A DNA stretch of 64,000 nucleotides from an uncultured Methylophaga sp. (GTDB lineage: Bacteria; Pseudomonadota; Gammaproteobacteria; Nitrosococcales; Methylophagaceae): NCBI GenBank assembly GCA_913055695.1, contig CAJXKF010000002.1:186001-250000 (forward strand), given 5' to 3'. Within the stretch, counting starts at the first letter, position 1. Every line of letters begins with the position of its first letter. A model generated the notes under the pieces. The model was not told the origin of the DNA. It saw nothing but the letters and a program-made list of their open reading frames with translations, and searched no databases. This document shows positions 1 to 64,000 of this stretch, in pieces. The translations under genes were made by a program, and so were the position numbers.

Positions 1-199
1 GCAAAGAATTGAAGCTATTCGCCTCGCTATTTCAGCCTGGACCTTCCATTTTGATGACACCAGGCTGACGGTGACCGTCAGTAGCGGCTTGTCTGAGCTG
101 GCGGAAGGAGAAACACTGGCGACGCTGATCGAGCGTGCTGATAAAGCGCTTTATCTTGCCAAAGGTGATGGCAGAAACTGTATCAAACTGGCTGAATGA
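1..199 (+). CDS. GGDEF-domain protein, C-terminal fragment (probable diguanylate cyclase)
   Basis: Only the last 65 codons lie in the window. The reading frame starts at base 2 and stops with TGA at 197-199. The fragment has the end of a GGDEF fold: a TVSSGL beta-strand, then an [18 protein letters not shown] stretch, which matches the conserved ADxALYxAKxxGRN tail of diguanylate cyclases. The GGDEF signature itself is upstream of the window, so activity cannot be judged. The gene ends just before a bidirectional terminator. Confidence 0.85.
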
Positions 200-211
200 A
201 ACGTCAGACAT

Positions 212-239
212 AAAAAAAGCCCCTGGAAAGGGGCTTTTT
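212..239. terminator. Bidirectional Rho-independent terminator
   Basis: A GCCCC/GGGGC stem with a six-base loop is flanked by an A-run on the left and a T-run on the right. It can end the GGDEF gene on the plus strand and pqqA on the minus strand. Confidence 0.85.
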
Positions 240-258
240 CTTGCGTTGCAGCTATGTA

Positions 259-330
259 TTAGCGGTTGCAGATATACATAGTGACTTCAAAGCCGAAACG
301 CATGTCTGAATATTCTGGTTTAGTCCACAT
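259..330 (-). CDS. pqqA: PqqA, pyrroloquinoline quinone precursor peptide (copy 1)
   Basis: This 23-residue peptide begins [13 protein letters not shown] and ends [10 protein letters not shown]. PqqA is the ribosomal substrate whose Glu and Tyr, in the pattern E-x3-Y (here E15 and Y19), are cross-linked by PqqE to build PQQ, the cofactor of quinoprotein alcohol and glucose dehydrogenases. Length, the MWTKP start and the E-V-T-M-Y core fit the family closely. The start codon has an AGGAG-type site about seven bases upstream. The gene stands alone: no pqqBCDE is next to it, and a second pqqA lies 5 kb away. Compared with that copy it differs at residues 6, 8 and 21; Cys21 is unusual. Expression from its own promoter is likely because it sits between a terminator and an oppositely oriented gene. 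Confidence 0.93.
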
Positions 331-353
331 GGTGAATCTCCTGATCAAATGAT

Positions 354-372
354 TACTTGAGAACTTCAAGTA
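354..372. promoter_or_regulatory. Inverted repeat upstream of pqqA copy 1
   Basis: The sequence holds TACTTGA, a five-base spacer, then TCAAGTA, a perfect 7-bp inverted repeat. It begins 24 bases upstream of the pqqA start and lies about 100 bases upstream of the divergent membrane-protein start. It could be an operator for either gene; no regulator can be named. Confidence 0.4.
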
Positions 373-472
373 GTTGTTTGCTATTTTAGAGATCGCCGCA
401 AGAAGCACAATCAGTGTTTGGCGCGTTATGACTCAGGATTTTCCTGAGCAGAAGTCCCGGTCAGGAGGTCTT

Positions 473-1258
473 ATGTCTTTAAGACAGAAATCAGCTATCG
501 CAATGGCACTCATCTGCTTAATCATTGCCTGTTTACCCATGGAGCAGGCTTTTGCCGGCCAACTGACGCAAATGCTCAAGGTGACTTTGACTGTCTATGC
601 GCTGGCACGCGGACTCAACGCAGTTATTTCTGTTGCACAGGGAACCGAGATGTCGATTGAGCCAATGGGATTGGGGCTGACACTTACCCCGGGCGAAATT
701 CTTGACCCACTCAATGATCTCATTGAACAGGTGTCTTCGGTCCTGCTGCTTGCCTCAGCGTCGATCGGTGTGCAGAAAATTATCCTGATGCTGAGCGATC
801 ATTTATTGATTCAGCTCCTGCTGGTTTTATTGGCGATACTCGTCCTGCTCCTGCTGATTTTAAAACCCGCCGGTCATTTCTCAGGGCAGTGGCTGCTGAA
901 AACCTTGGTCATTCTGACCGTTCTGAGGCTGACTGTTCCGGTGCTTGCGCTGGTCTCTCATGGGACCCAGCAATGGCTTCAGACAGAGCGCCAGCAAGCT
1001 GTTTCAGTGCTGCAATCAGCGCAAGGCAGTGTTGATCAATTGAATGAGAGTTATCAGCAGGAATCAGGAGGCTGGTTCAACAATTTACGTGACAAGATTG
1101 ATATTCAGGCCCGGCTCAGTCAGATAAAAAACCGTGCAGAGCAGGGTGTTGAAGCCGCGGTCTATCTGCTGGCAGAGTTCGTGCTGATTATGCTGCTGTT
1201 GCCATTATTGTTCGTATGGCTTGTGCTGCGAATCATCGGCGCCTTACATTTTAGGTAA
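473..1258 (+). CDS. Membrane protein of unknown function
   Basis: I do not recognise this 261-residue protein. The ATG at 473 is chosen because AGGAGGT sits directly upstream; a longer frame from 374 has no comparable site. The N-terminus is a signal peptide or anchor (about residues 5-28, ending QAFAG). Hydrophobic segments follow near residues 85-128 (very leucine-rich), 140-160 and at the C-terminus (about 235-257). Between the last two lies a polar, glutamine-rich region (about 165-225) that could form a periplasmic helix or coiled coil. The gene is divergent from pqqA copy 1 with a short shared upstream region. Confidence 0.7.
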   Translation: MSLRQKSAIAMALICLIIACLPMEQAFAGQLTQMLKVTLTVYALARGLNAVISVAQGTEMSIEPMGLGLTLTPGEILDPLNDLIEQVSSVLLLASASIGVQKIILMLSDHLLIQLLLVLLAILVLLLLILKPAGHFSGQWLLKTLVILTVLRLTVPVLALVSHGTQQWLQTERQQAVSVLQSAQGSVDQLNESYQQESGGWFNNLRDKIDIQARLSQIKNRAEQGVEAAVYLLAEFVLIMLLLPLLFVWLVLRIIGALHFR

Positions 1259-1334
1259 CTGCGCCTGTTGAGCCAGCAGCCAGAGCCAGGCAAATTTAGC
1301 TGCAACAAAAAACTTTGCCGTGAATAACTGCTGC

Positions 1335-1793
1335 TCATGCAGCTGTGTGCTTATGTTCCCGCTGTGACAGATTATCGGCCAGGGTATTGAGTTGGGCGAG
1401 CAGTTCAAAGAATTCTGTTGATGACAAAGCCGTCTGACACGCCACTTTCTCCTGGACTTTGGCGATTTTCGGTTCAAGCTTTCTGGCTTTATCTGTCAGC
1501 AATAGGCGAACAATACGTTCATCTTTGTCAGCGCGAACCTTTTCAACCATACCGGCACTCTGCAGACGCTTGATAATCGGTGACAGTGTGCCTGAGTCAA
1601 GGTTTAATTTTTGCATCACATCTTTAATGGCGATGCCGTCTTTCTCCCAAAGTACCAGCAAAACCAGATATTGCGGATAAGTGAGGTCGTAGTCATCCAG
1701 CAGACTGCGATAAAGACGCGTGATGTTGTTAGTTGCGCTGTACAGGGCGAAACATAATTGCTTGTCCAGTTTCAGGTTTTCGAATTGCGACAT
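1335..1793 (-). CDS. ohrR: MarR-family transcriptional regulator, OhrR type
   Basis: This 152-residue protein has a winged-helix MarR fold. The N-terminal LDKQLCFALYS motif is typical of OhrR, where its Cys is the organic-hydroperoxide sensor; here it is Cys14. The DNA-reading helix lies around LNLDSGTLSPIIKRLQSAG and the wing around RADKDERIVRLLLT. OhrR normally represses ohr, an organic hydroperoxide resistance gene beside it, but no ohr gene is visible in this window. A perfect 14-bp palindrome 65 bases upstream is a likely autoregulatory operator. Confidence 0.85.
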   Translation of the reverse strand: MSQFENLKLDKQLCFALYSATNNITRLYRSLLDDYDLTYPQYLVLLVLWEKDGIAIKDVMQKLNLDSGTLSPIIKRLQSAGMVEKVRADKDERIVRLLLTDKARKLEPKIAKVQEKVACQTALSSTEFFELLAQLNTLADNLSQREHKHTAA

Positions 1794-1857
1794 GCGTTAA
1801 TCCTCGTTGTGATGCGTTGCGAGCAACACAAAAACGTGTTCAGTTAAATGCACACTA

Positions 1858-1871
1858 TATTATGCATAATA
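1858..1871. promoter_or_regulatory. Palindromic operator candidate upstream of ohrR
   Basis: TATTATGCATAATA is a perfect palindrome 65 bases upstream of the ohrR start codon in AT-rich DNA. MarR-family repressors bind such AT-rich palindromes in their own promoters, so autoregulation is likely but inferred. Confidence 0.5.
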
Positions 1872-1981
1872 AAAGCAGATTAACACTAGTCAGTTGAACT
1901 GAAAATTGCTGAGCTGAATGCTGACAAACAATTTTTGATGTTCAGATTTGCAGCAAATCTTTCGGATAAATTGACGGAAGC

Positions 1982-2386
1982 TCAAATCAAACGCAGTTTC
2001 GGCAGATTTTGTCGAAGCTGTTGTTTGATTTCTTCAACACTGGGCTGGAACACGATGGGAAAAACCTGCGCTTGTGATTCAGGTTCGATGAAAGGCGTGA
2101 TTTCATAGCCTTCGAAAAACAGCTCGGCGCGGGCCTGACAAACCCGTTTGATGCCTTCATTGAAGGCAGGGTGGTTTGAAGCCGGAATGCCGTTTTCACC
2201 GATGGTCCAGTCGAGTTGTTGCCAGCCCTGATAACAGGTCTCACTGATTTGTGTGATACGGTTATTCTCAGCATTTATCTGCGCGACCGCCTGATCATCC
2301 GGAGCTGAACCGGCAAATGTCTGATTGAATGCGATAACCATCAATACGATGGATGGAGCTATAAAGGGAGAGAATTTCATATTCAC
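1982..2386 (-). CDS. Small secreted protein of unknown function
   Basis: This 134-residue protein starts with a clear Sec signal peptide (about residues 1-25, ending QTFAG). The mature part is acidic, with two Cys (in ETCYQGW and KRVCQAR) that could form a disulfide. A start two residues later (MKFSPF) is also possible. An AGGTGA site precedes the ATG. I do not recognise the family. Confidence 0.7.
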   Translation of the reverse strand: MNMKFSPFIAPSIVLMVIAFNQTFAGSAPDDQAVAQINAENNRITQISETCYQGWQQLDWTIGENGIPASNHPAFNEGIKRVCQARAELFFEGYEITPFIEPESQAQVFPIVFQPSVEEIKQQLRQNLPKLRLI

Positions 2387-2487
2387 CTCACAGATTCGTC
2401 ACTGACCTTTTGCCATTGCATAACAGCCATTGTGAATAAGAAGTGAAGATCAGTGTAGAGGTTTTATACTAGCACGAAAGCTTGACT

Positions 2488-2516
2488 GCAGGACAAAACC
2501 GGGCGTTTTGTCCTGC
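2488..2516 (-). terminator. Perfect 12-bp hairpin after the mscS-like gene
   Basis: GCAGGACAAAAC and its exact complement are separated by five bases. It lies 20 bases past the end of the channel gene. There is no T-run, so it may be a weak terminator or an mRNA-stabilising stem. Confidence 0.45.
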
Positions 2517-2535
2517 ACAAGCATAGCAATTGCGG

Positions 2536-3837
2536 TCACTTTGCAGGCTGACCGAGGATTTTGATTTCGCGTTGCGGGAATGGAATTTCGATACCATGCT
2601 GTTGCAGTGTGTCCCAGATCATCAGCAACAAATCCCCACCCACGCGGTTACGACCATCATCAATGCCTTCCATCCAGAACTCTACCAGTATGTCGATACC
2701 GGAGTCGGCAAAACCCTGAATTTCAGCATCCGGTCTTTCTTCAATGGGAATCTCCGGACCACTGATAACCTGCGGATGGCTGGCAACGACCTCACGGACC
2801 AGATCGAATAGTTTATGCAGGTCGGTTTTGTAAGCCACCTGAAAGGTCAGTGAATAACGCTGTTTCTGATTCTTGTGGGTCCAGTTGGTGAAACTGGTGG
2901 TGATAAACTGCTCGTTGGGCACCATGATGTCTTTGCCATCAAAGGTCTCCAGTGTTGTCGAACGCATTTTCAACTCGCGGATGGTGCCGGCGCGGCCATC
3001 CTCCATTTCCACATAATCACCGACCGACAAGGAACGATCCAGCAACAGGATGATGCCGGAGATGAAATTGGAGGCAATCGATTGTAGGCCAAAGCCCAGA
3101 CCCACACCGACAGCACCACCAAATACAGCAAGCGCAGTCAGATTAATGCCCATGATCTGCAGCAGCATCAGGAAGACCACCACAAACAAAGTCACCTGGA
3201 ACAGTTTGGCAAACACTTCACGGGTGCCCAGATCCAGATCTTCCTGATTGCGAATGATCTGCTGACCGGCATTATTGGAAAGACGGCCCAGCCAGAACAG
3301 AATAGAGCCGAAAATCAATACCCGGGCAACACCATAGGCTGAAATCTTGAAGTTGCCGATTTGTAGGGAAATGGTCTCAAGATAAGCGACCACCTCATCC
3401 AGCCAGCCCAGAATATGCAGAACAGCAATCGGCAGTATCATCCACAGAGCAAGCTTGCGAAACAGTTGTTTTTCCACAAAACGGTTGATGATGGAATACA
3501 GCATGAAGATTACCGCTACGCTGAGGCTGATCCGGATTAACCAGCTCTGAGCAATCAGCGCCTGTCCGATATCTGCAGCGACTGACAGTGCCAGTATCAT
3601 CATCAATGGCAATACCAGATCACGCAGACGGTAAATACCTTGTCTCAGGTTGAGCATCGCGCCATCGGTCGGCGCCTGACGAAGCAGGGGAGAGCGGGAT
3701 TTAAGAAACTTTGCCAGCGGGAAGGCAATTAACAGTGCCAGAAGTATCAAGCCTATCTGTGAGTAGAACTTGGGGCTGCTGAGCCAGTGCATTGTCGTCG
3801 TCAGAAACTGATCCAGAAGGGCTTTATAGTTATCCAT
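2536..3837 (-). CDS. Mechanosensitive ion channel, MscS family
   Basis: The 433-residue protein is an inner-membrane channel that opens under membrane tension to release solutes during hypo-osmotic shock. Several hydrophobic segments occupy residues 20-240. The pore helix is visible as a Gly/Ala-rich stretch (LAVFGGAVGVGLGFGLQSIA) followed by NFISGIILLLDRSLSVGDYVEM, the start of the MscS beta domain. The C-terminal cytoplasmic alpha/beta vestibule follows. It is longer than the E. coli MscS (286 residues) because of extra N-terminal membrane helices, and shorter than MscK. It stands alone. Confidence 0.92.
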   Translation of the reverse strand: MDNYKALLDQFLTTTMHWLSSPKFYSQIGLILLALLIAFPLAKFLKSRSPLLRQAPTDGAMLNLRQGIYRLRDLVLPLMMILALSVAADIGQALIAQSWLIRISLSVAVIFMLYSIINRFVEKQLFRKLALWMILPIAVLHILGWLDEVVAYLETISLQIGNFKISAYGVARVLIFGSILFWLGRLSNNAGQQIIRNQEDLDLGTREVFAKLFQVTLFVVVFLMLLQIMGINLTALAVFGGAVGVGLGFGLQSIASNFISGIILLLDRSLSVGDYVEMEDGRAGTIRELKMRSTTLETFDGKDIMVPNEQFITTSFTNWTHKNQKQRYSLTFQVAYKTDLHKLFDLVREVVASHPQVISGPEIPIEERPDAEIQGFADSGIDILVEFWMEGIDDGRNRVGGDLLLMIWDTLQQHGIEIPFPQREIKILGQPAK

Positions 3838-3983
3838 TGTCAGGCTTCGTTATCATTTTGAAAGAATCTTTTGCCCATTAATGTAGGGGACTGGACGGCC
3901 GATGGCAATATAAAGACAAGCTGAACTTTATTGATTCAGCCCGGTCACCATGACATCCCAATCACGGACAGCAGAGGACATTT

Positions 3984-4733
3984 ATGAATAAGCCATTCGA
4001 TATCGATTACAAAGTTGCCCTGGTAACCGGCGCCAATCGCGGCATCGGTCGAGCCATCGTCGAAACATTTCTCGAGCGTGGTGTGCGCAAGGTATATCTG
4101 GGGGTACGTGAGCTCGACTCGGTTGCCGATCTGGAACAGCAGTATGCCGATAAGGTCACGCCCATCCATATTGACCTGAGCCGTCCCAGTACTGTTATCT
4201 CAGCTGCAGCCAATGCGCAGGACGTTGATATCGTGGTGAATAACGCCGGCATACTCAAAAACGCCAGTCCCTTACAGCCGGAGTCCATTGATGCACTGGC
4301 CACTCAGATGAATATTAATGTCGCCGGGTTACTGCGAATGGCGCAGGCTTTCGCACCTGTGCTGAAAGCCAACGGCGGCGGTGCCTTCGTACAATTGAAC
4401 TCGATTGCATCTTTACGTTCATTCCCTGCCTTCGCCACGTATGCAGCTTCCAAGGCTGCAGCTTATTCCATTACCCAGGCTTTGCGTCATGAAATGGCCG
4501 AGCAGAAGACGGTAGTGCTAAGCGTTCACCCCGGACCTATCGCTACGGACATGGCCAATAACGCCGGTTTGAGCGATGTCGCTGAACCGCCCGGCCTGGT
4601 TGCCGAAGGCATTATCGAGGCATTGAAAAAAGGGGAGTGTCACCTGTTCCCCGACAGTATGGCCAGAGAGCTCTGGCAGGAATATGAAAGCTTCGCCCGT
4701 AAAGTGATTGAAATCGAGCCGGGCACGGCATAA
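3984..4733 (+). CDS. Short-chain dehydrogenase/reductase
   Basis: The 249-residue protein is a classical SDR. It has the nucleotide-binding TGANRGIG motif (residues 16-23), the NNAG motif (about 86-89), a catalytic Ser in QLNSIAS and the YAASK active-site motif (about 150-154). The substrate cannot be told from the sequence. The gene ends in a terminator shared with the cold-shock gene that faces it. Confidence 0.88.
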   Translation: MNKPFDIDYKVALVTGANRGIGRAIVETFLERGVRKVYLGVRELDSVADLEQQYADKVTPIHIDLSRPSTVISAAANAQDVDIVVNNAGILKNASPLQPESIDALATQMNINVAGLLRMAQAFAPVLKANGGGAFVQLNSIASLRSFPAFATYAASKAAAYSITQALRHEMAEQKTVVLSVHPGPIATDMANNAGLSDVAEPPGLVAEGIIEALKKGECHLFPDSMARELWQEYESFARKVIEIEPGTA

Positions 4734-4761
4734 AAAAAGCCCCGTTGAACGGGGCTTTTTT
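4732..4761. terminator. Bidirectional terminator between SDR and cold-shock gene
   Basis: GCCCCGT and ACGGGGC form a stem with a three-base loop, with an A-run before and a T-run after it. It serves both converging genes. Confidence 0.9.
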
Positions 4762-4781
4762 ATAGCTGACTGTAATTAAAA

Positions 4782-4988
4782 TTACAGGGCAGTGATGTTC
4801 TCAGCTTGTGGGCCTTTGGCGCCTTGGCTAACGGTGAACTCAACACGCTGGCCTTCTTTCAGGGTTCTGAAACCGTCGCCTTTGATTTGGCTGAAGTGGG
4901 CAAAAACATCAGGGCCGCTTTCTTGTTCAATGAAGCCGTAACCTTTAGTTTCGTTAAACCACTTCACAGTACCGGTAGATGTAGACAT
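4782..4988 (-). CDS. Cold-shock protein, CspA family
   Basis: The 68-residue single-domain protein carries the RNA-binding motifs KGYGFIEQ (RNP1) and DVFAHFS (RNP2). These small proteins bind single-stranded nucleic acid and act as RNA chaperones. Size and sequence are typical. AGGAT precedes the ATG. About 150 bases of AT-rich untranslated DNA lie upstream, consistent with a long leader as in other csp genes, though cold induction is not proven here. Confidence 0.95.
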
Positions 4989-5185
4989 AGATAATCCTAT
5001 TTACTAATAAAAACATGCCTTGGCAGGCGGGTATAGCTGGAAGGTGTGCAGAAGTACTTATTAATAAACAGGACGAGCTACTTAAGGTAATGCATCGAAA
5101 TGAAAAATAAATATTCAGATCAACTTTCAAGCTAATGTCAATTTATCGGGTTTGTCAGTCGCTGTCAAAAATATTTTCAGCCATG

Positions 5186-5209
5186 AAAAACCCCGCCGTA
5201 GCGGGGTTT
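5186..5209 (-). terminator. Terminator of pqqA copy 2
   Basis: AAACCCCGC and GCGGGGTTT form a stem with a four-base loop. On the minus strand it is followed by a T-run, and it lies 23 bases past the pqqA stop codon. Confidence 0.88.
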
Positions 5210-5231
5210 CCCAGTTTATTTAACAGTTTGA

Positions 5232-5303
5232 TTAACGGTTATTGATATACATCGTAACCTCAAAACCAAAACGCATGTCATTGTAGTCTGGCTTAGTCCA
5301 CAT
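5232..5303 (-). CDS. pqqA: PqqA, pyrroloquinoline quinone precursor peptide (copy 2)
   Basis: This second 23-residue PqqA starts [13 protein letters not shown] and ends [10 protein letters not shown], with the cross-linked pair E15 and Y19. It differs from copy 1 only at residues 6 (D), 8 (N) and 21 (N). It has a strong AGGAGGTGAG ribosome site and its own terminator. As with copy 1, no pqq biosynthesis genes flank it. Both copies lie on the minus strand, so they may come from an old duplication or may be expressed under different conditions. Confidence 0.94.
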
Positions 5304-5542
5304 GGTTCTCACCTCCTGACGCTTTTCTATCAACACGGCTTCAGTTTAATTCAACGCAAATTATTTAAAATCAGAATATTACGTTTAATGGCTCAGTAAT
5401 TTTCTGATTGCCTGCAGCAGACACAGTGAGCTTCGGTTTCAAGCTTTGAAACTTACTCGAGTTGTTGAAGGCAGGGTTCGGAACTCCCGTCATCCCTGAT
5501 GTTCTCAACAACATGGGTTATCAATTATGTCGGAGAACACTG

Positions 5543-6244
5543 ATGATGCCTCGCTTGTGGCTTTTGATGATTTGTTTTTTACCGGCATGTACCAACGCGC
5601 AGGAATTCAGCAGTGAGGCGCTTAAGACAACCATGGTAGAACTCTATACCTCGGAAGGTTGCAGCAGTTGCCCGCCAGCCGACAGTTGGCTGTCCTCGCT
5701 TAAAAATGATCCCCGACTATTCAAAACGCTGTTGCCACTGGCTTTCCATGTCGATTATTGGGATGGTCTGGGCTGGCCGGATCGTTTTGCCAAAGCTGCC
5801 TATTCTGAGCGTCAGCGCCAATGGGTTAGCGAAGGCCTGTTATCACAAGTCTACACACCGGGATTTATAGTAAATAATCGTGAGTGGCGTGGCTGGTTCA
5901 ATGGCAGAGCTTTGCAGCAACCGGACGCTGCAAATCTAGGAATTCTGCATGCCACACTTGATGGTCAACAACTCTCCATTCATTTTGACTCAGATGAGAC
6001 TCTGACAGCCCATATAGCCATTCTGGGAATGGGGCTCAGGAGTCGTGTTGAGGCCGGCGAGAACCGGGGGCGGATGTTAGCGCATGATTTTGTGGTACTG
6101 AATAAACAACAGGTCAATGGACAGCGTTACTGGCAACTCACGCTGGATAAGCGGCCTGAACAAGAGCAAAGGGCATTAGCTATCTGGCTGACGGCACCGG
6201 GATCTCTCCAAATGATCCAGGCCACAGGTGGCTATCTTGATTAA
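5543..6244 (+). CDS. DUF1223 family thioredoxin-like exported protein
   Basis: The start at 5543 is chosen because GGAGA lies upstream and it leaves a good signal sequence. The N-terminus could be a lipoprotein signal (LPAC, with an unusual Pro) or a cleaved signal ending TNA. The mature protein begins with VELYTSEGCSSCPPADSW, the conserved start of DUF1223 proteins, with a CSSC motif like a thioredoxin active site. The family's function is not established. The gene leads a set of three plus-strand genes (DUF1223, cupin, DUF3080) with short gaps. Confidence 0.85.
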   Translation: MMPRLWLLMICFLPACTNAQEFSSEALKTTMVELYTSEGCSSCPPADSWLSSLKNDPRLFKTLLPLAFHVDYWDGLGWPDRFAKAAYSERQRQWVSEGLLSQVYTPGFIVNNREWRGWFNGRALQQPDAANLGILHATLDGQQLSIHFDSDETLTAHIAILGMGLRSRVEAGENRGRMLAHDFVVLNKQQVNGQRYWQLTLDKRPEQEQRALAIWLTAPGSLQMIQATGGYLD

Positions 6245-6269
6245 TGGAATGATATTCAGGTACTGAACG

Positions 6270-6587
6270 ATGTTAGTAAACAGAGCAATAGAACGCGATT
6301 GGCAGGCATCAGATCAGCAAGGCATCGAAAGAAGTGTATTCCGCGTCAATGACAAAGGTGGCAAAACCGTCATTATCAGGATGGAAAAGGGGGCGCATTT
6401 CCCACATCATGTGTATGAAGGTAATGCCGAAATCATGGTAATCAACGGTCAGGTGCTGATAGGCGGTGTGGAACTCAATAAAGGTGACTATCTGTATGCC
6501 AAGTCAGGTGAGGAGCACGATATTGTGGCTTTGACTGACAGTGAGATCTTCCTATCCACGGAACAGGCGATGACGTTAATCACTTAA
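6270..6587 (+). CDS. Cupin-domain protein, ChrR-like
   Basis: The 105-residue protein is a single cupin barrel. Metal-ligand candidates occur in the motif HFPHHVYEGNAEIMVINGQ (His, His, Glu) and in EEHDIVAL (His). The pattern resembles the C-terminal cupin of ChrR anti-sigma factors, but the zinc-binding N-terminal domain is absent, so it is a free cupin. It lies 25 bases after the DUF1223 gene and four bases before the DUF3080 gene, suggesting an operon. Confidence 0.8.
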   Translation: MLVNRAIERDWQASDQQGIERSVFRVNDKGGKTVIIRMEKGAHFPHHVYEGNAEIMVINGQVLIGGVELNKGDYLYAKSGEEHDIVALTDSEIFLSTEQAMTLIT

Positions 6588-6591
6588 TATC

Positions 6592-7647
6592 ATGCGTTGT
6601 ATTAATCGATTATGCGTCACGGCCATCATATTACTGCTTTCAGCGGCCTGTGATCCTTTCTCCAGGCCCGACAGCATGATGGATACTTACCTTGAAAGGC
6701 TTTCCAATGTATTGGATGTGGAGGTACAGTCCAGTGCACTGATGGAAGTACAGATCTTCCCCAGAATGCGTGACCGCCGGCTTGATATCGAGCAGATAAA
6801 AATCAATATGCTCGATTTTCTGTCTCTGTATGGCTGTGAACTGCAGGTTGTTGTGGGTGAACGCAATTCGGCGATGGGGCGTGTGATGACGCCGCTTAAT
6901 GATCTTCGGTATCAATTGCGTTTTATCGATAAAGCCCGACAATGCCTGCCAAAAATCGAACAGCAACAACTGAAATCGCAATTGAAACAGGCGATCGCGC
7001 ACAAAAAGGACGCGCTGAGTAAGTATTTCTGGAATGCAGTCTGGGCTGATGAACCGATGGCAGAGTTGATGAGTCAGTCGAGCGGTTTTTATCAGCAGGG
7101 CGAAACGCACATCAGTCCCGCTACGCTGAAGGCTGATTTAGATCACGCAAAAGCGGTTTTACAACAGCTCAAGACAGGTTCAATGGAACCCGGTTTGGAT
7201 GAAATGGGGGAAATCCAGCAGCGCTGGGTCTTCGATCACAGCGGAGGCCAACTCATTAACAGTATCCGCTTACTGATCACACGTCTTAATGATGCCTCTG
7301 ACATGCTGGAACAGAAAATCAACGGCAAGCCTCTGTGTTATAGGGGTAAGCCCAACCCCAGTGCTGAGCGGGTGAAGAACGTATTCTTCAAAGTCTATAT
7401 CGCCCGGATACAACCCTATATTTCACAAATCAGTCGTGACGGTGAGCAGATATTCAGTGGTCTTTCCGCACTTGCCGAGTTACAGCAAAGGGAGATGCCT
7501 GACAGTTTCAAACCGTATTACCGGCAGGTTTTAGCTATTAATAGCGACACCGGCCTCTGGCAACAGTTTGACCGGGCCATTAAGCGGCACACTGAAACTT
7601 GGCAGAATCTCCTGCGCCAGTGTGGCATGCAGCCTATGGCGGGGTGA
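6592..7647 (+). CDS. DUF3080 family lipoprotein
   Basis: The 351-residue protein starts with a lipoprotein signal (LLLSAAC, lipid Cys near residue 20), followed by a long, mainly helical, polar region. It matches what I know of the gammaproteobacterial DUF3080 family: size, lipobox and a late Cys-containing segment (CYRGKPNPSAERVKNVF). The function is unknown. It closely follows the cupin gene and probably shares its transcript. Confidence 0.75.
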   Translation: MRCINRLCVTAIILLLSAACDPFSRPDSMMDTYLERLSNVLDVEVQSSALMEVQIFPRMRDRRLDIEQIKINMLDFLSLYGCELQVVVGERNSAMGRVMTPLNDLRYQLRFIDKARQCLPKIEQQQLKSQLKQAIAHKKDALSKYFWNAVWADEPMAELMSQSSGFYQQGETHISPATLKADLDHAKAVLQQLKTGSMEPGLDEMGEIQQRWVFDHSGGQLINSIRLLITRLNDASDMLEQKINGKPLCYRGKPNPSAERVKNVFFKVYIARIQPYISQISRDGEQIFSGLSALAELQQREMPDSFKPYYRQVLAINSDTGLWQQFDRAIKRHTETWQNLLRQCGMQPMAG

Positions 7648-7648
7648 A

Positions 7649-8665
7649 TTAATTGATGCAGTCCATGACCTTGTTTTTACCGGCACGTTTAGCAGCGTAG
7701 AGTCTTTCATCAGCCTTACTCAGCGCAGACAGAATAGTGGTGTCGTTACTGGCCAGTTCATAGACGCCGATACAGACAGTGATGCGGATTTCAGTATGGT
7801 GTTTGTGAAAAAAGATTTCAGTGACTTTATGCCGGATCCGCTCTGCTAATTCCATCGCTTCAGCACGTCTGGTTTCGGGCAATAACATGGCAAACTCCTC
7901 GCCACCAATCCGGCCGAAAATATCGTAGGCGCGTTTGTTGGCTGAGATGCAGTGAGCAAACAGCTTCAGGACCTCATCACCGACTTCATGTCCAAAGGCA
8001 TCATTGATGTCTTTGAAGTCATCAATATCCATCATCAGCAAACAGATCGGGTGCTTGCTTCGCTGAACGCGCTGGAGTTCTTTATTGCTTTCTTCAATGA
8101 AGGCACGACGGTTCCAGATACCCGTCAGATCATCGGTATCAGCCAGGCATTGCAACTCTTTACTCAGTAGTTGCAGTTTGTGATTCTTCTCCAGCAGATC
8201 CAGATGTGCTTCCACCATTAACTGCATTTGCCGCATCAGACCCTGTTGCTTATCGTCGTAACAGTGTGACCTGGAATCAAGCACGCACAACGTGCCGAAC
8301 AGGTCTCCATTGGGCCAGTGTAAAGGCAGACCCAAATAATTGATCATGTCTTTTTCAATATCAGGATTGTGCTGCCATACGGGGTCTGCAATTGCATTCT
8401 CTACAAATAGCGGGGCATTGCTTCGAACCACCTCTTCACAGTAGAGCCCTGACTCTTGGATGACTTGCGTTTCTCCGGGCTGATAAGGGTTGCTGACCGC
8501 ATTGTTCTTAACGCAAACTGTGATTTTGTCATGATCGAGCCGCATGATGAGCGCGACCGGCACCGACATATACTCAGCGAGCAAATCCAGCATCGTTTGC
8601 CATTGCTTAAGCAGATCATTACCCACCTTGGGATGGGAGGTGCTATTGAATCCTGTCATAGCCAT
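7649..8665 (-). CDS. GAF-GGDEF diguanylate cyclase
   Basis: The 338-residue protein has an N-terminal GAF sensor domain (about residues 20-160) and a C-terminal GGDEF domain (about 175-338). The active-site loop is RIGGEEFAML, an intact GGEEF, so it should make cyclic di-GMP. An inhibitory RxxD site is not evident at the usual place. There are no membrane segments, so it is probably a cytosolic sensor. It converges with the DUF3080 gene with a one-base gap. Confidence 0.92.
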   Translation of the reverse strand: MAMTGFNSTSHPKVGNDLLKQWQTMLDLLAEYMSVPVALIMRLDHDKITVCVKNNAVSNPYQPGETQVIQESGLYCEEVVRSNAPLFVENAIADPVWQHNPDIEKDMINYLGLPLHWPNGDLFGTLCVLDSRSHCYDDKQQGLMRQMQLMVEAHLDLLEKNHKLQLLSKELQCLADTDDLTGIWNRRAFIEESNKELQRVQRSKHPICLLMMDIDDFKDINDAFGHEVGDEVLKLFAHCISANKRAYDIFGRIGGEEFAMLLPETRRAEAMELAERIRHKVTEIFFHKHHTEIRITVCIGVYELASNDTTILSALSKADERLYAAKRAGKNKVMDCIN

Positions 8666-8855
8666 TCCTTTGCGTTTTTTGCTAGCTTACATGATAAACC
8701 CTTATTGGCAATAGGGATTTTGTGCAAAACAGGGCTTTTCGGCGATGATTTTTATACACCTTAATAGCAGTGCTCTTTTACCTAAGCAAAATTTAATTTT
8801 GTTTTAAGTTAAACAAGCTAGAGTCACGCAAGGTTAATGGAAAAAAGCAGATGCG

Positions 8856-10919
8856 ATGACAAAGCAAGCTTATTTAAACAGAAGTTTTCTTGGACCTTAT
8901 TCAGCAATAGCCAGACTCTTGCTGGTGTATCTGGGTATTCTGGGTTTTTCTCGATTTTTATTGACGATCTGGCAGTTTGACCGGCTCGATGGTATTGGCC
9001 AGTTTGCTGTGGTGATGCTGAATGGTCTCAGAGTCGATCTGATTTTGTCAGGCATGTTACTGGCGCCATTGATATTGCTTGTTCCACTGCTGGCACATCG
9101 GTTCAGCTGGCGGCTTTGGCAGCGAATCATCAGCATTTGGGCTGTGTTGACCGTGGCGGTCATCATATTCATGGAGCTGGCCAGCCCCACCTTTATGATC
9201 GAATACGGTCAGCGACCCAACCGACTGTTTATTGAATATCTGAAATACCCCGAGGAAGTCATGTCGATGCTGTGGGAGGGCTATCGTCTGACGCTGGTTG
9301 GTGGCATCTTGATCACGGCGGCAGTTGCCTATGGCATGTACCGTCTCAGCAAACGCTGGATAAATCAGCAACAACCTGGCTGGGCTTACTGGAAAACCCT
9401 GCTTTGCTGGCCGTTGATGGTGTTCATCACGGTAGTGATGATTCGTTCCTCATTCGACCATCGGCCGGCCAACCCTTCCACATTCGCGATTACTCCGGAC
9501 CCGCTGGTTAATGACCTGATGCTGAACTCAGCCTGGTCGGTTTATTTTGCTGTTTACAATCTCAAGCATGAGGAAGAGTCCAACGAGGTCTACGGTGAAC
9601 TGAGTCATGAACAGATTCTGGCTGAAGTTGATGAAGAAAAGCCTGAACTGATAGTGAATGCCAGTGCTAACCCGCCAATTGTCAATCCGCAGCATGCCAG
9701 CGAGCAACGGGAAAAACCGCTCAACCTGGTTTTAATTCTGGAGGAAAGCCTCAGCGCTGATTATGTGAAAACACTGGGTGGCAGTGGTGCGACGCCGGAG
9801 TTGGATGAACTCAGTGAGCAGGGCTGGTGGTTTGAGAACCTGTATGCCACAGGCACCCGGTCAGTGCGGGGTATAGAAGCGGTGATCAGTGGTTTCCTGC
9901 CTACCCGGGCCCGTAGTGTGGTCAAATTATCATTATCGCAGCAGAACTTTTTCACTATTGCCTCTTTGCTGGAAAACAGAGGCTATCTGACTGAGTTCAT
10001 CTATGGTGGCCAGGCGCATTTTGACAACATGGCCAGTTTCTTCGTGGGTAATGGTTTCCAGCATATTATCGACCGCGAGCATTTTGAGAATCCGGTTTTT
10101 GAAGGCAGTTGGGGAGCGTCAGATGAGGATGTGTTCAACAAACTGCATGAGAGACTGCAGCAGCATCATGCTTCGGGTAAACCCTTTTTCAGCTTTGCGT
10201 TTACCTCATCAAATCATTCCCCCTACGAGTTTCCGGATGGCCGGATTGAGATAGAAGGTGAGAAGCAAACGCCTGAAAACGCGGTACGTTATGCAGACTA
10301 CGCGCTTGGGCAATTTTTCGATAAAGCGCGCCAGAGCGAATACTGGAAAGATACCGTATTTCTGGTCGTGGCCGATCATCATAATCGTGTTGAAGGTGAA
10401 AACCTGGTGCCGATAGAGAAATATCATATTCCAGGGTTGATTCTCGGAGCGGATATTCAGCCTAAGAAACTGACCACGATCGCCAGCCAGATAGATCTGC
10501 CGACGACAGTATTATCTCTGATGGGCATTTCCGCCTCACATCCAATGATAGGCCGGGATCTGACGCTGGCTGAAGAGCAGAACAAACCGGGCCGTGCCTT
10601 TATGCAGTACGATGACTATTTCGCCAAAATGGTGGGAAATGAGGTCGTTATCCTGAGACCGGAAAATACACCACTGTATGGTCGTTATGATCACACGACG
10701 CAGACTTTAAGCATGAATGGCTCGCCGGAATACGAACCCTATGAAACCACACTGGCACATGCACTGTTGCCAAGCTGGCTTTATCGCTGTCGTTGTTATC
10801 AGGTCCCCGATGAAAACGTCAGCTTCACGCAGTCAGGGAAGGTGATGATGACAGAATCGCCAGCAACTCATCCGCATGAGAATCAGGTGGAAACACCGGG
10901 TAAAAACACTGTTCGATAA
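8856..10919 (+). CDS. LTA-synthase family sulfatase (phosphoglycerol transferase-like membrane protein)
   Basis: The 687-residue protein has about five membrane segments in residues 15-210 and a large periplasmic sulfatase-fold domain (about 285-620). Visible catalytic motifs are LVLILEESLS (metal-binding Glu), ATGTRSVRG (nucleophile Thr) and VADHHNRVEG (Asp/His ligands). Gram-negative members include OpgB/MdoB, which transfers phosphoglycerol to periplasmic glucans. opgG occurs 11.6 kb away, so a role in glucan decoration is possible but not shown. The last 95 bases overlap the redoxin gene on the other strand. Confidence 0.85.
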   Translation: MTKQAYLNRSFLGPYSAIARLLLVYLGILGFSRFLLTIWQFDRLDGIGQFAVVMLNGLRVDLILSGMLLAPLILLVPLLAHRFSWRLWQRIISIWAVLTVAVIIFMELASPTFMIEYGQRPNRLFIEYLKYPEEVMSMLWEGYRLTLVGGILITAAVAYGMYRLSKRWINQQQPGWAYWKTLLCWPLMVFITVVMIRSSFDHRPANPSTFAITPDPLVNDLMLNSAWSVYFAVYNLKHEEESNEVYGELSHEQILAEVDEEKPELIVNASANPPIVNPQHASEQREKPLNLVLILEESLSADYVKTLGGSGATPELDELSEQGWWFENLYATGTRSVRGIEAVISGFLPTRARSVVKLSLSQQNFFTIASLLENRGYLTEFIYGGQAHFDNMASFFVGNGFQHIIDREHFENPVFEGSWGASDEDVFNKLHERLQQHHASGKPFFSFAFTSSNHSPYEFPDGRIEIEGEKQTPENAVRYADYALGQFFDKARQSEYWKDTVFLVVADHHNRVEGENLVPIEKYHIPGLILGADIQPKKLTTIASQIDLPTTVLSLMGISASHPMIGRDLTLAEEQNKPGRAFMQYDDYFAKMVGNEVVILRPENTPLYGRYDHTTQTLSMNGSPEYEPYETTLAHALLPSWLYRCRCYQVPDENVSFTQSGKVMMTESPATHPHENQVETPGKNTVR

Positions 10920-11394
10920 TGCCTGAACGGCAAATCAACGTCAGTCTTTTTATTCGAGGCATGCCCTCGCATTCAAACAGGGGTAAGTTCAATGACTTTG
11001 CAAACAGCAGATTTTGGTCGCTAAGCAGCGGGTAAGGCAGTTGCAGTCGTCCCGCAGCCTCCTGCTGTTCACCACTGCTCTGATTACTGAGTCCGAAAAC
11101 CCGAATGCCAAGCTTGTCGAACTGTTTGATGTTGTCGCGAAAGCCGCAAGCCTCGGTGGTGCAGCCCCTGGCACCCGGGATCTCGTTCCAGCCATAGGGA
11201 AGCGATTTACCTGGCACCCCGGTCATGGGATAGACGAAAACCAGGCTGGGACCACATAGCAGGGAGAGGTTCAATAATTGTCCCTTGTGAGTCTGCAGTC
11301 TGATATCGGGTAATCGCATTCCTGCCAGATGCCGACAAGTACCATCATCTATTGGCGTCGGGAGATTCGGGGGGAGCGCAGCCAGATCTTCCAT
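10825..11394 (-). CDS. Redoxin/peroxiredoxin-like protein (AhpC/TSA family)
   Basis: The start at 11394 is chosen for the GGAGG site upstream; a start 39 bases earlier lacks one. The 189-residue protein has a thioredoxin-like fold with GCTTEACGFRDN, the PrxQ-type pair in which the first Cys is peroxidatic and the second, five residues on, is resolving. Between the usual YP motif and this Cys there is an insertion (about 15 residues, GVPGKSLPYGWNEIPGAR) that normal PrxQ proteins lack. The gene is divergent from a TonB receptor and shares a Fur-like box region, so iron or oxidative-stress control is plausible. Confidence 0.8.
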   Translation of the reverse strand: MEDLAALPPNLPTPIDDGTCRHLAGMRLPDIRLQTHKGQLLNLSLLCGPSLVFVYPMTGVPGKSLPYGWNEIPGARGCTTEACGFRDNIKQFDKLGIRVFGLSNQSSGEQQEAAGRLQLPYPLLSDQNLLFAKSLNLPLFECEGMPRIKRLTLICRSGIIEQCFYPVFPPDSHADELLAILSSSPSLTA

Positions 11395-11456
11395 TTTTGT
11401 GATCCTCCGTGTTAGAGGGTGTAAATGTGGCAAATAGTTACTTATGTAACAAAGCT

Positions 11457-11479
11457 AAATAATAAACATTATCATTTAC
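11457..11479. promoter_or_regulatory. Candidate Fur box between redoxin and TonB receptor
   Basis: The AT-rich stretch includes AATAATAAACATTATCATT, which matches the 19-bp Fur consensus at about 12 positions by my hand alignment. It lies 60-80 bases before both divergent starts. This is a moderate match and is supported mainly by the downstream siderophore-receptor gene. Confidence 0.5.
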
Positions 11480-11538
11480 ATGCGGGTGTGATTTTCGTAC
11501 TATGTCGAGCAAACATGAATTTGTACGGAGATTCACTC

Positions 11539-13737
11539 ATGCCACTTTATCTCAAACCGCTCACACTGAGTATTGCTCTGGTACTTAGTGGCGTAAGCAA
11601 TCTTGTCATCGCAGCAGAAGAATCTGAAAATGAAAGCGCCGTTGAACTCGAATCATTAACGGTTACAGCCAGCGCTGATGCTTCAGCTGAAGGTCTCTCT
11701 CCTGCATTCGAGGGAGGGCAGGTCGCAGAGGGTGGTCGCGCCGGAATTCTCGGCACCAGGGATCACCTGGAAACGCCTTTTAGTATTACCAGCTATACCA
11801 ATGATTTTATTCAGGACCGCCAGGCGCAAAGTGTCGGGGATGTGCTCAAAGCTGATCCGGGAGTCAGAGTGGCACGTGGTTTCGGTAATTTCCAGGAATC
11901 TTATTTTATCCGTGGTTTTATTCTGGGATCCGACGATATCGCATATAACGGTCTCTATTCGCTGCTGCCACGTCAGTACATTGCAACAGAATTGTTTGAG
12001 CGGGTGGAAGTTCTGCGTGGGGCCAGTGCTTTTCTTACTGGTGCCACGCCCAGTGGCGGAGGTATTGGTGGCACGATTAATCTGTTACCCAAACGGGCCC
12101 CCAATTATCCTCTGACTCGATTAACGGTGGGGACTGAACACGGAGAACAAGGGCAGGTTGCTCTGGATGTTGGCCGTCGTTTTGGCGAAGAGGAGCAGTT
12201 TGGTGTTCGTGTTAACACGGCTTATCGCGACGGCGGAACAAGTATAGATGATGAGAAAACCAGCTTAAGTCTTTTTTCAGTGGGCCTGGACTATCGTGGC
12301 GATAAGCTGCGACTGTCAGCAGATCTGGGCACGCAGGATAATGAGTTGGAAGAAACACGTACGAATGTCACTCTGCTTGATGGCGTATCAAAAGTGCCGT
12401 CTGCACCAGATTCAGATAGTAACTGGGCTCAGCCATGGTCTTATTCCGACGAGGACGATATTTTCGGAACCTTCAGAGCAGAATACGATTTCAATCAGAA
12501 TATAACAGGCTGGGCGGCCTATGGCCTTCGTCGCAGCAATGAAGCAAATTCACTGGCAAATATTCGGGTGTCCAGTAACGATGGCGATGCGAATGTCTAT
12601 CGTTTTGATAATGCCCGTGAAGACAGAGTTGATACTGGTGAACTGGGTATAAGAGGTCAGTTTAACACCGGCAGCGTCGGACATGAGTGGGTAATGTCAT
12701 ACTCATACTTCATGCAGGAAACCAAGAATGGTTATGTGTTTGATTTTTCAGATCAGTTCTCAACCAACCTATACAGTCCGACCAGTTACGACCAGCCAGC
12801 ATTTGATGGCAATGAATTTGTGGGTAATTCACTAGCTAACCCGAGACTCAACAGTGTGACGAAACTGAATAGTTTTGCATTGGGAGATACGTTATCGCTG
12901 TTTGATGAAAGCCTGCTTTTAACACTTGGGGCGCGACTTCAAACCCTGAAAGTTGAAAATATTGCCTATAACACCTTCGAGAAAGACAGTTTCACAGAGC
13001 GCGAACTGACGCCTTCCATTGGTGCTGTCTACCGCTTTACCGATCAGATCTCAATTTATGCCAATTATATTGAGAATCTGGAAGCTGGTGGTGAAGTCCC
13101 TGTTGGACTCGGGTATGAAAATGGAGGGGAAGCACTGGATCCTTTCGTTTCAGAACAGCATGAAATCGGCCTGAAATATGAAACTGAAAATATGGGCTAT
13201 GGACTCGCTTATTTTACTACTGACCGACCCCGGGAGGGCGTCAATCAAAATAACGTCTATGGCGTGAATGGCGAGGACCAACATCAGGGGGTTGAACTGA
13301 CTTTCTATGGCAAAGCGACTGACGATATCAAGTTACTGGGTGGCGTGACCTGGCTTGATGCTATGCAGAAAGACACTGGTGATGCTTCACTCGATGGTAA
13401 TGACGTTATCGGTGTTGCCGAGTGGCAAGCGACAGTGGGTGCGGAGTGGGAAGTGCCACAATTTGATGGTTTGGCACTGGATTCACGGGTGATTTACACC
13501 GGCTCGCGTTATGCTGATGCGGCCAACACTCTGAAAGTCGATGACTGGACCACGGTTGATATCGGTGCACGTTACATTGTTGCATTGGGCAATCAGGATC
13601 TAACGCTGAGAGCAAGAGTACATAATCTATTTGACCGCGATTATTGGTCTTCTGTGGGAGGTTTCCCCGGTAACGGTTACCTGGTGCTTGGTGCCCCTCG
13701 CACTGTCAGCCTGACCGCCACAGTTGATTTTTATTGA
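11539..13737 (+). CDS. TonB-dependent siderophore receptor
   Basis: The 732-residue outer-membrane receptor has a signal peptide (ending VIAAEES), a plug domain (about residues 70-190, with ITSYTNDFIQDRQAQSVGDV, GNFQESYFIRGF and the VEVLRGASAFLTG motif) and a 22-strand barrel ending in the aromatic residue Tyr after VDF. The plug and barrel pattern is that of ferric-siderophore receptors. A TonB box is likely in the ESLTVTAS stretch. The start at 11539 has ACGGAG upstream. A Fur-like box sits upstream; no siderophore synthesis genes are nearby. Confidence 0.92.
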   Translation: MPLYLKPLTLSIALVLSGVSNLVIAAEESENESAVELESLTVTASADASAEGLSPAFEGGQVAEGGRAGILGTRDHLETPFSITSYTNDFIQDRQAQSVGDVLKADPGVRVARGFGNFQESYFIRGFILGSDDIAYNGLYSLLPRQYIATELFERVEVLRGASAFLTGATPSGGGIGGTINLLPKRAPNYPLTRLTVGTEHGEQGQVALDVGRRFGEEEQFGVRVNTAYRDGGTSIDDEKTSLSLFSVGLDYRGDKLRLSADLGTQDNELEETRTNVTLLDGVSKVPSAPDSDSNWAQPWSYSDEDDIFGTFRAEYDFNQNITGWAAYGLRRSNEANSLANIRVSSNDGDANVYRFDNAREDRVDTGELGIRGQFNTGSVGHEWVMSYSYFMQETKNGYVFDFSDQFSTNLYSPTSYDQPAFDGNEFVGNSLANPRLNSVTKLNSFALGDTLSLFDESLLLTLGARLQTLKVENIAYNTFEKDSFTERELTPSIGAVYRFTDQISIYANYIENLEAGGEVPVGLGYENGGEALDPFVSEQHEIGLKYETENMGYGLAYFTTDRPREGVNQNNVYGVNGEDQHQGVELTFYGKATDDIKLLGGVTWLDAMQKDTGDASLDGNDVIGVAEWQATVGAEWEVPQFDGLALDSRVIYTGSRYADAANTLKVDDWTTVDIGARYIVALGNQDLTLRARVHNLFDRDYWSSVGGFPGNGYLVLGAPRTVSLTATVDFY

Positions 13738-13769
13738 TTAAATAAGTCCCGGATTTAATTGCCCGCGAC

Positions 13770-14516
13770 TCAGTCACTGTTCGGTATAAATTCTTCCAGC
13801 AGTTTATTGGCTCTTTCATAATGGCTGCCTGGCCAGAATATCTGACCGCAGTCCCGGCAGATTTTGAAATCATCATAATGCTGCCGGGTCAGCGGCTCGA
13901 GCCTGTCGATAATGTCGTCTTTGTCGACTTCAAGCAGCAGTCCATTACAATTCACACAGCGGGTGAAAGGTGCCGTGTCATTATATAAATCAAACCTTTC
14001 CAGCACTTCCTTGACCTGTTGTTTGGGCTGGTCTGAACGAATGAAATAGCCATGTGTGATGATTTTGCGTTGCAATAAACGCCGGTCCCGGGTTAACACA
14101 ACGCGATGTTGCTGAAGAGATATTTCAGCAACTTCGGCATCGGCATAATCATTGCGATAGAGACAATCAAAGCCAAGCAGCCTGAGATACTGGCTCAGCT
14201 TGCCGAGGTTGCTGTCGGCGACAAAACGCAGCTCACGCAATGGTTTGTCCCTTAATCGCAGCAAAGGACGGATATTGAAACTTTCGAACACCGGGTAGAC
14301 ACTGATTTCGTCACGATCCTTCACATGATAGTGAAAGTCGACCGAGCGGCCGTTCACCAGGATGAGTTCCACTTCAGTATGTGGCACACCCAAAGATTCA
14401 ATCACATCTTTGACAGAAGCTTTGCGATCAATCGGATGAACAAACTGGCGCTTCTTTTTTTCAGGCGGCAGGAAGTCATTCAGTTCTTCATAGAATCGCA
14501 GTGCTAATTCAGCCAT
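13770..14516 (-). CDS. Mut7-C RNase domain protein with N-terminal ubiquitin-like domain
   Basis: The 248-residue protein has two parts. Residues 1-80 are a MoaD/ubiquitin-like beta-grasp domain. Residues 90-245 are a Mut7-C domain, with a PIN-like start (RFVADSNLGKLSQYLRLLGFD), acidic residues in LTRDRRLL and a zinc ribbon (CVNC ... CRDCGQIFW). The family is predicted to be an RNA-cutting enzyme; its cellular role is not known. The pairing is a recognised architecture in proteobacteria. It converges with the receptor gene. Confidence 0.9.
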   Translation of the reverse strand: MAELALRFYEELNDFLPPEKKKRQFVHPIDRKASVKDVIESLGVPHTEVELILVNGRSVDFHYHVKDRDEISVYPVFESFNIRPLLRLRDKPLRELRFVADSNLGKLSQYLRLLGFDCLYRNDYADAEVAEISLQQHRVVLTRDRRLLQRKIITHGYFIRSDQPKQQVKEVLERFDLYNDTAPFTRCVNCNGLLLEVDKDDIIDRLEPLTRQHYDDFKICRDCGQIFWPGSHYERANKLLEEFIPNSD

Positions 14517-14654
14517 ATCGCTATTCCAGAGTGGCTCAGCCTAAATCTATGATAAAGCTTAAGAATCACCCTGTTAAGGCAGGCTTTGGTAAATGATCTT
14601 TAGCTGATAACAGGCGCATAATGAAACTCCCCTGTTTAATGACAGGAGAGGTTG

Positions 14655-15057
14655 ATGGACGCGCTGATATTATCCCTGATGGCCTGGCTGCACTTTCCTA
14701 CTGGCCATGACATGGAAGTTGAATTGCCTACACTTGCTATTACCGAAGTCGGCAACCTTTGCGTGAATTACGGGGTGCAGGCTGCTAACTGTGAGGTCAT
14801 GCAACTCAAAAACTTCTATCACCAACGCTCTACCATTTATCTGCATGGTCGTTTCCAGCATGCAAACCTCACCGAACAGTCCCGCCTGCTTGACGAGCTG
14901 GTGCATTATATTCAGTGGCATAATGCCGAAAATGTCGATAGCAGCTGGGACAGCTGAAGCCTATCGACGGCAGGAGCAATGACTGGTGGAAAACGGCATG
15001 CAGAAACAGGCTGATCCGTTCAAACTGATGATGCTCGAAGCGGCTTGTGACAGTTAA
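14655..15057 (+). pseudogene. Broken DUF6647-like gene (frameshift plus nonsense)
   Basis: A strong AGGAG site precedes ATG 14655. The frame runs 100 codons (MDALILSLMAW...) to a TGA at 14955. Shifting to the next frame at that point gives EAYRRQEQ, a TGA at 14980-14982 where Trp is expected, and then LVENGMQKQADPFKLMMLE to a stop at 15055. In related DUF6647 proteins, from memory, the C-terminus has a YxxQxxWL...DPF pattern, which these fragments reproduce. Two separate lesions suggest a decaying gene and not one sequencing error. The ORF has a conventional start and may still make a truncated protein. Confidence 0.65.
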
Positions 15058-15060
15058 ATC

Positions 15061-15714
15061 TCAGTCATCGATGAGCGGTACGAAGCTCACCGCCAGTATG
15101 GGCCTGGATGCAGTCTCACCCTGTTGGTTTTTTGTGAACAGCGTTAACTGCTGATACAGCCCCCTGTCAGCCAAGGGCACAACCAGACGACCTCCAGCTT
15201 TGAGTTGTTCCAGCAGGGCTGACGGTACAAACGGACTGGCGGCTGTGATGATAATGGCATCGAAAGGGCTCTCTTCGGGCCAGCCCTGATAGCCGTTGCT
15301 GTGCCTGCAACTGACATTATTGAACCCGAGTTGCCTCAATCGACTGGCTGCTGATTCAGCTAACGATTCGATTCTTTCAAGGCTATAAACCTGCTTGGCC
15401 AGTTTGGCGAGAATGGCGGCCTGATAGCCGGAACCGGTGCCCAGCTCCAGAACACGATCCTCCTGAGACAAGTCCAGTAGATCGGTCATCAGTGCAACGA
15501 TATAGGGTTGAGAAATGGTCTGGCCATAGCCGATGGCCAGCGGTACATTACTGAATGCCTGAGAATGTGCAACGTTGGGTACAAAATCCGCCCGGTTCAC
15601 CGCCGCCATGGCAGCCATAACGGCATCAGCAAATCGCTCCCGACCGGTGTAGCTGGCAGTGAGCCTGGCTTCCCGCTCAATTGTTTCCAGCATGTGCTTA
15701 ATATCAGTATTCAT
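15061..15714 (-). CDS. pcm: Protein-L-isoaspartate O-methyltransferase
   Basis: The 217-residue protein methylates abnormal isoaspartyl residues using S-adenosylmethionine and so starts their repair. Seen are the N-terminal RADFVP segment, QTISQPYIVALMTDLL, the SAM-binding ELGTGSGYQAAILA and the later AIIITAASPFVP and LVVPL motifs, all standard for Pcm. Length is normal. It is not next to surE or rpoS, with which it is often grouped. Confidence 0.95.
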   Translation of the reverse strand: MNTDIKHMLETIEREARLTASYTGRERFADAVMAAMAAVNRADFVPNVAHSQAFSNVPLAIGYGQTISQPYIVALMTDLLDLSQEDRVLELGTGSGYQAAILAKLAKQVYSLERIESLAESAASRLRQLGFNNVSCRHSNGYQGWPEESPFDAIIITAASPFVPSALLEQLKAGGRLVVPLADRGLYQQLTLFTKNQQGETASRPILAVSFVPLIDD

Positions 15715-15786
15715 GGGAGTAAAACAGCGACATCAGTAATCGTTGTTTTATTGTGCGCTTAATTTTTTTCCAGTCCAATGCCCGAA

Positions 15787-15812
15787 ATAAAAAAGGCATC
15801 CGAAGATGCCTT
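15787..15812 (-). terminator. Terminator of the small cupin gene
   Basis: AAGGCATC and GATGCCTT form a stem with a four-base loop. On the minus strand it is followed by a T-run, six bases after the cupin stop. Confidence 0.8.
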
Positions 15813-15817
15813 GTTGC

Positions 15818-16093
15818 TTAATCGTAGCTGTAATGCTTGCGAAGCGTTTTGGTGACTTGCCAGAAGCTTTTGAGGCCAGCTGGAAATTCGACGTAGTCAC
15901 CGGCAACGATAGTGACGGGGGCTTCACCATCTGGAGTGACAACGATTTCGCCTTCCAGCAGGTAAGCTTTTTCAGTCTCGTCAAAATCCAGTCTGAATTC
16001 GGTAACCGGGCAATCCCAGATTTCCCAATTGGCAACACCCAGTTCCTGAAGCTTGGTTTCAGACGGGTTTTTATCAATAATAATTTGAGGCAT
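15818..16093 (-). CDS. Small cupin protein, DUF861/EutQ-like
   Basis: The 91-residue protein is a single cupin barrel of the DUF861 (cupin_3) type. Visible features are WEIWDCPVTEF at the start, YLLEGEIVVTPDGE as cupin motif 1 and AGDYVEFPAG as motif 2. The usual His ligands are mostly replaced, as in many of this family. The function is unknown. AGGAAGGATC lies just before the start, and a terminator follows. Confidence 0.85.
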   Translation of the reverse strand: MPQIIIDKNPSETKLQELGVANWEIWDCPVTEFRLDFDETEKAYLLEGEIVVTPDGEAPVTIVAGDYVEFPAGLKSFWQVTKTLRKHYSYD

Positions 16094-16237
16094 TGATCCT
16101 TCCTGTGTAGATAAACTCCCTGCATGGCAGAGACATGCTTATACCGCGGCTTGCGGCCGGCGAATATTAGCAGAACTTGTCAGAGAGCGTGAATTTAAAC
16201 GTATCCACAGAGGCACTGCACGGAGCCAGGCTTGATA

Positions 16238-16561
16238 TCAGAAGGTGAGGGTGGCAGCCTTTTCTCCATCAATGCTGACAAGACAGGAAAGATCGACTTT
16301 CTTTCTCCATTGACAGTCGGATGTGACTGTGCGGCCCTCATACTCACCGGAAAAGCTCGCTGCATCGTAATTGTATGGCAGCTCACCTGAGATGACGGTC
16401 TCTCCGTTGATTGCTACCTGATGCTCAAAACTGATTTGATTGAAACGACCACTGATTTCGAGTTGCGCTTCCGCGTTAGCAGGGCGGTAAAATTGTTTGG
16501 GGGAGGCAGTGGTGCATCCCGCCATCGCCAGCACCAGGCTGACAAGAAAAATTCTGTTCAT
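16238..16561 (-). CDS. Small lipoprotein of unknown function
   Basis: The ATG at 16561 is chosen because it gives a typical lipoprotein signal (MNRIFLVSLVLAMAGC, lipid Cys at 16); a longer frame to 16630 has an improbable N-terminus. The mature part (about 92 residues) looks beta-rich, with two more Cys (SDCQWRKKVDLSCLV) likely to form a disulfide. I do not recognise the family. The ribosome site is weak. Confidence 0.65.
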   Translation of the reverse strand: MNRIFLVSLVLAMAGCTTASPKQFYRPANAEAQLEISGRFNQISFEHQVAINGETVISGELPYNYDAASFSGEYEGRTVTSDCQWRKKVDLSCLVSIDGEKAATLTF

Positions 16562-16700
16562 GATGAATCCATATCTGGTTTTAGAATGTGTTGCAGCCAT
16601 TGCTGACCGGTGCCCGCTAATACTACCCAATCAGACATGTAGCTCACAAGCAGTGTCAGACTGGCAGCACCTCAACTCACGCTTCTGGTAGGATTGCGAT

Positions 16701-17396
16701 GTGAAAAACTTCAAACGACTTCTGCTCCGCTTTTTGCTGCTGCTGGCGCTGGCCTGGGTTACGCTCAGCTTGCTGCTGGTCCTGCCATTCAGATGGATCA
16801 ACCCGCCATACACCATGGTCATGGCCGACCGCTGGCTCGCGAGTGAAGACAGCTTCTATCTGCATCAGCAATGGCTCAGCTGGGAGGAGATTCCCAAACA
16901 GGCAGCACTGGCAGTAGTGGCATCTGAAGATCAGCGATTCCCCATGCACCAGGGATTCGACTTTGATGCCATCGTCTCGGCATTAAAAGCGGCCTCCCGC
17001 GGACAGGAATTGCGTGGTGCCAGCACTATCAGCCAGCAGGTCGCCAAGAATATGTATCTGTGGACAGGTCGCAGCTGGCTGCGTAAAGGGCTTGAAGTCT
17101 GGTTCACTTTGTTGATAGAGCTGACCTGGAGCAAACAGCGGATTCTCGAGGTTTATCTCAATATCGCAGAGTGGGGCCATGGTGTTTTTGGTTTGGAAGC
17201 TGCCAGTCGCTATCACTTTTCGAAATCGGCAGCGCAGCTGACGCCGATGCAATCAGCCTTACTGGCTTCCAGTCTACCCAGTCCATTGAGATATGATCCG
17301 GCACGACCACAGCAGCATCTCATAGACCGTGCTCGCTGGAATCTGGAACAGCAGAAAAAACTGGGTGGAACAGCCTGGCTGACACCGTTGCAGTAG
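16701..17396 (+). CDS. mtgA: Monofunctional peptidoglycan glycosyltransferase
   Basis: The 231-residue inner-membrane protein polymerises lipid II into glycan strands. It has one N-terminal membrane helix (about residues 8-30) and a GT51 domain with the catalytic EDQRFPMHQGFD motif (Glu), RGASTISQQVAKNMYLW and LEVYLNIAEWGHGVFG. Length is normal for MtgA. It starts with GTG preceded by TAGGATT. Confidence 0.95.
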   Translation: MKNFKRLLLRFLLLLALAWVTLSLLLVLPFRWINPPYTMVMADRWLASEDSFYLHQQWLSWEEIPKQAALAVVASEDQRFPMHQGFDFDAIVSALKAASRGQELRGASTISQQVAKNMYLWTGRSWLRKGLEVWFTLLIELTWSKQRILEVYLNIAEWGHGVFGLEAASRYHFSKSAAQLTPMQSALLASSLPSPLRYDPARPQQHLIDRARWNLEQQKKLGGTAWLTPLQ

Positions 17397-17505
17397 CAAT
17401 TTCCCCTGCTTTGTTGATCTGGATCAGCGCCTTGTCAGATCACTATTGCAGGCGGTATGGCCGCCTTGCTAGTTTTAGCATTAACAATGAGTGGAGGAGA
17501 TTGTG

Positions 17506-18585
17506 ATGGCTGAAATGATGAAGGCAGCAGTGTTTGTCGAGCCGGGTCGAATCGAAATTGAGGATAAACCGGTACCGGTCATCGGGGATAACGATGCATT
17601 GCTTCGAATCACCACCACAACCATCTGTGGCACCGATGTGCACATTCTCAAAGGCGAATACCCGGTCGAGAAGGGACTGACCATCGGTCATGAGCCTGTC
17701 GGCATCATTGAAAAGCTGGGTAAAAATGTTCAGGGTTACCAGGAAGGTCAGCGCGTCATTGCCGGCGCCATTTGTCCCGGCTTTCAGTCCTATGCCTGTC
17801 AGGACGGTCATCCGGCTCAGGATGGTGGCACACATAGCCATGGCTACAAGCCGATGGGGGGCTGGCGTTTTGGTAACACGATTGATGGTGCCCAGGCCGA
17901 GTTTCTGCTGGTGCCCGATGCACAGGCCAATCTGGCACCGGTACCGGATGAACTGACTGATGAACAGGTGCTGATGTGCCCGGATATCATGTCCACCGGC
18001 TTTGCCGGAGCTGAATCGGCCAACATCAAAATCGGTGACATCGTGGCTATCTTTGCTCAGGGCCCGATAGGGCTCAGCGCAACGGCCGGTGCAAGACTTC
18101 GTGGTGCCGGGCTGATTATCGCGATCGATGGCGTCGAAGAACGTCTCAACATGGCGAAGCAGATGGGTGCCGATATCACGCTCGATTTCCGCAAGGTGGA
18201 TGTGGTTGATGAAATACTGAAACTGACCGGTGGTCGTGGCGTTGATGCTTCCATTGAGGCATTGGGGTTACAGAATACATTTGAAGCAGCGCTGCGAGTG
18301 CTTAAACCTGGTGGCACGCTATCCAGCCTTGGGGTTTACTCTGACGATTTGACCATACCTCTGAGTGCATTCAGTGCCGGTCTCGGTGACCATAAAATCA
18401 TCACCAGCCTGTGCCCGGGCGGTAAGGAACGAATGCGGCGACTGATGAGTGTGATTCAATCAGGTCGTCTGAATCTGGCACCGATGGTGACGCATCGCTT
18501 CAGACTCGAGCAAATTGTCGATGCGTATGATTTATTTTCGCATCAGCGAGATGGCGTGTTGAAAGTGGCTATATCGACAAGCTGA
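17506..18585 (+). CDS. Zinc-dependent alcohol dehydrogenase, MDR family
   Basis: The 359-residue protein belongs to the medium-chain dehydrogenases. Catalytic zinc ligands are probably Cys in TTICGTDVH, His-Glu in TIGHEPVG and Asp in CPDIMSTGF. The coenzyme fold has a GPIGLSATAGAR motif, followed by IIAIDGVEERL. The four-Cys structural zinc loop is missing, as in the tetrameric secondary-alcohol dehydrogenases (isopropanol dehydrogenase type), which it resembles most. The substrate is uncertain. ATG 17506 has GGAGGAG upstream. It stands alone. Confidence 0.85.
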   Translation: MAEMMKAAVFVEPGRIEIEDKPVPVIGDNDALLRITTTTICGTDVHILKGEYPVEKGLTIGHEPVGIIEKLGKNVQGYQEGQRVIAGAICPGFQSYACQDGHPAQDGGTHSHGYKPMGGWRFGNTIDGAQAEFLLVPDAQANLAPVPDELTDEQVLMCPDIMSTGFAGAESANIKIGDIVAIFAQGPIGLSATAGARLRGAGLIIAIDGVEERLNMAKQMGADITLDFRKVDVVDEILKLTGGRGVDASIEALGLQNTFEAALRVLKPGGTLSSLGVYSDDLTIPLSAFSAGLGDHKIITSLCPGGKERMRRLMSVIQSGRLNLAPMVTHRFRLEQIVDAYDLFSHQRDGVLKVAISTS

Positions 18586-18837
18586 TAATCAGCTGTGGCT
18601 ATGACAGTGAAGCATTGATGCTGCCTGTCACATTCCCCACTCGATGAAGATGTTACCGAGCGCTTAATCGCAAGTTCGAACTGATAATGTGCAAGGGGTG
18701 TCTGAACTCAGTTCTCAGGATAGGGAACTGCGCCGAATTGACAGTCAGCGCTACCGGGCTAAAACGAAGCGGCGCATTGTTATTTTCATTCAGGCATTAA
18801 AAACGGAGTTTGTTGAAACCTGCTTGAATACATAACA
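18586..18837. other. Intergenic DNA without a clear gene
   Basis: This stretch follows the alcohol dehydrogenase gene. A short GTG-started frame at 18698-18835 (45 codons, basic) has no convincing ribosome site or homolog that I recognise. I see no terminator, and nothing else is supported. Confidence 0.5.
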
Positions 18838-18893
18838 GTGTCGAAATGACACATCTGTATCATCTCAACAGGCATTTGTGCCATATCGACACA
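18838..18893. promoter_or_regulatory. Two dyads upstream of a small secreted-protein gene
   Basis: GTGTCGAAATGACAC lies at 18838-18852 and TGTGCCATATCGACACA at 18877-18893. Both fit the pattern TGTCG-N4-GRCACA read on one strand or the other, and their centres are 40 bases apart, nearly four helix turns. They lie about 70-130 bases before a sigma-54-like element. This is the geometry of upstream sites for a sigma-54 activator, but the regulator is unknown. Confidence 0.5.
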
Positions 18894-18964
18894 TGATTTA
18901 TAGCCCGCTCTGAGCGGTTATATAAAAAATCCCTATTATCAGTCACCTGTGTATTGTGCTGGAC

Positions 18965-18980
18965 TGGCATGGCTTTCGCT
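18965..18980 (+). promoter_or_regulatory. Possible sigma-54 promoter (-24/-12)
   Basis: TGGCATGGCTTTCGCT has GG and GC at the spacing expected of sigma-54 promoters (10 bases between). The -12 part is TCGC instead of TTGC, so the match is imperfect. It lies 38 bases upstream of the ATG at 19018. Confidence 0.4.
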
Positions 18981-19017
18981 TCATTAAGAGTAAGTTTTTT
19001 AAAGTGAAGGAGGATAT

Positions 19018-19302
19018 ATGCGTACTGCAATGACAGTGTTCTTTTTTCTTATTGCAACCGGTTTGTCTACTGCAACAATGGCGGCATCAGGTCAGCACAC
19101 CAAAGTGCTGCGTTTGTATAACCATACGCCGATGATCTTGTTGCATGTTCAGGCTGACCGGGTTTACGAACAAACCCAAAACTTTGCCGATCCTAATAGC
19201 CCGCCGACTACGGTGGAACAAAATTTCTCTACTCGTGTTGATAACATACCCAATATGGGAACTCAAAGACTCCAAGCACGTGATAGAAATATGAGCTATT
19301 AA
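19018..19302 (+). CDS. Small secreted protein of unknown function
   Basis: The 94-residue protein starts with a Sec signal peptide (about residues 1-22, ending ATMAA) and has a strong AAGGAGGATAT ribosome site. The mature 70-odd residues have no Cys and few charged clusters, with a VLRLYNHTPMILLHVQADRVYEQ segment near the start. I do not recognise it. The promoter region suggests regulated expression (a possible sigma-54 promoter with two upstream dyads), and it has its own terminator, so it is a monocistronic gene. Confidence 0.72.
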   Translation: MRTAMTVFFFLIATGLSTATMAASGQHTKVLRLYNHTPMILLHVQADRVYEQTQNFADPNSPPTTVEQNFSTRVDNIPNMGTQRLQARDRNMSY

Positions 19303-19382
19303 AGCATCGCAGAGTATATGAACTGTTTGAGTAGCAAACAGAAGTCGATAGGGAATTCGGCAAAAGTTTAACAATGCTGATG

Positions 19383-19414
19383 AAGCCGGGCTGGTATTCC
19401 AGCCCGGCTTTTTT
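19383..19414 (+). terminator. Terminator of the small secreted-protein gene
   Basis: AAGCCGGGCT and AGCCCGGCTT form a 10-bp stem with an eight-base loop, followed by a T-run. It lies about 80 bases after the stop codon. Confidence 0.9.
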
Positions 19415-19672
19415 ATAACAGTCTGAATCAGTGGGTCGATTTAGGCGCAGCTAAACGCCATGGTGTGCCACTACAAACAGCATAGAGCTTGCAGTTTTGG
19501 GTGCAGCCCCGACAAGGCAAACGGGCTGTTACTGTTGGTGCCTGCGCTTTCTTATGTGACATTGTCTTACTCATTTTTTCAGCAGAACGCTATGGTAACT
19601 GCGGTCAGCGAAAATAATGTGAAAATTAAACACGCACCATGACTCAGTGATGGCGGTTTAAGTTGTGACCCA

Positions 19673-19710
19673 TTCATCAGAAATGATTGATTGTGACAAT
19701 CACTGATGAA
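19673..19710 (+). promoter_or_regulatory. Nested inverted repeat upstream of the glycine-zipper lipoprotein gene
   Basis: TTCATCAG and CTGATGAA form outer 8-bp arms, and TGATTG and CAATCA form inner arms around TGA. It ends 54 bases before the start codon. It may be a leader hairpin or an operator; which one is unknown. The 250 bases upstream of it hold no gene I can support. Confidence 0.4.
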
Positions 19711-19764
19711 CCTGACACTTACCGCTCAGTCTAAAATCGTATCGAAGCCCTGAAAGGAGATATC

Positions 19765-20214
19765 ATGAATTCCAGGCTTGTTTTATCGATTGGCTTCAGT
19801 CTGTCACTGTTCCTGACAGGCTGCAGTATGGACAAACAAACAGTTGGCACCGGTGTCGGAGGTGCCGTTGGCGGCGTATTAGCCTCGAACATTGGTGATG
19901 GCAGTGGTAAAACCGCTGCAATAATTGGTGGTACGCTGCTTGGCGCCATCATCGGTGGCAAAATCGGTGCTGATATGGATGAACTGGACCGCCGCCGTGC
20001 AGCCAATACTCTTGAAACCTATCCGACCGGTCGAACCAATACTTGGCAGAATCCGGATACCGGTGCGAGTTATGACTTTACACCGACCAGAACCTATAAC
20101 TCTGCAGGTCAGCCCTGCCGTGAATATGAAATGGATGTTTACATCGATGGTCGCCGCGATGTCGTGACTGGCACAGCTTGCCGCAACTCCCGCGGTGAAT
20201 GGGTCAATCAGTAA
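19765..20214 (+). CDS. Glycine-zipper 2TM lipoprotein (17-kDa surface antigen type)
   Basis: The 149-residue protein has a lipoprotein signal (LFLTGCSM, lipid Cys near residue 20), then a Gly-rich double zipper (GTGVGGAVGGVLASNIG ... IIGGTLLGAIIGGKIG), a DRRRAANTLET linker and a C-terminal region (about 85-149) with two Cys (QPCREYEMDVYIDG, GTACRNSRGEW). This order matches the Rickettsia 17-kDa antigen/SlyB-like family of outer-membrane lipoproteins. Their role is structural or envelope-stress-related. AAAGGAG precedes the ATG. Confidence 0.9.
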   Translation: MNSRLVLSIGFSLSLFLTGCSMDKQTVGTGVGGAVGGVLASNIGDGSGKTAAIIGGTLLGAIIGGKIGADMDELDRRRAANTLETYPTGRTNTWQNPDTGASYDFTPTRTYNSAGQPCREYEMDVYIDGRRDVVTGTACRNSRGEWVNQ

Positions 20215-20231
20215 CATCGATATTTCTTCAC

Positions 20232-20257
20232 AAGCCGGCAATCGCCGGCTTTTTTTA
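20232..20257 (+). terminator. Terminator of the glycine-zipper lipoprotein gene
   Basis: AAGCCGGC and GCCGGCTT form a stem with a four-base loop, followed by a T-run. Confidence 0.9.
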
Positions 20258-20392
20258 TGCCAGCTTCCTGTTTATAACCCTTTTGGAGAATAGCGCTCTC
20301 ACTGGCTTCATTGCATGATGAATAATTGCTTGTGAGTGGGATCGAAACAAGCATAAAATTGCGCGCTTTTTACCTTTTTTTGGAGTGGAACA

Positions 20393-20944
20393 ATGTCAGA
20401 ACCCGTTTGGTTTAGAACCGGTGAAGCCACCGTGTTTGCCAGTGATGATCAGGGCACCGATGCGATGCCTGAAATTTTGATCGGCAGTGTCAAAGGCCCG
20501 GCAGGCAACGCTTTTGCCAACCTGATGGGACAAACAGAAGGTCATACCCGTATGTTTGCCATCCGTGCGACTAATCAACAGGTCAAACCGGCCACCATGA
20601 TTGTGCCCAAAGTGACTATCAAATCCGGTTCCTATGTTGCTTTGTTTGGCGGTGTTGTACAGTCAGCAGTGGCTGATGCGGTACTGGACAGTGTTATTGA
20701 GGGCGTGATTCCCAAGGAACATGCAGAAGAACTCTGCATTATTGCGATGATCTGGATCTCTCCGGAAGCGGCAGCCAATCCTGATGTGGACCGCAAAGAC
20801 TTGTACCGCACTAACTACGAAGCGATGAAACTGGCAATTCAGCGTGCGATGTCAGCTTCACCTAGCATTGATGAACTGATCAAAAACCGCAATACCATTC
20901 ATCACGAAATGTACAACCCGGAAACAGGCGAGTCACTCTGGTAG
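20393..20944 (+). CDS. Formaldehyde-activating enzyme (Fae) homolog lacking the catalytic His
   Basis: The 183-residue protein aligns by eye with Fae over its whole length: GEATVF, ILIGSVKGPAGNAFANLM, TRMFAIRATNQQVKPATMIVPKVTI, LFGGVVQSAVADAVLDSVIEGVIPKEHAEEL and NYEAMKLAIQRAM all have counterparts. Fae condenses formaldehyde with tetrahydromethanopterin in methylotrophs. In classical Fae the AHIDLIIG motif carries the His proposed as general acid. Here the same place reads AMPEILIG, so that His is Met. It is probably one of the divergent Fae paralogs, with a changed or lost activity. It stands alone, with TGGAG ahead of the ATG. Confidence 0.85.
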   Translation: MSEPVWFRTGEATVFASDDQGTDAMPEILIGSVKGPAGNAFANLMGQTEGHTRMFAIRATNQQVKPATMIVPKVTIKSGSYVALFGGVVQSAVADAVLDSVIEGVIPKEHAEELCIIAMIWISPEAAANPDVDRKDLYRTNYEAMKLAIQRAMSASPSIDELIKNRNTIHHEMYNPETGESLW

Positions 20945-20954
20945 TGATCTGCAA

Positions 20955-20984
20955 GCGACAGTCAGCTTTTCGGCTGACTGTCGC
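20955..20984 (+). terminator. Strong hairpin after the Fae homolog
   Basis: GCGACAGTCAGC and GCTGACTGTCGC form a perfect 12-bp stem with a six-base loop. No T-run follows, so termination is likely but not certain. Confidence 0.6.
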
Positions 20985-20988
20985 TGCA

Positions 20989-21170
20989 TCAATGAACCAG
21001 ATTCATCGCAGCATCCTGATTAAGCCGATCCAGTTTTTTAGCGATAACTTCCAGTAGTTTGCGATATTGTGCCTCCGCTATCTGGAAATCTTTCACCGCA
21101 CTTCATATTTGAGCAGCATATCAATGAAACCCTGTCGGTTGAGCGCTGCTGCGGTAAATCAACACAAGAA
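20989..21170 (-). pseudogene. Possible remnant of a coding gene on the minus strand
   Basis: On the minus strand one frame reads FTAALNRQGFIDMLLKYEVR and then stops; a neighbouring frame continues KDFQIAEAQYRKLLEVIAKKL and ends LNQDAAMNLVH with a stop at 20989-20991. Both pieces look like real helical protein and would join with one frameshift. I do not recognise the family. No start or ribosome site is convincing. Confidence 0.3.
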
Positions 21171-21329
21171 AGTAAAGTGACTAAAGCGCTTTATTACTGA
21201 TGAGCATGGTTTGCTGATATTGAAAAGCACAGGCTTTCAGGTTTTTGTGCAAAGCCAAGGCTAAGGTACTGGTTTTTAAGTTAATTCAGGTCTATAGTGA
21301 TAATTATGTGAACCAGTTATCAATATTGT

Positions 21330-22298
21330 ATGAAAGTGCTGATTGTCGATGACGCAGAAATCGACACCTTACTTTGCCAGAAGATCGTCGAAAGCATCGA
21401 CTACCGTCCTATTGCAGTTTCTTCAGCGGAAGAAGCGCTGGAGATACTTCACAAACCCGGTGCGCCGGACATTATCATCATGGACTGGTTTATGCCCGGC
21501 GTGACGGGTATTGAACTGTGTGAACATATCCGCAGCATGCATCTCATGATCGAGCCTTTCATATTAATGATGACGGCCAACACCGATCGTCATGCCGAGG
21601 CCGAAGCACTGAATGCCGGTGCTGACGACTTTATCTCCAAGCCGGTCAACAGAATTGATATGGAAGCCAAACTCAGGCTGGGCAGACGACTTATAAAAAC
21701 CCAGCTGGAGTTGCTTGTTGCCAATCAGAAATTGCAGGAAAAACTGCAGCTTGATGCTGTGACCGGCATTATGAACCGGCAATCAGGACTCAAGGCAATC
21801 AGCTCAGCACTGTCAAGATTGTCACGTCAAAAGCAAAAACAGGGGCTTTTAGTCCACTGCCATGTTCGCCTCAGTCATAACAAACCGAGTCATTTCATGC
21901 ATGAACTGCATGACAAGATTTACATTGAACTGGCGCATCAGCTGGGTCAGATTTTGAGACAAAGTGACATTGTTGTCCGTTTCCGGGACGATGAGTTTCT
22001 GTTTTTTGCTGAGAGTGATCAGGCCAGTCATCAACAGCTGATGCAGCGTATTGAACGTGCCATCATGGGTAATTACGCCATAGAGAGCGACGCTGAGCCT
22101 TCTTTTTTGATAGCCGGCCTGGTTATTCGTCCGGAGCAGGGAATGACACCAGTCGAGAACCTGCTGCAGCAGACGGAAATCATTCTCAGCAATCTCCACG
22201 CTGACGGTAAACATGCAGAGTTGATTGCTTTATCGACTCACCGCAATACCCGCGTTGTCGATTTTTCTGATTATCGGCGTGCCCAGGGTAAACTTTGA
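21330..22298 (+). CDS. Response regulator with degenerate GGDEF domain
   Basis: The 322-residue protein has an N-terminal receiver (residues 1-120, phosphorylation Asp in IIIMDWFMPG, Lys in FISKPVN) and a C-terminal region with the GGDEF fold. The active-site loop reads RFRDDEFLFF, so the two Gly of GGDEF are replaced (FRDDEF). It is therefore unlikely to make c-di-GMP and may instead bind it or signal by protein contact. It stands alone between the Fae homolog and opgG, with no kinase beside it. Confidence 0.88.
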   Translation: MKVLIVDDAEIDTLLCQKIVESIDYRPIAVSSAEEALEILHKPGAPDIIIMDWFMPGVTGIELCEHIRSMHLMIEPFILMMTANTDRHAEAEALNAGADDFISKPVNRIDMEAKLRLGRRLIKTQLELLVANQKLQEKLQLDAVTGIMNRQSGLKAISSALSRLSRQKQKQGLLVHCHVRLSHNKPSHFMHELHDKIYIELAHQLGQILRQSDIVVRFRDDEFLFFAESDQASHQQLMQRIERAIMGNYAIESDAEPSFLIAGLVIRPEQGMTPVENLLQQTEIILSNLHADGKHAELIALSTHRNTRVVDFSDYRRAQGKL

Positions 22299-22509
22299 GA
22301 TCCTGATACCAGTCTTATCAGCCAGTGGCAAGCATGACTGCTGTTGCGCCTGCAACAATTTTGAGTGCGATTTCAAATCTTCTGAATCTTACATTTGCGA
22401 TACTGCACAGCAGTAGCGTCAACTTTTGTTGAAGCTTCAGTTTATTGCTGACGGTCAGCATGGCTGTCAGAAATAGCTGAAAGCCTGATGATGTAAGGAG
22501 TGCAGACAT

Positions 22510-24177
22510 TTGAATTATCCGCCAAGGCAATCGCTTTTCGAGCATTTACTCAGCCAAAACCCAATATGGAGGTTAAGCAAAAAAGCATTTTCTCTAAATC
22601 GCTTTCTTGTTCTTTGTTTCAGTCTGGGACTGCTGTATTCATTCAGTGCCCAGGCCCGGGATGAGATCCTGGCGCCATCGGGTGAGCCTTTTTCTTATGC
22701 CTGGCTAAAGGGGCACGCAAAATTCCTGGCAGAGCAAGCCTATCAGTCTCAGCAGGCTGAACTGCCAGAAAGCCTGCAAGCCCTGGACTGGGATGAATAC
22801 CAGCAGATTCAATACAACAGGGAGAGTGCGCTGTGGCGCGAAGATGAGCTGGCTTTCAGGACGGAGCTTTTCCACCTGGGTTTATATTTTGAAAAGCCGG
22901 TGCAGGTATACGAACTGGATGAAGGAGTAGTGACCCGGATTGAATACTCTCCTTCAATGTTTGATTACGGTAAATCAGAGATAGACAGTGAAGAATTACC
23001 GCCGGATCTGGGATTTGCGGGCTTTCGCATGCAGTTTCAAAATGACTGGAAACGTGATTTTATCTCTTTTCTCGGCGCCAGTTATTTCCGCGCCGTTGGT
23101 GAGGAAATGCAGTACGGTTTGTCGGCAAGGGGGCTGGCAGTAGACACGGCTTTGCCGAAGCCAGAAGAATTTCCGATGTTCACACACTTCTGGCTGCAGA
23201 AACCGCAAAAGGGCAGTCAGTCTGTAACAGTATTTGCCTTACTGGATTCACCCAGTGTGACCGGGGCTTACCGTTTTGAAATAAAGCCGGGCGATGTACT
23301 GATGACCCGGGTTGATGCGGCGATTTATCCACGTGCTGAAATAAAACGTCTTGGTATTGCACCTTTGACCAGCATGTACATGGTCGGTGAAAACAGCCGA
23401 CGTGCCAATTGGGACTGGCGGCCGGAAATCCATGATTCTGACGGTTTATTTATGCATACCGGCAGCGATGAATGGATCTGGCGGCCGCTGATCAATCCTC
23501 GTGAACTCAGGTTCAATTCATTCTCAGATGAAAACCCGAAAGGCTTTGGTCTGATGCAGCGTGACCGGGATTTTGATCACTATCAGGATGATGGGGTATT
23601 TTATGACTTGCGCCCCAGTCTGTGGATTGAACCATTAAATGACTGGGGCAAAGGCGCGGTTCAGTTAGTAGAGATACCGACCCTCGATGAGACCTTCGAT
23701 AATATTGTGGCTTTCTGGAATCCTGAGCAGACCGTCAAAGCCGGTCAAGAGCTCCTCTATAGCTACAAGATGTACTGGGGCAGCAAGCCGCCCACACAGG
23801 CAAAACTGGCACGGGTAGTAGATACCTTTACCGGTATTGGTGGCGTCATCGGTAAAAAAAGAACCTATTACAGCAAGCGCTTTGTGATTGACTTCAGCGG
23901 CGGCCGACTTTCAATGCTGGCTCAAAATGCCGAAGTTGAAGCTGTTATCAAGCGTTCTGATGGCAGAGTGGAAATCACCTCCGCCCGGCCTCAAGATGCC
24001 ATCGACGGTTACCGCATGATGTTTGATTTAGTGCCCTCGGATAACAGCACCAAGCCTATCGACTTGCGCGCTTACCTTGCGGTTAACGGTAAGCCCATCA
24101 GTGAAACCTGGGTATACCAATGGACGCCGCCACCCCAGGATGAGCGTGAGCTTCACAATGCTGGCCATTTGAAATAA
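22510..24177 (+). CDS. opgG: Periplasmic glucan biosynthesis protein, OpgG/OpgD family
   Basis: The 555-residue protein has a signal sequence (about residues 30-48, ending FSAQA) and an MdoG domain. It acts in the periplasm on osmoregulated glucans. Recognisable are PFSYAWLKGHAKFLAEQAY near the start, RDRDFDHYQDDGVFYDLRPSLWIEP and GKGAVQLVEIPTLDETFDNIVAFWNP. opgH, the membrane glucosyltransferase usually paired with it, is not adjacent. The start is a TTG with AAGGAG nine bases upstream; no better start is available. OpgG and OpgD cannot be separated by eye. Confidence 0.9.
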   Translation: MNYPPRQSLFEHLLSQNPIWRLSKKAFSLNRFLVLCFSLGLLYSFSAQARDEILAPSGEPFSYAWLKGHAKFLAEQAYQSQQAELPESLQALDWDEYQQIQYNRESALWREDELAFRTELFHLGLYFEKPVQVYELDEGVVTRIEYSPSMFDYGKSEIDSEELPPDLGFAGFRMQFQNDWKRDFISFLGASYFRAVGEEMQYGLSARGLAVDTALPKPEEFPMFTHFWLQKPQKGSQSVTVFALLDSPSVTGAYRFEIKPGDVLMTRVDAAIYPRAEIKRLGIAPLTSMYMVGENSRRANWDWRPEIHDSDGLFMHTGSDEWIWRPLINPRELRFNSFSDENPKGFGLMQRDRDFDHYQDDGVFYDLRPSLWIEPLNDWGKGAVQLVEIPTLDETFDNIVAFWNPEQTVKAGQELLYSYKMYWGSKPPTQAKLARVVDTFTGIGGVIGKKRTYYSKRFVIDFSGGRLSMLAQNAEVEAVIKRSDGRVEITSARPQDAIDGYRMMFDLVPSDNSTKPIDLRAYLAVNGKPISETWVYQWTPPPQDERELHNAGHLK

Positions 24178-24182
24178 AAAGC

Positions 24183-24512
24183 TCAGGTGAGAGGTTCAGT
24201 GCCTTGCTGACGCTGCACACAGGCTTTGAAGAACTGGTCATGGATGGCGTCTGCTTCAGTGTCAACCGGTTGAATAAATACGCGTTCAGCAATGCTGAGT
24301 AAATCTTTTCGACCTTGTGACTCGCTGTAGATTTTCTTGATATTGGCTTCAAACTCTGCCCAGTCATGACCCTCCTTCTGGCGGATCAACTGGATTTCAT
24401 AAGCAGTGCCGGCCTGATAGGCGCAGCTGGTAATATTGCTGCGTTCCAGTGGTTGTGCCTGCACAGCGGTTGCCAACGCCAGCAGCAAACAAAAGAGCAG
24501 TGTTTTCACCAT
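24183..24512 (-). CDS. Small secreted protein of unknown function
   Basis: ATG 24512 is chosen because it gives a clean signal peptide (MVKTLLFCLLLALATAVQA) and has GAGAGG upstream. The mature 90 residues contain two Cys (ITSCAYQAG and FKACVQRQQG) and are mainly helical. Its cysteine spacing resembles that of many small periplasmic proteins of unknown role. It ends five bases from the opgG stop, on the opposite strand. Confidence 0.7.
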   Translation of the reverse strand: MVKTLLFCLLLALATAVQAQPLERSNITSCAYQAGTAYEIQLIRQKEGHDWAEFEANIKKIYSESQGRKDLLSIAERVFIQPVDTEADAIHDQFFKACVQRQQGTEPLT

Positions 24513-24927
24513 CGGCCTCTCATTTTCTGTTGATGATACCGGTTTAAACTCATTATCAGCCGGTTGATGTATTTGTGACCAGCCCTGGCAGTCCCCGGTT
24601 TCTGCGGCAGGGCCTTTTTCTGTGCCAGCAGAGCGTGAATTGCCTGCCCTGCAGCCTGTTGATGAGGGCATGAGTGGTTTGAGAATCACGTGAGCAGAGC
24701 ATTATAAGAAAAAGTTGTGCCTGTTCTTCAGCCAAAGTTGTGTCGAGTGTCTGATTTTGTGTCAAGAGAATGATGCTTCATCTGTGTAGCCTGTGCCAAC
24801 AAAACTCCTGGCTTGAGCAGATCTTGCTACTGCAATGTGATTGCCGAGAATCTAATCATAGATGGCGGCTCGGGACTTTTTACGGCAAAAGCCTGTCATT
24901 ATCCTAGCAAGCAAAGAGAGCCGCCTT
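24513..24927. other. Intergenic region, no gene supported
   Basis: A minus-strand frame at 24556-24765 begins with a TTG and reads like protein for 38 codons, then becomes implausible. There is a good TATAAT near 24700 on that strand, which could be a -10 element for the small secreted protein. I see no RNA gene or repeat. Confidence 0.4.
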
Positions 24928-25584
24928 ATGACTGACAAAGCCCGACTAATCGCTTTTCTACTTTTCTTAGCCAGCCTGACATCATTACCAGTTCATGCCG
25001 AAGAGCCTGAAGCAATAATGGATGTGCCTCTGGCGATTGAGCTGTTCACCAGCGGCGGAATTGATGTTGAATCCTATCCCAACCAGTATGAAAAATTCGC
25101 CATGGATCTGGTGACCCAGCTCAATGCTTCTCATCTGAGTGAGCTCAAATCGCTGGCAGAGCAGGGTAATGTTCACGCCCAAACCATGATGGGGCTGATC
25201 TACAGTCTGCCCAATGAGGAAGGCGAGGGACGGGTGCTGTCGAATATGGTGATGATTCCATCGCCAAAAATGCAGAATTACGTTGAGAACTTTGAATTAC
25301 CGATCACAGACCTGGTTGAGAGAGATCCACAGCAATCCAGAACGTATCTGGAAGCAGCGGCAGCAGAAAAAAACACGCTGGCAGAAACCCTGCTGGCAGA
25401 AGCGATTATGCAGACAGAAGGGCAGCGGCCGGATTTTGAAAAATCCCGTGACTATTTCCATCGTGCTGCCTTGAAACAGCACCTGCGGGCACAGATAGGG
25501 CTGCTGCAGGTATCAGCGATTCTGGAAGAAGATGTGGATTCGGCCATCATGCGTCAGATCTTCAGCGAGATGACCGGTCAATAA
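24928..25584 (+). CDS. Secreted protein with Sel1-like repeats
   Basis: ATG 24928 begins a signal peptide (about residues 1-25, ending PVHAEE). The mature part (about 190 residues) has helical pairs in the Sel1 manner, e.g. LKSLAEQGNVHAQTMMGLIYS and SRDYFHRAALKQHLRAQIGLLQV. Such repeats usually mediate protein contacts. The family is not one I can name. The next gene converges with no spacing: stops meet at 25584/25585. Confidence 0.72.
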   Translation: MTDKARLIAFLLFLASLTSLPVHAEEPEAIMDVPLAIELFTSGGIDVESYPNQYEKFAMDLVTQLNASHLSELKSLAEQGNVHAQTMMGLIYSLPNEEGEGRVLSNMVMIPSPKMQNYVENFELPITDLVERDPQQSRTYLEAAAAEKNTLAETLLAEAIMQTEGQRPDFEKSRDYFHRAALKQHLRAQIGLLQVSAILEEDVDSAIMRQIFSEMTGQ

Positions 25585-26304
25585 TCACCAGTCGATGCGT
25601 TGACCCTGCCAGTCGAGAAAAGATAATTCGCCATCGGGCTCAAGCCGCTCAAGAATCTGAAGCAGTTGCTTGACCATAAAGGCCGGCTGAAACAATTTGT
25701 GCTCGGGAACCTGTTTACTGAAAGGCCTTGATAAAGGCGTATCTGTCGTACCGGGATGAAAAGCCAGTATTTTCACATTCGGCGCACGTCTGGCATATTC
25801 GATGGCAGCGGATTTGAGCAACATATTCAAGGCCGCTTTACTGGCCCGGTAGCTGTACCAGCCGCCCAGATGATTGTCTCCAATGCTGCCCACCCGGGCA
25901 CTGAATACTGCCACTTTACAAAGCGCGGACTGTCTCAGCAGGGGAACCAGGTGTTTGAGCCACAATAGTGGCGTGATGGCGTTAATCTGAAACACATGCC
26001 GGAGTGAGTCAGCATTTAAATCCTCCAGACGTTTTTCCGGCTGAACTGTATCGTCATGCAATACACCATGGCAGATAATTACCAGGCTGAAATGCCTGCC
26101 CTCATCACGAAATTGACTGATAAGCGCCGCGATTGAGGACTCAGAATAATCCGATTGATACCAGTGGATATTATTCAAATCAGCGGGGCGGCTGCCACGG
26201 CTGACAGCAACAATCTGTTCAGCCTGTTTTGTCAGAACAAGCTCATCAATAATCGCTCGGGCGATATGACTGTAGCCGCCGATAATGAGGAATGAATTCA
26301 CCAT
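25585..26304 (-). CDS. SDR-family oxidoreductase, atypical
   Basis: The 239-residue protein has a nucleotide-binding motif IIGGYSHIARAI (a variant of TGxxxGIG), the VIICHGVL strand in place of NNAG, and a YRASK active site. This pattern is found in C-factor-like SDRs. The variant cofactor loop (GGYSHIA) is odd for a classical SDR. The substrate is unknown. It may share a transcript with the hypothetical gene upstream of it on the same strand. Confidence 0.82.
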   Translation of the reverse strand: MVNSFLIIGGYSHIARAIIDELVLTKQAEQIVAVSRGSRPADLNNIHWYQSDYSESSIAALISQFRDEGRHFSLVIICHGVLHDDTVQPEKRLEDLNADSLRHVFQINAITPLLWLKHLVPLLRQSALCKVAVFSARVGSIGDNHLGGWYSYRASKAALNMLLKSAAIEYARRAPNVKILAFHPGTTDTPLSRPFSKQVPEHKLFQPAFMVKQLLQILERLEPDGELSFLDWQGQRIDW

Positions 26305-26345
26305 TGGCCCATCGTCTGCCCAAAGCAGTGAAATTTATGTGGTCT

Positions 26346-26681
26346 TCACTCTGCGAAGCTGAATTTCCACTGTATATCCTTTGCTGGCATCATCTGGCTC
26401 ACACTCATCCGTATCATGCCGGTGGGGTCACTGGGCTGACCGATGACGACATAGCGACGACCGGACTCGGTAAAACCGATACCGCGGGCCGGGTCAAATT
26501 CCTGAATCGGACTGCTGTTTCTGAGTGTGAATGGCAGTAATTCATCGTCATCTTCAGCAGCTTTGAAGGGAGGCACTGTTTCCGGCCTTTGACGTAAGCC
26601 CACGAAGATTTCCTGCTCACTGGGCAAGACCAGAATATTCCAGTGATAGAGCGTCATCACTGCTTCAGCTTTATTATCCAT
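26346..26681 (-). CDS. Hypothetical protein, 111 residues
   Basis: The protein has no signal peptide or membrane segment. It is likely beta-rich and cytosolic, with an acidic middle (AAEDDDELL). It contains a RYVVIGQPSD stretch and no Cys. A second start eight residues in (MTLYHW) is also possible. I do not recognise the family. It lies 41 bases before the SDR and 41 bases after the HD-GYP gene on the same strand. Confidence 0.6.
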   Translation of the reverse strand: MDNKAEAVMTLYHWNILVLPSEQEIFVGLRQRPETVPPFKAAEDDDELLPFTLRNSSPIQEFDPARGIGFTESGRRYVVIGQPSDPTGMIRMSVSQMMPAKDIQWKFSFAE

Positions 26682-26722
26682 CGGGGTTCCGTTTGTCGTC
26701 TTTTTGTCGTGCCGGCATTTGA

Positions 26723-27745
26723 TTATTCAGCATAGGTTTTCTGAATCGAGAGGATATCATCCCGCTGATTGAGAAAAGTCTCAACCAGTTCAGGCTGGAA
26801 ATGTCTGCCTGCTTCCGACTGCAGGTAGCTGAAGGCATCATCGATGTGCCAGGCTTGCTTATAGGGACGCGCAGTGGTCAGCGCATCAAACACATCTGCA
26901 ATGGCGACAATGCGGGCACTAAGCGGAATGGCTTCCCCCTTGAGCTGCTCAGGATAACCCGAGCCGTCCCATTTCTCATGATGGTACATTGCAATTTCGC
27001 GTGCCATTTTCAGTAAAGGTGAGTCATGAATGCCGATAATATCGGCACCGATAACAGGGTGCCGTTTCATGATATCCCATTCATCTGCTGTCAATTTGCC
27101 GGTTTTCAGCAAGATGTGATCGGGAATACCGATTTTGCCAATGTCATGCATCGGCGCTGCCGAGTAGATCAGTTCAACCCAATCCTGATTTGCGCCAGCA
27201 GCCTTGGCCAGCAGACGGCTGAAGTGACTCATTCTTATCACATGCATGCCGGTTTCATTATCTTTGAATTCTGCAGCACGGCCCAGATTACGGATGATCT
27301 GCAGACGGGTTTCTTCCAGTTCCCGGGTACGGAGCTGGGCGATCATCCGAAATTCCTGACTCTGTCGATACAGGGCGAGCTGTGTCTTAATCCTGGCTTT
27401 AACGACGGGGGGACTCACCGGCTTGGTGATGAAATCTACAGCACCGGCATTGAAAGCCAGCTCTTCAGCATCAGCTTCGTTTCTGACCGTCACGAAGATG
27501 ATTGGAATATTGGAGGTGAGCGGGTTGTTTTTCAGCTCTCTGCAGACGGCATAGCCATCCATATCGGGCATCATCACATCCAGCAGAATGATATCCGGTT
27601 TAGGGTGATTGGCTGCAATTTTGATTGCCCTGCGACCTGACAATGCCGCCGTGATTTCATAATCCTGCTCGAGACTGTTTTTTATAAGGTCAATGCAGTC
27701 CGGCTGATCATCGACGATAAGTACAGTCTGCTTCTGGTTCATCAC
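26723..27745 (-). CDS. Response regulator with HD-GYP phosphodiesterase domain
   Basis: The 340-residue protein has a receiver (residues 5-125, phosphorylation Asp in [10 protein letters not shown], Lys in FITKPV) and an HD-GYP domain (about 145-335). Metal and catalytic motifs are intact: [40 protein letters not shown]. It should hydrolyse c-di-GMP when phosphorylated. It begins inside the end of the kinase gene (ATGA overlap), so the two are translationally coupled and the kinase is the probable partner. Confidence 0.95.
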
Positions 27746-30700
27746 TGGTCCCTGCGATATTGTTGATAGAGGTTTCTGAAAATGTTTTCGGCCGACTCGA
27801 AATCATAACGATGGATAGCCTCCTGCAGCTCCTTAAGCTCAGAATTATCCAGCGCAGCTACTTGCTGCGTGAGCAGACGGGCAACGAGGTTTTCGGCTTT
27901 TGTATTGTTGCTTTGAATTGTTTGCTTCAATTGATGCAGCAGGTTATTGATATCCTCAGTGGGTGACCGAGTGACCCTATCTGTAGCTGGCTGCAGCGGG
28001 ATTGAACTGGAACTGGCCAGATTTATTTCTAACAGCAGCTGCTCGATGGCCTTGAACAGTCTGGCTGCGGTGGCGTTTATCTCTTGCTGTCTTTTATCTG
28101 TCTGTTTCAGAAGCATTTCAAGGCTTTTGGCCTGGGTACTGATGGCATTGGCACCCAGCGAGTTGGCTGCGCCACGGAGTGAGTGTAAATGACGGGCAAG
28201 CTCATCTTCTGCGTTATCTTCGAGAAGCTGGGATAGTCGCTCAGTGATATGCATATACACATCAGCGAACTTGAGCAGCAACTTATGAAACAGGGCCTGA
28301 TTATGATTAGCAATCGACAGGCCTTTCTCTACATCCAGAGACTGTAATTTATCCAGGTTGAGTGGGGCAGTATTTGTGCTCGAATCATTTTTTGACGCAG
28401 TTAGACCAGACTGATTATCAAGGCCAGCAGGCACAGTCAGCCATTTATCAAGCACAAAAAATAACTCATCCACATTGATGGGTTTTCCGATGTGATCATT
28501 CATCCCGGCCCGTAACGCAGCCTCCCGGTCGCCGGCCATGGTATTCGCGGTCAGTGCGATAATGGGCAGGTGAACCTGTCCCAGCTGGTGCCTGATGTGA
28601 CGGGTTGCATCATAGCCGTTCATGACCGGTAACTGGCAATCCATCAGAACGATGTCAAACTGCTGTTTTTGAATCGCCTCGATGGCTTCTTGCCCGGTGG
28701 TGGCGGAAGATACTACGGCATTACCTTCCAGTAGCAGCTCTTCGGCCAGTTCGCGGTTGATTTCATTATCTTCAACCAGAAGGACTTTCTTGCCTTCTAT
28801 ATGGCGGATATTGTGTCCGGCTGAGGCAGGCTGTGTAGTCATGGCCTGACCATAGAAGCGGTTCAGCAGGTCAAATACCGAGCTGGCGGTGATGGGTTTG
28901 GATAACATGTGATACTGTCCGCTCTGGCTATGTTGTATTGATAAATAATCACTCTCATAGGCTGTCAGCAATATGATATGTGCCGGTGAAATATGAGATT
29001 CAATATCGTCAATAGCCGCAGCCAGATTGAGGCCGGTCATGTCAGACAATAACCAGTCGATGAAGATGAAATCGAATGGCTGTGCTGTGATGCGACTCAG
29101 CGCAACTTCAGCACTGTTGACAATGTCCACCTCGATACCGAGTGATTCAAGTAGTTTCGGCAGGGTCTGGATACTGGCAGTCTGGCTTTCTACTATGAGA
29201 GCGCGTTTGTTTTCAACGGCTTCACGGGTTTCAGTATCCAGCCAGTTGATCACCTTGTGCTGTGATGCAATTTCAAAGGGCAATGTCACGGTGAAAACCG
29301 TGCCCTGGTCTTTCTGGCTCTGCACCTCGATATGGCCGTCCATCAATTGGGTCAGGCGTTTGCAGATTGACAGGCCAAGACCGGTGCCACCGAATTGGCG
29401 GGTCATTGAGTTATCAGCCTGGGTAAAAGCTTCGAACAGGGCAGGTAACAGGTCTTCCTGTATGCCGATACCGGTATCTGAGACTTTGAACTCGAAGGTC
29501 CCTTTAGTTGCGTCTTTATCCAGCAAACGCAGACTGAGAATGACTTCACCGTCATGGGTGAACTTGATGGCATTGTTGATCAGGTTGAGCAGAATCTGGT
29601 GCAATCTGATTGAATCACCTACCAGAGAGTCAGGTAAATCAAGCGGACAGTCGATAACCAGCTCCAGCCCTTTTTCCTGAGCAGGGAAGGCAAACTGTCC
29701 TACCAGGTCGCTCAATACTTGATTGAGAGAAAAAGCTTCATTGACCAGCTCCAGTTTATTGGCTTCGATTTTGGAAAAGTCGAGAATATCGTTGATAACC
29801 GTTAACAGGTTTTTTGAAGAAGCATTGATACGCTCGATAAAATGGCGTTGCTTCTCATCCAGCTTGGTATTGAGGGCGAGATAACTCATACCGATAATAG
29901 CATTCATCGGTGTTCTCACTTCGTGAGACATGTTGGCGAGAAATTCCGATTTGGCTGAGGTGGCGCTCTCTGCGCGCTGTTTGGCCTGCTCCAGTTCGCG
30001 CTGAATCTCTTTCTGTCTGCCGATGTCGACAAACCAGCAGAAAATCAGATCCTCACCATGATAGCGGCGTTTAAAGAAGTGGCTGATCAGTGAGAGAGGA
30101 CCACTTTTTTCCTGCGGCACCTGCATTTCCAGCTCCATGATGGCATTGTGTTGCTGCAGTTTGCTCTTGATAGTCTCAGCCTGTTCTGTATCACAGAAAA
30201 TTGCTTCAAATGGCTCGCCGACATCGACTCCCACCATGCCGGTCATTTTCTGATTGACATAGCTGAACAGCCCATTTCTGACGACACCAACGGCAACCGG
30301 GCTGGTTTCCATGACATTGATAAGCTGCTGGCGCTCTTCCTCCAGTGCCTGTTCAATCGCTTTACGATCGCTGACGTCTCGTACCGAACCGGTGATAATC
30401 AGGCCGCTCGATGTTTGTATCGGACTCAGGTTTACTTCGACAGGAAACTCTCTGCCTGTCTTGGTTTGCGCCATAATGACATCGCCATAGTGAGAGCGCA
30501 TCGGCCTGATTTGCGGGTCTTTCAGGTATTCGGTGCGGTAACTGTCAAGAATGTCATGAAAACGCTCAGGTATAAGCAGTTCAATCGGCTGGCCGACTAA
30601 TTCCGACTGGCTGTAACCGAAGATATGTTCAATCATTTTATTGACGATAACGATGCGACTCTCTTCATCGATAGCAATGATGGGGTCCGGCGCTGACTGC

Positions 30701-31371
30701 AACAGATGGCGCATCTGCATCTCTTTTTCTTCCACTTTACTTTGTGCAAGTCGTCTGCGGATCTCGTCCTTGATGACTCTATAAATACTGAAAAGCAGTG
30801 CCAGCACAATCAAAGTCGATAAAGACAGAATAATCAGTCTTAACTGCGTGGTGCGCTCAATGATTTGTTCGAGTTCACGACGGATCAGCTCATCGATGAG
30901 ATCTGCCTGCCTGAACAACTCGTATTCCTCGATACGGAGTCTGGCCTGATTGCCTGAGTGGGCCTGATTATGTATCTGATTTAACTGCTTGATCAGTGCA
31001 TTCAGTTTGCTTTCGAAATGGGCCGAGTTCTGCGCTTTCGGAAATAGGGAGAGGGCACTCTGGTAAGACTTCAGTGCCTGTTTAATCAGAATATTACCCT
31101 GTCTGGCATCAAAACCGCTGATGCCATCACTATCCAGTGAATAATGTAAAAGTCCGTCATATAAATCTTCCTGAGCACGGCCCAGCTCCATCATGATGGT
31201 TTTAGCGCGGTTGATGGTGGCTTCCTGACCACGAAGCAGGGCGATATTGGAGATAATCACCAGCAGCATCAGTAATAGAGCAAAACTGAGCCAGGGCTGA
31301 CGGAAAATCAAAAACTGCAGATGCTCTCTCATCGAAGACAAACCTCGTCGCATTCGATCTTTGGCGGTCAC
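27742..31371 (-). CDS. Hybrid histidine kinase, multi-domain
   Basis: The 1209-residue kinase has two membrane helices (about 23-43 and 178-198) around a helical periplasmic sensor, then two PAS domains ([17 protein letters not shown]; a second around [12 protein letters not shown]), a HisKA with the phosphorylated His in [11 protein letters not shown], an HATPase with N and G boxes ([21 protein letters not shown]), two receivers (a first with IFIDWLLSD, a second with [12 protein letters not shown]) and a C-terminal Hpt ([15 protein letters not shown]). This is a full phosphorelay chain. It overlaps the solute-binding protein gene upstream and the HD-GYP gene downstream by four bases each. 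Confidence 0.95.
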
Positions 31372-32165
31372 GGCAGGTTGTCCTGACTGAAGCCGAAACG
31401 GGAAATTAACTGAATGTGTTCATCACTTCCCAGCCAGTGTTTGGAGGCCTCATTCCATTGTTTGAGCAGTTCGTCTTCGCGGTTAAACACGAAACCGATG
31501 TTGAGTTGCTTAAACTGCCCAATCAACTGCGATTCAGGGACAATGTCATAATTCTGCTGCTGCCGGCGCTGTATGGCTTCAAGTGACGGTTTGCTCAGAT
31601 ATAGCCCATCACTGAGTCCTGTTTGCAGGGCTTCCAGCCCCGTTTTAGGATGGGGCACTTTCAGCGCTGTCAGATTGTGGCTGCTGCTGGTGGATTCCAG
31701 TCGTTCGGCTTCAACACTGCCAGCTTGAACCGCGATAGTAGTGGCAGGTTTATTGTCTATGTTCCCGTTCGCTGATGAAGAAGCACGTCTGAGCATAATC
31801 GCGGAGTCCGCTTCAAGAAAGGGCAGCGAGAAATCGAAGTGTTTTTCACGCTCCGGGGTCTGGTACATACCTGAACCGATAACATCAATATGACCTTGGC
31901 GGAGGCTAGTCAGCAATTTATCAAAGCGAAGCTGAACCCACTCGATGTTGTCTGTGTGCAGTTGCTTAGCTATTTTTGCTGCTGACTCGATAGAAGCGCC
32001 GGTTAATTCACCCTGTTGATTGATATAGGCATAGGGTCGTTCAATAGCGTAGCCGATACGTAGCGCTGAATCAGTTTGAGGCCTTGTGTCCGGGAATGAG
32101 ATAAGAACAGCTGCGAGAGTAGCCACTGCTGCCAGTGCCAGCAGAGTTACTTTATGTTCAGCCAT
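31368..32165 (-). CDS. Periplasmic solute-binding protein, family 3 (sensor partner of the kinase)
   Basis: The 265-residue protein has an N-terminal signal anchor (residues 6-25) and an SBP_bac_3 fold, with the [28 protein letters not shown] motif and a later [24 protein letters not shown]. Such domains bind amino acids or similar ligands. No ABC permease is adjacent; instead it overlaps a hybrid kinase gene by four bases, so it probably serves as a ligand sensor for that kinase. Direct repeats of TGATACTT lie upstream. Confidence 0.85.
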
Positions 32166-32231
32166 AATTCGTTTGCCTCTCGAATGATGCTGATAATTCC
32201 ACCCTATACCCTGATAAATGGGATGACAAAT

Positions 32232-32265
32232 TAATACCTCATATAATGATACCTAAATGATACTT
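32232..32265. promoter_or_regulatory. Direct repeats of a TGATACTT-like box in the divergent promoter
   Basis: TAATACCT (32232), TGATACCT (32247) and TGATACTT (32258) lie in one orientation, with starts 15 and 11 bases apart. They are between the divergent solute-binding protein gene and MerR-REC gene. The same box recurs downstream of the MerR-REC gene, so they are candidate binding sites for it. Confidence 0.6.
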
Positions 32266-32326
32266 GCCTGGGCTCGCGTTGTAAAATATCATTTCCTAAT
32301 AAAAATAATGAAAGGCTTCTACGCAG

Positions 32327-32920
32327 ATGGAGACAAATTTTTACACTACCAAACAGATTGCAGATCTGTTTGACGTCACGATTCGCACAGTGCAGATGTG
32401 GGGTGACAGAGGCATTATCAGTGTCATTAGAACTGATGGCGGTCACCGCCGTATTGCCGAGAGTGAGATAGAGAAGATACAGCGTTACCTGGGACTGAAA
32501 ACCAACGCTGATGGCAGCAGTACTGTGTCTGCCCAGAAACAGGATGGTCTTAAAATCCTGCTGGTGGAAGACGATGAATACATGCTCAGCCTGTATGAAG
32601 AAGCCATCAACTCATGGCAGGAGCCTGCAACTTCGGTTGTCACCGCAAACGATGGTTATCAGGCTCTGATCGAAATCGGCAAGCATGACTTTGATCTCAT
32701 TGTCGCCGATATCATGATGCCGAATATTGATGGTGCAAAAATGATCGAGATAATTCGTCGCAACCAGGGGGAAAAATCCCCGACTATTGCCATCGTTACC
32801 AGTCTCGAAAAAGCTCAACTTTATCAACAATATGCTATACCTAAAGACATTGAAGTTTTTGAAAAGCCGGTGTCTTTCGCCCAGTTACATCGTTTAGCTT
32901 TATCCTTATCTAATAAATAA
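32327..32920 (+). CDS. MerR-type HTH fused to a response-regulator receiver
   Basis: The 197-residue protein joins an N-terminal MerR-like HTH (residues 6-50, TTKQIADLFDVTIRTVQMWGDRGI ... GGHRRIAESEIEKI) to a C-terminal REC domain (about 75-195). The receiver has the acidic pair VEDDEY, the phosphorylation Asp in IVADIMMPN and a Lys in FEKPVSF. Ordinary MerR proteins carry an effector-binding domain instead. It lies between a histidine-kinase operon and a chemosensory operon, and TGATACTT boxes flank it on both sides, so it is a likely phosphorylation-controlled transcription factor for both. Confidence 0.9.
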   Translation: METNFYTTKQIADLFDVTIRTVQMWGDRGIISVIRTDGGHRRIAESEIEKIQRYLGLKTNADGSSTVSAQKQDGLKILLVEDDEYMLSLYEEAINSWQEPATSVVTANDGYQALIEIGKHDFDLIVADIMMPNIDGAKMIEIIRRNQGEKSPTIAIVTSLEKAQLYQQYAIPKDIEVFEKPVSFAQLHRLALSLSNK

Positions 32921-32950
32921 GCTGAACTGCCTGTTTAATATCACTTTAAA

Positions 32951-32996
32951 TGATACTTATAGCGTTGCATTGCCGCTAATATCAAAATAAGTATCA
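32951..32996. promoter_or_regulatory. Inverted pair of TGATACTT boxes (first pair, upstream of the chemosensory operon)
   Basis: TGATACTTAT at 32951-32960 and its exact complement ATAAGTATCA at 32987-32996 form 10-bp arms 26 bases apart. They follow the MerR-REC gene, within 115 bases of the next gene. Confidence 0.65.
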
Positions 32997-33021
32997 AAAA
33001 TGTTGATCTGCTCACAGTTTA

Positions 33022-33047
33022 GTGATACTTTTCCGTATAAGTATCAC
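33022..33047. promoter_or_regulatory. Perfect 9-bp palindrome of TGATACTT boxes (second pair)
   Basis: GTGATACTT, an eight-base spacer, and AAGTATCAC form a perfect inverted repeat just 16 bases before the start of the MCP-like gene. With the first pair it gives four copies of the box in this intergenic region. A bound regulator here would act on or near the promoter or leader. Confidence 0.7.
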
Positions 33048-33063
33048 TATTTCGGAAACAGGC

Positions 33064-34239
33064 ATGCAGTTACCAATCTCCCTCCTGCGGCAATTACCAG
33101 ATAATCTTGCTGGCAAAGCCCTCCTTGTTACTGCCGTTCCGACGGTCACAGCCCTGTTCTGGATGTTGCTGAATCCAACAGTCATATCATTTATTGCCGC
33201 GCTGGTTTTATTGATTTTCAGTGTTTACAGCCTGAAATTACTGCTGCAGGGCATTAATACTGCTATTAACAATGTCCGTGAAGAGCTGGATGCCCAAAAG
33301 GGGCAGGAGCTGGAAATAGCTAAATCGTCACTGCGTTCTCAATTGACCGATATCGTCAGAGAGTCAGCACCTATATGGGCAAAGAACATAGATACTGCCG
33401 AGCAGCTGACATCCTCTTCCATTACTGAATTATCTGAACAGTTCAACCGCCTTAATAATCAACTTTCCTTTGTGCTCAGAGCACAGAATCAGGAGGGGCA
33501 GGGCAACGTCCTGGAAACACTCAATCATGGCCATCACAAACTGAATAAGGCAACCAGTGAGTTGCGCGATGCTTATACCAGTCGTGAACAGGTGCTGTCG
33601 CAAATCAGCGAGATGGAAAAATTCATCGAAGAACTGCAGTCCTTGTCCGGCATCGTTATTTCCATTGCCGAAAAAACCAATCTGCTGTCATTGAATGCTT
33701 CAATTGAAGCGGCCCGCGTCGGTGAGCACGGACGGGGCTTTGCTGTTGTCGCCAATGAAGTCAGAGAGTTGTCGTCACAGTCCCGTCAAATGGCAGGCCA
33801 GATGGTGGACAAAATCGACAAAATCAATAACGCCATCAGCACCACTTCTGAGAGTGCGCGTGGGTTGATGGCAAGTGAAGCACAGTTGCTGACCGATACT
33901 CAGAACCAGGTTGATGATGTCATTAATGATTTCCAGCAGATAAGCACGCAACTCAGTGATTCCAAATCGGATCTTGAGCAGCAGGTCGGCGAGATCCAGT
34001 TGGAATTGAACAAGGTCATTGTGTCTTTACAGTTTCAGGATCGCATCAGTCAGATCCTGAGTCAGGTGAGCAGCAATATCTGCAAGCTGGAGAATGGTTT
34101 GCAAGATGCTGACAGCAAGCTCGATGCACAGCAGTGGATGGAAGAAATGAAGTCGACCTACAGCATGATCGAGCAGTATCAGAATCACGATGAAGCTTAT
34201 TCAGAAGAAGATTCATCAGACAACGTCACTTTTTTCTGA
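33064..34239 (+). CDS. MCP-like signalling protein without a ligand-binding domain
   Basis: The 391-residue protein starts at ATG 33064 (GGAAACAGGC upstream). Two membrane segments (about residues 20-60) are joined by a very short loop, so there is no periplasmic domain. A long helical cytoplasmic hairpin follows, with the receptor tip [36 protein letters not shown]. No HAMP is obvious. A C-terminal [11 protein letters not shown] segment is present. It may sense a cytoplasmic or membrane signal, or couple other receptors to the kinase. It heads the che operon. Confidence 0.85.
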
Positions 34240-34251
34240 GGTAAGAAGAAT

Positions 34252-34620
34252 ATGAGTAAAACGATTTTAGTCGTGGATGATTCGGCATCCATGCGCCAGG
34301 TTATCTCAGGCACGCTGGAGTCAGCAGGCTACCAGACCAAAGTCGCGGTGGACGGCGTTGATGCCCTGAGCAAGCTTGATGGCGAGCGCTTTGCATTGAT
34401 TATCAGCGATGTGAATATGCCCAATATGGACGGCATTTCACTGATCAAAGCGGTCAAGCAGCGGCCTGATACCAAGTTCACGCCGATTGTCATGCTGACT
34501 ACTGAAACCATGGCTGAGAAAAAAGAAGAGGGCAGGCAGGCCGGTGCTAAAGCCTGGATTGTCAAACCATTCCAGCCGAATCAAATCCTGGATGTCGTCA
34601 GCAAGTTAGTGACCTTATGA
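34252..34620 (+). CDS. cheY: CheY-like response regulator
   Basis: The 122-residue protein is a single receiver. It has the acidic pair in VVDDSAS, phosphorylation Asp in IISDVNMPN, Thr in MLTTET and Lys in WIVKPFQP, as in CheY. In this operon it is the likely output of CheA. It overlaps the STAS gene by four bases. Confidence 0.92.
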   Translation: MSKTILVVDDSASMRQVISGTLESAGYQTKVAVDGVDALSKLDGERFALIISDVNMPNMDGISLIKAVKQRPDTKFTPIVMLTTETMAEKKEEGRQAGAKAWIVKPFQPNQILDVVSKLVTL

Positions 34621-34934
34621 ATATGGTTAATGTCACTGTCAGCACGGAGCAGGATCGCACACTGGCAATATTCGACGGCGAGCTGACTATCTATGCGATG
34701 GAGAGCCTCTCCCCGATTTTGCCGGAGTTAGCGCAGAGCGAAGGTTTATTAACCGTCGATTTAAGTGCGGTCAGCGAGCTGGATGGCAGCGGCTTTCAGT
34801 TTCTGCAAATCCTGATTCGTCATCGTCGCGCTCATTCAGCCCGGACAGAAATCATTGCCGGGGATGCTGTGCACACTCGATTGTATGGACTTGGACTCGC
34901 TGAGGCCATCAGTAATCAACAGGAGGTGGCTTAA
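34617..34934 (+). CDS. STAS-domain protein (anti-sigma antagonist type)
   Basis: The 105-residue protein is a single STAS domain, with LTVDLSAVSELDGSGFQFLQIL as the core; the Ser of DGSG is the phosphorylated site in SpoIIAA-like proteins. Its presence in a che operon suggests it contacts the regulators or CheA. It overlaps cheY and meets cheA (1-base overlap). Confidence 0.9.
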   Translation: MNMVNVTVSTEQDRTLAIFDGELTIYAMESLSPILPELAQSEGLLTVDLSAVSELDGSGFQFLQILIRHRRAHSARTEIIAGDAVHTRLYGLGLAEAISNQQEVA

Positions 34935-37006
34935 TGGAACTTGATTTTGCCATTGCGACTTTTTTTGAAGAGTCAGCCGAAAACCTGGAACTGATGGAAA
35001 AGGCATTGTTATCGCTGGAGTCTGATGCTGCTGAAGACATCAGTGAAAATCTTAATGCTTTGTTTCGTGCCGTTCACACCATAAAGGGGTCTTCGGGCAT
35101 GTTCGGGTTTGACAGTGTGGTGGCCTTTACTCACGTTCTGGAAAACCTGCTGCAAACCCTGCGCGAACAGAAAAAACCGGTTTCTGCTGAATTAATTACG
35201 GTCCTGTTTGAATCCCGTGATCATATGGAAGCCCTGCTCAATCACTGTCAGCAGAACGACGGTGAGCCGTCTGCGGATCTGACTGCAGAAACGCAAAGAC
35301 TGCTTGTCCGGCTTGAATCAGTCAATCAGGTGCAGGAAGAGGCCGTGAGCGAGCCGATGGCAGCGACACCTGTTCTGACCGGCAATCCTAACTGGCAATT
35401 GTCACTGCGTTTTGATCCGGACAGTTTCCGTGATGGTATGGATCCCTTACCGATACTCAATTATCTGGGTTCTCTGGGTGAAATCAGTTCGGTAGAAACA
35501 GTTGAAAGCCTGCTGCCTGAAATCGACGACTGTGATCTTGAGCACTGCTATCTCGGATTTGAAATCAGCCTGAACAGTCATGCCAGTGAAAAGGACATCA
35601 TCAATACCTTTGCTCATCTGGATGAGTCGGCCTACAGAATATTGCCACCGGGATCACCATTGAGCCTGTATGCCGAGACCTTGTCAGCGCGGGAAACAGA
35701 GACCGGTTTGCTGGATATCTGGGTCAAACAGGGCGCCCTGACCGGGGAAGAAGCGAGCATCATTGCACTCAAAGTAGAGTCGCCGTTCGAATCGGAGGCC
35801 GACGACACGGCTGACAACCAAGCCTCAGCCAACCGTGCAGCAGCGCAAACATCGTCAAAAATGAAAAGCAGCTCACTGCGCGTCGATTCCGACAAACTGG
35901 ATGAACTCATCAATCTTATCGGCGAACTGGTCACCTCAGGGGCTGGGGTAGCGTTGTTGTCCCACGGTAACGGGCCCGTTCAGGAAGCGGTGGCCAATCT
36001 TAATGGTCTGGTGGAAGAAGTTCGTGATGCGGCGCTCAAGCTCAGGATGGTGCAGGTCGCCGGTACCTTCAACCGCTTCAACCGCCTGGTGAGAGACACC
36101 GCAACTTCCATGGGCAAAAAAGTGGAACTGCTGATGTCGGGTGAAGAGACCGAACTCGATAAATCGGTCATCGAACACATCAATGATCCACTCACTCATC
36201 TGGTCAGAAACGCTATCGATCATGGTATCGAAGCCCCGGAAGAGCGACGCGCCAAGGGCAAACCGGAAACCGGTACGCTCAGCCTGTCTGCCTTCCATGA
36301 GGCTGGCTCTATCGTGCTCGAGATCAAGGATGACGGTAAGGGGCTGGATCCGGAATTTATCAGAAAGCGCGCGGTAGAACGGGGGCTCGTCAGTCCCGAT
36401 CAGATGATGAGTCGGGATGAGATATTCCAGCTCATTTTTGAGCCCGGTTTCTCCACCAAGGAGATCGTGACTGATTTGTCTGGCCGGGGCGTGGGCATGG
36501 ATGTGGTCAGGCGCAATATCAATGATCTCAGAGGCAGAATCGAAGTCGAGAGTGAAGTCGATCAGGGGTCGACTTTCCGCATCTACATGCCGCTGACTTT
36601 GGCGATTATTGACGGTTTTCTCATTGGGGTGGGGGATGAACGTTTTGTCCTGCCGCTGGAGAGTGTTGAGGAGTGTGTGGCACTGGACGCTGCCTTGGTC
36701 AAGGCAAATAAAAACGGTGCTTATATCAATCTTCGTGAACAGGTTTTGCCGCTTGTCGATTTGAAACAGACATTTGACATCCAGGGTGTCGACAGCCGGC
36801 GGAAAAGCGTGGTCGTGATTCACAACGCTGGATGTCGAGTGGGGGTGATTGTAGATAAGTTACTGGGCGAACTGCAGACAGTTATCAAGCCTTTGGGGCC
36901 GGTGTTCAAGCGGCTCTCAGGCGTCACCGGTTCAACAATTATGGCAGACGGAGAGGTTGCGCTTATTCTCGATATCGAGGCACTGGCGTCGCCCGAAAAT
37001 CTTTGA
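34934..37006 (+). CDS. cheA: Chemotaxis histidine kinase CheA
   Basis: The 690-residue kinase has an N-terminal Hpt (phosphorylated His in FRAVHTIKGSSGMFGF), an intermediate region (residues 150-290), a dimerisation helix pair (about 300-365), an HATPase with DPLTHLVRNAIDHGIE, DDGKGLDP and GRGVGMDVV, and a CheW-like regulatory domain at the C-terminus. A canonical CheY-binding P2 domain is not obvious. AGGAGGT sits ahead of its ATG. Translationally it overlaps the STAS gene. Confidence 0.95.
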   Translation: MELDFAIATFFEESAENLELMEKALLSLESDAAEDISENLNALFRAVHTIKGSSGMFGFDSVVAFTHVLENLLQTLREQKKPVSAELITVLFESRDHMEALLNHCQQNDGEPSADLTAETQRLLVRLESVNQVQEEAVSEPMAATPVLTGNPNWQLSLRFDPDSFRDGMDPLPILNYLGSLGEISSVETVESLLPEIDDCDLEHCYLGFEISLNSHASEKDIINTFAHLDESAYRILPPGSPLSLYAETLSARETETGLLDIWVKQGALTGEEASIIALKVESPFESEADDTADNQASANRAAAQTSSKMKSSSLRVDSDKLDELINLIGELVTSGAGVALLSHGNGPVQEAVANLNGLVEEVRDAALKLRMVQVAGTFNRFNRLVRDTATSMGKKVELLMSGEETELDKSVIEHINDPLTHLVRNAIDHGIEAPEERRAKGKPETGTLSLSAFHEAGSIVLEIKDDGKGLDPEFIRKRAVERGLVSPDQMMSRDEIFQLIFEPGFSTKEIVTDLSGRGVGMDVVRRNINDLRGRIEVESEVDQGSTFRIYMPLTLAIIDGFLIGVGDERFVLPLESVEECVALDAALVKANKNGAYINLREQVLPLVDLKQTFDIQGVDSRRKSVVVIHNAGCRVGVIVDKLLGELQTVIKPLGPVFKRLSGVTGSTIMADGEVALILDIEALASPENL

Positions 37007-37033
37007 TTTCAGCATTATTCAAGAGAAATTAAC

Positions 37034-38650
37034 ATGTTAAAAAATATCAAAATCAGCGTAAAACTTATCGCATCATTTCTGCTGGTATGTCTTATTACTG
37101 CGGCAGTCGGCTTTATGGGGCTGTCGAATATGAAAAAACTCAATCATGCAGCCGATGAGCTTTATCAAAATGAGTTACTGGGGGTCAGCTATATAAAAGA
37201 GGCCAATGTTAACTTGATTTCTTTGGGCCGTTCTCTGCGAAATGCTGTGCTGGCCAACACCTCAGATGAGCGGACACGCTCAATCAATAATATCGAAAAA
37301 CAACTGGCAACATTGAAATCCAATATTGCCAAAGCGCAGCCGCTTTATGCCACGGCTGATGCTCAAGCACTGTTTGCTGATTTGAACAAACAGGTTGAGC
37401 TTTATGAAGCGGGTATTGAAACAGCAAAAACCTATGTCAGAAATGAAGCACTGACAGAGAGCCGTCAGTCGGTGGAATTCATTAAAACTGACTTAAGAAG
37501 TAGTGCGGATAATCTTGATCAAATGATGACGCAGTTGTCAGTGATTAAGGAAAAAAATGCGGCGGATGCATCTGACTACACTACCGAGCTGTATCAGAGC
37601 AGTAGCGCGATTATGATGACGCTGGTTGTGGTCGGCATTATCGCCGGGCTGGTACTGGGCTTTGTGATTTCACGCTCAATCAGTCGTCCTCTGGGGGAAG
37701 CTGTTTTTGCTGCACAATCGATTTCTCAGGGGGATCTGACTGCCGATCTGAAAGTCGATGGCAAAGACGAAGTGGGTCAGTTGATGGCCGCGATGAAAGA
37801 GATGGTTGGCAAGCTGTCCCAGGTCGTGGGTGATGTCAATAGCGCCAGCAGTGCATTGGCGAGTGCATCTGAAGAGGTCTCTTCTACTTCACAGAATCTG
37901 AGCCAGGGTACCAGTCAACAGGCGGCCAGCGTGGAAGAAACTACTGCTTCTGTCGAGCAGATGTCAGCCTCTATCGAACAGAACACCGAGAACGCCCGAG
38001 TCACTGATGGCATGGCCAGCAAAGCGGCCAAGGAAGCCCAGCAGGGCGGTGATGCAGTCGCTAAAACTGTGGCTGCCATGCGCTCTATTGCTGAAAAAAT
38101 CAGCATCATTGATGACATCGCTTATCAGACTAATCTGCTGGCACTGAATGCAGCGATTGAAGCAGCCCGTGCCGGCGAGCATGGTAAAGGCTTTGCCGTT
38201 GTTGCTGCTGAAGTGAGAAAACTGGCAGAACGCAGCCAGGTCGCTTCTCAGGAGATTGGCGAAGTGGCGCAAGGCAGTGTCGCCGTGGCGGAAGAGGCCG
38301 GTAAGCTGCTGCAGGAAATGGTGCCATCGATTCAGAAATCGGCTGAACTGATTCAGGAAATCAGTGCCGCGTCAGCGGAACAGGCCACCGGTGCAAGCCA
38401 GATCAATACTGCGATGGAACAGCTGACTGCCGTCACCCAGGAAAGTGCTTCAGCATCAGAGCAGTTGGCTTCGACTTCGGAAGAGATGAGCAGTCAGGCA
38501 CTGGAACTGCAGGAACTGATGTCTTTCTTCCGGCTGGCTTCCGGCAACACACAAAAAGCCGCTAAAAAGTCATTGAAAAAAGTAGATATCAATGAAGTTG
38601 ATAGCGACGATTATGATGCCGCTGGCAATGCAGATTTCGTCCGCTTTTAA
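37034..38650 (+). CDS. Methyl-accepting chemotaxis protein
   Basis: The 538-residue receptor has two membrane helices (about residues 10-30 and 190-212) around a four-helix-bundle periplasmic domain, a HAMP domain (about 213-265) and a long signalling hairpin with the tip [43 protein letters not shown]. The C-terminus has no NWETF-type pentapeptide (it ends ADFVRF). Methylation heptads are likely on the two helices. Confidence 0.95.
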
Positions 38651-38665
38651 TTGGCGAGAATAACG

Positions 38666-39220
38666 ATGAACACAGCAAATTTAGCCACTGCCCTGGAAAC
38701 AGGGCAGGATAAAAGCTTCGAAGAGCAGTATCTGACATTCCGGCTGGATAATGAGATGTATGCTTTTTCGATTAGTCATGTCAAAGAGATCCTGGAATAT
38801 CAGAAGGTCACCCATGTACCGATGATGCCGGATTTTATTCAGGGCGTGATCAACCTGCGTGGTGAAGTGGTCCCGGTAGTCAATCTGTCAAAACGGTTTG
38901 AACTCGATGGCGGTGATATCACCAAGCGTACCTGTATTGTGATTATCGAGGTCGAGACCAGCCAGCTTGCTCAGGATATTGGCGTGGTGGTTGATAGTGT
39001 CTCTGAAGTACTGGATATCGACGCTCAGGAAATGCGCCAGTCACCGAGCTTCGGTACCAGTATCAATACCCGGTTCATTGAAGCCATGGCGCGTCATAAT
39101 GATGGCTTTGTGATTATCCTGGATCATTCCCAGGTTCTCTCAGTCGATCAGATTGCCAGCCTCACTGAAATGACAGCATCGCTGGAACAGGTGGGTAACC
39201 ATGCACATGCAGCAGTCTGA
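38666..39220 (+). CDS. cheW: CheW coupling protein
   Basis: The 184-residue protein has the CheW fold with LTFRLDNEMYAFSI, VPMMPDFIQGVINLRGEVVPVVNL and RTCIVIIEVE, which couples receptors to CheA. The start is ATG 38666; a TTG 15 bases earlier has no better site. The stop overlaps the cheR start by 20 bases. Confidence 0.92.
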   Translation: MNTANLATALETGQDKSFEEQYLTFRLDNEMYAFSISHVKEILEYQKVTHVPMMPDFIQGVINLRGEVVPVVNLSKRFELDGGDITKRTCIVIIEVETSQLAQDIGVVVDSVSEVLDIDAQEMRQSPSFGTSINTRFIEAMARHNDGFVIILDHSQVLSVDQIASLTEMTASLEQVGNHAHAAV

Positions 39221-40082
39221 AACACAGGCACAATACGAACAGCTGAAAAAGCTGGCCATCAGTGACAATGATTTTGAACTGATACGAAACTGGATTTATG
39301 AAGTGGCCGGGATCACACTGACCCCGGCCAAAAAGAATCTGGTCAGCGGGCGGTTGGGCAAGCGGGTACAGGAGCTCGGCTACAGCACATTCGGTGACTA
39401 TATACGCCCGATTATTACAGTTCGACCCGGTGATACAGCGGCAGTGCAGGAGCGCCAGTATGCGATCAATGCCCTCACCACTAATGAAACCTATTTTTTC
39501 CGTGAACCGGCCCATTTTGATTTCCTGCGTGATGTGATCGTTCCGCAGTGGCAGGGCAGCGAAGCAAGACGGATCTGGAGTGCTGCCAGTTCTTCTGGCG
39601 AAGAGGCCTATACCGCAGCCATGGTTCTGTCGATGGCTTTGTCTAAGAATCAATGGTCTATCGTCGGTACTGATATTAATTCAGAGGTGGTGAACCAGGC
39701 GGGCAAAGCACTTTATCCACTCAGCCGTGCTGAGAAGATTCCCTCTCAGTACCTGAAAGCCTATTGTCTGAGAGGGATTGGCAAGATGGATGGCCTGTTT
39801 CAGATTACGCCTAAAGTCAAAAGCCGGGTCAGTTTTAAAACCGCCAACATTACTCAGGACCAGACTTCATTAGGACATTTTGATTTAATTATGCTGCGTA
39901 ATGTATTGATTTATTTTGATAAAGAAGCCAAGCAAAGGGTGCTGGACAACCTGGTTAAACGGCTAAAACCCGGCGGGTATCTGTTTATTGGTCATGCTGA
40001 GAGTCTCAATGGTCTCGACTATGATTTGAAAATGATTAAAACCTCCATTTATCAACGCCCGGCAGAGAAATCAGGGCGATGA
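39201..40082 (+). CDS. cheR: Chemotaxis protein methyltransferase CheR
   Basis: The 293-residue enzyme methylates receptor glutamates using S-adenosylmethionine. It has the N-terminal helical domain with LVSGRLGKRVQELG, then TTNETYFFREP, the SAM site IWSAASSSGEEAYTAAM, IVGTDINSEVV and MLRNVLIYFD. The start overlaps cheW by 20 bases, and cheB begins within its last codon region (ATGA). Confidence 0.95.
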   Translation: MHMQQSETQAQYEQLKKLAISDNDFELIRNWIYEVAGITLTPAKKNLVSGRLGKRVQELGYSTFGDYIRPIITVRPGDTAAVQERQYAINALTTNETYFFREPAHFDFLRDVIVPQWQGSEARRIWSAASSSGEEAYTAAMVLSMALSKNQWSIVGTDINSEVVNQAGKALYPLSRAEKIPSQYLKAYCLRGIGKMDGLFQITPKVKSRVSFKTANITQDQTSLGHFDLIMLRNVLIYFDKEAKQRVLDNLVKRLKPGGYLFIGHAESLNGLDYDLKMIKTSIYQRPAEKSGR

Positions 40083-41155
40083 GTAACAAGATTAAAGTCC
40101 TGGTCGTGGATGACTCGGCAGTGGTCAGACAAGTCCTGAAAAGTTTGCTTGAAACACAGACCGATATTGAAGTAATCGGTACAGCTGTCGACCCGATTTT
40201 TGCGATGACGCGGATGCAGCGGGCCTGGCCGGATGTCATCCTGCTCGACATTGAAATGCCCAGAATGGACGGGCTCAGTTTTCTCAAAAAAATCATGGCT
40301 GAACGGCCAACGCCGGTCATCATGTGCTCCACTCACACCGAGAAAGGCGCAGAAGTCACTATCGAAGCCATGCGGCTTGGCGCAGTGAGCTTTATCACCA
40401 AACCCAAGCTCAATTCAAAAGCGGTGATGGAGGAAACGGCAGCCGATATCGCTCAGCTTGTCAGAGCGGCAGCCAAAGCGAAACTGGGTAATATCGTTCG
40501 CAGGGAAACAGCCTCTGGCAGAGCAGAATCCAAGTCACAAGCGCCGGTAGCGCATGGTGGCACTGCCGATATTATTGCCATCGGTGCCTCTACCGGCGGT
40601 ACTCAGGCGATTGAATATCTGCTGACACAACTGCCTGCCAGCTTACCGGGTATCGTGATTGTTCAGCATATGCCTGAGCATTTCACCCATCTGTTTGCTA
40701 ATCGTCTGGACAGTAAAAGCCGGTTGCAGGTCAAAGAAGCAGAGCATGGTGACAAGGTGCTGCCGGGAATGGTTCTTATTGCGCCGGGAGGCAAACATAT
40801 GGAACTGAAAAGGGCGGCTAAGCATTTTCAGATTGAGATCCATGACAAGCCGCCGGTAAACCGGCATAAACCGTCTGTTGATGTGATGTTTGCGTCACTC
40901 TGTCGACAAGCGACAGCACAACAGAAAATCCATGCCTATCTGTTAACCGGCATGGGCGATGATGGCGCCAGAGGCTTGCTTGAATTATTCAAATTGGGCG
41001 CTTTCACTGTTGCCCAGGATGAGGCGACTTCGGTGGTCTATGGCATGCCTAAAGCTGCGGTGACTTTGGGGGCTGCGTCAAAAATATTGCCACTGCCTGC
41101 AATTCTGGGACAAATCAGAAATACCGCTGTTCGTGCCGGCAGCATGGCATCCTGA
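40079..41155 (+). CDS. cheB: Chemotaxis protein-glutamate methylesterase CheB
   Basis: The 358-residue enzyme removes the methyl groups added by CheR. It has a receiver (residues 5-125, Asp in ILLDIEMPRMDG) and a methylesterase domain with the triad Ser in IGASTGGTQ, His in VQHMPEHFT and Asp in MGDDGARG. It ends the operon; a strong terminator follows. Confidence 0.95.
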   Translation: MSNKIKVLVVDDSAVVRQVLKSLLETQTDIEVIGTAVDPIFAMTRMQRAWPDVILLDIEMPRMDGLSFLKKIMAERPTPVIMCSTHTEKGAEVTIEAMRLGAVSFITKPKLNSKAVMEETAADIAQLVRAAAKAKLGNIVRRETASGRAESKSQAPVAHGGTADIIAIGASTGGTQAIEYLLTQLPASLPGIVIVQHMPEHFTHLFANRLDSKSRLQVKEAEHGDKVLPGMVLIAPGGKHMELKRAAKHFQIEIHDKPPVNRHKPSVDVMFASLCRQATAQQKIHAYLLTGMGDDGARGLLELFKLGAFTVAQDEATSVVYGMPKAAVTLGAASKILPLPAILGQIRNTAVRAGSMAS

Positions 41156-41167
41156 ACATACTGCGTC

Positions 41168-41198
41168 CCCCAAAGCCAGAGAGAGTCTGGCTTTGGGG
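41168..41198. terminator. Terminator after cheB (also serves ectD)
   Basis: CCCCAAAGCCAGA and TCTGGCTTTGGGG form a 13-bp stem with a five-base loop. It lies between converging genes. A weak TTATT tract follows on the plus strand. Confidence 0.8.
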
Positions 41199-41208
41199 CT
41201 TATTGTAT

Positions 41209-42111
41209 CTAGTCTTTATTCACTGGCTTCAACGGTGCCTGGTCGGCACTGGAAAGATACTCTGGACGCGGTTTCAGGCCACTGTATGGCGTCGTTACTC
41301 TATTTTCCACGCTGTTATAGACCATCATCAGTACTGAGCGCGGCCAGGGTGACAGATTATCAGGCGAGCCATGCAGCAGGTTGCATTCATGTATTACCAG
41401 GGTGCCCGGCTTGCCCTTGATGGAAACCAGCCCGTTATCTTTCAGGATCTGCTGAATACTCTCTGGTTCCGGCACACCCGCCACCTGTTTTTTGAGTGAC
41501 TTCTGGTGGTTGTTTAACTCAGTAGTGCCCTGACAGGAGACGTATTTTTTATGGGAGCCCGGCACAACATATAAAGGACCGTTGAATTCGGTGTTTTCAT
41601 CGAGCATCAGCCAGACCGTTACGGCACGCATTCTGGGCATACCGTCTTCAACATGCCAGGTTTCAAAGTCAGAGTGCCAGGAAAATGATTTGCCTCTGAA
41701 AGCCGGTTTGATGTTGAGCCTTGATTGCATCAGATAGGCTTCTGATCCAAGCAACTGATGAACTATCTCTAAGATCCGCTGATCACGTGAGAATCGGTCC
41801 ATTAAATCACTATGTTGATGCAGGGCGAACATGCTCCTGAGTTCATGGCTGTCAGGTTCAGTCACCAACTCTTCACGACCCGCCATTGACTGTTTCATCC
41901 GGCTGATTTCGTCTAACAGCGGTGCCACCATCTCCGGCATGAAATCGGGCAGGGTGATAAATCCGTCCTGTTCAAACTGCTGCAACTGATGCTGATTCAG
42001 GGCATTCGGACTAATGGGCTCGCTGTAGTCGTAAATAACGGGATCCAGTCGCTCCAGAATTTCCTCTCGTTTTCCGACTCTGGATGGATAGCAATCCTGT
42101 GCAGCTTTCAT
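41209..42111 (-). CDS. ectD: Ectoine hydroxylase
   Basis: The 300-residue enzyme is an Fe(II)/2-oxoglutarate dioxygenase that turns ectoine into 5-hydroxyectoine, an osmolyte. The family motif FSWHSDFETWHVEDGMPRMRAVT is present, with His and Asp of the HxD as iron ligands, and a later His in HECNLLHGSPDNLSPWPRS. Length is normal. A GGAGG site precedes the ATG. ectABC is not adjacent, so it stands alone. Confidence 0.96.
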   Translation of the reverse strand: MKAAQDCYPSRVGKREEILERLDPVIYDYSEPISPNALNQHQLQQFEQDGFITLPDFMPEMVAPLLDEISRMKQSMAGREELVTEPDSHELRSMFALHQHSDLMDRFSRDQRILEIVHQLLGSEAYLMQSRLNIKPAFRGKSFSWHSDFETWHVEDGMPRMRAVTVWLMLDENTEFNGPLYVVPGSHKKYVSCQGTTELNNHQKSLKKQVAGVPEPESIQQILKDNGLVSIKGKPGTLVIHECNLLHGSPDNLSPWPRSVLMMVYNSVENRVTTPYSGLKPRPEYLSSADQAPLKPVNKD

Positions 42112-42420
42112 GTTATCCCTCCTTTTCCAGTAAGGCTAAAAACTTAATTTCTATCGGACTTGCTACTGGTTTCAGCCTAACAAACAAAATTATGAATTTT
42201 AACTACCTGTTTGAGCGGCAAGAGGGGAAGGAAATCCTGGGGAAAAACGGCGGATTGAAATTATTTGTTTGAAATACAAAAAGCTATAAGCCAACTCAGC
42301 AATTGAGCAGACAAAAAGCCGTATTCAATCGCCAAAATCATCTTTCAGAACGGGAAACATTGACGTGAAACAAGGGAAAGATTCACTGCAATGCAAAAGA
42401 GGGTATGGTGAGAAGTTTCT
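42112..42420. other. Upstream region of ectD
   Basis: About 300 bases of AT-rich DNA with no gene that I can support. It must contain the ectD promoter but I cannot pin down a convincing -10/-35 pair. Confidence 0.4.
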
Positions 42421-42496
42421 TGGTGGGTGCTGAGGGGTTCGAACCCCCGACCCTCGCCTTGTAAGGGCGATGCTCTCCCAGCTGAGCTAAGCACCC
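42421..42496 (-). tRNA. tRNA-Val (anticodon UAC)
   Basis: On the minus strand the sequence starts GGGTGCT, which pairs with AGCACCC before the discriminator A and an encoded CCA. The anticodon loop is CTTACAA with the anticodon TAC. The T-loop TTCGAAC and D-loop AGCTGGGAGA are standard. It closely resembles tRNA-Val of other gammaproteobacteria. Single gene, no other tRNA near it. Confidence 0.97.
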
Positions 42497-42704
42497 CAAG
42501 AAAGCGTGGCATTCTACAAGATCTTTTCAGAATGTGAAGCCTTTGTTTCAGTTTTTTTGGAAACTAATGGAGAAATAGGGGCTTAGCAATGTTGAATCAG
42601 CCTTAACAACAGAAAAAAGGGGAGTCCGGCGCATCACTGCGATTCCGTCCCTCTCCCTGACTATCCAACATCACTCGGCTTCTGCTTGAGCTGCTGATAC
42701 GCAG

Positions 42705-43139
42705 TCAGGCTACCACCCGGCAGAATTCACCGTCCCATTTAAACAGATAAGGTGTAATGTGCTGATGTAATTCAAGGTGCTCTTGCCACCAGCTTTTGAA
42801 CTGTTCGAATAATGTCTGCGTCTGGTGGTCGAGATTTTTGACATCGCAGATATCGAGCAGGGAATTAAGCAGTGCTTCCGCGTGCTGCTCATATGCTGCA
42901 ACTTGCGGTGCTTCATGCTGACGCAGAATCAGCAGTTCGGTTTTGAAATGCAACTGCAACTGTGAGTAGAGCATCATCAGGTGTTTGATAAGGTTGCTTT
43001 CCTCACCTTTGATCGACAGGTAATAAATAGAGTTGATGCTGGCCAGAATAGCGCGATGCTGTTCGTCAATGATTTCTTTGTCTTGCTCAAACTCCTGATG
43101 CCAGCTGAGCAGCATGGGTGTTTTTTTGTTCTGGGTCAT
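42705..43139 (-). CDS. Hemerythrin-like protein
   Basis: The 144-residue protein has the bacteriohemerythrin four-helix pattern: LSWHQEFEQDKEIIDEQHRAI, HFKTELLILRQHEAPQVAAYEQHAEALL and a final WWQEHLELHQHI. Canonical proteins have His-x3-His after the YP motif and a C-terminal HxxxxD. Here the first His of the pair is Tyr and the last Asp is Gln or shifted. The di-iron site may therefore be altered. No fusion or partner gene is seen. Confidence 0.75.
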   Translation of the reverse strand: MTQNKKTPMLLSWHQEFEQDKEIIDEQHRAILASINSIYYLSIKGEESNLIKHLMMLYSQLQLHFKTELLILRQHEAPQVAAYEQHAEALLNSLLDICDVKNLDHQTQTLFEQFKSWWQEHLELHQHITPYLFKWDGEFCRVVA

Positions 43140-43267
43140 GTCTTGCGCTCACAAGGTTGTGAGTAAATTTTGCGCTTGTGAATGTTTGTATTATGTGACC
43201 CAGTTAACAGAATAAATAAGGGAGACCAATAATTGCTGATCTCCCCCTTAATTCTGAATCGGCTGGA

Positions 43268-44011
43268 TTAACGAAGGGTCCGGCTGAACAGATTCAGAGC
43301 CAGCTGATAACCTATCATGGCTGTCTGCGCATCATAGCGACCACCATCGCCTTCATCACGCATAAAGGCATGTTCTGCATTGAATTCATGCCAGGTGAAG
43401 GTGATATTTGTCTGATTCAGCATATTGTGGATTTTATCCAGGCCCTCACGCGGTACGTGGTTGTCCTGTTTACCCCAGATCATCAGCAGTTCACCCTTGA
43501 TATCGTCGAGGCGTTCCATGCTGTGCTGGCCCGGTTTGTTAGGGATTTTCTGGATGTGCAGATCGGTGGCATAAAAACAGGCTGTGCCTTTGACTTCCGG
43601 TTGTAAAGCGGCGCGAAAGGCCAGATGACCACCAATGCAGTAACCCATAGCGCCGATGTGACCGTTGCTCCAGGGCTGGGTTTTGACATACTCAATCATC
43701 GCGACATTATCTGAATCGTATCCCTGCACATCCTTGGCTTCTTTATCAGCATTGCCTTTGTCACGACCGGCATCATCATAGCCCAGCACTGTGCCGATGG
43801 GGTTCAGTTCATGGAAGACTTCCGGCACCAGCACGGCATAACCATGGCTTGCCATCAGACGGGCTGCACGCTCAATCGGCCCGGTTTGCTGGAAGATTTC
43901 AGAATAAAACAGAATGACCGGGTAACTGCCGTCGCCAACCGGACGGTGAATATAGGTGCGCATCACACCGGTGGGAGTATCCAGATCAACAAAATCGCTT
44001 TGAATTTTCAT
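43268..44011 (-). CDS. Dienelactone hydrolase family protein
   Basis: The 247-residue alpha/beta hydrolase has the DLH triad: Cys in GYCIGGHLAF, Asp in IWGKQDNHVP and His in AEHAFMRD. Dienelactone hydrolases open cyclic enol-lactones; many relatives act on other esters. ATG 44011 (MKIQSDF) is preferred over an earlier ATG at 44047 since the extra residues look like non-conserved leader, but the ribosome site is weak at both. Confidence 0.85.
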   Translation of the reverse strand: MKIQSDFVDLDTPTGVMRTYIHRPVGDGSYPVILFYSEIFQQTGPIERAARLMASHGYAVLVPEVFHELNPIGTVLGYDDAGRDKGNADKEAKDVQGYDSDNVAMIEYVKTQPWSNGHIGAMGYCIGGHLAFRAALQPEVKGTACFYATDLHIQKIPNKPGQHSMERLDDIKGELLMIWGKQDNHVPREGLDKIHNMLNQTNITFTWHEFNAEHAFMRDEGDGGRYDAQTAMIGYQLALNLFSRTLR

Positions 44012-44266
44012 AGTGGTCAGCTTCTTTTGAGTCAAAAAAGAAAGCAATTGTACATTGTCTGGCCGGATCTCAGCAGTGTGGCCTCAATCAGAATCAGTCA
44101 CAGAGGATAGGAGAAAGCCCTGTTTTACTTCATAATAGGCGGCTTTAACTTGTGCTTGAATAGTTGCCGGGCAATGAACTCGCGCCGCTTGCCTGTGTCT
44201 GATTCTGAGTTTTTATCAGCGCAGCATGCAGACGGTTGGAACATCATTATAAGTGCTGGTTTACCC

Positions 44267-44293
44267 TGATAATAGAAATGAGTATCATTATCA
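44267..44293 (+). promoter_or_regulatory. Fur box of the iron-uptake operon
   Basis: TGATAAT (44267) and ATTATCA (44287) form an inverted repeat, and the 19 bases ending ATGAGTATCATTATC match the Fur consensus at 14 positions by my hand alignment. It lies 50-75 bases before the first gene of the Fe(III) ABC operon. Confidence 0.75.
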
Positions 44294-44342
44294 TGAGTGT
44301 CCTTATCTTTTAGACCTATCGCAACTCCAGGAGACAATTACG

Positions 44343-45155
44343 ATGACGATAAATTGGTTTAAACGCCAGCACCTGATAACGCTGTTGAGCGCTGCTGCGC
44401 TGTTTACAGCACCGGTCAGCTTTGCCAATGGCCCAGTCGGTGAACATGTAAATCATTTGTCTGACAATCTTGAAACCTACAGTCAGGAAGTGAACTGGCT
44501 CAACACCAAAGTCGAGGAAATGATCAGCCGTTATCAGCAGGATGGTGAAGAGGAGGCCAAACCTGACTTGCTGGTTGAATACTGGGAAGAGGTGAAATTT
44601 CATTCCGCTATCGAAACCAATTACGTGCCTGTCTACGCTTCTATCTGGCAGGGCCTGTTTGGGGTCAAAGGCGCACTGGAAGAGCAGGCTTCCATCGAAG
44701 AAATCCGCAAACAGCAGCGCTTCCTGGAGCAATCCCTGTGGCAGGCGCTGGGCGCAGTAAAACTGGCTGCTCAGTATCAGGATAAAGGCCTGACTGAGAA
44801 AGTTGCGACCACCCAGGCTAATCCGAGCAATTCGCTGGAAGCGCTGGATGCAATCAAGAGCCGTCTTGATCGCGTCATTGCCAAGTATGCTGAAAAGTTG
44901 CCTAAGGAAGCAGTGAGCATCGTTCATGACACTTATCTGAACCTGTTTGAAGGGGTTGAGGGTGAACTGATTTCAATGGATGCAGAACTGGTGGAAGACC
45001 TGGAAAAAGATTTTAATGTTGTGCTGCCTCAGGCCATTCAAAACGGTCAGAGCATTGATGAAGTCCGCGCTATTGTGAACAGCATGAAAGCTAAGATCGA
45101 TACAGCGCATGCTTTGCTGGAAAAATCTGCTGAAGAGAGAAAGGACGTTTTCTAA
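44343..45155 (+). CDS. Periplasmic helical protein of unknown function, first gene of the iron operon
   Basis: The 270-residue protein starts at ATG 44343 (CAGGAGA upstream) with a signal peptide (about residues 1-27, ending VSFAN). The mature part is almost wholly helical and acidic, with EYWEEVKFHSAIETNYVPVYASIWQGL as the most structured stretch. It has no Cys and few His, and I do not recognise a family. It is the first gene after a Fur box, and the binding-protein gene starts directly at its stop, so it probably helps capture or deliver iron. Confidence 0.72.
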   Translation: MTINWFKRQHLITLLSAAALFTAPVSFANGPVGEHVNHLSDNLETYSQEVNWLNTKVEEMISRYQQDGEEEAKPDLLVEYWEEVKFHSAIETNYVPVYASIWQGLFGVKGALEEQASIEEIRKQQRFLEQSLWQALGAVKLAAQYQDKGLTEKVATTQANPSNSLEALDAIKSRLDRVIAKYAEKLPKEAVSIVHDTYLNLFEGVEGELISMDAELVEDLEKDFNVVLPQAIQNGQSIDEVRAIVNSMKAKIDTAHALLEKSAEERKDVF

Positions 45156-46193
45156 ATGCAACGCAGAACATTCATACAGTCCCTGGCAGCACTTGCGGCT
45201 GCCGGGGCTTTGCCACTGAACATCAGGCAGGTGCTTGCCGAACCGGCGGGCGCGGTGTCTGTCGATGACCTGCCCAAACTCGACGGTGAACTATCGCTTT
45301 ACCTGGGTCGTGGTGAGGGTGGCCTGTATGAAACTGTTATCAAAGCGATTGAAGACCGCAATCCCGATTTCAAGCTGCGGATCCGTCGTGGTCCTACCGC
45401 CTCTTTGACCAATGCGATTCTGGCAGAAGCCAAAGCAGGCGTGCGTCGCGCAGACCTGTTCTGGGCGGTCGATTCCGGTGCGATTGGGATGGTCACATCG
45501 GCCAATCTTGCTCAGCCACTGCCGGCCGATTTGACCGGGCAGCTGCGTGATGAATTCCGTTTCCCAGACTGGGTGCCGGTGACCGGTCGTATCCGCACCA
45601 TTCCTTTTAATACGGAAAGGCTCACAGCAGACAAGATTCCAGATGACATCATGGCTTTGCCGGACACCGATTTCAGTGTCGGCTGGGCACCTGCTTACGC
45701 CGCATTTCAGTCTTTTGTCACCGGCATGCGGATCCTGGAAGGGGATAAAGTCACTGCTGATTGGCTTAAAGCGATGAACAGAAAAGCCAAGAAGTTTGCC
45801 GGTGAACTGGGCGTGGTTATGGCGGTTGAACGCGGCGAGGTTGATATCGGTCTGGCTAACCATTACTACACCTTACGGCTGAAAGCTGGTAAACCCGACG
45901 CCAACGTCGATCTGGCTTTCACTAATAATGATGCCGGCTGTCTGGTCAATGCCTCAGGCATTCTGGCACTGAAGGAAGGCGAATTGCCGGCGAATTTCAT
46001 CCGTTACCTTCTGACCAGGGAAGTGCAGTCATATCTGGCAGAAGAAGCCTATGAAATTCCACTGGTAAGTGGTGTATTGCCACCGGAGGGGCTGCCGCGT
46101 CTTAACACAATTAATCCGCCGCAAATTGATCTGACCCGTCTGGCTGACTTGCGTCCGACTATTGACCTGATGCGCAACGTCGGCGTGCTATGA
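45156..46193 (+). CDS. fbpA: Fe(III) ABC transporter substrate-binding protein, FbpA-like
   Basis: The 345-residue protein has a twin-arginine signal (MQRRTFIQSLAALAAAGALP) and a type-2 binding-protein fold: LSLYLGRGEGGLYETVIKAIEDRN, then RADLFWAVDSGAIGMV, IPFNTERL and LANHYYTLRL. Tyrosines in the last motif are typical iron ligands. It binds ferric iron in the periplasm. The next gene overlaps by ATGA. The preceding gene ends next to its ATG. Confidence 0.9.
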   Translation: MQRRTFIQSLAALAAAGALPLNIRQVLAEPAGAVSVDDLPKLDGELSLYLGRGEGGLYETVIKAIEDRNPDFKLRIRRGPTASLTNAILAEAKAGVRRADLFWAVDSGAIGMVTSANLAQPLPADLTGQLRDEFRFPDWVPVTGRIRTIPFNTERLTADKIPDDIMALPDTDFSVGWAPAYAAFQSFVTGMRILEGDKVTADWLKAMNRKAKKFAGELGVVMAVERGEVDIGLANHYYTLRLKAGKPDANVDLAFTNNDAGCLVNASGILALKEGELPANFIRYLLTREVQSYLAEEAYEIPLVSGVLPPEGLPRLNTINPPQIDLTRLADLRPTIDLMRNVGVL

Positions 46194-47716
46194 AGCGATG
46201 GTCTCCGTCCTATCCACTGGCCTTCATCATTGCTTTGATTGCAGTGATGCCGGTGGTCGTGTTGATGGCACTGGCAGCCGACAGCCCTCAACTGTTCGAT
46301 GCCCGCAACCTGGATATCCTGACTAACACGCTGGCCCTGATGGTGTTCACAGCAGCTGGCGCTGTGCTTATTGGGGTGCCGCTGGCACTGCTGACAGCTT
46401 ATGTCAGGCTGCCCGGTGGTAAATTCTGGCTGATCTTGCTGGCCGCCCCCTTGGCTATTCCTAGCTATATCGGCGCTTTTACGCTCTATGCGGCTTTCGG
46501 GCCCGGTGGTGAAATAGAACAACTAACCGGTTTGAGCACACCAAGCTTTGACGGTTTGTTCGGTTCCAGTGTGGTAATGGCCCTGTATACCTATCCTTTT
46601 GTGATGCTGACAGTGCGGGCCTCTTTGCTCAGCCTCGATGCCAGCCTGGTTTATGCAGCCCGCACCCTGGGCATGTCATTACTCAGCAGTTTATGGACGG
46701 TGGTGTTGCCCCGCATCACGAATGGCATCGCTGCCGGCGCCTTGCTGGCTGCAATGTATGCTTTATCTGATTTCGGCACACCGGCGATTCTGCGGCTCGA
46801 TACCTTCACCCGCATGATTTATGTCGAATACAACAGCTTTGGCCTGAGCCAGGCCGCGATGCTGTCTTTGCAACTGCTGGTCATTGTTGGTTTGATTCTG
46901 TTTCTGGAGTCGCGCGTTAAGGGCACGCGTGAGAGACCGGGGAAATCCCTGACTTTATGGCCGGGACGACTGCGTACTTCTGTCATGCTGCTGGCCTGCA
47001 TGCCGGTAGTGGCTTTGTCCATCTTGCTACCGCTGGCCGTGTTCGGCATCTGGCTCTGGCGTGAGGGGGCGGGGAGCTTTGAGCTGGTCTATGCCTGGAA
47101 CTCTGCCTATGCAGCCTTATTTGCGGCCATTGCCACCGTCATCTTTGCCATTCCAGTCGCCCAGGCGGCTATCGGTGGCAAGTTCGGCCGTCTGATGGAA
47201 CGTGTCAGTTATCTCGGCTTTGGCGTGCCGGGCATCGTAATGGGCACAGCGCTGGTTTATGTCGGCCTGCAACTGTCTGTGCTCTATCAGACGCTGGCCT
47301 TACTGGTGCTGGCTTATGTGATGCGGTTTCTACCCCTGGCCGTGGGCTCGATTCGCTCAACATCCGAGCGGCTAGATCCCAGCCTGGTCAAGGCTGCCCG
47401 CCTGCTCGGTGCCAGTCGTAAAGAAGCCTTTCGCCGTATCACCCTTCCACTCAGCATTCGCGGTATTGTGGCCGGTGCCGCTTTGGTATTCCTCGAAGTC
47501 ATGCGAGAATTACCGGCGACGCTGATCCTGAGCCCGCTGGACTTTGAAACCCTGGCTACTTATTTGTGGCGGGTGTACGAAGCCGGCTATTTCGGTCAGG
47601 CAGCGATTCCCGGGCTGTTGTTGGTGTTGATTTCCGGTCTGGCTCTGGCAGTCATGTTCTATGGCGAGCGCTGGAACCAGAGGGATGTCATTGAGGAGGA
47701 ACCCTCACTCTCATGA
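46190..47716 (+). CDS. fbpB: Fe(III) ABC transporter permease, FbpB-like (fused two-half permease)
   Basis: The 508-residue inner-membrane protein has about 12 hydrophobic segments in two related halves. Each half has an EAA loop: AARTLGMSLLSSLWTVVLP and AARLLGASRKEAFRRITLP. That is the FbpB/SfuB arrangement. It overlaps the binding-protein stop by ATGA and the ATPase gene by four bases. Confidence 0.93.
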   Translation: MKRWSPSYPLAFIIALIAVMPVVVLMALAADSPQLFDARNLDILTNTLALMVFTAAGAVLIGVPLALLTAYVRLPGGKFWLILLAAPLAIPSYIGAFTLYAAFGPGGEIEQLTGLSTPSFDGLFGSSVVMALYTYPFVMLTVRASLLSLDASLVYAARTLGMSLLSSLWTVVLPRITNGIAAGALLAAMYALSDFGTPAILRLDTFTRMIYVEYNSFGLSQAAMLSLQLLVIVGLILFLESRVKGTRERPGKSLTLWPGRLRTSVMLLACMPVVALSILLPLAVFGIWLWREGAGSFELVYAWNSAYAALFAAIATVIFAIPVAQAAIGGKFGRLMERVSYLGFGVPGIVMGTALVYVGLQLSVLYQTLALLVLAYVMRFLPLAVGSIRSTSERLDPSLVKAARLLGASRKEAFRRITLPLSIRGIVAGAALVFLEVMRELPATLILSPLDFETLATYLWRVYEAGYFGQAAIPGLLLVLISGLALAVMFYGERWNQRDVIEEEPSLS

Positions 47717-48738
47717 TCGAAGTGCATAATGTTTCTGTCCATTATGGTCAGAAAAAAGTCGTCGATGATCTCAGTTTCTCGCTGGGTGCTTCTGAATTGC
47801 TGACTCTGGTCGGTCCGACCGGTTGTGGCAAAACCACGATCCTGCAGGCACTGGCCGGCTTGATTCCGATTTCAGAAGGCACTATCAGACTGGGCAGTCA
47901 GACCGTGACCGCCAACAAAACCCTGGCACCGGAAAAACGCCATGTGGGTATGGTATTCCAGGACTTTGCACTGTTTCCTCATCTCACTGTGGCACAAAAT
48001 GTCAGCTTCAAACTGAAAGACAGCAGTCAATCCGATCACTGGATTGATTTGCTGGGTCTGAGTCCCTGGCGAGATGTGAAACCCGACAATCTCTCCGGCG
48101 GCCAGAAACAACGTGTGGCACTGGCCCGTACACTGGCACATGAACCGGCCTTTGTGCTGCTGGATGAGCCCCTGTCCAATCTGGATGCCGCACTTAAAGA
48201 TGATTTGCGCTGGGAAATTCGTCACGCTCTTAAAGATGCGGGTGTGCCTGCAATCTGGGTGACGCACGATCAGGAAGAGGCACTCTCGGTCGGTGACCGG
48301 ATTGGCGTCCTCAAAGACGGTAAACTAGAACAGATTGGTAGCCCGGAACACTGCTTCAGCGAACCACAAAACCGTTTCGTTGCACGCTTTCTGGGGGATG
48401 CCAGCTTTCTACCGGGCACCCTTGATAGTGGCAGCAATATTGTAGCGACCTCATTGGGTAACGCACCGGCCTCACCGGTCAACGGAGCGCAGGGCGATGT
48501 CGATTTACTGCTGCGACCGGATGATCTGTCATTAACCCTGGACGAAGCCGGCAATGGCGAAATCATCTGGAGCCGTTACGAAGGCAGTGCCAGGCTTTAT
48601 GGCGTCAAAACTGATACCGGTGCCATGGTCAAAATCCGCTGTAGTCATGAAAATATTGCAGAACCGGGGCAACGCGTGATGATGCATATCATCACCACAC
48701 ACCCTTTGGCGGTTTTTGATCGTTCTGACGCTGAATAA
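47713..48738 (+). CDS. fbpC: Fe(III) ABC transporter ATP-binding protein, FbpC-like
   Basis: The 341-residue ATPase has Walker A GPTGCGKTT, the signature LSGGQKQRVALARTL, Walker B FVLLDEPLSNLDA and the H-loop WVTHDQEEAL. A C-terminal TOBE-like domain follows (about residues 240-341). It ends the operon. No terminator is obvious directly after it. Confidence 0.94.
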   Translation: MIEVHNVSVHYGQKKVVDDLSFSLGASELLTLVGPTGCGKTTILQALAGLIPISEGTIRLGSQTVTANKTLAPEKRHVGMVFQDFALFPHLTVAQNVSFKLKDSSQSDHWIDLLGLSPWRDVKPDNLSGGQKQRVALARTLAHEPAFVLLDEPLSNLDAALKDDLRWEIRHALKDAGVPAIWVTHDQEEALSVGDRIGVLKDGKLEQIGSPEHCFSEPQNRFVARFLGDASFLPGTLDSGSNIVATSLGNAPASPVNGAQGDVDLLLRPDDLSLTLDEAGNGEIIWSRYEGSARLYGVKTDTGAMVKIRCSHENIAEPGQRVMMHIITTHPLAVFDRSDAE

Positions 48739-51590
<2,852 letters not shown>

Positions 51591-51611
51591 TTAACAGCCT
51601 GTTTTTCCTGA

Positions 51612-51637
51612 AAAAGCCCTCAACCGAGGGCTTTTTT
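51612..51637. terminator. Terminator after icd
   Basis: AAAAGCCCTC and GAGGGCTTTT form a stem with a short loop and a T-run. It lies between icd and the converging LysR gene. Confidence 0.9.
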
Positions 51638-51675
51638 GTGTAAACAGTAAGCCTGCAGGGCGAGAAAGCAGGGCA

Positions 51676-52560
51676 TCAGTCGACAATATTCTTTTTCAGC
51701 AGATCGGTCACAATTTTGGGGACATAGGTGCGACGAATGGTGATGGCATAGAAGTTTTCATAGACATTAGGCAGCACCTGATATTCGGCCAGACGGCCAT
51801 TGGCAATTTCATCTTTGACCACAACCGGGGGCAGCGCGGTTACAGCGCCGGTATCCCTGACCAGCAGTCGCAACATTGCCATATCATCAGCTTCAGCCAG
51901 TATTTCCGGGGTGTAACCCAGCGTCGAGCAATAAGCGTCAAAGGCAGAGCGGATTTCTGTAATGGTGGTAGGTAGCACCCACTTAAGATCCTCATAGCCA
52001 TGCGGAAAACTGTTGTCCGGTTTTTTCGCGGCCGGGCCGATAATAGAGACGGATTGCCTGGAAACCAACTGGTTTTGCCAGATGGCGTCATCATTCTGCT
52101 GGCTGACCGAGCGGTTGGTCAGAACCAGATCAAGTTCATGGCTGCTCAGACCATTCAGTAGATTTGTCATGCCACGGGTGGTCAGGCTGAAGCTGACATT
52201 GGTATCTTTTAATAAGGGGCTGATAAAAGCCTCAGTAAAGTTTCTAGACAGCGTGGTTAGCACCCCGATATTGATATGGCGCTGGGTGGTAGATTCGCCT
52301 TTTTTCAGGAACGATTGCAGTTCCTCACCGCGTGTAAAAATCTCATCAGCATAGTTCAGGACTTTTCTGCCCATATCGGTCAACACCAGTTGCCTGCCAG
52401 CCCGCTCAAACAACTGCACATCCATCGTGGTTTCCAGCTGTTTGATTTGCTGTGACAAAGCCGACTGCGATACATGACATTCATTAGCCGTTTGAGTAAT
52501 ACTGCCTGACAACGCAACCCGCCAGAAATAATACAGGTGATGATAGTTTATTTTTGCCAT
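51676..52560 (-). CDS. LysR-family regulator, NhaR-like
   Basis: The 294-residue protein has an N-terminal HTH (residues 3-62, HHLYYFWRVALSGSITQTANECHVSQSALSQQIKQLE) and an effector domain. The HLYYFW start is shared with NhaR-like LysR proteins. It is divergent from dabB with only about 90 bases between, so it probably controls the DAB operon, as LysR genes beside dab operons do elsewhere. The ligand is unknown. Confidence 0.88.
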   Translation of the reverse strand: MAKINYHHLYYFWRVALSGSITQTANECHVSQSALSQQIKQLETTMDVQLFERAGRQLVLTDMGRKVLNYADEIFTRGEELQSFLKKGESTTQRHINIGVLTTLSRNFTEAFISPLLKDTNVSFSLTTRGMTNLLNGLSSHELDLVLTNRSVSQQNDDAIWQNQLVSRQSVSIIGPAAKKPDNSFPHGYEDLKWVLPTTITEIRSAFDAYCSTLGYTPEILAEADDMAMLRLLVRDTGAVTALPPVVVKDEIANGRLAEYQVLPNVYENFYAITIRRTYVPKIVTDLLKKNIVD

Positions 52561-52652
52561 AGTTAATTTAAACTTATCAATTTATTAATAATTATCTATT
52601 TTATTTATGCTACCTCATTTGGCATACTGCCGCCAGCAAAGGAGGTATGTCT
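52561..52652. promoter_or_regulatory. AT-rich divergent promoter of lysR and dabB
   Basis: The bases between the two starts are strongly AT-rich (e.g. TTATTAATAATTATCTATTT) and end with AAAGGAGG at 52638-52645. LysR-type T-N11-A boxes are likely but cannot be fixed by eye. Confidence 0.5.
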
Positions 52653-54227
52653 GTGAATCAATTGTTTTCCACCCATTTTCCCATTCTGATTCCACTCGTA
52701 TTATCAGCGGGAGCCTGGCTGGCTGGTAATGACAGTCTGAGCGACAGCAAACGAAGGATCGTGCTGAAAGGCATTTCAATGGCGATAGTGATCGCAACTT
52801 TGTTGCTTGCAATCACGTTTGTCGTCGTCCCCGGACAAAAACCGTCTGCATTGCTGGCCCTCAACGGCATCAACCTTACAGTGCTGTCTCTGGTCAGCTT
52901 TATGGCAGTCATTCTGATTAAATTTTCAGAGCGTTATATCCGTTCTGAAAAACGCTCTCATCAATTCTGGCGCTGGTTATTACTGAGTCTGACATCGGTC
53001 AGCGTTGTCGTGCTCAGTAATCACCTGTTGCTGTTGTGGCTGGGCTGGGTGGCGATCAGTCTGTGTTTCCACCAATTATTGCTGTTTTATCCTGACAGAC
53101 CCCGTGCGGTGCTCGCCGCGCATAAGAAATTCATTCTGGCCCGTGTCGCCGAGCTTTGCCTGCTGGCCGCTGTGCTGCTGCTGTATTACCAGCATGGCAC
53201 CTTCTACCTCAGCCTCATCGTGGAGCATTACCTCAGCGCCGGGGCAGGTTACGAGCTCACCATGAGTGAAAAAATGGCGGCATTTCTGATTGCACAGACG
53301 GCCTTAATCAAATGTGCACAGTTACCGCTACATGGCTGGTTGATACAGGTGGTCGAAGCGCCAACGCCAATCAGTGCGCTGTTACATGCCGGCATCATCA
53401 ATCTGGGTGGTTTTCTGCTTATTACTTTCGCACCGCTCATGTCACTGGCACCAGTGGCGCAGTGGACACTGATTATCGTGGCTGGTTTAAGCACACTGAT
53501 CAGTGCCTTGGTGATGATGACCAGAATCAGTATCAAAGTCCGTCTTGCCTGGTCGACCTGTGCCCAGATGGGGTTGATGCTGATTGAGTGCGCGCTTGGC
53601 CTGTACGAGCTGGCGCTGCTACACCTGCTTACTCACTCTCTGTATAAAGCCTATGCATTCCTCAGCAGTGGCGAAGCCGTTCGTGATTACGGCCTCAAGC
53701 AACTGGCGCCACAGAAAAAAATCACTCTTGGTCGTATAGTCATTTGTTTATCGCTGGCGATTGGCGCTACGGCTGCGATTCCATTATTGACCAGTTATAA
53801 CGGGCCCTTGAGTATATGGCTACTGGTCAATACAGCGCTCGCTCTCTATCTCGTTTCTGCGTTTAACCAGGGCAGTTTCCAGGCCTGGATACCGGCTCTC
53901 ATTATTGCTTCTGCGCTGCTTGCTTTCTATCTGGCCGGAAAATCCCTGCTCGCGGGTTTGTTGCCAGCGCTACCACACACCATGATATTCGATGCGATGG
54001 ATATCTGGCTGATGATGCTGTTCCTGGCGCTGTTTGCACTGACTGTGCAGATTCGTCTTTTTCCGCAAGCTAAAGCGACGCAAACCCTCTATCGCTGGTT
54101 ATTCTCCGGCTTATACCTGGATGAAATGATGACCCGTGTCACTTTACAAGTCTGGCCCGTTGTATTGCGCCCGGATAGCCAGCCTGAGACTGCGGAAAAA
54201 CAAGCTAGAGAGGAGTCATGGGTATGA
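52653..54227 (+). CDS. dabB: DAB inorganic-carbon transporter, membrane subunit DabB
   Basis: The protein (524 residues from GTG 52653) is a proton-conducting membrane protein of the NuoL/Mrp type. An ATG six bases earlier lies only one base after AAAGGAGG, too close, so GTG 52653 is preferred. About 14 membrane segments are visible, with PLHGWLIQVVEAPTPISALLHAGIINLGG, the conserved core of the family. DabB and DabA together take up CO2 or bicarbonate using the membrane potential. The stop overlaps the dabA start. Confidence 0.9.
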   Translation: MNQLFSTHFPILIPLVLSAGAWLAGNDSLSDSKRRIVLKGISMAIVIATLLLAITFVVVPGQKPSALLALNGINLTVLSLVSFMAVILIKFSERYIRSEKRSHQFWRWLLLSLTSVSVVVLSNHLLLLWLGWVAISLCFHQLLLFYPDRPRAVLAAHKKFILARVAELCLLAAVLLLYYQHGTFYLSLIVEHYLSAGAGYELTMSEKMAAFLIAQTALIKCAQLPLHGWLIQVVEAPTPISALLHAGIINLGGFLLITFAPLMSLAPVAQWTLIIVAGLSTLISALVMMTRISIKVRLAWSTCAQMGLMLIECALGLYELALLHLLTHSLYKAYAFLSSGEAVRDYGLKQLAPQKKITLGRIVICLSLAIGATAAIPLLTSYNGPLSIWLLVNTALALYLVSAFNQGSFQAWIPALIIASALLAFYLAGKSLLAGLLPALPHTMIFDAMDIWLMMLFLALFALTVQIRLFPQAKATQTLYRWLFSGLYLDEMMTRVTLQVWPVVLRPDSQPETAEKQAREESWV

Positions 54228-56611
54228 TTGAAGCCACTGCAGAATACATCAATAAACTGAAGCCGGAGCAGCAGTCAGCCATTGATAAGGCCTGTGATCT
54301 TATTGCACCAAACTGGCCGCTTGACCGCTTAATTGCGGTAAATGCTTTGTGGGAATGTCGTCATCATCCTGTTGAGCTTGTGTCAGCCAGATATGCGGCA
54401 CTTGCGGGTGCTACAACGACCCTCGACGCAGATGAACTGCTGCGCGCCTATGACAAAGGCGATATCACAGACGCATCATTGATGGCTGCGGCAAAAGCCT
54501 ATCAATCAACATTAGACATTGCGTCTCTTAAAGCCGGATTGAAACAGCCCAAACCTGGTACATGGCTTAGCATTGCCGAGATTGCCGACCTTAAGCGCGA
54601 TCACCACAAAATGCGCTGGCAGGATGAAATCGTGCATCAAATCAGTCAGTTCTGTGGTGAGTTTATCAACCAGAATCCGGATAACCTTGAGAATCTGTAT
54701 TCAAGCTGGCTTGACTTCACCACCCATGATTACGGGATGTCTCTGCTGATGGGGGAGAAGCATCTGCGTGAGGCCTTTATTGCGCTTCCGGCTGAGTTTG
54801 AAAGCCTGTTTGCTCAGGCTGCTGAAGAACTTGACCTGACACCAGACACGCTCGAAATATACGCCCATAAACTGTTACTCAGCATTAACGGCTGGGCCAG
54901 CTATTTCTCCTGGCAGCGCTGGGAAAAGCGATTAAGAAATCAGGACAGCCAGTATGTCCACACCCTGCTGGCTATCCGGATCGCCTGGGACCTCATTATC
55001 TGGCGTCAGTTGAAAATGAAAAAGTCGCAAACAGAGTTCAACGATCTGCAAGCCAGCTGGACGCAGGAGAAAAAGCAGTTTAATGAGCTCATTGATGAAC
55101 ACAGAGAACAACAGCGCTGTTTCTGGATCTGGACCCACGCGGCAGAACTTGAATATCAGCGAAAGCTCCATAAGGTGCTTCAACAAAAGCCGCAACCAGC
55201 TGCTTCAGAAACCCGCTTACAAGCGGTGTTCTGCATCGATGTACGCTCAGAGCGCTTCAGAAGGGCGCTGGAAAACCAGAGTCCGGCCATCCAGACCATC
55301 GGCTTTGCCGGGTTTTATGGCTTGCCCATCAGCTACCAGCCTGCGGAAACCCCCGCTGTTCGCCCCCAATTGCCGGGCCTGGTGGCGCCGGCGCTCACAG
55401 TCAGTAATAAATCAGCGAATAAGGCCAGGCTGAAAAAGCTCGGCACACTCAGTCACTGGAAAGGCTGGTCCAATTCTTCCATATCCGCATTCACCATGAT
55501 TGAGACCGTGGGCTGGACTTATGCCTTCAAATTGCTCAAGGACAACTTTTTCTGCAAGACAAAAGAAAACCTGGTTGACTCCCTCAGTCATGCCGATGAA
55601 TGGGAGTTACTCGACAACGGTGCTGCACTCAGTCTGGAACAGAAAACTGAGCTGGTCTCTGGCGTACTGAAAGCGATGGGCTTGACCCGAGACTTTGCAA
55701 CAACCGTTTTGCTGCTCGGCCATGGCAGTGAAACCCGTAATAATCTTCATGCATCAGGCCTTGATTGCGGTGCATGTGGTGGTCAGACCGGCGAGGTCAA
55801 TGTACGTGTTCTGGCCGCTTTACTGAATGACAGAGCAATCCGGCAGAAGCTTGCGGATATCGGTATCGTTGTCCCGGCGCACACCCGTTTTGTTGCCGGT
55901 TTGCACAATACCACCACCGACAGCATCAGCTGCTTTGACGAAGTGGATCAAGATATTATGGTCTGGCTGCAACAGGCGGCCATAGAGACCCGTCGTGAGC
56001 GTGCCTTATTGATGGAGCCGTCACTGCAAAAACTGGATGACACCAAGCTGGAAAAAGCACTGTCAGGCAGGGCCAGGGACTGGTCTGAAGTCCGGCCTGA
56101 ATGGGGCCTTGCCAATAATGCCGCGTTTATTGTCGCGCCGCGAGACAAAACCCGTTCACTGCCACTTGATGGACGCGTGTTTCTGCACGATTACGACTGG
56201 CATCAAGATCCGGATTTCGCCTTACTGGCACAGATCATGACGGCACCGATGGTGGTGACGCATTGGATCAATATGCAGTACAACCTGTCGGTGACAGACA
56301 ACGGCTTTTTCGGCAGCGGCAACAAGTTGCTTCACAATGCCGTGAACCAGCATATCGGGGTTTTTGAGGGTAATGGCGGTGATCTCAGAATTGGCCTGCC
56401 TTTCCAGTCTATCCATGATGGTAACGAGTGGCGACATCAGCCATTGCGACTCAGTGTTTACCTTGCTGCGCCTAAAGCTGCGATAGAGAAGGTGATAGCA
56501 TCCCATGACACCATTCGTCAGTTAGTGGAAAACAACTGGCTGTTCCTGTTCTGCTGGAATGATGACAATGTCATTGAGCGTTACCGAAAGACGTGCTGGG
56601 AGCCGGTTTGA
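54224..56611 (+). CDS. dabA: DAB inorganic-carbon transporter, DabA (UPF0753)
   Basis: The 795-residue protein is the carbonic-anhydrase-like subunit. The start at 54224 gives an ATGA overlap with dabB and an AGGAG site at good distance; an ATG six bases earlier is too close. Zinc-ligand motifs are AVFCIDVRSERFR (Cys, Asp) and LLGHGSETRNNLHASGLDCGACGGQ (His, Cys). Length is in the family range. It follows a NuoL-like subunit, the defining DAB pairing. Confidence 0.93.
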   Translation: MIEATAEYINKLKPEQQSAIDKACDLIAPNWPLDRLIAVNALWECRHHPVELVSARYAALAGATTTLDADELLRAYDKGDITDASLMAAAKAYQSTLDIASLKAGLKQPKPGTWLSIAEIADLKRDHHKMRWQDEIVHQISQFCGEFINQNPDNLENLYSSWLDFTTHDYGMSLLMGEKHLREAFIALPAEFESLFAQAAEELDLTPDTLEIYAHKLLLSINGWASYFSWQRWEKRLRNQDSQYVHTLLAIRIAWDLIIWRQLKMKKSQTEFNDLQASWTQEKKQFNELIDEHREQQRCFWIWTHAAELEYQRKLHKVLQQKPQPAASETRLQAVFCIDVRSERFRRALENQSPAIQTIGFAGFYGLPISYQPAETPAVRPQLPGLVAPALTVSNKSANKARLKKLGTLSHWKGWSNSSISAFTMIETVGWTYAFKLLKDNFFCKTKENLVDSLSHADEWELLDNGAALSLEQKTELVSGVLKAMGLTRDFATTVLLLGHGSETRNNLHASGLDCGACGGQTGEVNVRVLAALLNDRAIRQKLADIGIVVPAHTRFVAGLHNTTTDSISCFDEVDQDIMVWLQQAAIETRRERALLMEPSLQKLDDTKLEKALSGRARDWSEVRPEWGLANNAAFIVAPRDKTRSLPLDGRVFLHDYDWHQDPDFALLAQIMTAPMVVTHWINMQYNLSVTDNGFFGSGNKLLHNAVNQHIGVFEGNGGDLRIGLPFQSIHDGNEWRHQPLRLSVYLAAPKAAIEKVIASHDTIRQLVENNWLFLFCWNDDNVIERYRKTCWEPV

Positions 56612-56702
56612 TGCTGAATGCAATGAGCAACGCCTGTGCCTGTCAGCACAGAGTGCTGGATAAACAGCAAGGCTGGTCGAGGAAAAAGCAGGAAAGCTGG
56701 TT

Positions 56703-57491
56703 TTGAAAACAGCAGCGCTTCTCAGTAAACACCGTAAATCCCAGCAACTGGCGCCGGTTTTATACGAAATAGGTATCGAACTGGTAGAAATCGACTTTTT
56801 CGATACCGATCAGCTGGGCACCTTCGCCGGTGAGGTTGAAAGACGCCTGTCACCCAGCGAGTGCGCTCTGGTCAAGGCAAAAAAAGCGGCTGAGCTCAGT
56901 GGACTCAATGTCGGTCTTGGCAGCGAGGGCAGTTTCGGTGGTGGTCCAATGGGCGGCCTGTTGAACTGGAACCAGGAAATCGTCTGCCTTTATCAGCAAG
57001 CGCCGGAATTGATTATTTATGCCAGTGCTGAAGGGCCGACCGCACTGAGATCCATCAAAGCTGACAATCTGGATGCGCTGATAAGCAAAATGTCAGATTT
57101 TGAGCAGCAAAGATGGATAGTTCGCTGCGCCGACGGAATTTTGAAAGGCCTTAGTCAGACCGAAGTCATTGCCCTCCATCAGGCAGCCTTCACAGAATGG
57201 CCGGTGGTGCTGGAGCCCGATCTGAGGGCAATGCACTCGCCACTCAGGCAAATCATGATCCAAAAAGCAGCGCTCAATCTTGCAGAGCGACTGCAGTCCA
57301 GATGCCCCCATTGTGATGCCGTCGACTTCTGGCCCGATGAGAGAGAATTCGGACCCGCCTGCCAGTTGTGCGGCTATCCTACCAATGAGGTGAAATCGCT
57401 GGTGACTAACTGCAAATCCTGTGGCTATAAAGCGTCTGAGACGCTACTTGAAACAGGCAATGAACGCTTCTGCGATCAATGTAATCCATAA
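56703..57491 (+). CDS. DUF6671 family protein with zinc ribbons
   Basis: The 262-residue protein has an N-terminal part (1-190) with GLGSEGSFGGGPMGGLLNWNQEIVCL and a C-terminal half with four CxxC pairs (CPHC, CQLC, CKSC, CDQC), i.e. two zinc ribbons. It matches the DUF6671 family, whose role is unknown. The start is a TTG with AGGAAAG upstream. It follows dabA by 91 bases on the same strand and may belong to the same transcript. Confidence 0.85.
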   Translation: MKTAALLSKHRKSQQLAPVLYEIGIELVEIDFFDTDQLGTFAGEVERRLSPSECALVKAKKAAELSGLNVGLGSEGSFGGGPMGGLLNWNQEIVCLYQQAPELIIYASAEGPTALRSIKADNLDALISKMSDFEQQRWIVRCADGILKGLSQTEVIALHQAAFTEWPVVLEPDLRAMHSPLRQIMIQKAALNLAERLQSRCPHCDAVDFWPDEREFGPACQLCGYPTNEVKSLVTNCKSCGYKASETLLETGNERFCDQCNP

Positions 57492-57599
57492 CAGTGCCGC
57501 TTGCGCCGCGGCCTAAAGTTGCGCGACTTTGTGGCGATATGCTCTGTGTAGAAAATATAAAGAATGGCCTCAGCCATCACCACACAGAGAGAGCGCAAC

Positions 57600-59522
57600 G
57601 TGACTATACAAAAAAAATTTCTTATCGCACTGGCCTCATGCATGCTGCTGCTGGCAATGATTACCGTTGCCTCATTAACTTATTCAGAAAACCAATCCCT
57701 GCATAAACGCCTCTCCAATCAGGCAGAGCAATTAACAGATTCCACTGAGAAAATGCTCAATGTCATCAATAACCTGATGCTGGATCAGGTTAAAAGCAGC
57801 ATGCGCTCAACCCTCGACACGATCAGCAGCAAGGGGCGCATTTCTCAATCTGGCCCGGTCACGATCAATGACACCCAGGTTACAGACATCAGCTTCGGCG
57901 GGGAAGCACAGGCACTGAACTATGCGCTCGTGGATAAAGTGACTCAACTCAATGGCGGAACAGCGACCATTTTCAGCAGACACAATGATGATTTCGTCAG
58001 AGTCAGCACCAATGTCCAGAAAGAGGGTAAACGGGCCATTGGCACGCTTCTCGACCCTAATGGCCTTGCTATCAGACAAATCCGCGAAGGCAAGGCTTTC
58101 TATGGAGTCGTCGATATTCTGGGTGAACCTTATTTCACAGGCTATGAACCATTGAAAAATGCATTCAATGAAGTGGTCGGTATTGCCTATGTTGGCTACA
58201 AGGTCAATATGGAGGAGGTGAACGCCGTCATTGCTTCCGGCAAACTGCTGGAACAGGGATTCATTGCCCTGATAGATGGCAGGAATCAAATCCGTCAGCA
58301 TTCATCTCATCAGTCAGAGGCCGTAATTAAACAGGTCGTAGAAAATCCGGGATCAAACTGGATAGTGAAACAACAGTCATTCACGCCATGGGGCTATGAC
58401 ATTGTGGTGGCTTACTCGGAAGAGGATATTGCCTCACTGTTGTGGCAGAAAGCCTTAATGTATTTTGTGGTTGCCTCGGTGCTGGGCTTTTCGGTGGTGG
58501 GTCTCGTTTATTACCTGCTGCAGCGGGTTGTGGTCAGCCGTCTGACCCAAACCACTCACGCGCTTGTCTCCATCACGGAGGGCGAAGGGGATCTGACACA
58601 ACGCTTTAATTCCAGCAGTAAAGATGAGTTCGGCCTGATGGCCAATGGCTTTGATAAACTTCTCGAGCGCGTCAGACAGACTATTGTCAGTGTTGAAGCG
58701 AAATCCAGGGAACTGGTCAGTGCTGCTGAATCACTGAACAGAATTGCTCAGGATTCGGACACTATCAGCAGGGAACAGGCGCAAGAGACCGAACAGGCTG
58801 CCACTGCAGTCAATGAAATGAGCGCCACAGCGCAAAGCGTTGCCGAGAGCACGATGTCGGGTGAGCAGGCCTCCAACCAGGTTCAGCAACAGGCGTCAGA
58901 AGCCTCGAAATTTATGAAAGATATGGCCGCGGCACTTAAATCTCAGGCTGAAGAAATCAAAGCCTCTGAAGACACATTGCTGTCTCTGAAAAAGGCCAGT
59001 TCTGATATTGGCCAGGTCTCAGAAGTGATTAACAGTATTGCTGAGCAGACGAATCTGCTGTCACTCAATGCGGCCATTGAAGCCGCCCGAGCCGGTGAGT
59101 CTGGACGCGGCTTTTCAGTGGTGGCAGATGAGGTACGAACGCTCGCGGGTAAAACGCAGAGCTCCACCGGTGAAATTGAGAAATTGATTGAGCGTCTGCA
59201 TGAAGATGTAGATAAGGTGTCCAGAACCATGCTGGTGCAGATTGAGCATGCGAATCACAATGTGCAATCCAGTGAGACCGCGATTGCCGCTATTGAAGGC
59301 GTATTATCTGCCGCTGACAGAATTCATGGGCTCAATACCGAAATAGCCAGCGCGGCGGAAGAGCAGAGCGCCGTGTCTGAAGAAGTTAGCCGGAATGTCA
59401 CCAGCATCAAGGATAACGCCCGTAAAAGCGCGTCTTACGCAGAAGAGACATCCAAAGCCAGCCAGAAACTGCAAAGTATGGCTGTGGCCATCAGTGAGAT
59501 GATGTCTAAATATAAAACCTGA
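57600..59522 (+). CDS. Methyl-accepting chemotaxis protein with Cache sensor
   Basis: The start is GTG 57600 (AGAGAGAG upstream) or ATG 57564. The receptor (640 residues from GTG) has two membrane helices (about residues 7-28 and 280-303) around a periplasmic Cache_3/Cache_2 domain (QALNYALVDKVTQLNGGTATIFSRHNDDFVRVSTNV, FYGVVDILGEPYFTGYEPLKN). HAMP follows, then the signalling hairpin with [37 protein letters not shown]. Cache domains bind small molecules such as amino or organic acids. Two terminators follow. Confidence 0.93.
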   Translation: MTIQKKFLIALASCMLLLAMITVASLTYSENQSLHKRLSNQAEQLTDSTEKMLNVINNLMLDQVKSSMRSTLDTISSKGRISQSGPVTINDTQVTDISFGGEAQALNYALVDKVTQLNGGTATIFSRHNDDFVRVSTNVQKEGKRAIGTLLDPNGLAIRQIREGKAFYGVVDILGEPYFTGYEPLKNAFNEVVGIAYVGYKVNMEEVNAVIASGKLLEQGFIALIDGRNQIRQHSSHQSEAVIKQVVENPGSNWIVKQQSFTPWGYDIVVAYSEEDIASLLWQKALMYFVVASVLGFSVVGLVYYLLQRVVVSRLTQTTHALVSITEGEGDLTQRFNSSSKDEFGLMANGFDKLLERVRQTIVSVEAKSRELVSAAESLNRIAQDSDTISREQAQETEQAATAVNEMSATAQSVAESTMSGEQASNQVQQQASEASKFMKDMAAALKSQAEEIKASEDTLLSLKKASSDIGQVSEVINSIAEQTNLLSLNAAIEAARAGESGRGFSVVADEVRTLAGKTQSSTGEIEKLIERLHEDVDKVSRTMLVQIEHANHNVQSSETAIAAIEGVLSAADRIHGLNTEIASAAEEQSAVSEEVSRNVTSIKDNARKSASYAEETSKASQKLQSMAVAISEMMSKYKT

Positions 59523-59530
59523 ATCTCAAA

Positions 59531-59591
59531 CCGCTATGTAGCGGACTTTTTCTGAATGATAAAACATAAGCCCTCTGAATGAGGGCTTTTT
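59531..59591 (+). terminator. Two tandem terminators after the Cache MCP
   Basis: CCGCTATGTAGCGG followed by a T-run (59531-59551), then AAGCCCTC and GAGGGCTT with a five-base loop and T-run (59568-59591). The second also works on the minus strand for the gene at 59601. Confidence 0.85.
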
Positions 59592-59600
59592 GCTGTAAAG

Positions 59601-61013
59601 CTAGCCCCGGGATTGATAACCAAACAACTGCTGGGTTTTGATCTTTTCTGCCACCACTTTTGGTACCAGCTGCTCCCAGCCCGCTTGATTGTCCATGATC
59701 ATCCTCAGCACATCCGGCGAAAATATATCCAGATAGTCTTCATTGAACTCCCGGATTTGTTCAATTTCATCATTTTGCTTCAGATACTGATACAGATGTT
59801 TTTGTTGCGCCGCCACTTTCAGGTTGTCGACTGTATACAGCGTTTGAGTTGCCGCATCTTTGTAAGGATAGATGTATAGCTTGACGTTGTTTTTGAACAG
59901 CCGGCCAAAGCCTTCCAGAATACCGCCCTTCAGGTCGCTGTAATATTTCTCGTCAAACAGTTCGACCAGGCTGTGGGCACCCATCGTGATTCCAATGCGG
60001 CGCTTGGTGTATCGGGATAAATAAGTCGCCAGCCGATAGTATTCCGGGTAGTCTGAAATCATCACTGTGTGGCCGGTGGCCTCGAGTACATCCGCGCGGC
60101 TGATGAAGTCTTCCAGGTCGATGCCATCATTACCACTATGCAAATTGTGCATGGTGATTTCCATGATCGAAATGGTCTCTTCCGGTGGTGAATTATCCTC
60201 GGCTTCGAACTGCTTCCTGGCGGCATTCAGCATATCGATATTGACATGGGTGACAGGGCGGAAACGACCCCGCTCAACCAGTACATTCTTCTTGCGTAAG
60301 TGTTCAGAAGGTTGCAGCACCGTACCGTCTGCCGAGAACATCGCGGCATCACTCAGACCAAGCTGAACCAGCCGCAGACTCACGACGCGATTATCGACGT
60401 GCAGGAAGGCATCACCTTTGAGATCGATCATATCGACTTCAATACGGTCGGTGCTCAGGTTATCCAGCAGTGACTTTACCAGCAGATCCGGATTATGACT
60501 GAGGTGGAAAGCGCCATAAATCAGGTTCACCCCGATGATCCCAAGCGCTTCCTGCTGCAGGGCATTTTCATTATCCAGCATGCGGACATGAATAATGATA
60601 TCGCTGGGCGCAGCATGCGGCTCGGTCTGAAAGCGAATACCCAGCCAGCCATGACACTCATTAGTGCCATGATAATTCCGGGCTGAGACGGTGTCGGCAA
60701 AGGCGAAAAAGGCGGTGTTATCGCCGCGCAGCTCGCTGAGGCGATCGATATTGAGTTTGTACTCAATATCGAGCATGTCTTCGAGCCGCTCACGGCAGAC
60801 ATAACGGGGTGCTTTGCCGTAGATGTCATCACTGACTTTCATATCATAGGCAGAGATGCTTTTGGCAATCGTACCGGCTGCACCACCAACGCGGAAAAAC
60901 CAGCGAACAACTTCCTGACCGGCGCCGATTTCAGCAAAGGAACCATAACGGATTTCATCCAGGTTGACCTCAAGTGCCTTGGCACCGGGCGAGAGCGATT
61001 TGTTCTGTTCCAT
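59601..61013 (-). CDS. Conserved protein of unknown function, 470 residues
   Basis: The protein begins with SPGAKALEVNLDEIRYGSFAEIGAGQEVVRWFF, a pattern I know from a widespread bacterial family with inconsistent annotation (some as TonB receptor, some as nicotinate-nucleotide adenylyltransferase). No signal peptide or membrane segment is visible. Further segments include NYHGTNECHGWLGIRFQ and GHTVMISDYPEYYRLATYLSRYT. I do not give a function. It is divergent from a PhoD-like phosphatase gene with 160 bases between. Confidence 0.8.
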   Translation of the reverse strand: MEQNKSLSPGAKALEVNLDEIRYGSFAEIGAGQEVVRWFFRVGGAAGTIAKSISAYDMKVSDDIYGKAPRYVCRERLEDMLDIEYKLNIDRLSELRGDNTAFFAFADTVSARNYHGTNECHGWLGIRFQTEPHAAPSDIIIHVRMLDNENALQQEALGIIGVNLIYGAFHLSHNPDLLVKSLLDNLSTDRIEVDMIDLKGDAFLHVDNRVVSLRLVQLGLSDAAMFSADGTVLQPSEHLRKKNVLVERGRFRPVTHVNIDMLNAARKQFEAEDNSPPEETISIMEITMHNLHSGNDGIDLEDFISRADVLEATGHTVMISDYPEYYRLATYLSRYTKRRIGITMGAHSLVELFDEKYYSDLKGGILEGFGRLFKNNVKLYIYPYKDAATQTLYTVDNLKVAAQQKHLYQYLKQNDEIEQIREFNEDYLDIFSPDVLRMIMDNQAGWEQLVPKVVAEKIKTQQLFGYQSRG

Positions 61014-61173
61014 ATGGCCTCATTGAGTTCGATGTGATACCTCCAGTGTAACGTCTTAACACCCGGACTGTAATGTGGGCAGGTTGGCAGAGCAGCCGGC
61101 ATCCTGGTTAGAATGAACACGCTCGAACATTATCATCAACATAATCAGGGACATCAGATGTCAGGGAGAGAAT

Positions 61174-62667
61174 ATGGCCATTAAGTTATCAGCGGGACCA
61201 TTGCTCGGGATTGAATCCGACACGCTTTATACCGTTTGCTTTTTATCCGATAAATCAACAAGTTCTGCTGCAGTCACATTCAACGGTGACAGGGTTGAGG
61301 CCCGATGCATGGCAGAAACACCGAAGGGCCTGTTCTGGCGAGCTGAAATTCAGTTGCCGTCAGAAGCATCCGCTTTTTATGTCAGCTACACGATAACGCT
61401 CAATAACCAGCCGGGACAGGATGTTCACCAGCGTGAGCGCTGGACATTTTATGTACCGGCAGCCAGCGAAAAACCGCTGTTTGCCTACACTTCCTGTAAT
61501 GGTTTTTCCAGTGCCGATATTCTGACCAAAACCGAAAAACCCTATGCCCTCTGGGAAGAGATGCAACGCCAGCATTACCAGCAGCCTTTTTCGTTGCTGA
61601 TGATGGGCGGTGACCAACTCTATGCCGATGAAATCTGGTCTGTCGTTCCTGAACTGCAGAAGTGGTCGATGCTCGACAAAGCCGACAAAATCACCCGCAA
61701 GTTCAACGCGGTGATGCGGGATCAGGTTGAACGTTTTTATGAAAAACTGTATTGCGAGCGCTGGACGAATCCGGCGATGGCGTTGATGCTGGCCTCGATT
61801 CCCACTGTGATGATGTGGGATGACCATGACATTTTTGATGGCTGGGGCAGTTTCCCCCAAACGATGCAGAACTGTGATGTTTATCAAGGCATTTACCGCA
61901 TTGCCAAACGCTACTTCGAGCTATTTCAAATCCGGACTAAGGCCAATCAGAGTCTGCTTGATAAAGATGCCAATCACTTTGCCTTTGGCTTTTCCTTTCG
62001 AAAATATCATTTGCTGGCACTGGATAATCGCGCCGAACGCAGCCGCGAACGGGTGATGAGTGATACGCAGTGGGAAACCGTCAATACACATCTTGATCAA
62101 CAGGTTAAGCAGGGTGACTTGCTGGTACTATCAGCCGTGCCGGTTGTTTACCGAGATTTCTCTTTTACAGAATCGAGTTTTGATACCACCCCCTGGGAAG
62201 AGGAACTCACCGACGATCTGAAAGATCACTGGCGCGCCAAAGAACACCAGGGCGAGCGTGCGAGGCTGATCATGCGGTTACTGAATAATGCAGAGAAACG
62301 CGGTGAAGGACAACATTACAGAACCCTCATTCTCTCCGGTGACGTGCACCTGGGTTGTCTCGGTGTCATCAATGATTCACGTCAGGCTTCCAGACCAATA
62401 AAAATCCATCAGGTGGTGTCGTCCGGTGTTGTGCATACCTCACCCAGTCGTATTGCCTGGCTGGGCATCATGGCGGTCACCAACGATGATGATGAATTTT
62501 TGAATGAAGACAGAACCATCAAAATATCCATGTTAAAGCCATTCAGTTCGGATAAATATATCCGGTCAAGAAACTATGTAACGCTGAAAGAGGGGACAGA
62601 CCAGAAACTCTGGGTCAACTGGATTTGTGAAAGCAAGACAAACAAACCCAGTTATCCGCTAGTTTAA
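61174..62667 (+). CDS. PhoD-like phosphatase
   Basis: The 497-residue protein is a metallophosphoesterase of the PhoD-like type without a signal peptide. Metal-ligand motifs include MMGGDQLYADE, MMWDDHDIFDGWG, LDNRAER and LSGDVHLGCLG. The absence of a signal suggests a cytosolic or peripheral role, unlike secreted PhoD. GGGAGAG precedes the ATG. Divergent gene: unknown 470-residue protein. Confidence 0.85.
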   Translation: MAIKLSAGPLLGIESDTLYTVCFLSDKSTSSAAVTFNGDRVEARCMAETPKGLFWRAEIQLPSEASAFYVSYTITLNNQPGQDVHQRERWTFYVPAASEKPLFAYTSCNGFSSADILTKTEKPYALWEEMQRQHYQQPFSLLMMGGDQLYADEIWSVVPELQKWSMLDKADKITRKFNAVMRDQVERFYEKLYCERWTNPAMALMLASIPTVMMWDDHDIFDGWGSFPQTMQNCDVYQGIYRIAKRYFELFQIRTKANQSLLDKDANHFAFGFSFRKYHLLALDNRAERSRERVMSDTQWETVNTHLDQQVKQGDLLVLSAVPVVYRDFSFTESSFDTTPWEEELTDDLKDHWRAKEHQGERARLIMRLLNNAEKRGEGQHYRTLILSGDVHLGCLGVINDSRQASRPIKIHQVVSSGVVHTSPSRIAWLGIMAVTNDDDEFLNEDRTIKISMLKPFSSDKYIRSRNYVTLKEGTDQKLWVNWICESKTNKPSYPLV

Positions 62668-62788
62668 TTGAGAGGGCTAACTGAACAAATCAACGTTGTA
62701 AAAACGATTCATCTGGACCTGATATTGAATTAGCAGAAGCATATTTCAACATGCTGGCAGCGCTATCAAGCTGAAGTTAAAGTGTCAG

Positions 62789-63526
62789 CTAATCTTTGGA
62801 CTGCCTTGCCCAGGTTTCAAGTTTCGGTTCTATGGCCGAGAACGCATTGATGTGATTTTGCAGTTTCTGCAGAAAAGCGTTTTCGCCTTCGGCGACCGCC
62901 ATGACATGGGTTTCAGTGAATAAATCCCAGGGGCCGGGTTCATAACCTTTTGCCCTGAGCCACCACTCGACATTGGCGACCGGCATATTCAGATTGTTCA
63001 GATTTTCCATTGGTACAGGGATGGCACCGCGGCTTTCCAATGCCTCGCTGTATTGATTAACCACCGGCAGGGCGACTTTGACCTCGTCGATATCAGTTGT
63101 TTTTTCCTGCGAGCGCGGAAAGCCGATGGTGATACGGGTCTTGTAATAAGGCTCTGTATGAACAGTCCCTTTCTTTTTAGGTGACTGCTGAGTAAGGCCG
63201 CCCATAACGACATGGAGCTGATGCTGTGACAGGGCTTGCAGTAGTTCAGTTTCTGTACCCCAGTGCCATTCGACTTCAGCATTCAATGAGTCGGCTAAAA
63301 CCAGAATAATTTCGGCCTCGACGCCTTCAGCACCGGCGTCGGTGCGAATCACCCAGGGCGGGTTTTCAGTGACCCCGACTTTGAGCACGCCGTCCTTGAC
63401 TTTGTTCAGGGTGCCATTGGCGTCACGTGGAAACTGACAGGCACTGGCCAATACAGCGGATAAGAGGATGATGCAGCAAAACAACGACTTGCTAGCGCTT
63501 AACTTTATAAAGTGATGACCAAGCAT
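62789..63526 (-). CDS. Substrate-binding lipoprotein, family 3
   Basis: The 245-residue protein has a lipoprotein signal (ILLSAVLASAC, lipid Cys near residue 30) and a solute-binding fold (GVLKVGVTENPPWVIRTDAGAEGVEAEIILVLADSLNAEVEWHWG, then LHVVMGGLTQQSPKKKG). AAAGGAG precedes the ATG. No permease is adjacent, so it may be a sensor or lone binding protein. Confidence 0.85.
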   Translation of the reverse strand: MLGHHFIKLSASKSLFCCIILLSAVLASACQFPRDANGTLNKVKDGVLKVGVTENPPWVIRTDAGAEGVEAEIILVLADSLNAEVEWHWGTETELLQALSQHQLHVVMGGLTQQSPKKKGTVHTEPYYKTRITIGFPRSQEKTTDIDEVKVALPVVNQYSEALESRGAIPVPMENLNNLNMPVANVEWWLRAKGYEPGPWDLFTETHVMAVAEGENAFLQKLQNHINAFSAIEPKLETWARQSKD

Positions 63527-63821
63527 CTCATACTCCTTTATGCCAATCTCATTGTTCCAGTATCAGCTTGTCTTGATATAGCCTGTGTAGCTGATTGTTG
63601 AATCATACTTATTCAATATGCCACATTCATGGCGCTGCTTGGTCGATGCATTTCACAGCTTCGAATAGAAACAAGCGGCCCCACGCCATGGCATACAAAC
63701 AGACAGCGCGGGGCCGGTATTGAACCAGCTTGCCGTTTTCTGAGTGACAAGGCATTCCATGCCACAGCGACGGCAGGCAGTCATTATTGATACGTTTCTT
63801 GTGCCGGTTCTGACAGCTGCC
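63527..63821. other. Intergenic region with a doubtful small Cys-rich frame
   Basis: On the minus strand, ATG 63784 opens a 43-residue frame (to 63653) with CRRCGMEC near the start and two more Cys, somewhat like a small zinc ribbon. No clear ribosome site is seen and the frame could be chance. Nothing else is supported. Confidence 0.3.
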
Positions 63822-64000
63822 CTAGCCGCCGATAATGATGCCACCATTCGGGTGTATCACCTGTCCGGTAATATAGCTCGCGTCATTGGAAGCCAGAAAG
63901 ATATAACTGGGCGCCAGTTCATCCGGCTGTCCGGGCCGTCCCATCGGGGCGCTCTGGCCAAAACCCTCAACCTGATCCTCACCGAAAGAAGCGGGGATTA
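63822..64000 (-). CDS. Short-chain dehydrogenase, C-terminal fragment
   Basis: Only the last 59 codons are inside the window; the gene continues past its right end. The minus-strand frame reads PASFGEDQVEGFGQSAPMG, then RPGQPDELAPSYIFLASNDA and SYITGQVIHPNGGIIIGG. The RPGQPxE...YLAS-like and SYITGQ motifs are the standard C-terminus of SDR proteins of the glucose-dehydrogenase/YghA type. Confidence 0.9.
   Translation of the reverse strand, partial: IPASFGEDQVEGFGQSAPMGRPGQPDELAPSYIFLASNDASYITGQVIHPNGGIIIGG

Follow-up and report, generated by a model that had tools for sequence, protein, structure and literature searches.

A Methylophaga Fae-like protein with Met-Pro-Glu at the catalytic His-Ile-Asp site belongs to a conserved non-canonical paralogue class

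The stretch of DNA analysed here (the window, 64,000 nucleotides from an uncultured Methylophaga sp.) carries an open reading frame, opened by ATG and closed by a single TAG stop, that encodes a protein of the formaldehyde-activating enzyme (Fae) family. Its features are collected in Table 1. The number of promoters found by the scan around this gene is not above that in shuffled sequence (shuffle mean 0.9); upstream conservation across 11 Methylophaga orthologues is among the strongest at CTTGTG/CTTGCG and CATAAAAT/CATAGAAT. Methylophaga has probably kept a sigma-70-like promoter for this gene. The inverted repeat behind the stop codon, for which the terminator scan gave no flag, is a possible transcript end.

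Table 1 Features of the Fae-like gene and its flanks; positions are those of the window.
Feature	Position	Strand	Basis
AMPE-class Fae-like protein, 183 aa plus stop	20393..20944	+	sequence, profile and phmmer matches
Shine-Dalgarno GGAG, ATG 7 nt downstream	20382..20385	+	sequence
Likely promoter of the Fae-like gene, TTGTGA-N18-TAAAAT	20330..20359	+	promoter scan and upstream conservation
Perfect inverted repeat of 12 bp immediately 3' of the stop codon, lacking a T run	20955..20984	.	read from sequence
A24-MPEILI-G31 in place of AHIDLIIG	20462..20485	+	phmmer, MAFFT, residue table
M25 codon, at the catalytic His place of Fae	20465-20467	+	alignment
G35-P-A-G38, in place of S32xxE35 within the PRGSxxE loop of canonical Fae	20495..20506	+	alignment
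His51 codon (AM1 position 49), invariant in AMPE and AEPE classes	20543..20545	+	residue table
K73-V-T75 codons, common to canonical Fae (AM1 K71, T73)	20609..20617	+	residue table
Q90 codon (AM1 Q88), common to canonical Fae	20660..20662	+	residue table

The protein matches the Pfam Fae profile (PF08714) with 197.3 bits against a gathering cut-off of 27 (E 2e-58), residues 9-173 covering profile positions 1-158/159, and the original prediction that all main Fae segments align is thus borne out over the full length. It also passes the cut-off of the NCBIfam Fae equivalog (TIGR03126, EC 4.2.1.147; 141.9 bits versus 118.05), which does not separate the His-less classes described below from canonical Fae. 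Two features of TIGR03126 are altered: AHID, comprising the catalytic His and the next Asp, reads AMPE, and the PRGSxxE loop has Gly in place of S32 and E35 in all AMPE proteins. Alignment by phmmer to the solved Fae of strain AM1 (1y5y, E 6e-20) runs without gaps through the motif and sets A24-M25-P26-E27-I-L-I-G opposite A-H-I-D-L-I-I-G, a pairing that MAFFT reproduces identically; the replacement of AHIDLIIG by AMPEILIG, with Met at the catalytic His place, had been predicted exactly. The neighbours of this residue have changed too, from Ile to Pro and from Asp to Glu. The only His residues are 51, 110, 170 and 171, and because the first of them is residue 51, realignment cannot restore the catalytic one; comparison with the paralogues and the solved enzyme found no His at that place of the window protein. 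Chance or misalignment as the source of the missing His is therefore rejected.

With Fae of Methylorubrum/Methylobacterium extorquens AM1 (1Y5Y, 1Y60; EC 4.2.1.147) the window protein shares the Pfam family, the predicted fold and a full-length alignment, as well as the K/T/Q pocket residues, E11 and the conserved C-terminal His, whereas H22-I-D24 has become M-P-E, PRGSxxE has become xxxGPxG and F49 has become His. AM1 numbering follows the AM1 sequence, which agrees with the PDB chain alignment over the motif. From the structure work on 1Y60 we take the His at the H22 place to be the proposed proton donor, or general acid, of Fae, and D24, L53, K71, T73 and Q88 are presumably its pterin contacts. 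The AlphaFold model of the window protein (mean pLDDT 69.7) is predicted to adopt the Fae fold: Foldseek places 1y60/1y5y far ahead of all other matches (1y60_D, E 1.4e-9), and comparison with 1y5y_B gives a VIA Z of 15.9 and an rmsd of 2.8 over 138 aligned residues.

A set of 261 distinct Fae-family sequences, drawn from named genomes, from genomes sampled within the order, class and phylum, and from plasmids, falls into four residue classes without intermediates: H22-I/V-D24 (canonical Fae, n=95), M-P-E (AMPE, n=105), E-P-E (AEPE, n=56) and H-I-N (AHIN, n=5). M22-P23-E24 is present in 105/105 distinct orthologues of the window protein, E-P-E in 56/56 members of the sister paralogue, and H22 and D24 in 95/95 canonical sequences. 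In a tree computed with the signature columns left out, a single branch sets each class apart from all the others (SH-aLRT 96-99), with M-P-E and E-P-E as sister groups (support 97). The window protein, with M-P-E at 22-24, H49 and a place in this single clade, belongs to AMPE, an ancient non-canonical paralogue class well separated from canonical Fae. In every AMPE member the H-I-D catalytic triplet and the PRGSxxE loop have given way, under strong conservation, to M-P-E and GPxG, with a normal Fae encoded beside it in the same genome. The changes of S32 and E35 to Gly are class-wide, AEPE too has an altered PRGSxxE loop, and L53 has become Phe throughout M-P-E. The M-P-E proteins have E11, T66, K71, G85 and Q88 in common with almost every canonical Fae and likewise retain T73 and the C-terminal H164; the presumed pocket residues K71, T73 and Q88 are each found in 105/105 AMPE sequences.

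The AHIN proteins retain the His, have Asn in place of the Asp and also carry H49. In four complete genomes AHIN is the sole Fae class and there is no mch, so this class occurs without the tetrahydromethanopterin (H4MPT) pathway; at one locus its gene adjoins an aldo/keto reductase-like ORF. A subgroup of methanotroph Fae with the canonical His, seen at four loci, has D49 and E73, often with E88, which fall at what we take to be pterin-contact places.

Position 49 is His in all M-P-E, E-P-E and H-I-N proteins. Together with P23-E24 it is invariant in 161/161 AMPE and AEPE sequences, and nowhere among the 261 sequences is H22 absent without H49. The strictness with which P26-E27 and H51 are conserved would fit a rebuilt active site just as well; there His51 and Glu27 would replace the old His in a real enzyme carrying out a related C1-pterin reaction, be it exchange of C1 units between H4MPT and tetrahydrofolate or, with another pterin, condensation or hydrolysis. 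Fae homologues have been proposed to serve a tetrahydrofolate-linked or C1-shuttle role (PMC5023235; PMC11748545). On the other hand, H49 also occurs in five canonical and 5/5 AHIN proteins that retain H22, and thus it is not simply compensation for the loss of H22, a plain explanation of His51 that is weakened accordingly. Deletion phenotypes, described below, are mild or absent. Furthermore, the stretch 47-69 of the model, including H51, has pLDDT below 50, so that these medium-confidence models do not place His51 relative to the pocket; a regular strand from residue 53 would put H51, R53 and F55 on one face with the presumed ligand-contact residue. We consider a rebuilt site with E27 and H51 possible, if somewhat unlikely, and it is the main rival to the accessory role favoured below.

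That the gene is a decaying relic of a duplicated fae, as the loss of a catalytic residue might suggest, can hardly be credited. The 105 orthologues are intact, identity across orders is 79-91%, and between Methylophaga and Methylococcales the M-P-E proteins (79-82% identity) are more conserved than canonical Fae itself (66-69%) at equal distance, with E-P-E at 69-74%. Pseudogene status is ruled out by this conservation; the dN/dS of 0.015 obtained for AMPE carries no weight, dS being saturated. Identity between the window protein and the canonical Fae encoded in the same genome is 28%.

The source genome (2.6 Mb, with Methylophaga as its closest named relatives) encodes three members of the Fae family, namely a canonical Fae (AHIDLIMG, G000:C10) whose gene has mch about 2 kb away, the AMPE protein of the window and an AEPE protein (AEPEVVIG, G000:C2 at 412 kb). 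Three such genes are also found in most complete Methylophaga genomes, partly as judged by bit score and length. Among the sampled genomes at least 90% complete, no M-P-E or E-P-E gene was found without canonical fae (G003 being checked by sequence), and mch is present in every AMPE or AEPE genome tested. In Azoarcus KH32C, in Aquabacterium olei and at locus L192 the AMPE gene lies directly 3' of fhcBADC, with pabB and a HAD phosphatase gene coming next; because it directly follows fhcBADC in these three loci, AMPE belongs to the H4MPT pathway. In some Methylobacter-type contigs the distance from it to canonical fae and to genes for the H4MPT cofactor is about 4-5 kb.

The neighbourhood also bears on whether the protein is a formaldehyde or C1 sensor acting through protein contacts on a regulator or a chemotaxis system. 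Signalling or sensing has been proposed for Fae-like proteins (PMC3728764; PMC11748545), a response regulator-GGDEF fusion gene with the signature RDDEF follows the AMPE gene in the window (21330-22298, +), and in Azospirillum oryzae a chemotaxis receptor gene adjoins it. However, over 92 AMPE loci no neighbouring gene is common to several families, and the response regulator-GGDEF gene is rejected as a conserved partner for want of repetition. In gammaproteobacteria the AMPE gene stands alone and appears monocistronic. We regard the sensor as quite unlikely.

Several other observations were made on these loci. In Methylobacterium aquaticum 22A a MetH-like (methionine synthase-like) ORF (L182, 1011-4763) precedes the AMPE gene by about 1.2 kb. 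No phage-borne AMPE copy was confirmed in viral contigs, and six plasmid records (L183-L188) annotate His-less M-P-E proteins as 'fae: formaldehyde-activating enzyme'. The AEPE gene adjoins a truncated-globin gene in Methylophaga (among ten loci, including that of the source genome), lies between gmaS of the N-methylglutamate pathway and a globin gene in Methylobacterium sp. DM1, and stands in the gene order mgsABC-gmaS-AEPE at another locus (L199). Streamlined genomes of 1.0-1.1 Mb (six loci) retain canonical fae and AEPE, which suggests a strongly needed function. In one Methylophaga genome (L294, G003:C10) a stretch of some 16-20 residues of the canonical Fae (TILLMKLMTALSVVGC) is read out of frame; the probable cause is either an error of sequencing or a recent pair of frameshifts.

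Published mutants can be mapped onto these classes, with the reservation that the names fae2 and fae3 are used inconsistently from paper to paper. The fae2 gene of M. aquaticum 22A (Maq22A_1p31155) would be the M-P-E gene in L182, judging by replicon, single match and expected position. Its product reads TDAMPEVLIG, is 61% identical to the window protein and is an AMPE orthologue by position, although it is alphaproteobacterial and megaplasmid-borne. According to PMC7356819, whose consulted passages make no mention of the missing His of Fae2, loss of fae1 abolishes growth on methanol despite an intact fae2, and the fae2 mutant grows more slowly and to a lower yield on methanol. This result weighs against an ordinary, redundant Fae that can simply do without the His, as does the joint change of motif and loop, fixed in the clade; such an enzyme could pass the equivalog cut-off (142 versus 118 bits) and match the 1y60/1y5y fold (Z 15.9) as the window protein does, but we find it very improbable.

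Fae3 of Methylotuvimicrobium alcaliphilum 20Z (MEALZ_RS07105) is likewise a non-canonical Fae-like protein without the His, but it belongs to the sister AEPE class (E22-P-E), the three fae genes of that genome (G469) lying where the three locus tags would place them, and the AMPE gene is absent there. As described in PMC11748545, this fae3 neither relieves methanol sensitivity nor restores growth in AM1 lacking fae1, and its deletion causes no phenotype and no growth defect. Carrying these results straight over to the window protein is rejected, since they concern AEPE and not AMPE. Poor expression could also explain the failed complementation. In Methyloversatilis, fae3 rises about 10-fold on methylamine, and no growth defect is seen in mutants of fae2 or fae3 (PMC5023235). 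One Methylophilaceae ecotype is reported to have the full H4MPT pathway and a fae2 but no true fae (PMC4109929); if that fae2 belonged to the AMPE class, some activity would be implied. The earlier suggestion that the window protein does not carry out the normal Fae condensation thus finds indirect support in the clade-wide motif change, in the failure to replace fae1 (PMC7356819) and in the failed complementation by the sister paralogue (PMC11748545). That AMPE does not replace Fae is strongly suggested. The roles put forward earlier, a sensor, a carrier or an enzyme with another acid, all agree with the retention of the presumed pterin-pocket residues and with the invariant new His51 and Glu27.

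AMPE may well be an accessory protein binding H4MPT or methylene-H4MPT, or a sensor of H4MPT-linked formaldehyde oxidation, and not an ordinary Fae. The protein would bind H4MPT or methylene-H4MPT in the old pocket and, lacking the general-acid His, would give no useful speed-up of formaldehyde condensation. Instead of serving as the entry enzyme it would tune flux or formaldehyde tolerance, binding C1-pterins in an accessory role as carrier, buffer or sensor. The retention of K71, T73 and Q88 in all AMPE proteins, the universal M-P-E and the presence of canonical fae beside it argue for this accessory role, as does the M. aquaticum fae2, which cannot replace fae1 and yet slows growth on methanol when lost (PMC7356819). 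A bolder proposal, which we think unlikely, is that AMPE and AEPE together form a distinct enzyme family in which the Fae pocket has been turned to a new reaction on C1-pterins, for instance exchange of C1 units between H4MPT and tetrahydrofolate, and in which Glu27 and His51 form a new catalytic pair, AMPE being tied to the H4MPT pathway and AEPE to N-methylglutamate methylamine oxidation.

Fae-like proteins of unknown function are already known, and the window protein joins this uncharacterised group. Close to it in description are the Fae-like Groups 2-4 of PMC11748545, compared here through the text of that paper, whose function is stated to be unknown and for which sensing or folate-linked roles are suggested. 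The additions made here are the residue rule, the linkage to fhc and the mapping of published mutants onto two His-less classes; in the literature searched, which covered few subscription papers, no statement on the missing His of Fae-like proteins was found. The role of the extra Fae homologues in methylotrophs is debated between sensing, folate-linked transfer and redundancy (PMC3728764; PMC5023235; PMC11748545). The rule of H-I-D versus M-P-E versus E-P-E sorts these homologues cleanly, and it exposes the automatic annotation that names their His-less members 'formaldehyde-activating enzyme'.
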